Shown here: in pieces, positions 1-64,000 of the stretch | Layout of the letters: each line of letters starts with the position of its first letter | How positions within the stretch are numbered: position 1 is the first letter of the stretch | DNA from: Lenzites betulinus | Taxonomy: Eukaryota; Basidiomycota; Agaricomycetes; Polyporales; Polyporaceae | Length of the DNA: 64,000 nt | NCBI GenBank assembly: GCA_022264855.1 | Contig: JABYQU010000013.1 | Location: 672,950 to 736,949, forward strand | Direction: 5' to 3' | The notes under the pieces: model-generated | Told to the model about the DNA's origin: nothing | The model's input: the letters and a program-made list of their open reading frames with translations, nothing else | Databases searched by the model: none | Program-made: the position numbers and the translations under genes

Positions 1-3000
1 AGCCGTCCGTAGCAAAGCATGGTGTACGACCCTTCACGGACAATCTGGCCGAATCCGTCGCGTTTGTGGCTGAAAGCTTCATCCATGAAGAGCTATCCCC
101 TCGTGAAGAAGCTACGCTACGGGAATCCGTTCACCCTGACCTTGTTCGCTCCGACATCTCGGAATTCGAAGAGAATGTCCCGGGAGGCTTGGACCCGTTC
201 ATGTCCGAGGATGAACTGCACCAGCATGATGCGGAACCTCCCGGTGTCTCCATCTTTGCAACTCTAATCGAACGATTGCTCGCAAGGTTCCAATTCGATG
301 CGACCGACACTAGAATTACCATAGTCAATCCACAAGATGCGAGTTTCACCTTAATCGTTCCGGAGATACGTTACGGCACCGAGTCACAGGTTGCAACACC
401 TACAACTTCCGGCGGAGGTACCTCTGTGCCTGACGAAAAGGTATCATTGGGGGAGGTGCGCAAGGTTATCATCTCAGGAGCTACTGTGACAACACGTTGT
501 CTACGCCCTCTGAGTCCATTGTCTCTCGCTGTCCCCACTACGACGTCGCCAGCTGCGGAACCAACCACCACGGAATCTTCCGAACCAGCCACAACGAAGT
601 CTTCCGAGCCAACCTCCCCGGCCACGACTACGGCACAGGACTCACCGGTCTCAGTCAAGCAAGACCTTTCGTATAACTATGTCCATTCTCCAGACGACCT
701 ACCTCCTAGCGACTCGCCCCCGCCACCAGAACCATCTTCACCTTATTCAGACTCTGAGTCCGATATGGATGAGGAAACACAGATGTTTATGTCGCAGTCT
801 ATCGCCGTACTCCCTCCCCGTCCCATATCTCCAGCAAGTTCTGTGGCGAGCAGCATGTACCAGAGTGCTATATCGACATCGGCACCAGACCCGGGCCTTG
901 AAGATATACCCGAGGAAGCACCTCCATCCCGAAGTCGGACCCCCTCTCCTCCCGTACATATGGAAGCCTCCTGCGCGTTGGAGCCTCCACCAGAAGCAGA
1001 ACTACCCACAGAGTCGGAAGTCCCCCCGGAACCTTCTTGTCCATCTTCTATGGAGACGAATGCCCTACCCGGAAGTAGCCCCACACTCTCTGACACTCCC
1101 GCACCGTCGCATTTCCTCCGCCGATTGGAACTACGCACTGGTGATATCGAAGATCAGACTGTGCTTTCCCTAGGGATTGAGCCCATTGAGATACGGCTGA
1201 CGACTCCGCCACCCCGGGCGTCCTCTAAGGCGCAGCCTGCATCGTCTGTTGTACCCTCGAATCTGGCGCAGGACCCAGAGGGCGTGAATCCCGATGCTAG
1301 TGCGACCACTCAGGACCGCGCTCGTGTCGACCTAACTATGGGGACGATCGCGTGCGCGTTACACGCGCGACACATTCGGAGCATCATCAATATTGCAGAG
1401 GCATGGTCGTCGCACAGTCCGACACCATCGAAACCGCAAACTTCTCAGCATGAAGCTTCAAGTTCTCCTTTCCCCTTCGAGGATTTTGAGGGTGCACTCC
1501 ACATTCGCGGGATCGTGCTACTCATGCTGTCGCCTCAGCAGGCACTGACGTCTAACCCAGACGACCCTCTGACAGAGTTCTTCACCCGACCTCTAGTACC
1601 TCCTCGCCTGCCTGGCGGGTACCTTCGTCTTCAGGTTGAAGGTATATCAAGCTCGTTGTCAGTACAATCGGAAGCAGGGCTACAACGGCGGCGGAAACCT
1701 TCCCATCCAGAATCATCCTCGTTGTCCGCTTCATTAGCGGTCTCCGACATCTCTGCTTTCGTGTTCCTCCCTCCCTTGGTCACCGGTGCTGATATGACGG
1801 CATCTCCAGTCTTCATCACGGATCCATATCTACCTTCACAGTATCCTTTGACTCATATCCACCCGTCACTCGATTCTACTCTCGAACAGAGCACGTCATT
1901 GCCGACATTCGACATCATCGATTGGACAGACCCCAGCCAATCGAACTCCACCGCGAAGCTCTCTCTTTGGAGGACCAAGCCGAATGCCTCAGGACGCAGT
2001 TCGTCTCAGACCGCGAGACACGATGATGATCGGTTAGGGACGTCTAGTTCGCCTTCTGCTCGCCCATTCCCAGTGGTCCTCCCCTCCTCCCCCGGAAGAC
2101 TTGGGCTTGCTGGGCTCTCGTCGTCGCCTGCGAAAGGTGCTCACACGGTGCCTAAGCCGGCACTCCCAGCCATTACCGTGAAGTATCGTCCACATTCTTC
2201 GCGACCTGGGCAGCTCCACGACGTCCCCGAGTCAGCTGGTGTGCAAGTCAACTTGGCTCCTATTCACATCTTTCTGGACGTCGGCGCGGCCCTGCAACCA
2301 GTGCTAGATGGCAAGAGCGGAGCATTGCAATTTCTGGAGGAGCTTGCGGGTCCTGGCAACGCTCAACCGACAGCAGACGTGTCTACTTCTGAAGATGTCA
2401 GTCACGAGGCAGATTCGGATGAAGAGGACTCGCGCCCCGGTACGCCAAAGCCATCGACCCTACGAGGTCTACGTGAGGAGGATTCCGAGCGAGAGAGAAG
2501 ACGCCTGGAACAGCTCGTGTTAGACGATCTAGATCTGGGATACGACTACCGCAAGCCCACAGTGCAACCTCAGATTACGCCAAAGTCCCGTCGCTCCAAG
2601 GTGCGCCACTATAACAATTTTGCGATCATTTTACTAATGGGGTTTTGTAGCGGAAACCCCGGTCCAAGGGATCAGGAATGGCCATTTCCGTCAATTTCCC
2701 TGCCATTCGGGTCGAGATTCGCGTTCCTCCTCCACCACAGCGACAACCTCGCTCAGGAGCAGTCATCCTCGATATACACGGCCTGTGTCTCACACCTGGG
2801 AGGAACCCGGAACGTGGTGGCGTTCCTACTGCGAGGTTTGGCCCCACAGATGATCCATTCGGAGCAGAGCCCAGTATTCGTTCGAGGCCAAACGACAATG
2901 TCATCCTGGGTGCGACATGGAAACGAGTCATCGTCGCACACTCGCTTGTTGGAGAGACGAAAGCACGCGCGATCTTGTCCCTTGGGCCACTGAACCTCCA

Positions 3001-6000
3001 GGACAACACCCAAGAATCGTTATTCGGGGTTGGCACACCCCCCAGCCACGACCTTCCCGTCAACCGCCTCCAACCCCAAGTGGTGGTAAGCCGAGCCGCG
3101 GTTGCACCACACATGACGTCTTCTGTCAGCTCAGTGGCGATATCCCTTGACATCCCCTCCGTTCATGTTGAGCTTTCCAAGGCGCTGTTCGATGGCCTAC
3201 AGTTCTGGGCGGACGACCTCGCCCAGTTGACCGAGATTGCTTTTGCGGAGCGGCCGGATTCCGATGCTGATACGCAGAGGGCTGGTAGCGCCGATTCCAG
3301 CATGATCGGCAGTCGTTATTTTGCGAGGACGAATACGTCAAGCAGCGCTCCTGACAGTGGTGTCACCAGCCTTGCCGGGACCATCAAAGCACAACAGGAA
3401 CCTCGCAGTGAGACGGCAGTGAAGGTCATGGTCACAGAAGGTGATCCAAGCTCATGTCGAGGTCATTGTGTACCGCTGAGCATGTTCCTCCCGCAGCTGT
3501 CATCAGACTGTGGGTACCGAGAGAAGAGGACGAGCGACCTTCTGTCCGTCCTTTCGATGTGTCAGCTTCCGATATCGACGTATTATTGGAGCTCAAGCCG
3601 GAGGGGAAGGTATGTGTTGTTTTAATACGCGGAAAAGCTGAGCTTGGCTGACAGACTTCGAAAGGACGAGACTGTCGTGACAGTCGGCGTGTCGGATATC
3701 AATGTGCACGATCATACACCAACTGATCGAAATTGTTTCCTTTCGTTGACCTGCCCCCGCTCTCTCGTAAGTTCTCCGATCATATGCACCAAACCAACTA
3801 AAGATGAATCATTCACCTTTACTACCAGAGTACTACAACGAAATCTGCCCTGAAGCTCCGATTCACTTCTCTTGTGGTCCCTGAGACTACCGCGAAGGAG
3901 TCTCGAGTTCGGCTCACACTCTGTGGGGTCACATATCACTTCTATCCAGATCTCAAATGGGGAAGAGACCTCGGCCGCTTCTTCAAAGCTCCTCCAGGGG
4001 TATGGAAAGCATTCTTGTCAGGCATGAAACATTCTCACCTCAGAGTTTTAGGCCTTTGAGTCGGTGGTACCGAGTGAGCGCACAAGGGTCAACGTCAAGG
4101 TTGTCGACACATCGATACGACTGCTAGCACCATCACACCCAGGTGCTGTAGTCCCGTACATCGGAGAGCTTGACTTCTCGACCGTCATCGAGGGCAACTC
4201 TCCCACATCAACGATGAACCTCTCCATCCCTGCGCTAGCTCTACTCCTAGTAGACGATGTATCGGGCTCGCACGACGAATCAGACACGCCAGTTCGTGTT
4301 GATTTGGGTAAGCAAGGGGTAGGGTTTTGGAAGGTGTGTATCATCATATTCTTCCAGGTATACACTGACAGGAATGTTTGTTAAGTCCGTTGGCTACGCT
4401 CTCGTGGTAGAAGTGAACAACCTGGTTTTATCCCTCAAGAGGATCGACTCGGTCAGCCCATCCGACAGCCGAGTGCGTAATGGCTATGGTGGCGTCCATC
4501 ACTGGCTTACAGGCTTTTCATCCACAGCTGCTCGTTGAACAAGGCGATCTACGCTTACACATGTGCGCAGATACTATGGGTGCATTGGGTGCATTCATAG
4601 GAGATCTTTCATCGGCGTTCCAATCTCCAGCCCCCCAGGATCCTCCCGAGATCAAGCGACGCAATGAGCCGGCAAACGTTACGGAGAAGCCCAAGCAAGC
4701 TCGCAACATGTTGTGTATGTCATCGCTATAGACTGTCGGATTGTGTCTGATTGCTAGCTGCAGCATCCCTCGATGATCATGCATTCCGCCGGCTACCCGA
4801 AGTCGGTGCTGCTCCTGACATGATCGAAGACGACCTCCCTACGAATCTTGACTACCTGGACGAGTCGTTCGGAGCTGCTGCAGGTCTGCGGGAGCTCAGC
4901 GACGACGAGTTCGAGGAATCCCCAATTGAAGGATCCTATACTCCGTCCGGGGCCGAAGATCCAAGAGGAGTTACGTCCATGTTTGGCGGTGAAACAGTCA
5001 GAATGCTCCGCACCGAGGGTCTCACTATCGTCGAGAACTACTTTGAGACGCTTCCTCCTGATTCCGGAGATTCCAGGTACGTCTGAATGTTATTACTTTG
5101 ATCAGTATGCACATTGACGTTCATACAGCTACGGAGAGACGACCTTCCGAACACGCATCCACGACTTCAACGTCACAGTCTTCTTGTACGATGGCTACGA
5201 TTGGGCGCGTACTCGGAGGATTATCGAGGAGAAGGCGAAGGAGATGAGACGCAAGTTGGCGAAGATCCGTCAGCTCGTTGCAAGTGGGCAAACTCCCGAC
5301 CCAAGTGTTGAAGAGACGAACGCGCTTCTCTTCAACTCCGTCTACATCGGCCTCGAGCACAATGTCGACGAACTAGAGCCTGGAGCGCTGATAGCCGCCA
5401 TCGACGAAGAGCTGAATGAAGAGTTCGAAACGAACACCCAAAGCTCATGGCAGTCCCTCAAACCGCAGCCTCTCGCGTCACCCGGTCGGAGCAGTTCCCG
5501 CTCTGGCAAAGCCCACCGTCGTCGCCTTCGCCGAGCTAAGGGACCGAGCATCGAGTTCCGGCTTGAGGGCGTCGATGCGGAGGTGGACAACTATCGTGAA
5601 GACGAAGCTCTGGTGTCCAGAACCCTGGTCACTGTGAAGGATGTAGAAATCCTGGATCATATCAAGACTTCGACATGGCAGAAGTTCCTGACCAGCCTGC
5701 AAAGGGACACGCGAGGCAATGTTCGAGAGAGCGACTCTAACATGGTGAGAGTCGAACTCCGTACGCTGCACCCCGTCCCTGGCCACCCGTCAGAAGAGGC
5801 CAGGCTTCGCGTGAGCATCATCTACGTTCTGTCTACTATATCATGTAGTGACGTTATCACAGGCCAAAATCCTCCCCTTGAGGTTGCATGTAGATCAAGA
5901 CGCACTAGATTTCCTGAAGCAGTTCTTCAGTTTCAAGGACCCCGAAGCAGCGCCAGCTGCCCCTTCAGATCCTTCTGCCGGGATCTATTTGCGTAAGCCA

Positions 6001-7004
6001 CCCGAGATTCTCATCGAACACGACGTTGACTGTTGTCCACAGAGCATGCCGAAGTGTTCCCAATCGACATCAAGCTCGACTACAAGCCGCGTCGAGTGGA
6101 TTACCGAGCTCTGAAGGAGGGTCGCACCATCGAGCTCATGAACTTCTTCCATTTCGACGGCGCCGAGATGACCTTGAGGCATATCACTGTCAATGGCGTA
6201 CGTTCGTTTCATCGCCGAGCCGCAGTGTTCCACGCTAACACATGCACTAGATCACCGGATGGCCCCGCTTTTTCGACCTCCTCAACGACCTTTGGACACC
6301 CGATGTGAAGGCAACTCAGCTAGTCGAAGTCATCTCGGGCGTTGCACCTATCCGCTCTGTCGTGAACGTCGGCTCAGGCGTCGCAGACCTCGTACTGCTG
6401 CCGATTGCGCAGTACAAGAAAGACGGACGAGTGGTTCGCGGCCTCCAGAAGGGCGCCAACTCCTTCGTTAAGTCTACCGCGATGGAGGCAATCCGACTTG
6501 GCGCACGGCTCGCGACAGGGACTCAAGTCATCCTCGAGCAGGCGGAGACTGTCCTTGGAGGCCAGTTCAAGGATCAGGTGACTGCCGAGGCGCTGCAACT
6601 TCCCCCAGGATTCGAGATCGACGACGAAGCCCTAGACGACGACGCTGGAGACCTTTTCAGCAAATACGCCGATCAGCCGACGAATGTCAAGGAGGGCGTC
6701 AAGTCAGCATACAAGAGTCTCAAGCGGAACCTCAATTCCGCTGCGCAGACGATCCTTGCAGTGCCCATGGAGGTTTACGAGCGTTCCGGGAACGAGGTGC
6801 GTACAAGATATACGTCTGTTGACCATACCATGCTAATTATGATTAAAGGGCCCCGTTCGAGCTGTCGTCCGCGCCGTGCCCATCGCCGTACTGAAGCCTA
6901 TGATCGGTGCAAGCGAAGCGGTGAGCAAGACCCTCCTGGGCCTCCAGAACACGTTGGACCCCCACATTCGCCAAGAGAACGAAGCGAAGTACAAGCAACG
7001 CTGA
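1..7004 (+). CDS. ATG2: Autophagy-related protein 2 (ATG2), 5' end outside the window
   Basis: Lipid-transfer protein that bridges the ER and the growing phagophore during autophagy. The frame is open from base 3, so the N-terminal chorein region lies upstream of the window. The first visible exon (to 2600) holds a long Ser/Pro/Thr-rich linker. At least ten short introns follow, for example 2601-2650 and 3441-3496. The conserved C-terminal part is clear: the segment around 6116-6185 ([20 protein letters not shown]), then a helical tail at 6305-6800 containing [19 protein letters not shown] and [20 protein letters not shown], and a last exon from about 6849 ending in KYKQR and TGA at 7002-7004. 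These C-terminal motifs are characteristic of ATG2. About 2,100 residues are visible. Identity is firm; individual splice sites in 3441-6250 are inferred. Confidence 0.93.
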
Positions 7005-7210
7005 GGTTTCTCTATCACGGATACCCACCTGCGGCATAGAAGTATCCGCTGTATACCTATCCTGAACATACGAGTACATATTACCGGAAACATATCTCAT
7101 ATCATAGCTGTACACTAAGCATAGCAATACATCGAGGGGACAGGCCACAAAGCATATCGACGTGAAGGAAACCCGGAGCGGATAGAATGGGGTATGGGCA
7201 GAGTAACGGC

Positions 7211-7999
7211 TTAGTCGATCTCCATGCCCATTGACCGGCCCTCTCCAGCAACGAGTGCACTCCGGCTCTTCGCTGCAACCTTGATCTTTTCCTTGATCTT
7301 CTCGGTATGGGGGGAGATGGGCTGCACGAGCTTGACGGAGGTTTTTTCGAGCTTGCGCTTCCGGTGGGCCTTGAGCTTCTCTCTCGCAACAGCCATACTA
7401 GTAGAGAGCGAAATGAGATAGATATCCAGAGTACTAGTCATGAAAACAACACACCGGTTCTTCCAGAAGGCATGCTCCCTCTTCTGCTTGATCTCCGCAA
7501 TCCGCTTCATCGCCTTGACCGTGTTCTGGATGAGTTCGCGGTCGTAGCGGACGGGGACATTTCTCCTCTTCTCGAAGTCGATCGTAGAGTCCTATATATT
7601 ATGTCAGCTAGTAGAGTTGGAGAATGTGCATGCATTACTCACGATGGTCATCTCCTTGCCCGCGGCCTTCCGGAACGCTTTGGTCCAGCGTACCTTCCTC
7701 GGGTTACGCTTCATCCTACATAACACTGTGAGCTTCTCATTCGTACACACTACGATAGGTAGTCGTACTTGAAGTTTTTGTGGCACCTGAGGTATCGTAA
7801 TGTGAGGACAATCCAGGAGCAGCAGATCGAGAGCACACTCACTTCGAAGTGCAGAAACGAAAGACCTTCGCATCGTTGCGGACGAACGCCGACCCTAGAC
7901 ACATTGAGTCTCATGTAGATCTTCCAAGAGACAACAGAGCATCTCACCGTGCCCGGGGTAGACGCTTTTTGAGCAGAAGTAGCACTTTTCGATACGCAT
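7211..7999 (-). CDS. RLP24: Ribosome biogenesis protein RLP24 (eL24-like)
   Basis: Nucleolar pre-60S assembly factor of the eL24 family that holds the eL24 position until it is exchanged in the cytoplasm. The start (ATG at 7999) gives [18 protein letters not shown]. The next exon gives [15 protein letters not shown] followed by CHKNF, so both halves of the Cys4 zinc site are present. Later exons carry [20 protein letters not shown] and [19 protein letters not shown], then a lysine-rich tail ending in TAA (7211-7213). These are signature stretches of RLP24 rather than of ribosomal eL24 itself. About four introns interrupt the gene. It is convergent with ATG2, leaving about 200 bp between the two stops. 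Confidence 0.93.
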
Positions 8000-8942
8000 G
8001 GCGGCAGCAGTGCGAGAAGTACGCTACGGAGATGCAGGACAGGCGCTTCCCATCAATCCTCCAAGAATTTCTTAGACGCCAATACCTGGTCAAACAGGTG
8101 CAAACAAACCGCTGGGTTCCGGAGACGTTGCCAACCGACTCGCGTTGTCCGCAACGTCGACCAGGATGCCGCTACGACAACCCAATAGTTGTCCATACAC
8201 CACCCTCTTATCCGTGTGCCGCCTGTCATCAGTGCAAGTTCTGAAGATCAACATATTCAAGACAAAAGCGTCAACGCGTGCAATTCAGAGTGAACGACAG
8301 CGAAAGAGCAAGAGCGTGACATTCAAGTTTGGCGCGAAGACGAGTGCAGCTGCAAGGATGGCCAGCGAAGGCCGATCGAAGACATGGTGTGAACAGCAAG
8401 AACAGTGTGCAGCAAACTAGCAAGATGGAAGACGAAGACGAAACAAAGCACTCTGCAATGTGTCATAGCAAGAGACTTGTGTGAGCCGGGTTGTGGTGTG
8501 TATGTTCTTAGCGCGTGTTGTTTCTGTGTGGAACGTTCGAAGAAGACCTGTCAAGTTGCGCAAGCCTTGTGCCGCAAACGGTGCTGCAGCATGAAGGCGT
8601 GCCTCCAAGACATAGTCAAGACATACGATTGTGCGAGAGCGAGAGCGACGGCATCAAAGCAATATACACGGGTTAAGCAAGAACATAAGAGTATAGATAC
8701 ATTTTACCGATTATATCGAGCGTATATGCGCTGGGGGAGCTGATCGTGAGACTGCGACTAGGACGCGCCAAAACGAACAAGAAACGCGAAGAGCGAACAA
8801 GAGTGAAGCCAGTCACGACGGCAACCGTGTCAATCGTGCTTCGAGCAAGAAGACCTTCGTTTGCCAACTTGGGAGTTACGGTAGCCCTCTCGGAGTGCAA
8901 GTGCAAGATCCTACGACGCGTCAAGTGTCAGAGAACAAGGTG
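8000..8942. other. Intergenic, no gene recognised
   Basis: This stretch holds the RLP24 promoter side. Open frames on the plus strand (such as 8405-8743) are rich in Arg, Lys and Cys, lack recognisable motifs or splice structure, and look like chance frames. Nothing else was seen. Confidence 0.4.
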
Positions 8943-9543
8943 TCATGGGGTATAAAGCCTTAAAGACGTACTATAATGAGGGCCGTGAGGCTTCGACGCC
9001 TCTTCACCACAGCCCCCCCCTTGCTTAGAGCGCGGTGTAGACTGAGCGCGGTATCGTCTACGTCGTCCGTTGACGCTTGCTATGTAGTGGATTAGCGCTG
9101 CTGGAGAAGGGTTCGTACCGAAAACACCCACCGGAGCAATGTCCTCGCTGTGGGGTACCTCGGGCTCCTCCTCGTAGCGATAGTCCACCGTTTTCTGGTT
9201 CTTGGGCTGAGACTGTAGGGGCTTACGACGCGTTACAGGATCACTCACCATCAAGGCATTCGCCGACTTCGACTCTTTGCGGGGGTAGGGATGAAAGCGT
9301 ACGACAAGGCTTTCGCGATAGCTCGGGAGGCGGAGGGTGTCATTATTCCATTGGTTCATCATCAGAGTAAAGGAGGGGAAGGCGGGGTCGGGTTTGCGCA
9401 TCCGGAGCGTCGAAAGCGGGACTAGTAGCGTAGACACGTAGCAGAGCAGGGAGCCAGAATGAAAGAAACGAGCGAGGGGGAGGCAGGCGGGTGGGGGTGG
9501 GAGGAGGGAAAAGATGGGGACGCCGCTTGGCGAGATCGCTCAT
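8943..9543 (-). CDS. Possible small hypothetical gene
   Basis: An ATG at 9543 opens a frame starting MSDLAKRRPHLFPPP, with a Pro-rich start and one short hydrophobic stretch (SFLSFWLPALL). A second minus-strand frame overlaps it downstream and ends near 8943; it contains an acidic patch (DYRYEEEPEVPHSED). A splice between them is plausible but no single donor/acceptor pair is convincing. No family was recognised. The stretch may equally be untranslated or a decayed gene. Confidence 0.2.
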
Positions 9544-9843
9544 TTTATGGCGGGGCAGAGGAGACGGCGTTTTCGTAAAAAGGAAACGGCGCATCAGCTG
9601 GAACGAGCTTATTGCTCGCTCGTCTCCGGTCGCGCGGTGCGCGGCAACTCGCCGTAGTTGCCTCTTGCCCCCCAGCGCCGGCACCAGATCCATCGGACGC
9701 GTCGCGATAGCCACCCCGAAACCCAAGCAGTATGGGCCAGACGAAGGCATCCAAGACTCAGGCAGCACCGTAGCAAGAAGAGAGCAACAACCATGGAATA
9801 GCACGATCACAGCGCGGTGAGTACGAGTTTGCGACAGCTTGTG

Positions 9844-10606
9844 ATTCGTCCCATCGAAGTGGTTCTGCAGGGTCATTTCTCGTATGTGCTCTGCCTCATC
9901 GACGCGTCCGAAAGCAGTGTCTGGACAGTCCATCGTATTCAGTACGAAGGACCCAACGGAGTCAGGTCAATTCGTCCCGGAAGAGGAAGGAGAACGACTG
10001 AAGGGGCGTGCGATATTCGTATACCTGCCATAGTCGTGAGTTCCACTATCATGTTTGAACCGCTGACAAAGTCTTTCTTTCGCATTCCCTGCAGTATTTC
10101 ATGCCCATGCATAGATATGGGTCCCCGCCGGCCAAGCCCTGGGTCGCCGTGCTGCTCTTCAACATTGCATCTCTCGTCCGGGTGTGCGTGACCCAATGTC
10201 ACATGTCACATCTGGGCGACCTCCTGGATGGGGGCCCACTGCAAGGCGAGTGTATCCATCCCTTGACCGTTAAATACACAAGTTATGCATCCACAGGGAG
10301 AGAACCTCGTGCGCTATATTGCGCATCCGGTGCCCCTTTTTTGAAGGAACACGACCCGATGGGACCATTGCACGCCTTCAGCGCGATGTCCAACAATGGC
10401 TCTGGTTTCAAGAAGCAAAATCTTTCCAGCAGGGCGTGGAGATTACATCCAGCCCAGAATTATGGTCGAATATCGATCGAAGGATTGCGATTTGGAGACA
10501 AGCAACCACGCACCTTGCCTACATACGAGGGACGACCGACCAAGCATCAAGCTCGACGAAGTGTCCATCCCTAGGCTTGAAGCTTGAAGGGGTGCCCAGG
10601 AGATAA
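9844..10606 (+). pseudogene. Remnant of an unknown gene with a homopolymer frameshift
   Basis: Three exon-like stretches line up on the plus strand. The first contains SYVLCLIDASESSVWTVHRI. It joins through an intron at about 10035-10094 (GTGAGT donor, CTGAC branch, CTGCAG acceptor) to YFMPMHRYGSPPAKPWVAVL. The next is NLVRYIAHPVPLF, followed in another frame by EGTRPDGTIARLQRDVQQWL and a tail to TAA near 10606. The change of frame falls exactly in a run of six T (10337-10342); five T would keep the frame open. I do not recognise the protein. No clean start codon was found upstream. It is either a broken gene or a gene with a sequencing error in the T run. Confidence 0.35.
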
Positions 10607-11925
10607 AGCTATTCCGAGTGATTGCCCTTCTGTCAAGACCGGGAAACTACCAAAGTGGTCCAATTTGTGCGGAGCCGTCATTATTGGATGGTTGCGACGA
10701 ACCTGAACTCCCCGGCGATTCAACGGTACTGCAAATTTGAGGGCATTCCAGGCAGAAGGACGCGTGCAAGGAAGCCACAGGAGATCAGACTATGAGACGA
10801 CACAAGGCAGCCAGAAGCAGCAAGAAAGCACTCCCCAGCAAGGTGCAAGATGTAGGGAGAGCAGAAGCAGCCTTTGCGCCCGCGCGCGCAAGGTCCTCGG
10901 CGCGTGTCAGGCCTTCAGGGACGAAGGTGAGCCGGATGCCTCCGTTGTCCAAGGCGCGCTGACGTCCGGGCAGCCTCGAGAACCATATGAAAATGCCTAG
11001 GAGTCGTCGGACTGGGATGGTGGAGAGATATCGCCGACGTTACGAGCAGTTGTCGTCGTCGTCGTCGAGCAGAGCAAGGTGGCGGGGCTACAAGACGACG
11101 GGCCGGTCGCGCGTGCCGCGTCGCGATCGAGGCTGGCACAAACTCCGATCCGCGCGTGAATATGGTCACCGAGCTCTCCCAAAACCTTGACTATTCAGAC
11201 AAAACACTCAGGATAACCCTCCAGGGCCTCCATCGGAATGTCATCGCGAGAGGTACTTCGCGCGCAGTGTGCTGGGTATCGTCGTCGGAATCTCGCTGCC
11301 GTGCTCGTGCGCAAACCCGCGAAATGGAGTTTCAGCTTCGACCACATGCATGCACCTCGACAATACACTGGCTAGTACTTCCGGACCACGCGATATAGTA
11401 TTGTTGCCGGTCGGTCAAACAATATCGTCAGGAAGCCTAGGGGAGCCCTTAGCATCAGGACACGCTCTCAGGCTCCGGAATCCAGGTCTCTCTCCCGGGC
11501 CGCCAGACGACTCAGAAGGAACACAGGAATACAGGATCGTCGCATTCTCAGAAGGACGCGGGAACCCGACGCGCTTTCACTTCCCGTTCCCCATTCCGTT
11601 CACGCACATGATGCAACCCGCCATAGGGCTTGGCCCATGTGCAACGTCATATCGCAGAAGCCGTCGTACTTCACTTTAGATCGCTCGCAGCGCGCGGAAC
11701 GGCCGCTCACATGTATTTTTGTAGTTCTACAGCTTGAAGCGCGTGCGGAGAGCCAAGGAACCCGATGACAGCTCTCAAACGCCGTGGATCTCAGGAAGCA
11801 GAGTGTGCACGACTCCTAAGACGCTGAATTCCCATCGAAATTAACTATACAAATACCTGTCTCGGACGGACAGAAGCGGGGGCTGCGAAAGGCGGCCCAA
11901 CGATACGTCGATAGCATGCGACCAC
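10607..11925. other. Intergenic, no gene recognised
   Basis: Contains a short trinucleotide run (TCG/GTC type, around 11051-11068) and several overlapping high-GC open frames on both strands, including 11269-11679 (+). None has recognisable motifs. The right part is the 3' flank of the monooxygenase gene. Confidence 0.35.
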
Positions 11926-13880
11926 CTATGCCCCACACAGATCGTCGACCACCACACCAGCACGAACGCCAACGATGCTCAGCAAGGACTCGCTCAGGCC
12001 ATGCGTAGACTGTGTGCAGCCCTGCAGGTAGATACGAGGTTCCTCCGGGACATCCGCGTCGCTCTTGTCCCCTCGCGGAGAGAGCAGGCGATAGCTGCGT
12101 GAGATCCGGACCTTCGACACCTGCGTCTCCAGCGTGAGCTTAGAGTGCTGCGAATGCGGCGTCGCTGGCGTAGGCGGCGTGGAAAATCCGTCTGTCGAGC
12201 GCGAGGAGACAGGAGAAATGACACCGGTGTCCTCGACGTCAGCGAAGAGTGACAGTGGCCCTTGGTCGGCGGGCTCGGAGTCCGGCACGAGCTCGATGTT
12301 GGTAGACTTGACGCCGAGGTGGTCGGCAAGGTTTGAAGAGGCGATCAGCCGCACCCACGAGTCGCGGTCGTACCCAGTGCCACAGAAGACAGCGTCATAG
12401 GACGACTGCGAGACGGCGCGGGTATGGATGCCGTGGAGAGTGAGTTGGACAGACTCGGCGCTGGCGGATCCGGCGGCGTCCGCGGAGACCGTTTCCGCTG
12501 CAAAGATAGAGGTATATGGCCGCAGCGTAATGCGCGTGCGGTCAGAGTCTTCTACGCGGCCAGTGCGGGTCTTGATATCGTCCAGCAGCTTCTGGTGGTA
12601 CATGACCTCGTACAACTGTGGGCATGTGAGCTCGGGATCTATCGCGCGCATGAAGAATGTATTCAACAACTCACGGAGTCAATGGTCCGCATGTTGACGA
12701 CGCTGTAGTTGGTGGGGTTGTACTCCCGGAGCACTGCCTGGCGGTCGCGCTTGGACGGGAGGCTGAACATCATGTCTGTGGCTATACCAGGCTGTTAGCT
12801 TGGCGTACAGCGAATGTCTGCCGAAAAGTACTCACATTCGGGATCAAAAATCTCATTCGAAAATGGAGTATCGTCGCTAGGCTTCAGCGAGCCCTTGCGG
12901 AAGATCATCTCAAGAACATGCTTCCGGTCGGCCGATACAGAGCGTGCGTTCAATCGGTTATAGAGGTCGAGAAGAACCTCCGTCGAGGACTGCCCGGCCC
13001 CGATGACCGCGATCCGCAGCGGCTCCGAAGACTGAGGGATTGAGGCGAAGAATTTGTCCACGGCGGAAAGATAATAAGCGCTATGGATTATGCGGGGGTG
13101 GGGCGCGATGACGGAGAGGGCCGACGGGAGCTTAGGCGTGCCGCCGGGGGAGAGGATGATATTTTCTGCAGGTGGACGTATTCAGCGAATGACGATGATC
13201 GATCGATCGCTTGGACATACTGGTTCGCCTGGAGAACTCCTCTCCAGTTTCGACACGGCGGCTGCGGATTTCTACAGTGCCGTCGTCGCGGCGCGCGACG
13301 CCGATGACTTCCTCGCCGTAGTGCACCTGCACACCCCGCTTCTGGACGAAGTCTGCGGCCCAGGAAAGATAGTCGGAGTATTCTTTCCTGGTCGGCGTGA
13401 AGCTGCCACGGTTTATGAAGCTTACGAGACGTCCTTGAGAGTGGAGGTACGCAAGGAACGTGATCGGAGATTGGGGGGAACGAAGAGTGGCAAGGTCCTT
13501 GAGGAAACTGTGGCGCATAAGCTAAGTTCAGCACTGAACGTACGTCTATCAGGCGTTTGTTCACACACCTGATCTGCATGCGAGAGTTAGGTAGCAGCAT
13601 GCCGGGGTGCCATCGGAACTCGGGCTGCTTCTCAATGAAGAGGACCTGTTGTAGAGTCGCATGGCCCTGGTCACAAGAACGACCGATCATGCAGCAAGCC
13701 GGCGCGGGCCTGTGAGTACACGATAAAGAGAAGATATAGACACGGCGCGCTTACCGAAGTGTTCCCAGCGGGGCCCCATTTCTCGATGATGGCCCCAGCA
13801 ATAGCGACGTTTGCAGGGCCGAAGCCGAGGCCTATAACATCGTATAGTGGAGCTGTGGCGGGTTGCGGATGGGTGGACAT
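11926..13880 (-). CDS. sidA: L-ornithine N5-monooxygenase (siderophore biosynthesis)
   Basis: FAD- and NADPH-dependent enzyme that hydroxylates the side-chain nitrogen of L-ornithine, the first committed step of hydroxamate siderophore synthesis. The start (ATG 13880) gives the FAD-binding segment YDVIGLGFGPANVAIAGAI. Later exons give FRWHPGMLLPNSRMQI, then SPITFLAYLHSQGRLVSFIN, then the NADPH-binding RIAVIGAGQSSTEVLLDLYN, and near the C-terminus the family's GTGY motif (VFCGTGYDRDS). The last exon (to 11926) has a Ser/Pro/Thr-rich insert before a short conserved tail. At least four introns are present. It is divergent from the NRPS at 14857 and shares its promoter. The transacylase that should act next on N5-hydroxyornithine is not in this window. 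Basidiomycete relatives are called SMO1. Confidence 0.93.
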
Positions 13881-14313
13881 CGTCGACGGTTGGGTGTGCA
13901 GATACGAGAATAGTTAGGGTGAGGAAAGCAAAGTCCGCTTGACGGGCACCTCGCGGCAGCTGTGGTGGCAGCGAAACTTTATATGGAGCGGTGAGGGAAA
14001 GTGACAGAGTTGGATGTGTAATTTCCACGACCGATTTTATCATCCTGGTATCTCCCCTGGACTGGCCAGCCCCGCGGGGAAGTGCCTAGGGTCTTGTAGA
14101 CCCGGCTACGGAGGGTGCGATGAGGTCGATGCGCGAGCGGGCGGAATAACGGAAACCATGACCGCGGCCCCGCGCACAGTGGGCATGAGATCGCAAGAGA
14201 AATCAGCCAAGGTTCCGGTCACTCGCAAGGACGCGCCAGGCCGCCCAGGACGAGGGAGTGGTCGGCGTTGAAGCATGTGCGGAGAGGAGATCAGAATGTC
14301 GTCGCCATGCGCA

Positions 14314-14322
14314 ATCTGATAA
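14314..14322 (+). promoter_or_regulatory. GATA-type iron-repressor site, exact consensus
   Basis: ATCTGATAA matches the ATCWGATAA consensus recognised by fungal iron-responsive GATA repressors (Urbs1, SreA, Fep1). It lies 435 bp upstream of the monooxygenase start and 535 bp upstream of the NRPS start. The following bases GATCAC are repeated after the second site. Confidence 0.7.
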
Positions 14323-14383
14323 GATCACTCCCTCCCGGGTGTCATCTAATCACCAGCTCCCAAGGACGCGCCTGGCTCATCTG

Positions 14384-14392
14384 ATTAGATAA
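14384..14392 (+). promoter_or_regulatory. Second GATA-type iron-repressor-like site
   Basis: ATTAGATAA sits inside ATCTGATTAGATAAGATC. It overlaps a half-matching ATCTGATTA and is followed by the same GATCAC seen after the first site, 70 bp away. Paired GATA sites with extended flanks are usual for iron-repressed siderophore genes; use here is inferred. Confidence 0.55.
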
Positions 14393-14856
14393 GATCACCT
14401 CTTGTCCTCTCCTCCTCAGTGACCCCCTCGCAAGCCAAGCCGACTCATCCTTCTCCACGCCACATGGATCGCATACACCCAGTTCCTGGTCGTTGCTGGA
14501 GCATCGGCCTACCCGCCACCGAAATACTGCTTATTCACTTTCCCCGTTCTTGGCGCACTCGCTCCGTCGGCCCCGACAGGTGTGCTCTGTGAAGGTGCCA
14601 GGACCGCTGGAGCGGCCGCCTTCGTAAATCACGGGAAATCTGCCCAGCATCCGCCCTTTCGTCCTCGCCATACGACCCGCCGTATAGCGGCCGCATTCAC
14701 GAGTGTTTGCACAAGTGCGAACGGGGTCCCGCTCGAGTCTTGTGGTGAGTGCTAATTACGCCGGCGCGCTTCTCTCACGTCCAGGCGGTCCGAGTCCTCA
14801 TTCGCCCCGCCTTTCACTCAGCACAGTCTCCACTGTCAAGCTCCCCACCCTCGTCC

Positions 14857-17800
14857 ATGGAGCCCTCTCCCACTCCCAGCGATCCCGGCGACTTCACCGG
14901 CTACCAACACGTTCTCGCAGGGTATACACACCAGGATTTCCCAGACCTCTCATCCCGCCGCTTCGCACCAGAAACCGCGCGATCAATCTCTCAGGCTCTA
15001 ACTCTGGACGCTGGCTTGAGCGCCTCAAAAGCACTTGCCATCATCACCGTCGCAGTCGGCCGCGTTTTGGGTGCGTACTGTGGTTGTACAGATGTGCTGC
15101 TTGCGGTCGCAGATCCGCGGGAAGCCAAACTGCGCCCCGTAAGGGTCACTTGGGGCGACGGCCAAACCTGGTCGACCGCCGTGGATGGCGTAGCGCGGGC
15201 ACTTGCAGATGAGAATTGGCCCCGCGTCTCCCTTGAATCCCTCCGTACCTCGATGGACCTCTCTTCGAAGCAGTCTCCTTGTCTAGCCCTACTTGGCGCT
15301 CATCCGATCCGCTTTCCCCAGCTGGGAGACGGTATTCCGGTGGTTGTGACTGTCGATCGCGACAATGCGGCGCTTTCCGTTAGCGCCTCCGAACGCTCCT
15401 GCCATCCATCGCAGTCCCAGCTACTTGCTTCTCAAGTGGACGCGCTGGTCGGAAACGCGTTCGCCGAACCGCGCACCCCACTCGCTCTTCTTCCCCGGCT
15501 GTCGGGCGAACTCCTCTCATCCTACGACAAACATTCCTTCGAAGAGTGCAGTCGCATATATGCACCCGTTCCTTCGGTAAAGTTTGCCACAGACCACCTA
15601 CGCCTGCAAGCCATCCAGAGGCCCGATAGTGTCGCGGTTCGCTGGTACGCGGACTTATCCACGGACACGCCCAGTGATTCCTACATCCCAGACTCCATTA
15701 CCTATGCCGAACTCGACCGCAAAGTCGACCAGATTGCAGGCTGGTTACGCAGCATCGGAATAGAGAAGGGGAATGCCGTCGCGGTCTGTATGAAGCGAGA
15801 CATCTGGTTCCACATAGTGTTTCTGGGCATACTACGCGCGGGCGGTTGTTACGTTCCAGTGAGTGCCCCATTTCCAGATTTGTGGCCAGCGGCTGATATT
15901 CGCACAGATCGACAGCGAACTCCCGATCGAGAGGCAGCAATTCATCGCCAGAGACTCTCACGCGCGCCAGATCCTGTCTTCGTCCGAGCTACCCTGCTTC
16001 GCGTCTTTAGGCGATACTGTTATAGATATCAAGGACCCCTCAGTGCAGGCTACGATAGACGGATATAACGCGGATGGCGTTGACGAACCGAATCCTGAAG
16101 ACTCGTCATACATTTTGTACACTTCTGGTAAAGTTTTCTATGCGATATGATGGGGATAGTAAATCTAACCGTAGCTCAGGCACGACGGGTACACCGAAGG
16201 GGTGCATCCTTACCCAACGAGGTCTCGTTGAGGCGGTCTGGGCTTTAAGTGGAATCTGTGCCTCTGTCAAACTGGAGAACCCCAGCGATGGCAATTACCT
16301 CTCAATCGCATGTACGTATGAGCTACCAGAGGCTTGAGCAAGCGATTGAGGAGCTAACATGGCTGGTCTCTTCCAGCTGTAGCGTTTGACGTTCATCTCG
16401 CGGAGATATTCGTCCCTCTTGCTCTCGGCATCCCTATACTTTCTGCGCCAAGATCCTTACTTTTGGAAGATTTGCCGCACTACATCAGCAACCTACACGT
16501 ATCGCATGTGGGTATCGTCCCGAGCCTCATAGAGGCCACTATGGGGGCTGTGCAAGAAGACGAGAAGTCTGGGCATGGGTCGAGCCTTCGGTATATAGCG
16601 AGTGGAGGTGAGAAGATGAGCGATGCGGTGAATACCTTACTTCTCCCGCGTAGATATTGAGTCTGAAGCCGTACCCGTAGATTCTCGACAAGTGGGCCTC
16701 GCACCCCACGATCAGGCTGGCCAATTTCTATGGGTACGTTCACATGCTAAATAGTCATTCATGCGCTTCGCTCACCCTGAACCGTAGTCCAAGCGAGGTC
16801 ACGATCGGCTGTGCGGCTCGTATCATGGACAAGGACACGCCTCGGGCGAACATCGGCCACACGTTCGCCAACGTTGGAGCGTATGTCGTCGACGAGAACA
16901 TGAATATTCTTCTTCGCGGAGGTACCGGAGAGCTTGTCGTCGAAGGCCCTTTGGTCGGACGTGGCTACGTCGGAAGGCCCGACCTCACACAGAAGGTCTT
17001 CCTCAAGTTCCCCGATGACGGGACCGAGCGCTGGGCGTACCGAACTGGCGATCTCGTGCGCATGATGCCTGACGCGACGCTCGAGATTATCGGGCGGATC
17101 GACACGCAGATCAAGCTTCGTGGCGTCCGAATTGAGTCCGAGGGCATTTCGTCCATCCTCCGCAACGCTGTCGCTCCTAAGCGTAATCTCGACGCCATAA
17201 CTATCCTTGCGAAGCATCCTGCTATTGGCATCGACCAGCTCGTCTCCTTCGTCGCGTGGGACCCCACCGTCCCCATCGCAACCCGCAAGGGCGGCAAACC
17301 CGTTCTCGCGTCTCCTCCTAATGACCTTCTGTCGCGGCTCAGAAGCGCGTGCGATCGGGAGCTCGCGAGCTATATGCGCCCCAGTCACATCGTTCCTCTG
17401 CGCTACCTACCGCTGAGCTCGAACGGGAAAGCGGACGCCAAAGTTCTCACAGCGTTCTTCCTCGGCCTCAAGCTCGAGACGCTGACGGAGCTGATGTCTA
17501 GTGGCCGGCCCTCCCGCTCATCGAAACGCGATGAACGACGGGAGCCTACGCGGGTTGAGCGCCAAATCCTGGATGTGCTGAAGGTATATGTCAAGATGTC
17601 TGTCGACGCCCTCAGCCCGCATACGAACATCTTCGAGTGTGGGATGGACTCTTTGGCCGTCGCGCGGTTCGCCGGAGACCTCAGGAAGAATCTCCACGTC
17701 CAGGTATCCCCTGCGCAGATCATGCAGCGCCCAGAAGTCTGTGAAATAGCCGCACTCCTGCAAGGTGGTTCAGCCTCCGTTGTTATCCGAAACGGCCCGT

Positions 17801-20800
17801 CGCCGTTCGAACAATTTGCTCAAGCGGTAGCAAGAGACGTAGAGGGCGCGTATCCCCTGGATTCCATCGGATCCTTGCTACCTCCTTTTCCTGTGCAAGA
17901 AGGTGTACTGTATCGCTCGGTGAACTTGCCGACAATGTACGTACAGCACGTCCTACTGCGCTTGTCTCCCGGTACCGCTGTACTCGACTTGCGAAAAGCG
18001 TGGATAGAACTTGTTGAACAGCACGAGATGCTTCGGTACGTGTTGTGCCCTATGGATGGACTTACCGAATTCTCATTGCCTTCATGTCTCATTAGTACTG
18101 TGTTCCACTTCGGAAGCGACCTTGTCCAGGTGGTCCTACATGCCGCATCTGTAAAGGTGGACTTTACAGAGAAACAAGTTCAGGTGCTCGATGATCTAGC
18201 CTTCCAGCAGTACTTCGGGAGCGAGGAGGCATCGTCAATCGCGCGTGAACTCAACTTAGGGATCTCGAAGACCCCGCCTGTGCGCGTATCGTTCTACCCA
18301 GCACCAGCGCCTGGAACGACATACATGGTGCTCTCCATCCATCACGCCCTCTACGACGGCATCTCCCTCCCTGTCCTTCTCCGAAATTTCGAGCGTGCCT
18401 ATTCAGGGAAGCGGCAACTTGCATCTGCCCCCCTGCGCTCGGTTCTTGAACCAATCATCGCGATAGATCAAACGGCGGGGCGCGAGTTCTGGGCGAGTTA
18501 CCTCAAGGGATTCGCCTGGCGGGGGCTGCTGAACAAACCTGCCTCTGCTCATCGTGCGGACGTCGCCTCCATCCCTCTGAAGCGTTCTCTGTCGGATTTA
18601 CAGGCTAAGGCCGCTTCGCGTCAGATCACTCTCCAGGCTCTCCTGATGTCGGCCTATGGCTACCTGCTCGGGGAACGTTTGTATGAGAGCGACGATGTTA
18701 TGTTCGGGGTACGCTTATCCGCTATGGATTTATTTGACGACGGGACTGACATTACCTTAGGTCATTCGTTCAGGTCGCGCTTTGCCTGTGAACGACATCG
18801 ACACTACTATCTGCCCGATGATAACAGTTCTACCAGCTCGAGCACGCTACGACGACGCTACCAAGGTTCTGCACACAGTCCAACACGACATAGCACGAGT
18901 CGGCGAGTTCGAACACATCCCGCTCAGTCGAATTCAAAAATGGATTCCCGAGAGCAACGGCTCGCTCTTCGACACCTTGTTCTCAGTGTCGTTTAAGGAG
19001 CGCGATGACAGCACTTTGTGGAGTGTTGTTGAAAGTCAGAATCCGGAGCCGGACGTAAGACGCACCCTCATACGGTATGCACTATTCGCTAACAAACGAT
19101 GCAGTACATTCTTGCAGTTGAAGTTGTTCTTGACCCCGAGCAAGACCAGGCTGTGGCTTACGCCGCCTTCACGGCAGCGGACATACCACCTGATCTGGTC
19201 AACGACATCCTCGGCCGTCTCGAAGAAACGGCCGTGCTCATGGTCGACAACAACGATTGGGGTCTTCCGGCATCGAATGGAGGCAATCCAGGCCGTACTC
19301 CTCGCAGTGCCCTGTCGGACGGTCACAGTACTGATGACGCCTCCATGGACATCGACGTTGACGAGGACGTGGTCGCGAAGATACGCGACGTCGCTGCCCG
19401 TTTCTTGCGTATCAGTCACGACTTGATTGCTGGAGACACGTCTCTGCTGTCCCTTGGCCTGGACTCTATCAAGTCGGTCGGACTCAGCCGCAAGTTCTCG
19501 AATGAGGGGTTGAAGCTATCGTCTGCAGATATCATGAGGTACTCGACTCCACATCGACTTGCCGCATACATCAAGCTCGCAAAGACGCCGGCACCTTCTG
19601 ACGAAGGTCGCATGTTGTCGTCGTTCAGTGCGGAGCGTGACGCACTCATCAGCGCCACGAACGTCGCGAAGTTCAAGCTTTCTGCGGATGACGAGGTGGC
19701 TATCTTCCCGACGACGACTCTGCAGGCAGGCATGTTGTCACAGGTGCGTGGTTATATGTGCGTTAGGTATTGCACGGCGTCTGATTTCGGATCTAGACCG
19801 TCGGTTCCCATGGCCGTCTATATGTGCACCTCTTCCCGCTACGCCTGGACAAAAGCGTTGACGTAGGTCGTCTCCGCAAGGCGTGGGAGAAGGCCATCCG
19901 GGCGTTCGACATTCTACGAACGTCTTTCCACTTCCTCGCAGGACCAGGCCTATGGGCACAGATCGTCCACTCGGCGACCGCGCTCCGTTGGTCGGAGGGC
20001 GTATACGACGTCGGGACCAACCTCGCGGAATCGCTCAATCCGTACGTCAATGTCGCGGACGAGAACGAGTATTTCCAAGAACCACCCGTATTCCTCCACT
20101 ACCTCAAGGCGGCGGCGCCAGCCGTCGCAGACCATCTCGTTCTTGTCTTACATCACGCCTTGTACGACGGGCTTTCGATCGCGAAGTTGCTTGACGCGGT
20201 CGAACAGCTTTACAACGGTGTCGACATCTCTGCTGCGGTCAGGTACCACGGGTTACTACCGTCGTTACTTTGGCAGGAGAAGAACGGTACCAACTTCTGG
20301 GTGGACCGTCTGCAAGACCTGAAACACGCACCCATTCCGAAAGAGCTCCCCGCTAACGCCTCCCCCGCCGTCCACAAGCTCACCTTGCCGATCAGGCCTC
20401 CCGTACAAGATATCCAGAGGGCTGGCCGATCCGCGGAAGTCACACCACAATGCCTTGGACAAGCGGCATTCGCCAAGCTACTCGCGGTTGTGACCCAATC
20501 TCCCGACGTCATCTTTGGTCGTGTTGTCTCCGGTCGTGACGTACCTGGCGCGGAGGATGTCATTGGGCCTATGCTCGTGAGTTCATCCATACATCTGTAC
20601 CAGGCTGGGACTGAGCACTATATAGAATACGGTGCCCTGTCGTGTCACCTTCGACCCAGCCATGACCAACAAAGCGTTGCTCAGGACACTACACGAATCA
20701 AACATCACCAGCATGGCCTGGCAGCACGCTTCTCTGCGAGCTATCCAACGTCGACTAGGGATCAGCAATTTGTGGGACAGCATCTTTGTCTTCCAGCCCA

Positions 20801-22915
20801 AACAGGAGTCCTTAGAATCTGACTCGCATCGCCTGTGGAACTTCGACCCTAGTGATTCAGAGGATATTAGCATCCATGTGAGTGCGTTCCATGATAGCTA
20901 ATGTGTGGTTATTGACCTTGTTACTAGTATCCCCTGAATATCGAACTTCACGAAGAAGGCGACAGATATGTTGTGCAAGCTGCGTGCGCCTCGGATGTCA
21001 CCGATGCGCAGGGACTCACAGCCCTCGCGGAGCGTTATGCCGCGTTCCTGTCCGGCATTGTGAATCATCTGGACGAGCCTTGTGCCATGGGTATACGTGA
21101 CCTCCCAACCTCATTGCCCAGTGAGCGGGCGCGCCCTAGCATGGTCGTTGGCGACACCTCTCAGAAATGGGATTCTCGGTTCGACGCATTCCGGGACGTT
21201 GTATCCGTCGTGACCAAGGTACCGCCTCCAAAGATCCAGACGACCACGCCTCTCGCCACGCTTGGAATCGACTCTATAACGGCTGTACAGCTTGTCGCGA
21301 AGGCTCGCCGTGTCGGACTTTACCTGGCGTCGTCCGACGTCGTTCAGAGTCAAACGATCGGTGATCTGCTCCTGAAGCTCAAGAATACCAAGCCTCAAGC
21401 GACTAACGGCAATAGTCGCGTTGCCGTCTCCATCGACATCCCCCGCAAGAGATGGCCGACCCTCCTTGCGCGTTATCGTCCTAGCACAGTGGACCTAGTC
21501 GAGAGGATCATCCCTGCGTCTCCTGGTATGGAGTGGATGATTGGTATGTGGCAAGGGAGTGGTGGTTCACGCTTCCAGCACGTCTTCGGCTACCGGCTTC
21601 CTACTACGGCCGATTCCGCAAAACTGGAGATGGCATGGGACGCGCTCCTCCAGAGGCACGCGATTCTGCGCTCCACGTTCGTTTACGATGCGGACGATGC
21701 TGCTCCTCGAATTGTGGTGTTCAAGAGCGAGGGGATGCAGTCCAGCTGGAGTTCGGAAACCCTCGAAGACTTGGACGACGGTCTAGCCCTCGTCGAGCAG
21801 CGCATGAGGGATCTCGTCTCCCACCCGCCATCCGTCGCTCTCCCTATCACCCGAGCGCTCTTACTCCAATCGACCCGTTCTGCATACCTTCTCATCCACC
21901 TGCATCACTTTCAGTACGACGCATGGAGCTTGCAGCTCCTGGTCGATGATCTTACACGGCTCTATTCGGGAGAAGCCCTCGGGTGCTCGAACGACCTGGA
22001 TGGGTTCCTTCGCTTCACCGCACCAAACCCCGAGACGAATCAGCAACAATCGCGATATTGGAAGGCGAACTTTGCGGCGGCAAAGGGGTGTGCACTATTC
22101 CCTTCGCTTTCCGTCTCTCCGGACGCCCATGGACGGAGCGTCTACACCGACAGAACAGCGCTGTGCGACGCCGCCAGGTTGGCGCGACGGGCACAAGATT
22201 TGGCTGTTTCTCTTCAGAGCGTGTTCCTAGCTTGTTGGGCACGGGTTCAAAACAAGTACGCCGGGTCCGATGGCGCTGTGTTCTCCTTGTGGCATTCTGG
22301 GAGGACCGGAGAGCTCTCGGATCTAGAGCGGCTCGCTATCCCGTGCATCAACGTCTTACCCTACAGCGTGTCTATCCCTCGCGGCGCCGATGACTTGGCT
22401 TTGGCTCGGCGTATTCAACAAGACTTACAGAAACGCTCCGCCGTTGTGGAACATAGTCGGCTGGTAAAGGTCCACGAATGGGTCGGTGTTGCCGGGAAAC
22501 CGCTATCCAACGTGTTCGTCAATATCATCAAGGTTGCGCCGGACGTGGCGAGGGACGGCACACCGCTACTCGCGCCTATAGACGTGAATATAATTTCTGT
22601 CGTTACTGTCTGGATGCTTACATATGACCTCAGGTGCCCTATTACATACCCCAAACACCGTCCGAGGCAGCCGCAGCAATGGAGAAGATGCGCATCACCG
22701 AGCATGTTCAGGTTGGTATTATACGGCGCCTCGTTTTCATTCATTATACTAATTTGGATTTACTTCAGGATGATGTTATGATTGACATCGCTCTCCTCGA
22801 GAAGACAGACACGGTAGCCATGTCTATCGAATCTATGGCGACAGTGTTGGACTCCAGGACCGCCAAGTCTTTGGTCGAAGAGTGGGCTGTACTGGTGAAG
22901 TCTTGTCTCGCGTGA
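14857..22915 (+). CDS. Siderophore NRPS, A-T-C-T-C-T-C (basidioferrin-synthetase type)
   Basis: Nonribosomal peptide synthetase of about 2,450 residues. The start chosen is ATG 14857 (MEPSPTPSDPGDF); an upstream in-frame start at 14749 is less likely. The single adenylation domain (about 15.5-17.45 kb) shows YTSGTTGTPKG across an intron, YRTGDLVR and GRIDTQIKLRGVRIE. T1 has FECGMDSLAVARF, T2 has LGLDSIKSVGLS, T3 has LGIDSITAVQLV, each with the phosphopantetheine Ser. The three condensation domains carry HHALYDG, HHALYDG and HHFQYDA. One A domain with three T-C units fits iterative joining of three N5-acyl-N5-hydroxyornithines, as described for basidioferrin. About ten short introns occur. The stop TGA at 22913 overlaps a GTGAGT donor-like sequence, so a further 3' exon cannot be excluded. 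Product identity is inferred from architecture and the neighbouring monooxygenase. Confidence 0.92.
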
Positions 22916-22988
22916 GTACATATGTTGGAACAATGGAAGAAGCATGCAGTGTACATCATCTGTCCCTAGTATCTTGTAACCGTTACAT

Positions 22989-23501
22989 CTATTCCCTACC
23001 CATCCTAGCCACCTTCAAACACTCCTCTTCCAGACCGTCAAGCCATATTACTTCCACGCCGGCATCCTTGAGCCTCTGCGCCCCTTCGCAGTTGACGAAA
23101 TCGTCAGGCTCTCCGACGCCTATGAAGCAGCGCTTGATGTGTGCTGCGATGATTGCGTCTGCGCATGGTGCCAGGCCAGATGTCCGGACTGAACATGGCT
23201 CCATGGTTGTATAGATGTCCGCGTTTGCGAGGAGTGTGTCGATGTCTACTGGGTGCGGGGCATCTGGGAAAAGCGCAGCGAGTTGGTCGTCGGAGAGCAA
23301 CCGGGCTTTAGCCAGTGCATTGGCTTCAGCATGGGTGTTACCCGGGAGCTCGCGGGAGTAACCACAAGATATGATCGTAGGTTTCGGGGACTCGGAGGAG
23401 ATTGTTGGATATGTCACGGTCAGAACGCATCCGACGCAAAATGCAGTAGGTGATGGGGTGCATTTACGCGCTTCTTGGAGCGCAAGGCGAAGGTATTCCA
23501 T
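22989..23501 (-). CDS. Cytidine-deaminase-fold protein, DRAP-deaminase-like
   Basis: Single-exon 170-aa protein starting MEYLRLALQEARK. It has the zinc deaminase signature: HAEANALAKA, then TTMEPCSVRTSGLAPCADAI (HAE plus PC-x8-PC). The arrangement matches the deaminase step of riboflavin synthesis (2,5-diamino-6-ribitylamino-pyrimidinone 5'-phosphate deaminase, RIB2 C-terminal part) and related fungal deaminases. No reductase or pseudouridine-synthase domain is fused. It is convergent with the NRPS, with only 73 bp between the stop codons, so the 3' UTRs probably overlap. A role in siderophore synthesis is not indicated. Confidence 0.8.
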   Translation of the reverse strand: MEYLRLALQEARKCTPSPTAFCVGCVLTVTYPTISSESPKPTIISCGYSRELPGNTHAEANALAKARLLSDDQLAALFPDAPHPVDIDTLLANADIYTTMEPCSVRTSGLAPCADAIIAAHIKRCFIGVGEPDDFVNCEGAQRLKDAGVEVIWLDGLEEECLKVARMGRE

Positions 23502-23985
23502 GATGATTACTAGTGCAAGGGTGTGCAGATATGCAGATATGCTTGATCACGTCGTACGCGGCCTGCACGGAGCTGTACCGCTGAACAGCACGATGGTAGC
23601 GGACAAAGTGATTCCACTGCAATCTGTAGATTCTATAGCAGACTTGCCGGGAACTTAGCCTGCAGCTAACGTTCAATATTCAATACTTAAGCTTTACATA
23701 AGCGTTATATGTCTGTACGCACCTGCATGCAACGTCTTCTTGAGGTTGTTTGTGGCTTGGTATGGGCACTATACTAGGTAGTATTCACTACCATTGAACG
23801 ACATGGTCGTGGTAGTTTGAAGGCTATCTACACGATTACACGTTTTCAATGTGGCCGATAACCATTTTGCAACATTGTCGGCCGATTAGATCTTGTATTT
23901 GTAAGCATCAATTATGCCGGAAAGGAAAGACCACTGTTCGACCTTAGCTTCCACCGGTCTCCTGGACCATCCTCTTGTCTTCACT
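23502..23985. other. Divergent intergenic promoter region
   Basis: About 480 bp between the deaminase (-) and SPT6 (+) start codons. It is AT-richer than its surroundings and contains no convincing open frame. It presumably drives both genes. Confidence 0.5.
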
Positions 23986-26900
23986 ATGTCTTCTCCAGTC
24001 GGCATTCCCGAACATGCGCCTCGAAATGATGAAGACGACCCTATGCAGGGAAGTGGACAGGAGGAAGAAGAGGGCGAGGAGGTAGCCCCTGCTGGCGCGT
24101 CCGACGATAGCTCGGAGGAGCCAGAAGACGATGAGGAGGAGGAGCGGAGGATTCGCGAAGGTTTCATCGTAGACGAGGATGAAGACGAAGAAGAGGAGGA
24201 TGTGGAGGTCAAGAAGAAGCACAAATCAAAGCGCCACAGGAAACCACACCGTCGATCCCGTATGTACTATTCAACGCAGAGTGCGTCCCCCACTCACCAT
24301 TTGCAGGCGACGAGGAGGAAGATGCGCTCGATGAGGATGACCTTGAACTGCTCGAGGAGAACACTGGTGCTTCCTTCTCGCGTCGGCTCACGCGTATTCG
24401 GCCAGGACGTGAAGTGGAATCTCGCGCACCATCCTCATCCAAAGCTCGAGCTGTGATTGAGTCTTCCGACGAGGACCTTGATAACGATGACTTCCCTCGT
24501 GTACAAGATATTCACAACATCTGGGACGACGAGCGAATGGCTGCTGGTCGGGACGACGACGATGTGGACATGGACGACATGGACAACTTCATCGAATATG
24601 AGGACGAGGAGGAAGCAGGTGGAGCTATGGACGAGACTGAGCGCGAGGAGAAACGGAGGGAACGGCGTCGACTAGAGAAGGCTAGGCGTAGGGCGTTCGG
24701 TTCCCGTCCTGAACTGGCTGGGATTGACCAAGGGTGAGTATGCTTTTATTATATCGCTGCGCCAGTATTTGACCGGCTTCCAGCGCCTGGGAAGAGATAC
24801 ACGAGGTATTCGGCGACGGTCATGACTACGACTGGGCACTTGGAGATGACGAAGAGACCAATTTCGAGGAGGACCAAGCCAAGCCTGAGATGAAATATCA
24901 GGATGTATGTTCAGTGTATGTTCATGACCGGGACGATTACTGAACCATGTCCAGGTCTTTGAGCCCTCAGAAATTCGCGCGAGGATGTTGACGGAAGATG
25001 ACGACCTCATCAGGGCACAAGACATACCTGAGCGATTGCAACTGGCTACATCGTCTCTCTCTCCCTCCGCTACACTGTCGATACACAAAGCACTAGTCGA
25101 AACCGACCTAGACGACGCAGCCTCTTGGGTCATCACCCGTCTGTCGAGCCGAAAAGAACGCGAGTTCTTCCGGGGTGACGGACAGTACCACCATCTACTC
25201 TCTGATTTGGTGCAAGCCATCACTTGTGCCCTCCGATACCTCTTCGTCTCAGAATTTGAGGTGCCATACGTCTGGACTCACAAACGGGATTACATCTCTT
25301 ACTTCGACCCTTCAAATCCTCGCGCGCCGGTCGAGCTGCTTTCCCTCGATGACCTGTGGCGACTATACGTCGTTGGCCAAAAGTATCGCTCTCTGTTAGA
25401 GCGGCGCTCTGCCCTGGATGCTCTGTATGCGAGGTTTGGTGTCCACGACGACTACTTCGAGAACGAGGTGCGGAAACGGGTAGAGACAGCTGAGATGTCC
25501 GCAGACGCTATCGAATGGCTCGGCATGAAGTATCGTGAAGAAAAGAAGAACAAGTTCGACGTTCACTTCCACGATGACGAGGAGCAGACTGAAGTGCGCA
25601 AACACAAGATGCCGAGCCGAGTCTCTGCCTACGAGCTGGCGAAGAAAAGCGTTGTTTCCAAACTCGCCGAAGTACGTTTCGATTATGTGGTATGTTTAAC
25701 CTTGAAACAATGCTGATATCGTCTGGTAGGGATTTGGCATCAAACCTCATGAGGTTGTGTTAAACTTCATCTCGGATCACAACACGCACTTTGTCGAGGA
25801 ACAAGAGCTAAACCCTCTGGCCTGTGCTGAGCAGTTCGCTGATCCTGATGTCACTCGAGCCCAACCTGCAGAAGAGCTTCTTGCGCGAGCGCGAATGATC
25901 ATCGCCACGGAGCTTGGGAAGGATCCACTACTTCGTAATGAGATGCGGAATACTTTCAAGTCAAATGCCCTGGTTTCAGTATCTCCTACAGAGCGCGGCA
26001 TCACGAAGATCGACGAGCAACACCCCTACTTCGTGAGTGTATTCACTATTATTCAAAATTGGCCGCTCATTTGTTGCCATCCAGAATTTCAAGTACTTGC
26101 TTAACAAGAACGCCGGAGAAATGCTCCAGTCACCACAGTTCCTCAACATCTTGGCTGCAGAATCAGACCATCTAGTAACGGTGTCTATCACGCTGCGCCC
26201 GGAGGCTAAGGCGAAGTTCGAGCGCAAGCTCAATGATGCCTTCCGCTCAGACAGCTACAGCGATACTGCTCGAGCTTGGAATGAGGAGCGTTCACGTGTC
26301 ATACAGGAGGCGCTAGAGCAGCATCTCCTTCCCATCGGTGTCAAGTGGACGCGCGAGTGGATCAGAGAAGAGGCCGAAGACTACCTTGCGAAGCAGTGTG
26401 CTCAAAGTCTCCGAGAGGTATGTGCCGGATCGTTCTACCTAACAGGTCGCTCATGTTCTACAGCGAATCGATGTCGCACCCTTCATCCCCCCAGAGATGA
26501 AGCGAGGAGAAACCCCCAGCGTCATGGCTATGTCATGGGGTAAGGGCGACCCGCATAAGGACTCGATAGCCATTGTGTTTTTGGACGAAGCGGGCCGGCT
26601 GCGAGAACACACCAAGCTCGACAACCTCGTCAACACGGAGAACCAAGACGAGTTCATGGACATGATCAAGCGGCGACGACCTGATGTTATCACAGTTGGA
26701 GGCTTCAGCATCGCAACCACAAAACTCGTACGGCGAATCAAGGAGCTACTTGACGCAGCGAAGAATGGCGGCGATCGTTCTGCCGAGGTACCCAATACGC
26801 CTGTGATCTACGTTCACGACGAAGTAGCTCGAATCTACCAACACAGCCATCGAGCAGAGGAGGAATTCAGTGCTCTCACCCCTCTCGGGAAGTACTGCGT

Positions 26901-29302
26901 GGGTTTAGCGCGGTACACGCAAAGCCCGCTGAACGAGTATGCCGCGCTTGGCTCGGATATCACCGCAATCAACTTTGAGGATGAGTTCCAGCAACTGGTG
27001 AGTGAATTTGCGTGTTGTGACGTATATCCTTGTTCATCGCAGCTATTCAGGTCCCGAAGGAGAAGTTGCTTACCGCGCTTGAACGTGTCCTCGTGGACGC
27101 GGTCAACAAGGTCGGCGTCGACATCAACCGTGCCGTGACCGATGCGTACTATCAGCACCTGCTGCGCTTCATCTGTGGTCTTGGTCCTCGCAAAGCTCAG
27201 GTTCTAATCAAGAAAATCGCGTCTATAGTATGTGTCTTCGATTGATGTTTGCCTCTCACTCTAAATCATTTTTCTCAGGGTGGCAACCTCGTCAACCGAG
27301 ACCAATTCATCAAAAACGGTTTGCTGACGACGAAGATATTCCTGAACGCTGCTGGCTTCCTGCGCATCGTCCAAGACTCGGAACCGAAACCTGCGAAGAA
27401 CCGTCATGGCGAAGACATAGACGTCCCTGATCCGCTGGACAGCACTCGAGTCCATCCCGAGGACTATGAGCTGGCTCGCAAGATGGCTACTGATGCTCTC
27501 GAGCTCGACGAGGAAGACATTCACGACGAGCATCCCTCCCATGTCGTCGCTGTCATCATGCAAGATGACGACAATGTCAAGAAGCTGGATGATCTCAACT
27601 TGGACGACTTCGCCGTGAACATGTTTGTAGCGAACAACGACAAGAAGCGGCATACGTTGAACGTGATTCGCGCCGAGCTCCTTGATCCCTTTGGAGAGCG
27701 ACGTCCAGACTTCACCCTTCCCAACGACTGGGAAGTCCTCACGATGCTCACAGGCGAAACTAGGCGGACTCTCCACGTTGGAATCATCGTCTCAGTGCAG
27801 GCTGCGCGCGTCAAGGACAACTTCGTCATCGTTCGCCTTGACTCTGGCATCGAGGGCACGATCACCAAGCGCTACCTCACCGACGAAGGACTAAGCCCGA
27901 CTCAGGTGGTGAAGCCAGGACAGACGCTCTCTGGCGTTATCATCGATGTCAAGCTCGATCTCTCTGCGGACCAGTTCACCGTTGAGCTTTCCACCCGCGA
28001 GACCGACGTCAGCTCGGGTGACAACCAGTATCGACGCATCAAGCCCGATGACGCTTGGGATCACGCCCAGCATGAGCGCGACCAGGAGATGCAGGCACGT
28101 AAGAAGCGGGCTGAGGTGGACAGGACACGGCGGGTTATCAAGCACCCCAACTTCCACAACTTCAACTCGCAGCAGGCTGAACAGTACCTCGAGAAGCAGC
28201 AGCGCGGTGATGTTGTGATCCGTCCGTCGTCCAAGGGCTCGAGTCATCTCGCCGTCACATGGAAGGTCGATGATAAGTTGTATCAGCACATCGGTATGTG
28301 GCTAGTCGCATATCCAGGGGGACTACGCTCACCGTCCTCGTATGTCATAGATGTCATGGAGCTTAATGCCGATCCTAGCGGTCAAGCCGCCGGGTCGAAG
28401 TTCATCGTGGACGGCACGCTGCAGTTCTCTGATCTGGACGAGCTGATTGTCAACCACGTCCAAGCGATGGCAAGGAAGGTAGAAGAGTTGATGGTGCACG
28501 AGAAGTTCAAGCCTGGGACGGAAGACGATCTTCGTGAGTATATCTCGTCGTCACGGTTATGCTCCCTGCTAACGTAAACTCTATCCAGATCTCTTCCTAA
28601 GGAATTTCGTTGCCGCCAACCCTTCCAAGAGTGCTTACGGCTTCACGCTCAACCGCAAGCGGCCGGGACACTTCAACCTCTGCTACCTCGCGAACAAGAA
28701 CTCCACTGTCCAAACCTGGGTATGTTTCCTAGATCCGTGCTCTTGAAATCGACGTCTAAAGATTCTGCAGCCTGTCCGAGTCACACCACATGGCTACTAT
28801 TTGTTCGATACTCCTGCTGCAGGTGTCCCAGAGCTCTGCGATGCTTTCAAAGTCAGGTATGTGTCCAAGCGCGCCGTATTCATTCACCGTATACTCACTT
28901 CTAAACAGGCAAAAGTCTATGTCTCTTGGCGGTGGTCTGGGCGGCGGACCTGGAGGCAAGACACCATATGGGGGCCGTACGCCTGCAGCACGGACGCCTG
29001 CCCCTGGACACACCACTCCAGGACACATGTCCGCACGCCAGGTCGGCCGCACGCCGAACCCCTACGGGGGCGCGTCAACACATCCCAGTGTGCCCGCGCC
29101 TGGCGGTGGCTTCCCTCCGGCCGGCTACGGCGGCATGTCGCAGTACGGCGGGCCTCAATACGGTGCCCCCGCAGCGGGCTTCCAGACACCCGCGTACCAG
29201 CAACCTGCGCCGTCCGGCTTCGCACAGCCGCCCGCACCCCCGGGCGTGCACCCGTCGCGCGCAGCGATGATCCAGGGCAATAGCTGGCCGAACGGATTCT
29301 GA
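23986..29302 (+). CDS. SPT6: Transcription elongation factor and histone chaperone SPT6
   Basis: Nuclear protein that travels with RNA polymerase II and reassembles nucleosomes. ATG 23986 ([10 protein letters not shown]) opens a long acidic N-terminus (runs of E/D to about 24.7 kb). Then come the helical core, the YqgF-like domain ([20 protein letters not shown] at 26.5 kb), the helix-hairpin-helix region ([19 protein letters not shown]), an S1 domain ([16 protein letters not shown]), and tandem SH2 domains ([36 protein letters not shown]). The last exon is rich in Gly, Pro, Thr and Tyr ([17 protein letters not shown]), the usual SPT6 tail, and ends at TGA 29300-29302. About 1,550 residues from roughly a dozen exons. 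A later ATG would only trim the acidic start. Confidence 0.95.
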
Positions 29303-29575
29303 GGTACACTATAGATGGCAGATTGGTGTACTCGCATCCGTTTGCACGCGCCCTGGGACAGTTCTCTCTTGTTGTCAGTCGATCGATCTTACACCTTCGT
29401 ACGTTATAACAGTTCATGCTACCGGCTGTAATACATTGTATACTATTCGCGAATGACGGAAAACGGCCATTCGGCCTTGTTGTGCTACAGCTAGAAATAC
29501 GTATGAGGATCCGGATGGCATCCGTCTATGATGCGTATTGGTGTTCTCAGGCGATACGAGAGGTAACCACCTCTA

Positions 29576-30912
29576 TCAATCATCCAATAGCTTTCTAACG
29601 TCCATGAGCACCTCTTCAAGCCCCGGTAGGTATTGTTCCTCCCCCCGAGAACGAGTCTTGAAGTCTTCGTAACACGCGGTCACCCGTTCCATAATAAATT
29701 CGAGGGGCGCCGTGAACTCCAGAGGTGTGCGGGGCCATAGAGTCTCATTGACCGCACATGGTTTGCCCGAGGCGAGATACAACGCATGCCGCACCATTCG
29801 CCAAAACGTCGCCCAGCTGATAGCGATGATTTGGAATGTCAGTAGCGTCCTGATAGGGACTGTTAAGCACGCAAGCCATGAGGCGGGTACGCACTTCCAG
29901 CCAGCATCCTTCTCGACGACGTCCTGCACGATCGCAACCCACTCCCGCTGCCACTCTGCTTCAGGTGCGCCACCCTGAGAGAGCAGCTCCTGGACGTCTT
30001 CGAGTGCGTGCTCGACTTCCTGGACTTTTGCGCACATAGACGCGTAAAGCGAAGGAAGGTTCACGGCGTTGCACCAGTTGTGGTTGATAGATATGCAGTC
30101 AGTGAGGTTCTCCACTTGATGGTACCACCCGCTCGGCCTGGGGTAGGAGCAGATCAGCAGCGTGGCCTGCGAGATGGTGGAAGGAGGGCAGAGGGCACCC
30201 ACACGAATATCGTCTCTCCCGAGTTCTGCTCGACGACAATAGGGCGCGCCTGCGCGAAGGAAGGGTATGTCTGGGGATCGACATCCCGCACGTCGAACGC
30301 GGTCTCTGCGTGCTCCTCGCCCCCTCGGCGAAAGAGGAGCGGCGTCTGCTCGGGAGGGAAGAGCCACCATCGCTTGCGCCCGCAAACGTTCGTCGACCAC
30401 GAGTACGAGGTGTAGACGTCGCGATGCAGCGGCGTGAATGTCCCTGAGGCCCCGACATAGACGAAGCGGAAGTCATCTTCCGTGTGCGCCGAGTAATACG
30501 CGTTCATCCAGTCATCGCGGAAGACGTCCGGGGTGGTGTAGACTTCGGCGTGAGGCGAAGTGGGGGAGGGGCTGGTAGCAAGCGTGCGCGCTAGATGCCA
30601 GTCTTTGACGTAGAGAGACTGGCCCTGCCCTGTTTCCCATAAGGCGACGACGTCCCGGAAGAGCATCTGCTCGCGCCGCTGGTCGCTGAACTCGCGTGTG
30701 GCGCAATCTGCCACTGTGACTTCAAGGTGGCCATAGTCACTTGCCAGGTGTTCCCAGTTGATTTTCTCATCATTTGACCTCCAATAGGCGTATGCATGCC
30801 ATGATGTTATGAGGGATGGGCCGAAGATGACAGGCAAATTGGGCAGCAGGTAGTGCTCAAAGAACTCTTTGTAGTGAGAAGGGGTGTCGAGTCTATCACA
30901 TCTGACCTCCAT
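29576..30912 (-). CDS. JmjC-domain hydroxylase, JMJD4-like
   Basis: Fe(II)/2-oxoglutarate oxygenase of the JMJD4 type; the human member hydroxylates a lysine of translation termination factor eRF1. Exon 1 starts MEVRCDRLDTPSHYKEFF and contains LPVIFGPSLITSWHA, the iron ligands HRD in TFTPLHRDVYTSYSW, and GRKRWWLFPPEQ. Splicing through GTGGGT...CCCCAG restores FVPSGWYHQVENL, and the distal iron-binding His lies in ISINHNWCNAVNL. A further intron restores DAGWNWATFWRMVRHALYL near the C-terminus. The reading frame looks intact. It is convergent with SPT6 and divergent from the small membrane protein at 31224. Confidence 0.9.
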
Positions 30913-31223
30913 TCAGCCTGATGGATAATTATGCATCAAAAGAGGCGATTATGGAAAACGTAAGGAGGCTGACCGTATGGCAATGGAAGTGATGGCTGCT
31001 GGCGTTGAATGGTAGAGGGCAATAGCTTCTGATCCTAACACAGACAAACAGCACGATGCCCGGGTTTGGGCGGGTGACGTCAGGGCTGCGTTGTGGCTGC
31101 ACGCTTGCAAGGCGCGGGCCCGAGGACCACGTCTCCGCAGCTTCTCCCCTTCCCGCATCCTTCTGCGCTCCTTTTCGTGCACATCTTACCCGTATATATA
31201 TTCTCCTTCTTCACCTCCGCATC

Positions 31224-32011
31224 ATGTCCTCAGAGATAGAGCTCGAAGACTTGTCGAAGCGTACTCAAATCAAATCTGACCACACAAATGAGACGCCACC
31301 AGACACCAACTACCCTGTGGTGGAGGACGGTGTGGTCTTTGCTTGGGCATGGGCATCAGCAATAATGTGCGTTATAAACTTAACTTTCAATACACTCTGG
31401 CTCACACACGCGCTGTAGCCTCTTGGTACTCTCCATACCCCTGATACTATCCCCGAGGCTGCTCCTGTTCTTGTCAGAAACGAGCACCGAGCGGAGGGCC
31501 GCACTCACACCACTAGAGTCGTTCATGGCTCTTCACGCTGGTATCTTGCTCTCTGCCATTGCCCTCGCGCTTATATTCAATGTACGTGCTCAGCCCTGCT
31601 GTCGATCTGCTGCAAACTAAGTCGTTCAACAGATACCGTCAGACCCCTTACATATCACAGCGAAACACGAGGCACCTGGGCATCCCCTCTTGGCCCCTCT
31701 ATCTTACTCATGTGTTCTCATCTCGTTCATTTCATACAACACCCAGTCCGTAGGGCCCCTGGGGTTCCTTGTATGTCTCGGCTCGGGCACCATTGGATTA
31801 TGGGGACTGTGGGCGGTGAGTAGCTTGCGTGCTAAAGAACAGGCGTCATAGGAACTCACGCGAAGTGTAGATCCTCTTTTCTGGCTCTGCATATGTCTCC
31901 CGCAAAACTGGGGCAGACAAGCGAACGTCGCGGTTTCTGTTCGGGAACAAAGCAGCAGCATCTGTGCAGAAGAAGCAATGGAAGAGAGAGCAGGAGCACA
32001 AGAGTTCGTGA
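31224..32011 (+). CDS. Small multi-spanning membrane protein, unknown function
   Basis: Four exons can be joined: 31224-31366, one from 31420, one from about 31632 to 31815, and 31871-32011. The start is [15 protein letters not shown]. Hydrophobic segments include [40 protein letters not shown] and [20 protein letters not shown], so three or four membrane spans are expected. The C-terminus is basic and soluble ([17 protein letters not shown]). A TATATATA stretch at 31193-31200 lies just upstream of the start. I recognise the general pattern of an uncharacterised fungal membrane protein but can assign no function. Confidence 0.75.
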
Positions 32012-32327
32012 AGTGCTCTTCGGTAGGGATGTCCAAACCGTTGTACGTTGTATACAGTACACTAAATATCGTGCGGGTGTAAGTCTCATGAGGCCCTGCG
32101 AGTTTGCGTACGTTTGACGGTGCTGAACGAGGACAATATGCATGAATCCCGGCTAGGAACGCATGAAGTACGGGAACGCGTCTCGCAGGTTAGGGTTTAG
32201 CGTGATCGCCGATTGAGTTCGCCGATCGAGGGATCATCTGCTCGTCCCGACTCGTTCCGTCGCCTATGGGCGCCAATGGCTTTCCGTCCACTCATCCAAG
32301 TTTAGGCGGGCTCGTCTTCAGTGAATC

Positions 32328-33732
32328 ATGGCTACTACGCCGCAAACTATCGACGAACTTATCGACAAACTATCCTTGGACTCGGACCCCGTACGCGAGG
32401 CAATTGCGTCCGAACTTGGCGGTACGCGCTCTTCTGCTTCTAGCAGCCATCCGCAAGTAAACCTTATGCGATCATTTAACTTTCATTGAACCTCCGGCAT
32501 TCTCCAACGGCTATCAATTGTATGTCAAGGAAGCTCTGCAAAGCATCTACGGGGAGGATGCCCTCACAATATGGAAACCTAGCCAGCCAGGGAGCCGGCC
32601 CTCTACCCCAGATGCCGGAACTATCCACTTTGAGGTCACTTTGAGGTGAAGGTCTCGTACGACTACGTGGCTCTTCCAATGTACTTATTGGGTTGCAGTA
32701 TAGACATACCCGCAGGGCACAGCGCGGACGAATCCTCCCATCCAATTAACATCCTCGTCACTTTGCCCCCCACATACCCATCCACTTCCGCGCCCCAGCT
32801 ACAGCTTCTCTCGCGATACATCGGACCCTATGGCGTAGACGCGCCGCTCTTCGGCACCGTCCTTCGAACGTTCATCTCCCGTGGCGGTGTCGAGTGGACG
32901 CCAGATTACGTCTGCGTCTTCGATGGGCTGGAATGGGTGAAGGAGCGCTGCGCGGAGTGGCTCAGCGAACGGATGAGCGAAAATAAGGTCGGCGAGTTGA
33001 TGCGGGAGGACGAGCGAGGACGGACGGGAAATCCGCGCGAGACCCAGAATGGCGATGAAGAGGACGAGGGGAAGCCCAGTTCGCGAGCAGGGCGCGAACC
33101 TCCCCCCGTGCCAGCAGAGATGCCTCCTGGGATCACCATTACGGAGGCTGAAGCCATCCATGACCGCAAGAGTGTCTTCATTGGGAGAGCATGTCCTATC
33201 ACCGACCCATCGCAGGTATGGCGTTATGTTTATGTTTCGTTCGTAAGGTTGCTAATTAGGATGCGTTGCGTTTCAGGTACCACTCATCCTCGATCACATT
33301 ATGTCGGACCGGCGTATATCCCGTGCAGCCCATCCCATCATCAACGCCTGGCGATGCAAAGTAGGCAACATCCTGCATCAAGGTGAGTCTGCATATGTCC
33401 GAATATCTGTAACTCGCTGAACGCTTTCTGTCAGACAATGACGACGATGGTGAGACCGCAGCGGGAGGACGCCTTGCGCACTTGCTACAAATACTGGTGA
33501 TTACCGCACTGTCTGCGTATGATCTATGCACTAAACACCTTTGGTTCAGGAGGTAGATAACGTCCTCGTTATCGTGACACGGTATTTCGGAGGGATCCAT
33601 TTAGGACCCGACAGGTTCAAACACATCAATCAGGCCGCGCGAAACGCCCTCGAGCTCGGCGGTTTCCTTGACGCGCCAGATGAAGTCCACAGAGGAAGGA
33701 AGTCTGGCAAGGCGCGCGGTCATGCGAAGTGA
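32328..33732 (+). CDS. YIH1: IMPACT/YIH1 homologue (RWD plus Impact domain)
   Basis: Cytoplasmic regulator that competes with the Gcn2 kinase for Gcn1, dampening the amino-acid starvation response. ATG 32328 gives MATTPQTIDELIDKLSLDS. The RWD domain follows (NGYQLYVKEALQSIYGEDAL; INILVTLPPTYPSTSAPQLQ). A charged Pro-rich linker leads to the Impact (UPF0029) domain: IHDRKSVFIGRACPI, then VPLILDHIMSDRRISRAAHP, then DNVLVIVTRYFGGIHLGPDR. It ends in a basic tail (RGRKSGKARGHAK) and TGA at 33730. Five or six short introns keep the frame open. Gene order and lengths are as expected for the family. Confidence 0.93.
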
Positions 33733-34188
33733 CGACGATTTCCTCCGGTGCTGTTATTCAGGGTTTTACCCGTTCGGTCACGCACATGCTATACGTGCTA
33801 TCCTATGTTATACGCTGTTTTGATCCGGTTCTAATAGTATGTTCTTACCACGAACACCTCTGTGTTCGTCAAGCAAACGTGACCTCAGAGAACAGGAGAA
33901 TGCACAGTTTCTAGTGTAGACGAGCTAATTGAAACACGATATATTATTGCGATAGCTACATCGTACATACGGAGGCTAGCAAGACTTGAAGTTGTAGAAC
34001 TACCTCAAGGTCGACCCTGGTGGGCCCTGCCAGCTCGATCGTTCGTAGGACTAATATTGATCGCGACTCAGACTCGCGAGGATGATCCGCATTGCGTCAG
34101 GGCGCTTGCCAATCACTGCGAGTCAGTGACGCCCGTGTGCTCTCACCCAGGCAGCCAACTCGGACAACCCTCCTCTCCTCTTGCCACC
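33733..34188. other. Intergenic, no gene recognised
   Basis: AT-richer spacer of 456 bp between the stop of the IMPACT gene and the start of the dipeptidase gene. It should hold the terminator of the first and the promoter of the second. No open frame or repeat stands out. Confidence 0.5.
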
Positions 34189-35905
34189 ATGCCTGAGAAC
34201 GGCGAGACTGCTCCACTCCTCGGGGAGAACGTCCCCAACCTCGCGCGAAACACCAACCTCAACGGAGATGCCACTGCCGACCGTGTTCGACGTGCTGCAA
34301 CCGTTCGCGCAGTCACCTATGGCGTCCTGACCACGCTGTTCGTTGTTGCACTCGTGCTCATGCTATCGCTGTGGGACAAGCTGTCTGGCACGATTGGTCG
34401 GCTTCCTAAGGACCCGCACCAAGCAGCCCTGGTTGTCCTCCAGAAGTCACCCATCATTGTGAGCCTTGTATCATGGGTGCACACTTGATTTGACTCCGAG
34501 ACCCTATCGGCAGGACGGTCATATTGGTACGCAAACATCCTCCAAGTGGTGCGCTTTATCTTGACATCTCACATGCCTCTAGATCTTCCCATACTTGTTC
34601 GTGAGCTTCACAAGAACAATGTATCCGCGGTGGACTTGGCCAATCCCTTTTCGGGACATGTCGACATCCCCCGCCTGCTCGAGGGCAAAGTTGGAGGCTT
34701 CTTTTGGTCCGTATACGTTGACTGCCCGCGGCCTGATGCAGGAGATGACTACCTGAAGGCAACATGGCGTGTCCGGTACGTCCGAGGTATCCGCATAGAT
34801 GTATCTCAATATTGAGAATATTCCGAAACAGCGATACGTTAGAGCAAATCGACATCGCGAAGCTCCTCATCAACAAGTACCCTGATGTGAGTTCGTTCAA
34901 TAATTTACCTGTTTGCTCCGAATTGACCTCTTTATAGACCTTCAGCTTCTCACTTACTTCCAAAGACGTCAAGACTTCAATCAGCCGCGGCAAGATTGCT
35001 AGCCTGCTCGGCGTCGAAGGGTATGCTATCTGCAGCACTCATCCCCGCACCCGCTTATCCCATTTCAAAGCGGCCATCAGCTCGGAAACTCCCTGCAGGT
35101 CCTGCGGCAGTATCACGAGCTCGGCGTGCGTTATGTGACACTCACGCACGCGTGCCACAACGCGTTCGCGGACTCGTGCGGCATCCAGCCCGGGATCGAG
35201 CCGCGCTGGGGCGGCCTCTCCGACTTTGGATACTCGCTCATCGATGAGATGAACCGTCTCGGCGTGCTCGTCGACCTCAGCCACACCTCGGACGACACCG
35301 CGCGGCAGGCGCTGCAGTACTCCAAAGCCCCGGTCATCTGGTCGCATTCGTCCGCGCGCGCCGTGCATGATGTGCCCCGCAATGTGCCCGACGACGTGCT
35401 CAGGCTGGTTGGGACCGGCCCGAATCAGACCGACGCAGTGGTCATGGTAAACTTTGCCCCTTTCTTCGTCGCGCCGGCTGGCGAGGCCGACCTCAAGGCC
35501 GTCGCTAACCATGTTGAGCACATCGCGAAGATTGCAGGCAAGAAACAGTGAGGAGCTTTATCCCCTCGCATGAGACGCCATAGTATTCACAATGACTTCA
35601 CAGCGTCGGCCTGGGCAGTGACTATGACGGTATTCCCGCAGGCCCCGTTGGCCTTGAGGACGTCTCAAAGTACCCCGACTTGGTGAGCATCGGGTGTACA
35701 CTTCTGCCAATATGAGAGCTAAATGAGACCGTCTGGGTAGATCGCCCAGCTGTACTCGCGCGGTTGGAACGCGTTCGAGCTTGCTGGGCTGACCGGCGGG
35801 AACCTGCTCCGTATCCTAGAGGGCGCAGAGCGTGTCGCATGGGAGCTGCAGCGGTCAGGCGTGCAGCCCGTCATGGCGCGCTATGACAAGAGGTCCGACC
35901 TCTGA
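34189..35905 (+). CDS. Membrane dipeptidase (renal-dipeptidase family M19)
   Basis: Zinc dipeptidase that cleaves dipeptides. ATG 34189 gives [14 protein letters not shown], a cytoplasmic start followed by one membrane anchor ([21 protein letters not shown]), so a type II membrane protein is expected. Metal ligands are in place after splicing: HxD in DGHIDLPILV (usually DGHNDLP), the Glu in [17 protein letters not shown], His in [15 protein letters not shown] and [14 protein letters not shown], and Asp in VGLGSDYDG. The frame continues through about seven exons to TGA at 35903. It looks complete and active. Confidence 0.92.
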
Positions 35906-36116
35906 AGGGCGTGTCGGACATGGTACAGGAGTTGAAAATGCAATGTCGGCGGGAATTGTACTTTCTGTTTGTTGTGCTGCTACGCCAGGAGTTTGCTTGC
36001 TGTCATTCTATACGCGTCCAGTTGAATAGGGACTCTGTCACGGTGTATGTAGGTCCGTAATTTAAGAAGCATTCACATGTTGAATCATCCCTAGGGGTAT
36101 TCCGAGCAAGCCATCG

Positions 36117-37745
36117 TCATGTCGAAGGGGCTTCCGCGGATTCAACTGGCTCGCCTTTCTCGCCGAGTGGCAGGTCGGGGATGGGACCTGGTACTTCGAG
36201 CTTTTCCGCGTCCACAGACACGGCTTTCTCGCTCTCAGCGTTGCTCGATCTGACCCGCTGCGCTATTAGTACGAGCCCCGGATACATGTTCTGGGGACGC
36301 TTGTGAGCTAGGAAACCACGCAGCAAGCCGCTTCTGCGGTGAACGTACCATGAGTGGGATGATAAGCGCATCTCCCGCTGAGATCAACGCGTATTTCAGC
36401 GCCGGCCGTTCTACGTGCCATTCAGTAGCGTACGCGCGGCGGAACGTACGCCATCCCTGTGTGTACAGCATATGCAGTCAGTGTGTACCATATAAAATGA
36501 GGAGAGGAGCACGACGCACCATGGTGACGATGGCGGGTACCCCATAAACGATGAACATCGTCCGCACGAAGTCGGTCTGGGTGCGCAGGTAGCGCCCTAT
36601 CGAGTCCCGACTTTCCCTTTGGATTGTAGTATTTTAGCATGGGATCTAACAGGGAAGGCTGGAGAGAATGCGCACCATAAGTGGTAGACGGCGAGCAGCT
36701 TTGCGATCGTGCGCGAGTACGAGAGCAGCTTCACGCTGAAGGCGTCCAAGGGGCGAGCATCGGAAACTCCCCATTCCCGCGTGGAGGGCGTGCTCGCGGA
36801 GAAGTCGTAGAGCTCAGGCCAGCAAATGCCTCTGACGTGCTTCACCGCGGACGCTACAAGGGAAATAGATGAAGTGAGCGATCGGCCCTTGAGTGTGCAA
36901 GAAAGCGAAATGCATACCGCAAGCGACGAGGAAGGGCGCGCAGAGGACTACACCCAGTGCTACCCCGAGCCGCAGCTGCTTCGGGGGAAGATACGTGAAA
37001 GCGACGCATCCCACCAGTACGGCAGCATGCAAGACCGTCTGCAAAAGGAACGAGAATACAGCGAAGTGGCGGCCAATGAGCCAGGTAGACAGATACGATG
37101 ACGACGTGCACTTACATCCGTGGCGGCCAGGGCGCTGCCGACACACCCATGCCCCGTGTACGGAGGTTGGCTATCCAACCTGGACGTCGGGTACGGACTC
37201 CTGCATTGGGGGTCGTTCAGGCAGTCGGAGCAGCTGAGAGCCAAGACATCGCGCAGGAGGGTCACGGAGGTCGAGATCTCGGCAGCCAAGACTCCAAATG
37301 TCTCGATGAGCCTCGAGATCATCCCCAGCCACGTTATGAAGCACGTCACGAAATCCGATACGACAAAAAGGAGGACCGCCGAGACGAGGCCATCCCTGTA
37401 CTTTTTCGACCTGTGTCACAACAAGTCGGTCAGCTTGATTCGAGCGCGGCCACAGAGCTCGAGGCCACAGGTCGGACTTACCTGATGGTGTAAAGCACTG
37501 CGAAGGTAATCACTGTGAATACACCTGTGGGGAGCACGGTTCAGCAGCATAAACTTGGCCAACAACAGACCCAGCCTGGTACCTAGTGCTAACGTGTTTG
37601 TCAACGAGTCTGTTATGGTGATCCTGACGCGTAACCACTGTAGGTCCATATTGGGGGTGCGATCCCGACCGAGTGGTATCATCTTCCGCATTTCGGCGAG
37701 CACCCTGGCCGGCGGTGTGCCAGTGCTTGTCTTCTCGAAATTCAT
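36117..37745 (-). CDS. Multi-spanning membrane protein A, unknown function
   Basis: Minus-strand gene with several short exons. The start is ATG 37745 (MNFEKTSTGTPPARVLAEM), or 37784 upstream in frame. After a leader (NMDLQWLRVRITITDSLTNT) come hydrophobic segments, including FVVSDFVTCFITWLGMISRL, then a Cys-containing loop (GHGCVGSALAATDV) and further spans. The C-terminus has RPQNMYPGLVLIAQRVRSSN followed by an acidic/Pro tail. It is a tandem paralogue of the next gene, which has the same exon layout and the same GCVGTALIATDV and DMYPGLALLVQKL motifs. Six or seven membrane spans are likely. I do not recognise the family. Exact splice sites were not resolved. Confidence 0.65.
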
Positions 37746-38214
37746 CAGGTGGACTTGCGGTGTCGGTAAACGAGAGGGATACAAGTTCGATGTCGTTAGA
37801 CTAGACGGGCTTTAAGCTATATAGTACCAGCCGCGCGCGCCGGCTACTAGACTTTCGGTACCTATATGCTAGTAGTATACAACCGCGACCTTGTTGCCAG
37901 TGATCATCTGTCATGGCTGGTCGTGTGAGAAGATTTAGGACTGTGCCTATTGCATCAATTGGTTCGGTCGAGGTCTCATGAGGGTATTTCAAGGCGGTGC
38001 ATCGCGACTCCGAGAGCTGCGAACCTCTGCGAACAGCTGCGAACACGACTCACTCGCAAGTGCGGTGCACGCGGTACCGAAAAGATGAAATCGGAAGACA
38101 AACACATCATATATAGTTACATGACTCCGTCAGACGAAAACTTCGCCCGCGGTCTGAAGATTATCCGGAGGGGCTCAGCACGGGGCAGTCTCTCCTACAC
38201 TGTTGAAAACGGTT
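37746..38214. other. Intergenic between tandem membrane-protein genes
   Basis: Spacer of 469 bp holding the 3' flank of paralogue B and the promoter of paralogue A. No coding signal or repeat was seen. Confidence 0.45.
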
Positions 38215-39764
38215 TTAGGGAGTGGGCAGCGCTTTCTCACTACTGGTCCCTAGGTCAGCGGTAGGAGCAGTTGGAGACGGGACAGCCTCTGCTATGTCGA
38301 GCTTCTCCGTAGTCGCTGTGCCTTCGTCACCGATTATGTTTCCCTTGAGCTTTTGGACTAGGAGGGCCAGGCCCGGATACATGTCCTGGAAAAACATGAT
38401 GTAGGGAGTCACCACACGGGCATACCTGAGAGACGCACCATGAGAGGAACGATGATGGCATTGCCGAGAGAGAAGAAGGCGCGCTGAAGGACAGGCCACT
38501 CCGATGGTTCATCCTCGTAGGCCTCACAGAGCCTCCGCCAACCCTATACATAAATCGTTAATATTGAATGGGACGATGTAACCAATGGCACACCCACCTC
38601 GTTCACGCAAACAGGGACGATGAACGTGATGCCCAGCCAATAAATCCAGCGGCTTCGGACAGAGGGATCGCGGAACTGCTCCGCGTACATGCTTCGAGCT
38701 TCCCTACATAGCCGATATGTCGATGATAGTCAAGCATGCAATGATTGTGACGGCTTACCATGCGTATGAGGCGACAAGAAGTAAAGACATCACCCGCGTG
38801 ACCATAGCCAAACGCGCGGTCGTATCATCTAGATCATGGGGATCGTATACCGCCCATTCCTCCATAATGGTGAGTCCACCAGGTAGGACAGCGAACTCTG
38901 GCCAGCAGACGCGTTTGACATGTGTGATTGCGGATGCTGGGAAATATTGAGATCTGATAAGACGTATGGTCTATAGTGAAGGGATCGTACCACACGCCGC
39001 CAGGAACGGCAGAAAGACCAGAGCACCCATGAACTTCGGCAGCAAACTCAAAGGCCTTTTCATGAATAGGTAGACAGCGATGCAGACACATAGGACAGCG
39101 GCATGCATGATTGCCTACCGCGAAAGAGTCATTCAACTCGAGAGGCCCGCAGCGGAAGTAGGAGACGACTTACATCAGTAGCAATCAACGCAGTGCCGAC
39201 ACACCCATGTTCTGCGTACAGTGGCGAGTGGACCGAGGCAGAATCGAAGCAAAGGTCAAAGTTGTCGACGCAATTGACGATGATGTCCACCTGGCTACCA
39301 ATATCGTCGGCAGCAAGTCCCAACATGGCGTAGTCTTGTGCAATCTTGGACAGCGCCGCAAGCCATGCTGTGAATGTCGATATGCAGTCAGGCAGAATGG
39401 AAAGGAGGATGATTGCAGCCGTCCAATCTCTCCAATTCCTGGAACTAGATGTGGTAATGTCAGTAATTTCGAGGTTTTGAGCTCGGAAATACTCGGTGAA
39501 CAGACATGACAATATACAACGTCCCGACCGCGACGAACGTGAAAACACCTGCATAGTGCGATAAGCTACCATTGACTGGAATTGTGAGGGACGTCTACTA
39601 ATACCTAGAGAAAGAGTGCGCGTCACTATGTCTATTATGATGTTGCGGACTTCATACCACCGCGAGTCCAGATCGTAGATGCGGACTCGAGCAGATAGTG
39701 CCAGGTCGTATAGCTGGGATGACACCTCAGCGGAAGTGAGGTCCAGCCCTTCGTGGTAGTCCAT
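38215..39764 (-). CDS. Multi-spanning membrane protein B, tandem paralogue of A
   Basis: ATG 39764 gives MDYHEGLDLTSAEVSSQLYD, then YDLDSRWYEVRNIIIDIVTR, which matches the leader of paralogue A. Hydrophobic stretches include WTAAIILLSILPDCISTFTA and IMHAAVLCVCIAVYLFMK. The loop HGCVGTALIATDV and the ending DMYPGLALLVQKLKGN also match A. About six introns occur at corresponding positions. The C-terminus (38215) is acidic and Pro-rich. Function is unknown; the two genes clearly arose by tandem duplication. Confidence 0.68.
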
Positions 39765-40930
39765 CTGGGTGAATTGTTAGTGGTGGTGTAAGATGAAGAG
39801 ACCTGGACTGTGCACAGACAGGTCCCGCCTTTATATCAATTGATGGCCGCACGTACTAGTACTTTGTGCTTGGCATCTACATGCGCTGGCAAGACCCCGA
39901 GGATTAGCGTACAAACCTAGGCCTGTTTGAGTATGAAGGTCTCTATCGGACAATAATCAGGACCGTTTGCATCGGCCGATGCTCATACGTGTTCATGTCG
40001 GATAACAGCGGATCACAAGGGATCCTCTGTGGCGCGGGCGTCTGAACCGTAACTAAGTTCCGCACACTCTTTACAGCCCAGGCAGTCAATCACGCGTGTG
40101 TGCAAGTATCATGATCCTTCATGAACACACCAGCCGTATGCCATGGGGCACCTTCAGTCATCCGCAATCCCAACCTGTCATGTATGAGCCCATGGGCCTC
40201 GAATGCTCACCATTTTCCATTACTGGCTTCGTGCTCACCCGTGCGCACCCATGCGGCATTGTGCTTCATTGTGCAGCTCACCCCTACACCATCCTTTTCA
40301 GCCCATTGGGCTCCTTCGCCCTTCGTTCGCTCATCCCGACCCTGCGCAGTTTACCAGCATCTCATGTCCAACCACCTACCTCTGCGTGACGAATGCATGC
40401 ACATTGGATGCGAATGCGTCTCCTTCGTAATCGTCGACGATACGTCCACCTCTCGTGTATGACTTTTTTACAGAGTCAAAGGCCATCACCATCAGAGTAC
40501 TAGCTCATACTATGAGCTAGTACTACCTTTTGTCTTAGACGGCCGAAGATGCCCTTCAACTCTGTGCATGTCGTCATTCATGGATCAGCCACTGTGCCAG
40601 AAGAAACGAAGCCTCTCCTGTCAATCAACACCTCGAAAAAGGAGGGTGTACCCGCACGAACTGCGGCGGGTTCTACTCAGTACGCTTCTTTGCTGGTCAG
40701 CGTGTTGCAGTAGACTAACCGCTGCATGTCTCATAGAACACTCCCCACTGGACACCGCAGGACACCTGCATCTGCAGAGCGATGTGGGTATCCCACCATC
40801 CGTTAGACTCCCCAACCCGAGGGTCAGCAGCTGTTACATCGGCTACATTGCAGTGCGCTACATCTCATCTTCCCCACCGCATACCCAATCTCATTGCCCG
40901 TTATACAGTCAGCGGCCTCCTTTGCCGCCA
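39765..40930. other. Intergenic boundary between host genes and the accessory region
   Basis: No gene was recognised. Plus-strand open frames at 40096-40462 are low in charged residues and lack motifs. The stretch contains a perfect palindrome (40497-40523). Gene content changes from host genes to mobile-element genes here. Confidence 0.4.
40497..40523. repeat. Perfect 27-bp palindrome
   Basis: GTACTAGCTCATA at 40497-40509 is followed by one C and then by its exact reverse complement at 40511-40523. It lies in non-coding DNA upstream of the HECT-like gene. Confidence 0.85.
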
Positions 40931-43900
40931 ATGTTACCCATCACTCCTTTCCGCTCTACGACACCTATGGTATGTGCAACGCTTCTCCATGTGCCATCAT
41001 GGTATCACTGACAAGATCTCATATCATTCAAGCCTGCCAGCGTGTCTCCTGCGAATGTCTTTGCTGGACTGCGCCCGCCTGTGTCAGGCACAACTAATGC
41101 CCGCCGCATGGATAGCGCTGCCCGCCACTCAGCGTCTGGTTCATCGAGACGCGGTAGCAGCACGCGCGCCGTATCAACTCTTCCCAATACCAGCACTACA
41201 CGGTCATCTGGTACCAACTTATTTAGCCCTGCGGTGGCACCTAGCGCCTCCGCTACTTCTGCCAGTGTCGCCACCCTCACCCGATTTGTGGTGGGTTTTT
41301 ACCCATTCATGGTACGTGTCTTTACACAATCGGTCAACCATACATGTGTTTACATCGCTTTCTCCTATCCATGTACCTGCCCCATATCATCATCAGCTTT
41401 CTAGTCCCTCTTACCGTCCATCGGTGGCATCACCTGCTGGCCCAGAGCTGCGGTGGTCTGGTGACGACCTTTCAAACTGGCAGTATGCCCTCTCCGATGC
41501 CAATCTCATCTTCACTGTGGTCTTGTCTGGAAGTGCTAACTCCCCTGATCCTGTCTGGGCTGCTTTCGATGAGCAGGTCACCGCCCACTGTGTAGCAACA
41601 GGTGTTCATATGACCACTCTCGCAGATCTGCCCAACCCTGGTCGGACAGGCCATCAGCGGCCCCCGTGCCCTGCAACGCTCTCGTGGCAGCTTCTTAAGC
41701 CTGGCACCTCCCGTAATGTGCAGGGCACGCGAATGACTAGCTACGAAGGCGGGAACCTCACCCCAGTCACATTCTGCCTAAGTACCCTGAGCTCATCGCC
41801 GTACGGCCCTGCTACGCCCAACCATTTCCCGGACTCCGGTCTTCCATTCCTGATGATTGGTATGTCCCAGGTGTTCGTACTACGGAGACCAGCTTATAAT
41901 TGACTAACCGGTTTCAAAGCCCCGCGTTATGCCAATCTCCGATCAGCTCTCGGCCCACTCCATGCAAAGGAGGGCTGCGCTTTTAGCGTGCGCAATGCTC
42001 TACTCCTTGACGAGATCCATGCTTGCTTTCCGCAGCGGGTACATGCCATTGCTGCCCAAGGAACATTCAACGTCGAGATTCGCTGTATTCTTGGCGTCTG
42101 TCCTATGGTACCGAGCCCCCCAGCGCTTACTATCGATCAAGTCATTGCCGAAGGCCATCTAGCTGCGGCTGACCTCACCGCGGTTGATGACGAGGTACGT
42201 ATCATTGTTTATGCTGAGGCTGTCATCGCTTCCCTTATAATGTCTTTTCAACTTAATGCTGCTGCATGGCTAGTTTCCCAATATGGCCACCGTTCTTCGA
42301 AACATGGACGTCTCCCAAGAGCCCCCAAACCGTCTCCCACGTATGGTACCGGTACGCGATTCAACTTAGTATTCTCTTCAAACTAGCTTATCCTGTGTGT
42401 TTAGGAAAATCAGGTGATGCCAAGAACACCTTCGCGCCGTGTTATGAACGATGTCCACTCCGACTCGGAGGGCACATTGGTGTCACGTATGTTGGTCTCA
42501 AATTTATGACAGTTCCTCATAATCCTCACACTCGTATTGCATGCAGGCAACACTTCTACACCAAACAGAATACCACATGCTACTGAGGTGGGCGTTGGGT
42601 TGGAGCGCCGCCTTGCCATCATAACCGAGACCTATCCAAACTCTCCCATCTTGGTAAGCACGTATCTGACAAGTGTACGCGTATGCGCGTTGTAGTATTA
42701 GTTTGCTAATTCCCTTCTATTAGGCTACCACCAGCAATGATACAGCTCTTCGCATGCACGATCCCGGCCCTGTACGCACATCAGAGCCAGAGATCCATCA
42801 ACAGCGTCCAGTGCAGCCGATTGATCGTGAGGAGCCGTTTGCACCTTCGGAGGACTGGGACATTCTCGTATGGCAAAACGATGTCTTCAAACTGGTCTGT
42901 CGCGAGTTCCCCCCTGCGAGCGATCAGTTTATGGGCCCAAGAATACAAGCTCCGACGGTTGGTGCTGCTGCCGAGGCGCTCATGTTTCTCCTTATGTGGC
43001 ACTTCAATCCTGCATCCCGTAAGGAAGAGGGCTTTGAGTCTGCGTTTACCTCCACTATCACCTCTGGTGCAATATGCCCCTATATTCCGCTCGAATTGCT
43101 TCTTGCCGACCAAAATGTTGGGTTTAAAGTGTACGCGTCCCATTGCCGTTTTTACAAAGTCGATGTGTGCTGACGCGCTCTAACACACAGCGGCGATGGT
43201 ATAGGATCGGGGCCACGGCAGGCTGTTCTGCGTGCCGCCCTCCAGCTTGCCACAGATGAAGGAGCGCTTTGGACAGCATGCGGGGCGTACAAGACGATTA
43301 ACTTCCACAGCTCTAAAGACGGCGGTCTAGCGGAGCGGGAGACTGCTCTCAAGGCCTGTGGATTCCTTTCATTCCTCCATCTCCTACTACTGGAAGTGGG
43401 CCCTGAGCCCGTCTCCCCATTCTTATTGCATGCCGCTCTGGATGGTCGTGCTTCGCTGAAGGTAGACAAGGCGTTCATAGACGCACTTGATCCCGACACG
43501 TTCAAAAAGGTTCGTCACTGGCACAATTGGGTCACCAGTGGTGAGCCTTTGCCCGGAAATCTTCAGCGCCCATCTGGAGACGATTTTGCGGGGATGCTTA
43601 TGATGGCTGACATCAATGTGAGTACAATCCTTTGTCTTCTTCGCATGGCAGATTCTAATCTGGTACGACAGATTACATGCTTGCAAGTCAACCAGCTTCT
43701 TACGGAGGAGCGGGATGGCTTGGAGCGGTCGCTTGCTGGCCGCATGCTCATCGGCACTGATGACCCAACCACCCACCCTGACTTCCTCGCCTTCCGTGCC
43801 GGATTCAACTATCTATTTGATAAGTATCCAACCGTGTCAATCAACACAGTACGTGATCTCTTGCAGATCTTATTGCCATCTGAGTGACCTCCTTGTGCTA

Positions 43901-44592
43901 GGCATATTATGGCCCAGCAAATGCATTCCTTGGCGCCGTCTACAACCGCAGGATCAAAAATGTTGATGTGTTCATCGTAGATCACATCACATTCGAAGAT
44001 GACAGCGATGCGACTCCTAGCCAGCGCGCTTTGGAAGAGCTCTTCCAACGTCGCATGTCCCACTATCTGCGGGGATCTGGCCATCCGATCCATCCTGCGC
44101 TGGAAGGTGTTATAAGCCCTGAACGCTATCACGCTGAGGAGGGCGACGCTGCTCTGCGTGCCACACTTCTCCTCCAGACCATGACGGCATCTCCCTTGCA
44201 ACCTGTTGGTGAGAGCTGGAAACTTATGGTGTGTGGTGTTGTTTCGCCTCCTAGTTCATTTGCTTTACGATTGTCTCACAAATGTTGGCCGGCAGTTCGC
44301 TTTCGCTCATGCTCATCAAGATGCATCTTTGGGAGCGCGCCCTGAAGTCATTCAAATGGTATAGTACTCGAGTTATGACATGCGTATTATTTGATCTTTC
44401 ATAACTCACATCACTTTGTAGCCATCACCCATAGTATTCCAGTCCTGCTTCAAAAGAGCTCTCGTTACTATGGATGCTCCACTCCACAACCTCCTTTTGG
44501 AGCCAGAGCCCTCAACGCTAGATGGCTCGACACTCTTTCATGCCTGGATGCACGCATCCCTTCTTCTGCAGGATGACTTCAATATGGCTTAA
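40931..44592 (+). CDS. HECT-domain-like E3 ubiquitin ligase, apparently intact
   Basis: ATG 40931 gives MLPITPFRSTTPM, which splices at 40970-41032 into a Ser/Thr-rich disordered segment (41033-41311). An unassigned domain follows (ANLIFTVVLSGSANSPDP; RNALLLDEIHACFPQRVHAI). The C-terminal half resembles the degenerate HECT domains common in mushroom genomes: KVGDGIGSGPRQAVLRAALQ, KACGFLSFLHLLLLEVGPEP, DKAFIDALDPDTFKKVRHW, and the presumed catalytic Cys in SPIVFQSCFKRALV. It ends DDFNMA with TAA at 44590, overlapping an AATAAA signal. About thirteen exons join without a stop; the phases of the joins tested all agree. Roughly 950 residues. HECT assignment is by pattern memory and needs a profile search. 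It sits among transposon genes. Confidence 0.7.
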
Positions 44593-44616
44593 TAAAACTG
44601 ATATGTCGTCTATATG

Positions 44617-44994
44617 TCACCTAAATGTAGTGAATGGCAGCTCCTCATTGCTGTTTGCGCCAATGCAGAGCCTTGCGCAGTGCTTCTCTCGTGTTGGGCT
44701 CTTGTCGTCTTCGGAGAACAGGCAGGCAATCGAGTGGCAGACCGTGCTGTTCTCGAGTTCTCGAACACGGTCCCGCAGGATGTGCTGCAATCCAGCGAAC
44801 CTCGTGTCCACGATCTGCGAGCCCATGCACATGTTGAACCATACAGGCCGCGCTTCGCAATCCGCGCGGGCCCTCTCACGTTGTGCTCGAGTGGCACATT
44901 GCCAGTGGCGCGCGCCGCGAGGTTGACTCGCATTGTATACCCCCGCGCACCGGCTCGCGCTCACCGCGCGGATGTCGTGCTTGGCTCGCAACAT
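44617..44994 (-). CDS. Possible small Cys-containing protein
   Basis: Minus-strand frame with host-like codon use (mostly G or C in third positions). The terminal 80 residues are the best part: QIVDTRFAGLQHILRDRVRE, then HSIACLFSEDDKS, ending in EELPFTTFR and TGA (44617-44619). The start is uncertain: ATG 44994 opens MLRAKHDIRA, followed by a possible GTGAGC donor. It is convergent with the HECT-like gene, with 24 bp between the stops. No family was recognised. Confidence 0.3.
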   Translation of the reverse strand: MLRAKHDIRAVSASRCAGVYNASQPRGARHWQCATRAQRERARADCEARPVWFNMCMGSQIVDTRFAGLQHILRDRVRELENSTVCHSIACLFSEDDKSPTREKHCARLCIGANSNEELPFTTFR

Positions 44995-45063
44995 GGCCAA
45001 AGACTCGTAGGAGTGTATTGTTTACTATACGTACTTATACCCACGGTGCATCGTAGGCTCAGA

Positions 45064-45359
45064 GACTGAGGTGAGCCACTCTGTTTACTTATCCCTTTCT
45101 TACTGTTTTCAGCAGCCTCAGTCGTGGCTTGAGCGGCGTGGCAAGCGAGCATCTTTAACCCCCGCGCCATCTATAATGGCAGGAAGAACCTGTTCTGCAT
45201 CCGCGGGATGATCCCCTTATGAGCGCAAATCTTAGTCAGACGTGTGTACGCGGGACTAATGGATGTATTGAATACCTATGAGCGCGAATCTAAGGGACAC
45301 AAATATAGGTAAGTAACAAGTAACCGGGCGATAAGTAAACGGGGCGACTCACCTCAGTC
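45064..45359. mobile_element. MITE-like element with imperfect terminal inverted repeats
   Basis: The left end GACTGAGGTGAG...GTTTACTTATC (45064-45093) recurs in reverse complement at the right end (45330-45359). Over about 30 bp there are four mismatches, all transitions. The interior (about 240 bp) has no open frame and contains two near-copies of TATGAGCGCRAATCT. No target-site duplication is obvious. A solo relic of a DNA transposon is the simplest reading. Confidence 0.55.
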
Positions 45360-45400
45360 CCGCGTACAAGTCAGACGCGTGTACGCGGGACTGAGGTGAG
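45348..45400. repeat. Perfect 21-bp inverted repeat with 11-bp loop
   Basis: Arms at 45348-45368 and 45380-45400 are exact reverse complements (CTCACCTCAGTCCCGCGTACA and its complement). The left arm overlaps the right end of the MITE-like element. A diverged copy of the loop plus right arm (AGTCAGACGTGTGTACGCGG...) lies at 45234-45262. Confidence 0.85.
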
Positions 45401-47589
45401 CGAACGGGATGCGTCGCATATATGTAAGGGGGAAAACAAATGAACGACCAATTTGGTCTGGTACATGCATCGGGAATGGGCGGACGCGCCGTACAGAACG
45501 GCAACCTACAGGGACGGTTGAAAATGTACATAGACAGATTCAGAGGGGCGCGAGGCGGGCACGCGCTCGCGCCAGATACCACTGCACGGAGGGCGCGGCA
45601 GGCGGCTTGAACCGCTCACACCCCTCCTACAGTGTACATTGTGTCCGCTTGTCCAAGTTGTTGCCTACTTATATTGTTATCCAGTACCACCGTCGCGCTT
45701 GGAAAAGTCCGACCAAAGAGTTTCAGAGGCGTCCGAGTTGCTAGGCTTCTGAGAGTCACTCCCAAACCTCACCGCTGCACGTTTCTGACCGTCCATCCGC
45801 GCGCCCGACACAGCACATGGGAGCCCCCGCAGTCGCTCCGGAAAACACGCCTGTGCGCTCGGAATGCGCTGTGAATGCCTGGGAGAATAAAGGGTACGTC
45901 TTACCAGGATTCAGCGCGCCGGAAGTGTGCCCACCGCCCGCGAAACGTCTACGCGACCAAGTACGCACGGCGCCTGATATGCGCATCCGAACCTTCTGCC
46001 ACTGTTCTCGTTCCTCTGGCGCCGTGTGCTCGTTCCACTCGCACTGTGTCTTGCCCAGTCCTCTGGCGTCCGTATCGCACCCCCTGTGTTTGAGTCAGCT
46101 GGATAATAAGTCTCCCGCCAAAGCAAGGACCTACCGACCCATGGGAGGTGGCCCTGTGCATTCCCATTGCTGACCACCCGCTAACGTCGTCTGAACTAGG
46201 TCCCCGCGCATCCGCGAAGGTGCGCGATGTCATTGCACGACCGCCGAACACGCTCAAAAGCGTCATGCGCGTGCGCGACTACAGCTACGACCTGCCGTGG
46301 CCGCGGAGACGGCCATCGAAGACACCCTCGTCAGGATCGGCAGGGCCGCAGCAGTCGCGTCGCGTCTGCACGTCGTTCGCCATGCCGGAACAGAAGCCTG
46401 TGCATCGCCAGGCCGCGTGATGCATCGCAGAGCCTCCGTCGCCGCCGTGCTTGAGCGCCGCCCTGCATTGTGGACGTTTTCCATCGCTCCGTGGCGATCT
46501 CAGACCTCAAACGTAGGCGGCGGGAGATGTGGACGTAGCCATGAGCATGCACGCGAGCCGTCCATGACCAAGATGAGAGGATGAAGGGGGAAGCAGGTGG
46601 GTCCCACAGCGCGCCGACGGGTAGGTCATTTCTTTCAACTTGTAGCAAGAACGACGCGCTAGCGAGTGACGAGAGGGAGGTAGGTGGCAGCTGACAAGCA
46701 GAGTCTCGCACGGGCATGTACCGCAGGCAGGGGCGCCAGGAGAGCAGTCGGGACGCTGCACGCGGGCCGAAGACAGGGTGGGAGACAGTGCCGCGGCGCG
46801 CACGGGAAAGCGACTCGCCTATCTGGTGTCGTACCCCTGCAACGCCTGAGCGGCGAACGACAACAAACGGCAGCCCCCTTGACGAATGGGAGCAGCGTTA
46901 CCGGTCACCCCGCACCCCAGAATCTGTCGCTCCAGTGCCTTGTGCACGGGTCAGTACGATCAAAGCCAAAGCAGGACGCAAAGGCGGACATACCATTAGG
47001 AGCATACTGCGCGTGACCACCTTCTGAGCAGCGTCTGAGCGAAGCCGGCACGCTGCGCTGCATGGGCGTGGCTCGACGCTGCTGACAGGCGGTAAGTCCC
47101 CTCAAAATGCTCCGAAAACGGCAGGATACTCACAGGATTACTTCTGCACGGGCAAGTTTGAATAAAGTTCTTCAATGTGTTGATATCAGTGAACGAAGTC
47201 ACTGATAAGTTTATGAACGCACCTTCATAAAAACGGACCGGGGAATGGAAGCAAACCCAAATAGTGTGAGCACAGCAGAAGCAGCACGGGGCTCGCGTGC
47301 AGGAGACTTGCCTTGTGGGACAGCCCGTCGCACACATCGCACACTGCACTGCGACTAGCAGAGGGCCGTCAGATGGGAGTGTGCATCCAAATTCTATGGA
47401 TAGTTTTGTTTGCAATATGTACCCATATCTATGTCCGTGTCGTGTTGTAGGCTCACCTCTGCCTGCAATGATTATTCTGCACCCAGCGAAGCAACAGGTG
47501 ATGAGAGCGCTCAGCGCTACGTCAGCCACCATAAGCCCTTTCTCATTCTGCCGTCATTCAGGGACTCTCTTCAGAAGGCCATCTTCATC
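45401..47589. other. Accessory-region spacer with weak coding signals
   Basis: No gene could be supported firmly. A plus-strand stretch 45817-45960 (MGAPAVAPENTPVRSECAV..., ending at a GTACGC donor) and another at 46218-46420 (VRDVIARPPNTLKSVMRVRD) could be exons of one small gene, but the intervening intron would be about 257 bp. Opposite-strand frames in 46300-46800 look equally open because of the high GC. The right part (47100-47590) is AT-richer and precedes the integrase gene. Confidence 0.3.
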
Positions 47590-49413
47590 ATGTCACACGC
47601 TGTCAACAACATACGCTCTGCTTATCACAACCTCATATCAAATGTTACCACTGGTCTTCGAACTTACCATGGAGATGCAGCACGTCTTGGTGAACTGCGT
47701 TCGCAGGTCATGTCTCTTTGGGAAGCAGCGTCTGTCGTAAGCCTTTATAGCAAATTATGTACATTTTCTATCATGCACTGATAGGGATTTGACATAGCAT
47801 AGAACCTCAATCCCTGTTGTCGAGTTCACAGTTCTGGAAACGAGCCTATCGGACATGCTCACTGCAATTGCAACCGCGACCGCAACCACCTCTGCCTCCT
47901 CCCCCTCCTCCTCCTCCTCCAACGCCATCCCTCCCACTGTATCTGAACGGGTCAGATCTGGAAAGCGGGGGCGCCCTCGGGTTGAAATAGACCCCTCATT
48001 TCTTGAAGTCGCACTAGATTTGCGTGGGACAACAGAACTAGGCAAGGTGTTCGGCTGCCATCCCCGTACTGTCCGGCGGAGGGCCCTCGAGAAAGGCATT
48101 GTGGAACCCTGTCCTCCAGTGTGTGCCCCACATGTGGCACCAGATGGTACTACCTCGTACATCTACACGTCCTCATCACGACCGGTATCCACCCTGTCCG
48201 ACACCGAGCTTGATGAAGCCATCGCACGCATCCTCGAAGTATTTCCTACGTTCGGTCGTAAAATGATCCGAGGCCATCTCAAGAGCCAGGGCCACAACGT
48301 GCCCAATGCTCGCATCAAGGCCTCATACATCCGCGTTAATGGGCTTCCTCCCTCCTTCGGTACACGTCGCCACATCGTCCGCCGCACATATTATGTTCCG
48401 GGCCCTCTCTCTCTTGTTCATCATGATGGACAGCATGGTATGTCATCAACTGCCTATCGTGTGACTGCTGATGCGAGCACACATACCACAGGCCTCATCC
48501 ACTGGAAACTAGTCATTCATTGTTTCGTTGATGGCTATTCAAGATATGTCCTCGGTATTCGTGCCCATAACAATAACCGGTCGGCAACCGTCTTGGAGCT
48601 CTTCTTAGAGTGCGTTGAGAAGCATGGAACCCCCAGCCGTGTGCGTGGAGATCATGGCACAGAGAACCTGGGTGTCGCTGGCTGGATGGAGGAGCACCGG
48701 GGCATCGAGCGTGGCTCATACATCTGGGGCCGGTGCGTTATACTCAATTCTGTCATCTTGGTCTCATCTCACAGGTGTTAAGGAGTGTTCATAACACATG
48801 AATTGAACGTTTGTGGGTCGACGTGACTAGCGGATTCGGCAGCAAGTGGAAGTTGTTCTTCATGGACCTCGAACGTCACCACAGCCTAGATACAACAATC
48901 CCTGCTCATATTTGGCTCCTGCACCATCTCTTCGTCCATCACATCAACCAAGATGCTCTCGAGTGGGCTGAAGCATGGAACTCCCATCGCATCTCCCTCC
49001 CTGGTGGTCAAAGTCGGAGCCCTCGCGACATGTTCATCTTCGGTGTCCTTGAGCACGGTGCACAGGGTGTAGAAGAGCGTCTCCGACGTGAGCCTTCCCC
49101 AGAAAGCCTCCAGGAGTTTGGAATAGACTGGGGTGTATTGGAGGACCGTGACGTGATGGCGCACTTCCAGGAGCATAACGGAGAAGTCCACGGTACCTCA
49201 TCTGGACACGCATTTGCCCCAGGAACCCGGCCAGAGAGACTGTCTGAGGTTATTTGTAATGAGCCGAACTGCCCCTTTACTCTTGAACAGATTCAACGCC
49301 TCGATGCTATCCTTCTGGGTTTGGTAGACACTAACTCTCGTGACATGAATGTACGGCAGACTGTATGGTCATCGGCGCTGCAAATATGTTTAAGTAATCA
49401 ATTGGATATATGA
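47590..49413 (+). pseudogene. Integrase-core (DDE, rve-like) gene with a premature stop
   Basis: Fungal integrase-core family protein. ATG 47590 gives MSHAVNNIRSAYHNLISNV; after one intron comes a Ser/Thr-rich stretch and an HTH-like region (ELGKVFGCHPRTVRRRALEK). The core follows: first Asp in LVHHDGQHG (48425), intron 48438-48491, then LIHWKLVIHCFVDGYSRYVL, second Asp in RGDHGTENL (48650). After intron 48733-48782 the frame reads SVHNT-stop-IERLW: TGA at 48799-48801 stands where the family has Arg (CGA). The catalytic Glu (48805) and the rest of the domain stay open to TGA 49411. One C-to-T change at a CpG explains the break. Confidence 0.8.
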
Positions 49414-50174
49414 CAGGGACCTGTTTTAGTTTGTTCAACAACATCCATTACTTAATGTGATAAAATCATCATCACCCCCATTTATAATTTGCCATTAAGA
49501 TATGTTTTGATCATAAGACTGAGTAATCAAACGTGTTGAACATATTCATGCCGTATTCCTTCAAGTGGAAAGCTTTGCTAAACCCGTTTGCTCACACGGC
49601 GGGATCAACGCTACTGCTCACACGAGTAGATAAACCCAGGGGTTTATCACATCAGTTTATCCACACATGGGTTTATCCCTGTGACCTCAACAAACGATCA
49701 ACCCTATCCCTCAAGCTCAAGTTCTGCATGCAGCCCAAATAAGCTGTTCGGCATACAATTGGAAGAACCCCTTGACGGGATGAATTTAGATCGTACATGC
49801 CTACTACCTACCCACAGAACCTCCGAAGCATGCATGCACTCACCGACGCCAAAGCATGCGTCGGGGTCGGGATCACTCTCCCTGCGCGCAAGCATCGCAC
49901 CGCATGCAAACTGGCGCGCGCGCGCAGAGGAGTACATCCCAGACGTCGTGGTTGGGATTGTGGCGGGGGATCATGCGAGGTGTTGTCGGCAGGGGTCGGG
50001 TCGTGCGGGAGTGCCTTGTGGCAGGTTATCCGTGGGGCTGCCGCAAGTTCTCGCCGTTGTTGCCTCGCATCGGGGACGTCCGCTGCGAGGCGTCTGCGGC
50101 CAGCGGCGTTGATCCTGAGTGTGCAAGGTTCGAGTTGTGGCGCCGCCGTCGAGTCCTGTGGCCTAGCGTGCTGA
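49414..50174. other. AT-rich spacer before the KDZ gene
   Basis: No gene recognised. The first 300 bp are AT-rich. It contains the repeated GTTTATC motif annotated at 49629-49679 and then high-GC sequence that is probably the 3' flank of the KDZ gene. Confidence 0.4.
49629..49679. repeat. Clustered GGGTTTATC motifs, partly palindromic
   Basis: GATAAACCC-AG-GGGTTTATC (49629-49648) is a perfect 9-bp inverted repeat. Further copies AGTTTATCC (about 49654) and GGGTTTATCC (about 49669) follow. It lies about 500 bp beyond the 3' end of the KDZ gene, where subterminal repeats of a transposon could be expected. Confidence 0.55.
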
Positions 50175-53100
50175 TCACATCCGCCACGCTTGAAGAATAT
50201 CCTCGAACTCCACTATGTTGTCATCGCAGAGCTGGGCGAGGTAGGGACGGATGCTCTAAAGGACGTCACTAATGGCTCAGCTGTTGAAAACATGTAAAAG
50301 TTCCTCACCCTTGTGTGATCTAACCTGTCCGGTGGCGCGTCGGCCCTACGAGCGGAGTCGTAGGCCTTGTCGCAGGCGGCCGCCATTCGTGTCCACATCG
50401 CCGCTGTCTTTTTGGCATATGCCCTTTCGCCGCCCTTGCGCGAGTCGCCAGCGGCACTCCAAAGGGTGGCGTATGCTTTATAGCCCATTGACGTCCGACG
50501 AAACTCTGCGCAAAGACGATTCACTGCCTCGTCCGCCCGATCCTTGTCCGCCTTCGCTCGAAACCATTGAACTATGTCCACTGACCACAATTCCAGACCA
50601 ATGAGTTACTACACAGATGATTGCAAAATTGGGCTTACCGCTCGTCGAGGTCAGGTCTGGTGCTTGTACCCCAGAACGGGTGCTCGTGGACGGTGCCTTG
50701 TCGTAAACGTTCCAGATCCACGAACCCGAGCGCTGGCTATCGTTTAGGGTTCGCGGGGCCGCCATGTTCGCTATCGCGAGGTCCGAGTCCAGACGTATCG
50801 GTTGTAGTCGGCTGCCTGGACTGTTGTCCGCCAGCCCATCGTAATCTGATGCGCGAAGCGCCTTGATGCGTTCAAAGTTATGGTTGTACCTTGTAGCAAG
50901 GACACGGGCGCGCGCGTCTGCGCGCTGGATTTCTTCTTGGGCCACAGTGTTTGCTCGACCCCCGCGGGCGTGCTTGCGCTTGTGCTCGATGTGAGCTGCG
51001 CGGTGCTTCACGGCCAGTCGTATTGCATCCAGCTGATCGAATGCGAGGCCAGTGCGGATGGTGCATTCGTACTCGGCTAGGGTGTGAAGGCCGTAGTCAG
51101 CTCGGTCCTCATGATCGTAGTCAGATGGTAGCCCCAGGCCATCAGGACAAGGGTCGTATTGAGGGTCCTCGGTGTCGGCCTCGTCGAAGCTGAAGTCTTG
51201 AAGATCGTCGTATTCATCAGCGCAGGTTGCCATGTGCTTGCGCTGGGCTTTCTGCCATTGTGTTAGCTTCTTGTGGAAAGTAGCCCAGGTCACCCGGTGG
51301 TCGAAACCATCTTCAACCGGGCTCTGATTGGCCGCGCCTTGATCTCGCAGGTAGCGCAGATGCAAGCTAACATGACGAGCATCAGTCATGTTACGCACAG
51401 CCGGGTTACTTCATACTCACAGCTCCTGGTCAAGGTCTATAGCATGTTTGATGAACATCGCTGCAGAGTTGTTCAGCTGTGCGCCGGCCGCGTGCTGATG
51501 CGTCCGGCGCTGGCTCTTCTTCCGACCCAGTATTTCTTGTAGCGCACTCTCGACGTTTGGCACTGCAATAGAGGCGGATCAGTAGTTGGATGAGTCAAGG
51601 TGCTCCTGCACACGTACGCTCCGCGCGATTCCACATGTACACGCTCGTGGCATATGCTTTGGTCTTCGCGCGGAACGTTTGGGGTGTCGGAGCCTGGTCA
51701 TCCACGTCGACCAATAGCCACTGGCGCACTGTGGCTGCGCCTGCCAAACCCGTCAAGCTGGCAAAGTATCGCGTGGTGCGGCGCTGGGCGGCATAAGCCT
51801 CTTCTAGCTTGCGCGCAAGGAATCGCGCTGTAGAATTGGATCAGCGAATCACGATAGTACACTCGGCGACATGGGGGGAGGACGTACACATGTTCCAGGT
51901 CTTGCGCCAATTCCAATAATTAAACAACGAGTTCAGCGCGTCGTGTCTCGAACCAGCCGTCATTTCGCGTGTCGACAAACCGGCGATGTTCATTTCGGCC
52001 CAAGGCGTCTCCACGCCTTCGCCATGTGCGAGGCCGAAACCACGCGCATAACAGAACGCGTAAACGATTTGACACATTTCTTGATGTGCGTGCATGTGTA
52101 GCTTGGGTAGGAGCATTTTCAGCTCCTTCACTATCGGGACCAAATCTGGATGGGACTTAGCGAATCTTTCCACGATATGGCATATGTAGCTGCACACTAC
52201 GTCGTAAGACGCTCCTCGCTCCAGCAATCGCTCAGTGCCCGTGAGGGCGGCCGCAAGGGCATAGTCGGCCTGTCCCCACCTACGGATCCAATTAGAATGT
52301 GACGGGGTGGGTAATGATGGTTCTTTCAAAAACAGCTTACGTCTCAGTGGTATACAAGTCTACTGTGGCGCCCGGTCGGAAGTGCAAATGGTCGCACATG
52401 AAGGCGAGGATGCCGCTGTTCTCGACGTAGCGGAATTTTCCCGTACGTTGTGACCGGGCGACCTTGAACCCAGCACAGGTAATGCCCTAATTGAATGGTG
52501 CAGGTCAATGATCCCATGCATCATTAGCATCAGCAAGTTCGCACTCACTACGTCCTCCCCCACATGTGGTGCTTGCTTTCCTTTGCCATTGAACTTTTGG
52601 TTCAGAAAGTCGCGCATGATATCTTCAGGGACGAAGAACCCTTCGCCAGTTGTCAGAGCTACGTCGAATTCGTCGGCCGGCTTGGTCTTCCTCTGCAAAC
52701 TGTAGTTCCCGTCCGCGCATAGAACCAAGCGGTAAAGATATCTGATCATACCAATATCTGTGAATTCCTGCTATGAAACTGATTGACGTTCATCGCGCAC
52801 CTGAGATTTTCTTCCGTGTCGTCCCAACCCTCTGGAAGATTGAAATCTGGAATCGGGCACGTGAGGCATGGCACCGTAATGCTCGCTGGGTCCCGTCCGG
52901 GTATGACAATGCCATGCCGTCGTCCAGATCGCTTGTCTGTCGTTAGATATCGATGAATTCGCGAGGCCAACAAGAAGTCGCGATATCTGTCCTGCGGCGG
53001 TGTCAGGCGTCTGCTACACTGGGAAATATGAAGCGCACGCACCTTGGTTGGCTCCAGCGGGTCGTCATTGGGGCTCAACTGCTCTACGATGCGCACGAAG

Positions 53101-54121
53101 TCTTGAGTGCTGCGCTTGCTCACATCGAAGTCGAGATGGAATCTTTCCAGCACTTGGCAGGTGAATGCAGTTTCGATCCGGTCCAAGGTCGCCGGAAAGA
53201 GGTCCGCGCGGATCAGTTGCGAGAGTCGGGATCGTCGGCCAGGACAATGGCAATAGTGGAGCTGAGTGCAATGGACACCGTTGTCGTGAATCACTACGAA
53301 CTTTATGGGAGGTTCGGCGGTGGGGATGTTTGGGCATGCATCACCATGATGCCCTAGGTACAACACAAATCCGAACTCAGCTAGATCTCGACGTTGAAAG
53401 TACTCGCCGTTCCAAATGGATAACCAATGGAATGGTAGGTTGCGATGTAGGCGGACGGCGCAGGTTGTGCACGTGGCCTCCCGTCCCGAACACTCGCGAC
53501 ATCTTGCATCGCACGGACGCGTACAGCCGGGGGTAGCGCAGCATCCGGGCATGTCGACGTCGTGCTCTTTCCACAGCATGTCCGCGAGTATGTCGTCGAA
53601 GTGGGGGAGGAAGGACTTGATGCGAGCCGAGGGTGTGTTCTGTAAAAACGTCAGAACATCTGTGGCTATTGATCGCCCGGTGTGCGTACTTTGGCTTTGG
53701 AGGTGTGCTCGCCTTTGCTCTTGCTGTCTCCGTTCTCCGAGGACGCTCCGGTTGGATGCTTAGCGGGGAGAAAATCGGTATCGTCGAGCGCACCGATGCG
53801 CTCGAATTCGCGCCACGCGGCGTCAACGTCGGCGGGGTTCTCGTCGAGGTTCTCGTGCTGATCAGCGGCATGGCTGGGGCCTGCAGCGGGAGGGTTGCCC
53901 ATGGGCGTGGGCTCACTGGTGCTGGTGGTCGGATCGAGAAGGTCGTCCTCGCGCCGACGCTTGAGTGGTGGCCCCTGTGCGGAATACTCCAGGTGGCGTT
54001 GGTAGAGATTGAGAGAGCCCCCTGAGCCCACAGCGTATTCGGCCTGCCGGGCTCGGGCCTTTGTCTGCCCCGAAGAGCGCGCCACACTGCGGGGCACTGT
54101 TGTTCGTTTCTTGAAAACCAT
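50175..54121 (-). CDS. KDZ-family transposase with CxC2-like cysteine domain, apparently intact
   Basis: Kyakuja-Dileera-Zisupton transposase, about 1,100 residues. ATG 54121 gives MVFKKRTTVPRSVARSSGQ and a disordered segment. After one intron the Cys domain appears (MPGCCATPGCTRPCDARC, CSGREATCTTCAVRLHRNLP). Then FHLDFDVSKRSTQDFVRIVE, RYLYRLVLCADGNYSLQRKT, GQADYALAAAL, GASYDVVCSYICHIVERF, LPKLHMHAHQEMCQIVYAF and HGEGVETPWAEMNIAGLSTR, which are the conserved core with its acidic residues, and RHDALNSLFNYWNWRKTWNM. The C-terminal part is helical and charged and ends LAQLCDDNIVEFEDILQAW with TGA at 50175-50177. Eleven exons join in phase with GT-AG introns and no internal stop was found. Terminal repeats of the element were not located. 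Confidence 0.9.
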
Positions 54122-54352
54122 GTCCGCAATGTGGAGGCCGGCCGGCGTAGATCAGTGTAGGTGTAACCAACGGGGTAGGCGTGGCGCAAGGACGTTGAGG
54201 TGAAACGTGGACAGGAGTATCTGCAGTGACGATTGGGCTGGGGCGCAAGTCAGCTGCATTCACTGGCAGTCTCTCGACCCCGAGAATCAGATTCCTCACC
54301 GGTATGTCCGTGTCGGCGTCCCGGAGTGCCATTGGCAGCGGCGGTTTCAGCC

Positions 54353-54790
54353 TCAATTCAAAATCACCAAGGCGTTCATCGGCCGTGGCGCGCAGTTCAC
54401 GCTGTACACTATCGGGTCGCCGCGGATGAAGGACGTTACGGTGGAGTCTGAGGTGTGATTGGTCCGGCTGCTTTCATGGTTGTGTGCGGAGGAGGACGTA
54501 CTGATGTTTCTCGGCAACCGTCGGCCGTGAACCACGGGCCGAGTGAAATGCGGTGAAGATCTCATCGTCGCTGCATCCTGTGGGTCCCGCCAGGTACCAT
54601 ATGTGGATCCACAGTGGTTGCGAGATTTTAGTTTGACACGCGAGATGCCTGTCGCTACACACTGTCTCATCTGATTATAGGCTAATGTTTCGCGCATATC
54701 GTGCCGTCGTACGTCTCGCATCGGCGGGCGTAGATCTTCGTCAAAATCTTCACCATTCACTACAAGCGAGATTGAATCGTAACCAACTTG
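54353..54790 (-). CDS. Possible hypothetical exon(s) between KDZ and the next gene
   Basis: An open minus-strand stretch reads YDSISLVVNGEDFDEDLRP, MRETLAYNQMRQC and ends FIRGDPIVYSVNCAPRPMNA...LVILN with a stop at 54353. An overlapping frame (SDDEIFTAFHSARGS) competes for the middle part, so a spliced small gene is possible. It starts just behind an AG acceptor following the stop of the neighbouring gene and might be an alternative 3' exon of that gene. No family recognised. Confidence 0.25.
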   Translation of the reverse strand, partial: QVGYDSISLVVNGEDFDEDLRPPMRDVRRHDMRETLAYNQMRQCVATGISRVKLKSRNHCGSTYGTWRDPQDAATMRSSPHFTRPVVHGRRLPRNISTSSSAHNHESSRTNHTSDSTVTSFIRGDPIVYSVNCAPRPMNALVILN

Positions 54791-54796
54791 CCTAGC

Positions 54797-56262
54797 TCAA
54801 TCTGAGAGCACGATCACGTCAGAAGGTGAAGTTGTTTTCCCCTTGCCTTTCCCCCTCCCCTTACCATGGCGGCGGCTACTCCCAGCGTGGTTGGAACCTG
54901 ATCCCTCACCTTGCCGACCGGTTGAGACGGGTGCGGAGACCGGGTTTGCCGAGGAAAGGCTGCGCGCATCGGGCTGAGCGTGCAAGTCGGACTTGCGCCG
55001 GCGCTTCGCCGCGGCGTGGAGCAGCGGCGACGCAGATCGCTTGCGAACCCGGGAGGGCGTCGCGGCGGAGGCCTGGAGTTGCGGGGACGCAGAACGCTTG
55101 CGAACTCCGGCGGACTGGTCGAAGCGAGTCGTGAAGGATTTGTCGTCCTCAGTGAAAGAGAAAGGTAGGAGGTCAAGCAGCGACCCGATGGTCGGCGAGC
55201 CCGGCATCGACTGAGGCTTGGGCGGATCTTCTGCCGGGCGTTGAGCACGGCGACTAGCATATGGAGGGGCTATGGTGGGTACACGTGGGCGATCGTCGAC
55301 TTGCCCACGCGGGGCCAAAAGGAGGGCTTTGTAGTGATCCAGATTCGGGGTCTTCGAGACGTAGAGGTCACGGTAGAGCACTCGCTCTCCCGGGGCAAGG
55401 AATACGACTTGGTGGGCCTTCGGATATATTGCCCAGTCCTGAGCAGTGTGGTGCCACATGGTGTAGACAGGGGTCTGAGGATCGAGGGGGTCGATTTGAA
55501 GGGCGGTGTGAATCGCCGGCTGCTTGAAGCGGAATTCCACAACCTCGTCGCGTGGTGTACCTTTAGCATCGATGACCAAAGGGTTATGGCGTCCCTGTAT
55601 GAGCTGGAGTGAGTCGCTGAACGTGGAATGGAACTGTGCGCACTTACAGGAAGGTAGACGTAAACGATAACGTCGCAGATGGGGTTGTGCGGGCGTCCTA
55701 CGTTTCCTCGGTGCGAGGATGCCACGCTGCCTGCCGAAGAGCTGCGGGACGAAACCCGAGAGGTGTGCCCGGAGGAAGACGCCGGGGATGAGAGCGGGAG
55801 GTATCCGTCCCGAGCGGAACGTCCAGAAAGCCGCGCGGTGAACGCGAGCCCGTCGTAATTATCCTCGACCTCGCCACGGAGGTTGTCCCTCATCAGGATG
55901 GCCTCGTCGCGCAGGTCGCGCGATCCGTTGACGGGCGGGTCCAAGCCGGCGATGCGAATCCAGATTTGCAGGCGAGTGAGAAGGTAGCTATCGGCACGAG
56001 CGGCTTTGTGTGGTGGGCGCATTTCACTTGGGTATTGAGGCACTACAACCAAGGTAAGTATGCTCATAAGCAAGGGCTTGGAGGTGGATGCGACTTACGA
56101 GTTCAAAACCATTCCCGCGTTGACGAACTCGCTGCCTCCGTAGGATTTAACCAGTCCGTGGCGCGATCCATAGGGGCAAGGATGATAATGAGTGCGCCAG
56201 GATATGCCGCAAGAGCGCAGCTCTTCGTCCACGAGAGTTCTCACACGATCGTCGATTTTCAT
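54797..56262 (-). CDS. KDZ/TET-linked protein with basic Ser/Lys/Arg tail, unknown function
   Basis: Three exons (56262-56099, 56026-55648, 55603-54797) sum to 1,350 nt, giving 449 residues. The start is MKIDDRVRTLVDEELRSCG; an in-frame upstream start at 56346 is possible. The N-terminal two thirds look globular: VKSYGGSEFVNAGMVLN, LLTRLQIWIRIAGLDPPVNG, ICDVIVYVYLP, IQGRHNPLVIDAKGTP, VYTMWHHTAQDWAIYPKAHQ, FLAPGERVLYRDLYVSKTP. The C-terminal 150 residues are disordered, with two copies of VRKRSASP, then AAKRRRKS and GKGRGKGKGKTT, which suggests nuclear localisation and nucleic-acid contact. It lies on the same strand between the KDZ transposase and the TET/JBP gene. I recognise no domain. Confidence 0.7.
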
Positions 56263-56890
56263 CGGTGGAAGGTGATTGAGGGAGCGAGGAGGTCGCGGCC
56301 GCGATCTGACCTGTCTTATATGAAATCGGCGTATACAGGACTCCATTTGATGGCATACATGTTTCGAATTACTGGAAACCGGCTAATGATTACACAACCT
56401 TGGTAATGAGCACTTTTCATCAGAATCTTGTCCTCCTCTAGATATAAGGTGTTGACAACATTACTTACCCGGTTAACCCATATTGTGCTACATAGTGAGC
56501 ACGACATGTTCAAGTCGTGCTCCAACATGGTCGCCAAACAGAGGGAAGGCTGTAGCAGTTAACGATATGGAGATGGCGTCTGCCTCACAAGAAAGACGCG
56601 CGCGCTCGATCTGCCGCGTGTGATTGGTATATCGCGCAAGGCCTGGCAGGAACGCGCTCAATGGTTGGCAGCTACATACCGACTGGTAACGAGTCAGACT
56701 GTGCGAAGATGCCATGGAGTAGTACGTACGCCACCCACATACTACGTAGCACGGTCACGCCGACGCCATGTCCGAGTAGTACTTTGTAAGCGATGTAGGC
56801 TCGCAGCGCTTCCAAAGCAAATGCCTGCATGGATATACACAATTACCGCGGGCATTTCGGACAATGTATTACAAGGTGGATGTGGATGTA
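56263..56890. other. Intergenic, no gene recognised
   Basis: Holds the promoter of the 449-aa gene and the 3' flank of the 135-aa gene. Open frames here lack splice support. Confidence 0.4.
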
Positions 56891-57423
56891 CTATGAGCTC
56901 GTCGGACGACCTTGGGATACATGCATCGGGGGCCGGCACCAACAGTCGCATGTGCGGCGATGAGAACACAGGGCCTCTTCGGCTTCGATTCGCTTGGCCA
57001 GCTCGAGACGATACAAGGATCCGAAATGGCGCACGAGGTCGAACACCATCTCAAGATCCTTGGCCAGCCTATTTTGGCGATCCACTCCTTTCTTGGTATC
57101 CACACTCAGCTTCTCCAGGTGGGCCTGCAAAAAAGGGGCGAAACCTGGGAGCTGTTAAAAACTCGCTCGCGCACGGTTGGATGAAAGTATACATACTTTC
57201 TGCCCAATCGTCAGCTTGCTGACACCCTTCCACCTTTAGAACTACCACTGGTCCATGAACCTCACCCGCACGCGACAAGGTAACAGAGTGCATGCTGGGA
57301 AGGGAATTGGGAAGGTTATAAGTCAGGGTAATACGATGGGAGGGGTGGTGAGAGTTACGATACTTACTGTCCACATGGAAATGGAACGTCAAGTCTTGGA
57401 GGGTCTGCGGACGTCAATGTCAT
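56891..57423 (-). CDS. Small helical protein in the KDZ-TET block, unknown function
   Basis: Three exons join in phase: 57423-57368, a 98-nt exon of about 57294-57197, and one ending at 56891 (TAG). Total 408 nt, 135 residues. The start is MTLTSADPPRLDVPFPC, then MHSVTLSRAGEVHGPVVVLK. The C-terminal half is strongly helical and charged (AHLEKLSVDTKKGVDRQNRL, DLEMVFDLVRHFG, RLELAKRIEAEEALCS) and may form a coiled coil. It ends with a Cys/His cluster (CSHRRTCDCWC). No family was recognised. Co-orientation with the KDZ and TET genes is the only functional hint. Confidence 0.6.
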
Positions 57424-57921
57424 CGTCTTGCTTGTGCGTTGTACAACGATCGAGATAGATCACACAGCGTATGTAGTGAAAGACGATCAGTGTAGAGCGA
57501 TGGCACGGGACGGGCAGAGGCGCATGAACAAACCTGGCACCGGATGCCTGATCGCGAGGCAGCGGCCAGCGCTAGTGCTAACGGACCTAGTGGACGCTGA
57601 CCTTCTGACCTAGACCGTACGGGCAAGACTTGCGAGGGCATTGGGAGGAGGACTAGCTCCTTATCCAGGGCGCGCGAAATTCGCATGCTGGTCTCACATT
57701 AACCCCATTGTATACGTATACCTGCGGGGTGAATGTATGAGTATGATATTCATTTGGCGCATTTGGGGACGTAGGCCATGCTGGAACAAGTTAGAGAATT
57801 TTGAGCGCATGCTCTTGCTCTACGATCGGGATGAAGTGCGCTGCTGTCAAGATACGCAAGATACGCCACAACCGGGTGACGTTGGAGTCGCTTAGGACGC
57901 GCGCATATACGAGCATACAAG
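57424..57921. other. Intergenic, no gene recognised
   Basis: About 500 bp between the 3' end of the TET/JBP gene and the start of the 135-aa gene. No coding signal or repeat was seen. Confidence 0.4.
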
Positions 57922-59850
57922 CTAAGGGCGCCCCTCGCCACAGAGTTCGCTCCAAAATGACAGCATCTCAATACCCCGCTCCCACCGAGCCCTACCCGCC
58001 GCCTCGGCCTCCTTTGGCCTCATTCGTGGGAGAGATTTGACGGGACGGTGCCCGGATTCCACCCAGCAAAACAAGCCGCCGGCTGAATACTGGGTGAAGG
58101 AGTATCGCCGTTCGTTCGACCCGACATCCGTGTTGGAGTGCGTGATAATTGCAGACGGGATGAGGATGGTAGCGCCTGGGGGGAACTCGATGACCATCCT
58201 CAGTTCCCACAGGATGATGTGGCCTCCTTGTACTGGATTGTACGATCCTGTGGCCGTGATCGCACACATGCCAAATGATAAGTTCATGAAGTCGCGGTGG
58301 GGAACCGAGACTGTGCGGGGACCAAGATTGAAGGTAGCACTCGCGAAAACATTGTTTGGAAAGTTAGGTTGCAGGCTAGAATCTGCATGACAGAGGGCGT
58401 CGAGGGTAGCTCCGTAATACTCATGGAGACGCGGCGCGAACAACTGCATCGCAGCTGTATATAAGTGTGTGAGTCACATAGGGACACTTAACATGACTTT
58501 GACACTCGTCTGCACCCACCGTTGCCAAAGTTTGCCATACGTTTCACGGCAATCTGGGCGCACAGAGCATTCAAAACGTCAAGATTTTGCTTGCTGGTGC
58601 CCGACAAATTTTTGGGTCTCTATGTAAGGGCGAGTTCTCAAGCTATCCCACGTAGCGGAAGGCATGACGAAACTGAAACGTACGGTCTGCCCTCCTCCGT
58701 ACGAGATTCCGGTTGAAGCGCTGATAAAGTCGCCGCGCCGCTCGCAGGGCTTATGCGCCGATGGCTGGTAGGCCTTGCGCGCGTTCTCCATAATGATTTC
58801 CATATCGGCGTTGATACCATTCCAATTCACGTCGCGTGGCTGACCGACCAAGACCGCAATGACTCTCCCTTCTCTGCTGAGGATTGGGCGAGGTGTGCTG
58901 TAGCAATGGTAAGCGCTCATGTATACCATCCAAATCGAGTGGCATACATTCCATCCCAAGCAATGTAGTCGAAGCCTTGTTCGACTAGTTCCTCAGCACT
59001 GTAGACCCGCCCATTCTCGGCTTGTGTTTGAGCTAGCTTGGCTCTGTACGCTGACTTGCACACGGGCACGTCGTCCATATCCAGAGTATACTGAGTAGAG
59101 ATCGGCAGGCTGCCCTTTGTTGAGGTACCGGCGTTGTCGCTTTCCAGGACGCTTCTACTCGCCGGGGTGTCCGGAGTTGCGCCAGTCCAGAGAACCTCGG
59201 CAGCCTCCCGACGCTCTCTCGCGCGCTGCTTAACAGGACGCTTCGATAAGCCGGGGTCCCCGGTGGAGGCTGCCACGGCTCCGCGTGCGCGCCGCCTGCG
59301 GGCCTTCGAGCGCTGCTTGGAGTGGTACGCCTCTTTGTCGTCGGCACTCAGGACTCCGCTGCGCACGTGGCGCTTAACTTCCCCCATCGCATGCTCCATG
59401 GGACTGCATACTCCAGGGGTTGTCTCGTTCACAGGCGTGAATCCTCGGGGCGCGTGCGCGTTCAATGAGCCGCTGTTAAGGGCGCGCGGCGGGAGGTCTC
59501 CAATGGCGCTGAGCAGCGCTTCGTTATCGGAATAGGTTAAGGATTCATGTCCGTGCATGGACATGAATCCTACCCCGATGTTCGAAGGTGCCCGGTGGTC
59601 CTCGTGCGCACTGCCCACCGCAGGCGCCTCTTCGTTTTCGATGGCGCGCGCGGCATCCAAATCGCAAATGGACCTCATATGCTCGACTAGGTCAAAGTCG
59701 CTTGGAGCATGTATTGGCACACCGTGCTCGGCCACCCAAGGCGAAAAGGCTTGGCCGGAGCGCGTCTAAGAGAGGCGTTGAACCATGCGGCCCGGGCGCA
59801 GACTAAGTCAAGAAAATTGTTACCTTCCGAAATCCTGTATCTCCGTACAT
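57922..59850 (-). CDS. TET/JBP-family Fe(II)/2-oxoglutarate DNA-base dioxygenase, apparently intact
   Basis: Family that oxidises 5-methylcytosine or thymine in DNA. Five exons (59850-59824, 59765-58948, 58897-58684, 58619-58520, 58454-57922) total 1,692 nt, giving 563 residues; no start codon exists in the long exon before a 9-residue first exon (MYGDTGFRK). The N-terminal third is disordered with a basic patch (KQRSKARRRRARG). The catalytic part has WDGITPRPILSREGRVIAVL, YGGGQTRPKNL, NLGPRTVSVPHRDFMNLSFG (iron ligands His439 and Asp441), GGHIILWELRMVIEFPPG, ILIPSAIITHSN (distal His492) and RRYSFTQYSAGGLFCWV (2OG-binding Arg502 or 503). All key residues are present. It is downstream of and co-oriented with the KDZ block. 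Substrate is inferred from the family. Confidence 0.88.
59540..59571. repeat. 13-bp inverted repeat inside the TET/JBP coding region
   Basis: AGGATTCATGTCC (59540-59552) and its exact reverse complement (59559-59571) flank a 6-bp spacer within exon 2, encoding FMSMHGHES. It could form a hairpin in the mRNA. Confidence 0.8.
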
Positions 59851-61233
59851 AAGTCCTGTATGTATTCCGTACAAACACTCGTGTCAGCCCTTGAGAATCT
59901 GTTGAGTCTGCAACATGCGCATCATCGTGCCACTGCCTCCGGGTTCCAAGGTCGGATCCACGTTCAGCAGTGGCACGAGTGCGCAGGGACAGACATATAC
60001 ATAAAAAGATCCACTTACCCAAGCAGGGGGCCGTACGGATGAGAGTTAGCAAGTAAGGATACCAGCGTTGATCAAGAACGGAGAGAGAAGGGGGGGCAGC
60101 TTATATTGCGCCTGTAGGGGACGGAGCGCCTTGGTGTGCGACCCTAAATGATGGCAATGTGACTGCCAAACTGTGTGCGAGATCCTTTTCGAAATCGCAT
60201 CGACGCTGCCTGCGCTCGCTGTGCGTAGTGCGAGTTTGTGCGCGCCCGCGAAGGCCCCGCACAAACTGGCTATCTACGTGCCTATGGAACCACCTACTAC
60301 TCTACCAGATCTACATGCCTCGATAAGCTACGACAGACTGCCTCTTCATTGGCGTGAGTGTGGCGGCACTATCTTAAACGGTCAGTTTGTACCTAATGAC
60401 TGAATGACAATGACAGGACAGCCACTGTTGGAAAGTTACCAGATCCTCGGTGCATCGGCGTCTCTATGCTATCAGTGAGCCTCGCGCGAAACGTGAATGT
60501 ATTGGCATAGCTCTTATGTACTGGTTAATGTGACGCTCAGCAGGGTGTGGAAGGTTGGTGGAAGGTTGTGCGGCATCGACGGAATGCAATTAGCTCGAGA
60601 AATGCGTCTGACCGGCATATTCCGTCTCGCCGCGTGGGTCGCCGGATAATGCCGAAGGACTTTGAGTCTGCGCGACTCAGCACCTGCTGCCACGCTTGGC
60701 AAAGGGCACAAACCTCACTGAAATGGCGTCCAAACCGCGCGCCTGACGAGTCGGCCACCGCTTTGTATGCGGACGCCGTCCTTGTGAGTACACGACATCT
60801 GTGGCAAAATCTGACCGAGCGACAAGGACAGGCGGCGAGGATCAAACGGGAACGTCATGCAACATTCCCGTATACCGCTGGTACTAGGGCTGCTGCTATG
60901 GGAAGTGCATAACCTGGGTGGGTTTGGGTAGTACTGGCACCTCGAAAGGGACATAATGACCTATTTATTGTGTACAGTCCGAGCTGCGAAATAGCTCAGA
61001 AGTTATTCGGTGAGTACCGCAAGACCCTGACTGTTTAACCTTGCCGCTAACGCGTGATGAACTCACCTAATCTAGAAATAAAGTGCACAAAACGCCTCAC
61101 AGCGGCCTCGATAGGTATGATAAATCGGTGGATCACCAGACACGCGATTGATCTGATTGCACACAGGCATATAGCTCAGTCTGACCTATCTCGACCCCAA
61201 CATCGATGCCCCCCGCCCCGGGATCTAACTACC
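59851..61233. other. Upstream of TET/JBP; unresolved exon-like stretches on the plus strand
   Basis: Three pieces can be spliced in phase (60284-60353, 60417-60474, 60544-60649) to a 77-aa protein starting MEPPTTLPDLHASIS and ending GIFRLAAWVAG. Overlapping it, ATG 60649 opens MPKDFESARLSTCCHAWQRA up to a GTGAGT donor near 60786. A later stretch (GHNDLFIVYSPSCEIAQKL, about 60950) runs into another GTGAGT, and its acceptor near 61074 leads into the frame of the 61234 gene. These may be 5' exons of that gene or small genes; I could not decide. Confidence 0.3.
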
Positions 61234-62390
61234 ATGGCGCCTTCTACCCCGTCGTCGCATTCCCCCACTCCCCATATCCGAGCCGCGCCCGCAAGCCCCC
61301 TCGTTGAGGGGAACGAAGTCCTGCGGTTCGCGGACCTGCGCCTCGCGGACCTTTGCATCGGCGAGAACGATGGTAGGATGTCCTCCCACGTGGACATCAC
61401 GAACACCGCGTCGGTGTTCAGCCAGCACCACCGGTCTCCCGCGAACCTCCTGAGCCCTGCACACCGAGAGGGTGTCGTCGTTGGGGGGAACAGCGATGCC
61501 GGGCTAGGCAAAGCCCTCCCTGCTGGAGACCCTCAGAACGTGCTTGACCACCCCGGCGCTGCAGTGCCCGCGGCCGCCGACGACGACTCCCACGAGCACG
61601 ACCACGACCTCGTGGCCGCCCACGAGCACGACACCCCCACAAGCACGATGCCGCCGCCGCCGACGCCGATGTCGCTGCCGCCGACGCCGATGCCGCCGCC
61701 GCCGCCGACGCTGACGACGACGACTACGACGACGACGACTACGCCGACGACGACGACGACGACGACGACAAAGGGGTGGCCATGACGCTATGGCATGAGG
61801 GATGGGACCCTGACGTCCTTCCCAACACCCTGGGCCGGTATTACGTCTCATTGAGGGCTCTCCGCGTCGATGGCGAGCTCATCTTGGGCAAGGTAATCAT
61901 GCGTGTTGCTCTATGGTGATGGTGACTGTGAACTTAACAAACTACAGATCTTTTTGCCGCATGACCTGGAGACGGCCAGGCAGCTATCATGGGATGTCTG
62001 GAACGACACCGTCGAGGGTTTGCGAACACAATTCGAGCCCCTGCTCAAATTGTCCCAACGGAACGCGCTCACGAGCCTCGCATACGTTTATGTGTGGTTC
62101 TCGCGTGACCACGGCCCGCACGACAGTCGCGATATCGCTGCTCTCTGGGAGGAGGTTCAAGGCCTTCTCCAGGGTATGGCTACGATGGGGGTCGTTTGCA
62201 ACACGCCTGGCGAGGACCTGTTGTTCAACTTGCAGCTTTGGGCACGGCACAAGATCGAGGTATGGGAATCCATGCGCATGAGTTGCGCTTCCTCTCATTA
62301 CGTTCACAGGATGCTCTACCCGTCTACCTACGAAGTGCGGACGCCCCACGCGCCGGCAGAGAGCCACAACGTTTGTTGTGGGACGCGTAA
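61234..62390 (+). CDS. Asp/Ala-rich hypothetical protein with a probable 1-nt frameshift
   Basis: ATG 61234 gives MAPSTPSSHSPTPHIRAAP, then EVLRFADLRLADLCIGENDG and an acidic/His stretch. In the C run 61634-61638 the frame is lost; six C instead of five would continue into a long Asp/Ala tract (61645-61780) and KGVAMTLWHEGWDPDVLPNT. Intron 61893-61947 leads to IFLPHDLETARQLSWDVWND, ALTSLAYVYVWFSRDHGPHD and WARHKIE; a last intron (62260-62309) leads to DALPVYLRSADAPRAG and TAA at 62388. With one added C the exons sum to 1,053 nt (350 residues). A 32-nt intron (GTGGCC...ACAAG) would also restore the frame but is unusually short. More 5' exons are possible. Family unknown. Confidence 0.5.
61650..61775. 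repeat. Compound trinucleotide repeat (CCG then GAC)
   Basis: Runs of CCG/GCC followed by GAC/ACG triplets. In the frame that joins the downstream exons they encode Ala/Asp and then poly-Asp with two Tyr. The repeat units are multiples of three, so repeat slippage alone would not shift the frame. Confidence 0.8.
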
Positions 62391-62747
62391 TCACTAGCTT
62401 GCATGCGGTCAGCGACCCGCCCACCGAAATTAATGCCCCATGGGACACTTATCGTCCACTGTGAAGCCATAGTGCTTTCATCCCAGACTGAACCACACGG
62501 CCACCCGATCAATGGTCGGTATCGCGGTTGTGTGAACACATGTCGGCTGCCGGCCTGCAGCCGCTCATACAATCGCCCATCATCACGCCATGAGTATGCG
62601 TAAATCGGTGCTAGCATATCTCGATACCACCTGGTGCGAGGGCAGGAACCGGGCGCCGGACGTCAGTTACCGGATGCAAGCCTTTCTCGGAGCAGCATGA
62701 TCATACACCCTCCAAGTCGTCGACCTTTCCAAACGAACTTCTGATGG

Positions 62748-63236
62748 ATGGATGCGGCGGTACGTCTACGTGAATCACCGGAATGTGAAACGTGCGCGAT
62801 ATGCCTAGCATGTGAAACCAAGACTGACGGGGCAGTGTACGTGCCAGCTGCGGCCCGGTTGCCTGTGCCGAAGTGGGACCCACTAGCGCAAACACACATG
62901 ACCAGGGTAAGTTAAGCTGTAGTGATCTGGAATAAGTGTGCTCACGCTGGACCTGTTTGTAACATAGCCAGGTGCGCTCTGTCTTTGTCTCGGACGTGGC
63001 GTCGTGGACTATCGCCGTGCGGCAGAAGTCCGATTCGCCGCCATGATGACAACGAACTTGTTCGAGAGCGCCACCGATCGTGCTCGCCCTGTGCTTGAAG
63101 TAAGATCCGTGCTGAACTACATATCACAGTGATTCGATCGGGTGCTCACCATAATTTCCAGGATGAACGAGACGATCTTATCCCAAAACTACTGATGCAT
63201 ATTCTGTTGACGCAAACCACGGCCGACGTCGGATAA
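62748..63236 (+). CDS. Small Cys4-cluster protein, unknown function
   Basis: Three exons, each a whole number of codons, can be joined: 62748-62906 (159 nt), 62968-63099 (132 nt) and 63162-63236 (75 nt), with GT-AG introns (GTAAGT...CATAG and GTAAGA...TCCAG). The product has 121 residues. The start is MDAAVRLRESPE, then CETCAICLACETK, a C-x2-C-x2-C-x2-C cluster that could bind zinc, then AARLPVPKWDPLAQTHM, GRGVVDYRRAAEVRFAAMM, RPVLEDERDDLIPKLLMHIL and TAA. An in-frame TGA two codons before the ATG supports this start unless another exon lies upstream. No family recognised. It lies in the accessory region after the Asp-rich gene. Confidence 0.5.
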
Positions 63237-63617
63237 TTTACGCCGAGAGATATCTCGATGTGTCCTACAACATGACGCCATGTCGTAGGGACTGCGTAAG
63301 CAGTATCCTCTGCAAAATGGTGAGCCAGTGGTTCAACTGAGATGTGCCCGCCTTGACCGCCGAGCCCAGAACATGGGTGCGTGTGGACTGCCCCTCCGGC
63401 GTTGGGCTGACCGGGCACTAGCGTGTGGTGCGCTCTCGGCAAGAAGTTGCGCAGAACCTCCCGGTATCCAGCAACCACGTAGTCCGAGTGCCGCGCCCTC
63501 AGGCTTCGCCGAACTGTTCCTGCCGCAGCACTCATCCCTCTCCCGTCGAGCATTCGCGCATCCCTGCGACCAGCATCTGGCTCCACCGCCTTGCCATTCA
63601 ACCTCTATACCTCCCCA
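63237..63617. other. Intergenic, no gene recognised
   Basis: Spacer of 381 bp before the last gene. A minus-strand open frame (63146-63601) overlaps the Cys4 gene's last exon and shows no motif. Confidence 0.4.
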
Positions 63618-64000
63618 ATGAGCCCCATGCGCAAAGATACCATCGAGAAGCTAAGCAAACGCGCCGCTTCTTCCGACAAGCACTCAGACCACACTGCCTT
63701 CATCACACCGTCCTCCTCTTCTGGATCCTACTCATCGTCTGAGGATGTCCCCGTCGACGCCGATAGTGCTCAATCCGCCAGCGCCCTGTCGAAGGGCAAA
63801 GGCAAGGCCTCAGCTGTCTCTCTCCCTCGAACGCGTCCTGTGTTCGTCGACAGCTCCGACGAAGAAGGAACGGCAACGAAGCCGAGACCGAAGCCGAAGC
63901 GCAAGCACAAGCACCGGGCTCAGGAACAACAAACTGCCGCATCGACGGGGAGGGCCCGAGTACGGTCAACGGGACGGACGCGCTGGCGAACACGAAGCAT
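63618..64000 (+). CDS. Start of a Ser- and Lys/Arg-rich protein, cut by the window edge
   Basis: ATG 63618 gives MSPMRKDTIEKLSKRAASSD, then Ser-rich sequence (ITPSSSSGSYSSSEDVPVD), KGKGKASAVSLP, FVDSSDEEGTATKPRPKPKR and an Arg-rich stretch, open for 127 codons to the end of the window. The composition is that of a disordered, basic, probably nuclear N-terminus with casein-kinase-like SSDEE sites. No domain is visible yet. Confidence 0.55.
   Translation, partial: MSPMRKDTIEKLSKRAASSDKHSDHTAFITPSSSSGSYSSSEDVPVDADSAQSASALSKGKGKASAVSLPRTRPVFVDSSDEEGTATKPRPKPKRKHKHRAQEQQTAASTGRARVRSTGRTRWRTRS

Follow-up and report, generated by a model that had tools for sequence, protein, structure and literature searches.

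What moves at this locus, and which genes move together, is the question raised by a row of four co-oriented genes in the wood-decay fungus Lenzites betulinus. The stretch of DNA that was analysed (the window, 64,000 nucleotides) holds, on the minus strand at 50175–59850, a KDZ transposase, two genes here called O449 and O135, and a TET-like (DNA-demethylase-like) dioxygenase. The original prediction took this row, all four genes of which are present, for a module that moves as a unit. Mobile it is, but the block forms only the left part, about half, of a transposon of about 17.5 kb, whose ends and right-hand genes (R0 and R1) had been missed. That the element is a TET-bearing (TET+) KDZ DNA transposon is very probable; the fuller reading, of a recently mobile element that is Kyakuja-like by its ends and for whose accessory genes we infer roles, is likely.

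Ends, Insertions, and Copies of the Element

A search for copies in the whole genome containing the window located both ends of the element, which the original prediction had proposed looking for. Rightwards from window position 49414, contig C33 matches at 100%, and leftwards C32 matches. The left terminus (CAGGGACCTGTTTTAG..) lies at 49414, exactly where the sequence shared with C33 begins, and the transposon portion runs from there to 64000, the last base of the window and of its contig (C14), inside the element. The right terminus lies outside the window, at C43:12088; the right part of the element occurs in C43 and C2, which diverge at one common base. The C43 flank beyond the right end is also present in C32 (99.5% identity), and TATATGA stands at 49407–49413, again after C43:12088, and singly in C32. 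Because C32 matches both flanks and TATATGA lies on both sides, C14 and C43 are read as one insertion and C32 as the empty site, probably the other allele. A second insertion, C33 with C2, has TTTCCGT on both sides, its halves being paired solely by this shared duplication. No contig covers a whole young element, the halves being joined by inference from flanks and duplications; the base corresponding to window 54814 is the terminal base of contigs C43 and C2 alike, and C14 and C33 stop within the element, so the assembly evidently broke at this repeat. Adding the roughly 5,400 bases that end at window 54813 to 12,088 of C43 gives an element of about 17.49 kb. Between the two insertions there is one substitution over 14.6 kb (C14 and C33) and one over 3.1 kb (C43 and C2), the remaining differences being indels or stretches read as indel-shifted. 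A third young right end was found in C52 (L052, C52:1–4500) with a different flank, on one side only, and a search for its left end found none.

Immediately left of the element, on the plus strand at 47798–49413, stands a gene that is integrase-like by eye; the stop codon of its last ORF falls within the target-site duplication, which places the insertion at the 3′ end of this gene. About 4 kb away from the insertion site, in its filled form (C43:16163–16603) as in its empty one (C32:794687–795151), there is a TET-like dioxygenase match. Close to the element's right end (L049:2737–2936) there is a 98-nt direct repeat, 89% identical, with a spacing of 102.

The left end and the reversed right end align as an imperfect terminal inverted repeat (49414–49482), with 48 of 63 columns identical (76%, E 1e-9). 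Young copies end in CAGGGACC...GACCTGTG, of the 5′-CA..TG-3′ type, and termini of the same kind are found in two relatives. One of these, C43b (C43:1087442–1106152), is a diverged copy of 18,711 bases (18.7 kb) with its own perfect 7-bp duplication, TGAGGGA. The other, C54, is an older relative of about 18.0 kb, at whose ends no matching 7-bp duplication was found. Further relatives lie in C76, C21, C22, C81, and C18; the C76 copy is, by similarity, an allele of C43b, and the C18, C81, C21, and C22 loci were examined as partial sequences. At C22:84392–108213 the exons of the family's KDZ gene are spread over about 15 kb and enclose another KDZ-TET pair, which suggests a nested insertion. Elsewhere, one contig carries two KDZ-TET pairs of equal scores in opposite orientation (C87:4159–8540 and 28173–32553).

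That the element moved recently is shown by copies that are nearly identical yet occupy different sites, by the target-site duplications, the CA..TG termini, the empty site, and the intact KDZ gene. The mobility of the KDZ-TET module was thus borne out, by two insertions whose perfect 7-bp duplications differ, the empty site, and a diverged copy with a duplication of its own; conservation at one site without movement, which would have spoken against it, was not seen. A resident gene cluster, immobile at one conserved site, would be the contrary explanation. No points in its support were found, and it is refuted by the empty site, the different duplications, and three young right ends in three different flanks.

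Gene Content

The element's six genes form two blocks, one on each strand. The KDZ transposase, with a CxC2 cysteine cluster, occupies 50175–54121 on the minus strand and is intact: 11 exons encode 1127 aa without a stop, the ten GT-AG introns measure 50–62 nt, and the gene ends at 50175. Pfam searches with single exons recovered KDZ (PF18758) at 9.6e-29 and CxC2 at 5.8e-26.

The TET-type Fe(II)/2OG dioxygenase gene (57922–59850, minus strand, start at 59850) has 5 exons encoding 563 aa, again without a stop. Its protein has the HxD motif, with Asn at H+5 and Cys at H+11. Among 74 relatives the His of HxD and the Cys at H+11 are invariant, while the Asp of HxD and the Asn at H+5 are each conserved in at least 90%; the alignments, of 29 and 74 sequences, were chosen out of the best 120 of 185 relatives. 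Structure was used for the assignment because the family is diverged and intron-split, and a model of one relative (P0011, pLDDT 86.8) had CcTET, NgTET, TET2, and CMD1 as its top structural matches. With Pfam Tet_JBP, 7 of 30 family members gave a match (best 9.5e-07), and the window protein one no better than 0.087, on its last exon; the full-length model matched no Pfam family at E 0.1, and a genome search with Tet_JBP gave no match at E 0.001. When PDB sequences were searched with profiles of the TET alignments, capsid and other matches came up in the charged N-terminal part and CcTET did not, and single relatives searched against PDB sequences had no matches. In Trametes sanguinea, one protein (P0112) combines a TET-like domain with a Plavaka transposase domain (PF18759).

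O449 (54797–56262, minus strand, 3 exons) has an N-terminal Cys/His motif, a conserved core, a basic tail, and a C-terminal DVIVLSD. At two places, at about 56.0–56.1 kb, the window copy is one base short of C33, C2, and C43, which is why the 449-aa chain needs an unusual splice acceptor; judged against these copies, the 449-aa reading is in part an artefact of the assembly. Of the open exon chains described originally, those of KDZ, TET, and O135 stand; the O449 protein is real as well, but its chain ran through the unusual acceptor. C33 gives a clean 3-exon reading of 452 aa, and C54, C43b, C21, C81, and C22 are likewise clean; the C2 copy has additional single-base gaps close to the contig end. 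A protein search in which the 7992 candidates sharing the most words with O449 were scored found seven matches: a fragment from the element itself, four other L. betulinus proteins, one from Trametes meyenii, and one further fragment. All 8 full-length O449 proteins have C-x4/5-H ... [FY]E-x-C ... C-x2-H near the N-terminus, and all 8 have a DVIELSD-kind motif at or near the C-terminus (C21 and T. meyenii being variants). SUMO-interacting motifs have a short hydrophobic core, V/I-V/I-x-L/I, with Ser/Thr or an acidic residue after it, and the O449 motif has this form in 8 of 8 proteins; as a short motif, it makes O449 a candidate SUMO binder. A genome search for DVIELSD followed by a stop had three matches, of which two were in O449; the third lies in an unrelated long ORF (L055, C36:329320–330432), which also contains VIDISDDE and is perhaps a host SUMO-binding protein. 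Pfam gave nothing meaningful for O449, its structure model was poor (pLDDT 47), and fold comparison found no match. A GRF-type zinc finger at the N-terminus was considered and had no support. Among the papers listed in literature searches, none was relevant to Zisupton with SUMO or to SUMO-interacting motifs with transposases.

O135 (56891–57423, minus strand) is a small Cys/His protein of 135 aa in 3 exons, open here and in two diverged copies. A protein search yielded 11 word-sharing candidates, none at E 10 or better, and a weak Pfam match to KxDL (E 0.035 on one exon, 0.1 on the full protein) was disbelieved.

On the plus strand lie R0, encoding an acidic protein (approximately 61234–62397), part of which is 58% identical in C54, and R1, a large gene (about C43:8807–11525, limits by eye) whose first part, from approximately 63618 to 64000, is in the window and whose end lies outside it, near C43:11525. 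The young copy, C54, and C43b all have the six middle exons of R1 in open frame. Pfam searches with single exons of R0 and R1 recognized no DNA-binding domain, and an HMG-like reading of R1, made by eye, gained no support from Pfam on its exons.

Which Genes Travel Together

With loci merged and distances measured by hand, O449 was found at 12 loci, 11 of which belong to this element family. A KDZ match lies within about 6 kb at nine; two are contig-truncated right halves of young copies, and one (C76:434k) has O449 beside R1, with no KDZ or R0 match. At C22 the nearest KDZ match belongs to the inner KDZ-TET pair, and the element's own KDZ exons are nearer. Eight loci are covered on both sides (the two young copies, C54, C43b, C21, C22, C81, and C18), and every one of them has KDZ, O449, R0, and R1. 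At C81 and C18 no TET match was found near these four genes by a genome search that used the frame of one exon, which a badly decayed TET could escape. R0 matches ten loci, all in this family, and R1 matches 15, ten in the family and five elsewhere (C16, C17, C65, C76, and C98). All seven O135 loci lie within the family, in the young copies, C54, C43b, and C76 only.

The genes between transposase and dioxygenase had been expected to work with one or the other, perhaps by targeting base oxidation to element DNA. Both genes do sit with KDZ: O449 does not lie mostly away from it, and O135 is confined to the family. For O449 a tie to the dioxygenase has become less probable, because C81 and C18 keep KDZ and O449 without a TET match. 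By co-occurrence, O449, R0, and R1 belong with the transposase, and O135 would be an accessory of one TET+ sub-branch.

Selection and Methylation Traces

Compared with C54, at dS of 1.0 to 2.4, dN/dS is 0.085 for KDZ (0.07–0.09 over C54 and C43b), 0.095 for TET, 0.23 for O135 (overall 0.23–0.26), and 0.19 for O449 (overall 0.14–0.27), and one half to two thirds of the changes from C54 fall at third codon positions. For KDZ against C21 and for three TET comparisons dS was saturated, with raw pN/pS of 0.30–0.47. KDZ of C81 (26 forced exons), KDZ of C76 and TET of C22a (one frameshift each), and the window O449 were left out; KDZ of C54 (one stop) and TET of C43b and C22b (8 and 6 exons instead of 5) were kept. 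That frames stay intact and dN/dS low at dS above 1 is evidence that TET, O449, and O135 are under selection within the family. CpG depletion as a trace of methylation was looked for in the copies and the left flank and not found: with observed/expected ratios of about 1.0–1.15 across copies, whether young or old, and of 1.05 in the left flank, the elements bear no mutational trace of methylation. These counts neither prove nor disprove escape from silencing.

Proposed Mechanism and Rival Explanations

In the explanation that we prefer, the KDZ enzyme would cut and paste the element, and the TET-like enzyme, predicted to have a conventional Asn pocket rather than the Gly/Asp pocket of CcTET, would oxidize 5mC, which would keep the element expressible under DNA methylation. 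TET as an anti-silencing factor is somewhat favored. O449, R0, and R1 would be core accessory proteins of transposition or of anti-silencing. For O449 a bridging role is conceivable, in which its Cys/His domain and basic tail would contact DNA and its C-terminal motif would contact SUMOylated chromatin proteins; we regard this model as doubtful. Decidedly improbable is the further step in which O449, R0, and R1 would form an anti-silencing complex that reads SUMOylated chromatin and brings KDZ (and, in TET+ branches, a 5mC-oxidizing TET) to silenced copies; if true, one DNA transposon would combine SUMO recognition with base oxidation. Counting against the preferred explanation are the lack of a CpG trace, of a TET match near C81 and C18, and of a Pfam family for the full TET, the five R1 loci outside the family, the O449 locus without KDZ, and the poor O449 model.

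A plainer account would make TET and the other genes passengers of an ordinary KDZ transposon, TET being one of many drifting dioxygenase copies. The genome does hold about 38 TET-like loci, just 12 of them with a KDZ match within 6 kb (hand count), and two family members, C81 and C18, have no TET match; the selection inferred above for TET, O449, and O135 speaks against drift, however, and we consider this account unlikely. A stronger competitor, falling a little short of an even chance, holds that O449, R0, and R1 are transposition machinery (end binding, target choice) unrelated to silencing, and that TET is an add-on of some branches. It would explain why the three accompany KDZ in every two-sided locus, with or without a TET match. 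Yet no DNA-binding domain was recognized in O449 or in single exons of R0 and R1, C76:434k holds O449 and R1 with neither KDZ nor R0, and 31 of 40 KDZ loci (hand count; the other nine have an O449 match within 6 kb) seem to manage without O449 within 6 kb. Because the element is young and intact, has defined ends and an empty site within one genome, and has relatives of which some carry a TET match and some do not, the question whether transposon-borne TET genes counter silencing becomes directly testable. Accessory families tied to the transposase, not to TET, indicate a little-studied side of how large KDZ elements move or remain active.

Comparison With Known Systems

The first association of TET/JBP with KDZ was reportedly made by Iyer et al. 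in 2014. The accessory families O449, O135, R0, and R1 were not found in the literature examined, and that 2014 work may describe extra KDZ genes. In the available text of Kojima (2025; PMC12730594), TET+ Kyakuja DNA transposons of Agaricomycetes, with hosts including Polyporales, are described as carrying KDZ and TET/JBP genes, with 7-bp target-site duplications and 5′-CA..TG-3′ ends and without terminal inverted repeats (TIRs). Escape from silencing is already proposed there for TET+ KDZ elements, and the function of transposon-borne TET genes is stated to have no experimental validation; other TET+ elements carry a third protein or an alpha-kinase.

The L. betulinus element shares with Kyakuja, as far as that text describes it, the KDZ and TET/JBP genes, the Agaricomycete host, the CA..TG ends, and the 7-bp duplications (TATATGA, TTTCCGT, and TGAGGGA), and because the ends and duplications match, the core claim of KDZ with TET and silencing escape is already known. 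It differs in its imperfect inverted ends, and since TIRs go against the Kyakuja description (a descriptive trait), it is filed as Kyakuja-like only. It also differs in its layout, six genes in two oppositely oriented blocks, in its extra genes O449, O135, R0, and R1, of a kind not mentioned for Kyakuja in the text available (PMC12730594), and in its TET, which has Asn/Cys where AG-type TETs of Kyakuja have Gly or Ser and Asp (PMC12730594). CcTET of Coprinopsis cinerea (7w5p, 8jkk) is 14% identical to the L. betulinus TET, which has Asn in place of Gly331 and Cys in place of Asp337 and not the AG-type pair, positions being set by spacing from HxD rather than by residue alignment; given these replacements, dual 5mC/6mA activity would be unexpected. 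Human TET2 also has Asn at the corresponding position, and this Asn1387 hydrogen-bonds N4 of 5mC (PMC11040006). Plant Vandal (MuDR) elements, as presented in the available text of PMC12730594, offer an analogy, being DNA transposons with an extra anti-silencing gene; unlike in Vandal, base oxidation would be the likely route in L. betulinus. The element belongs to a known kind, the TET+ KDZ transposons, and is young and close to complete in sequence; its accessory gene families, found in none of the literature examined, and a TET of another predicted pocket type go beyond the known core.
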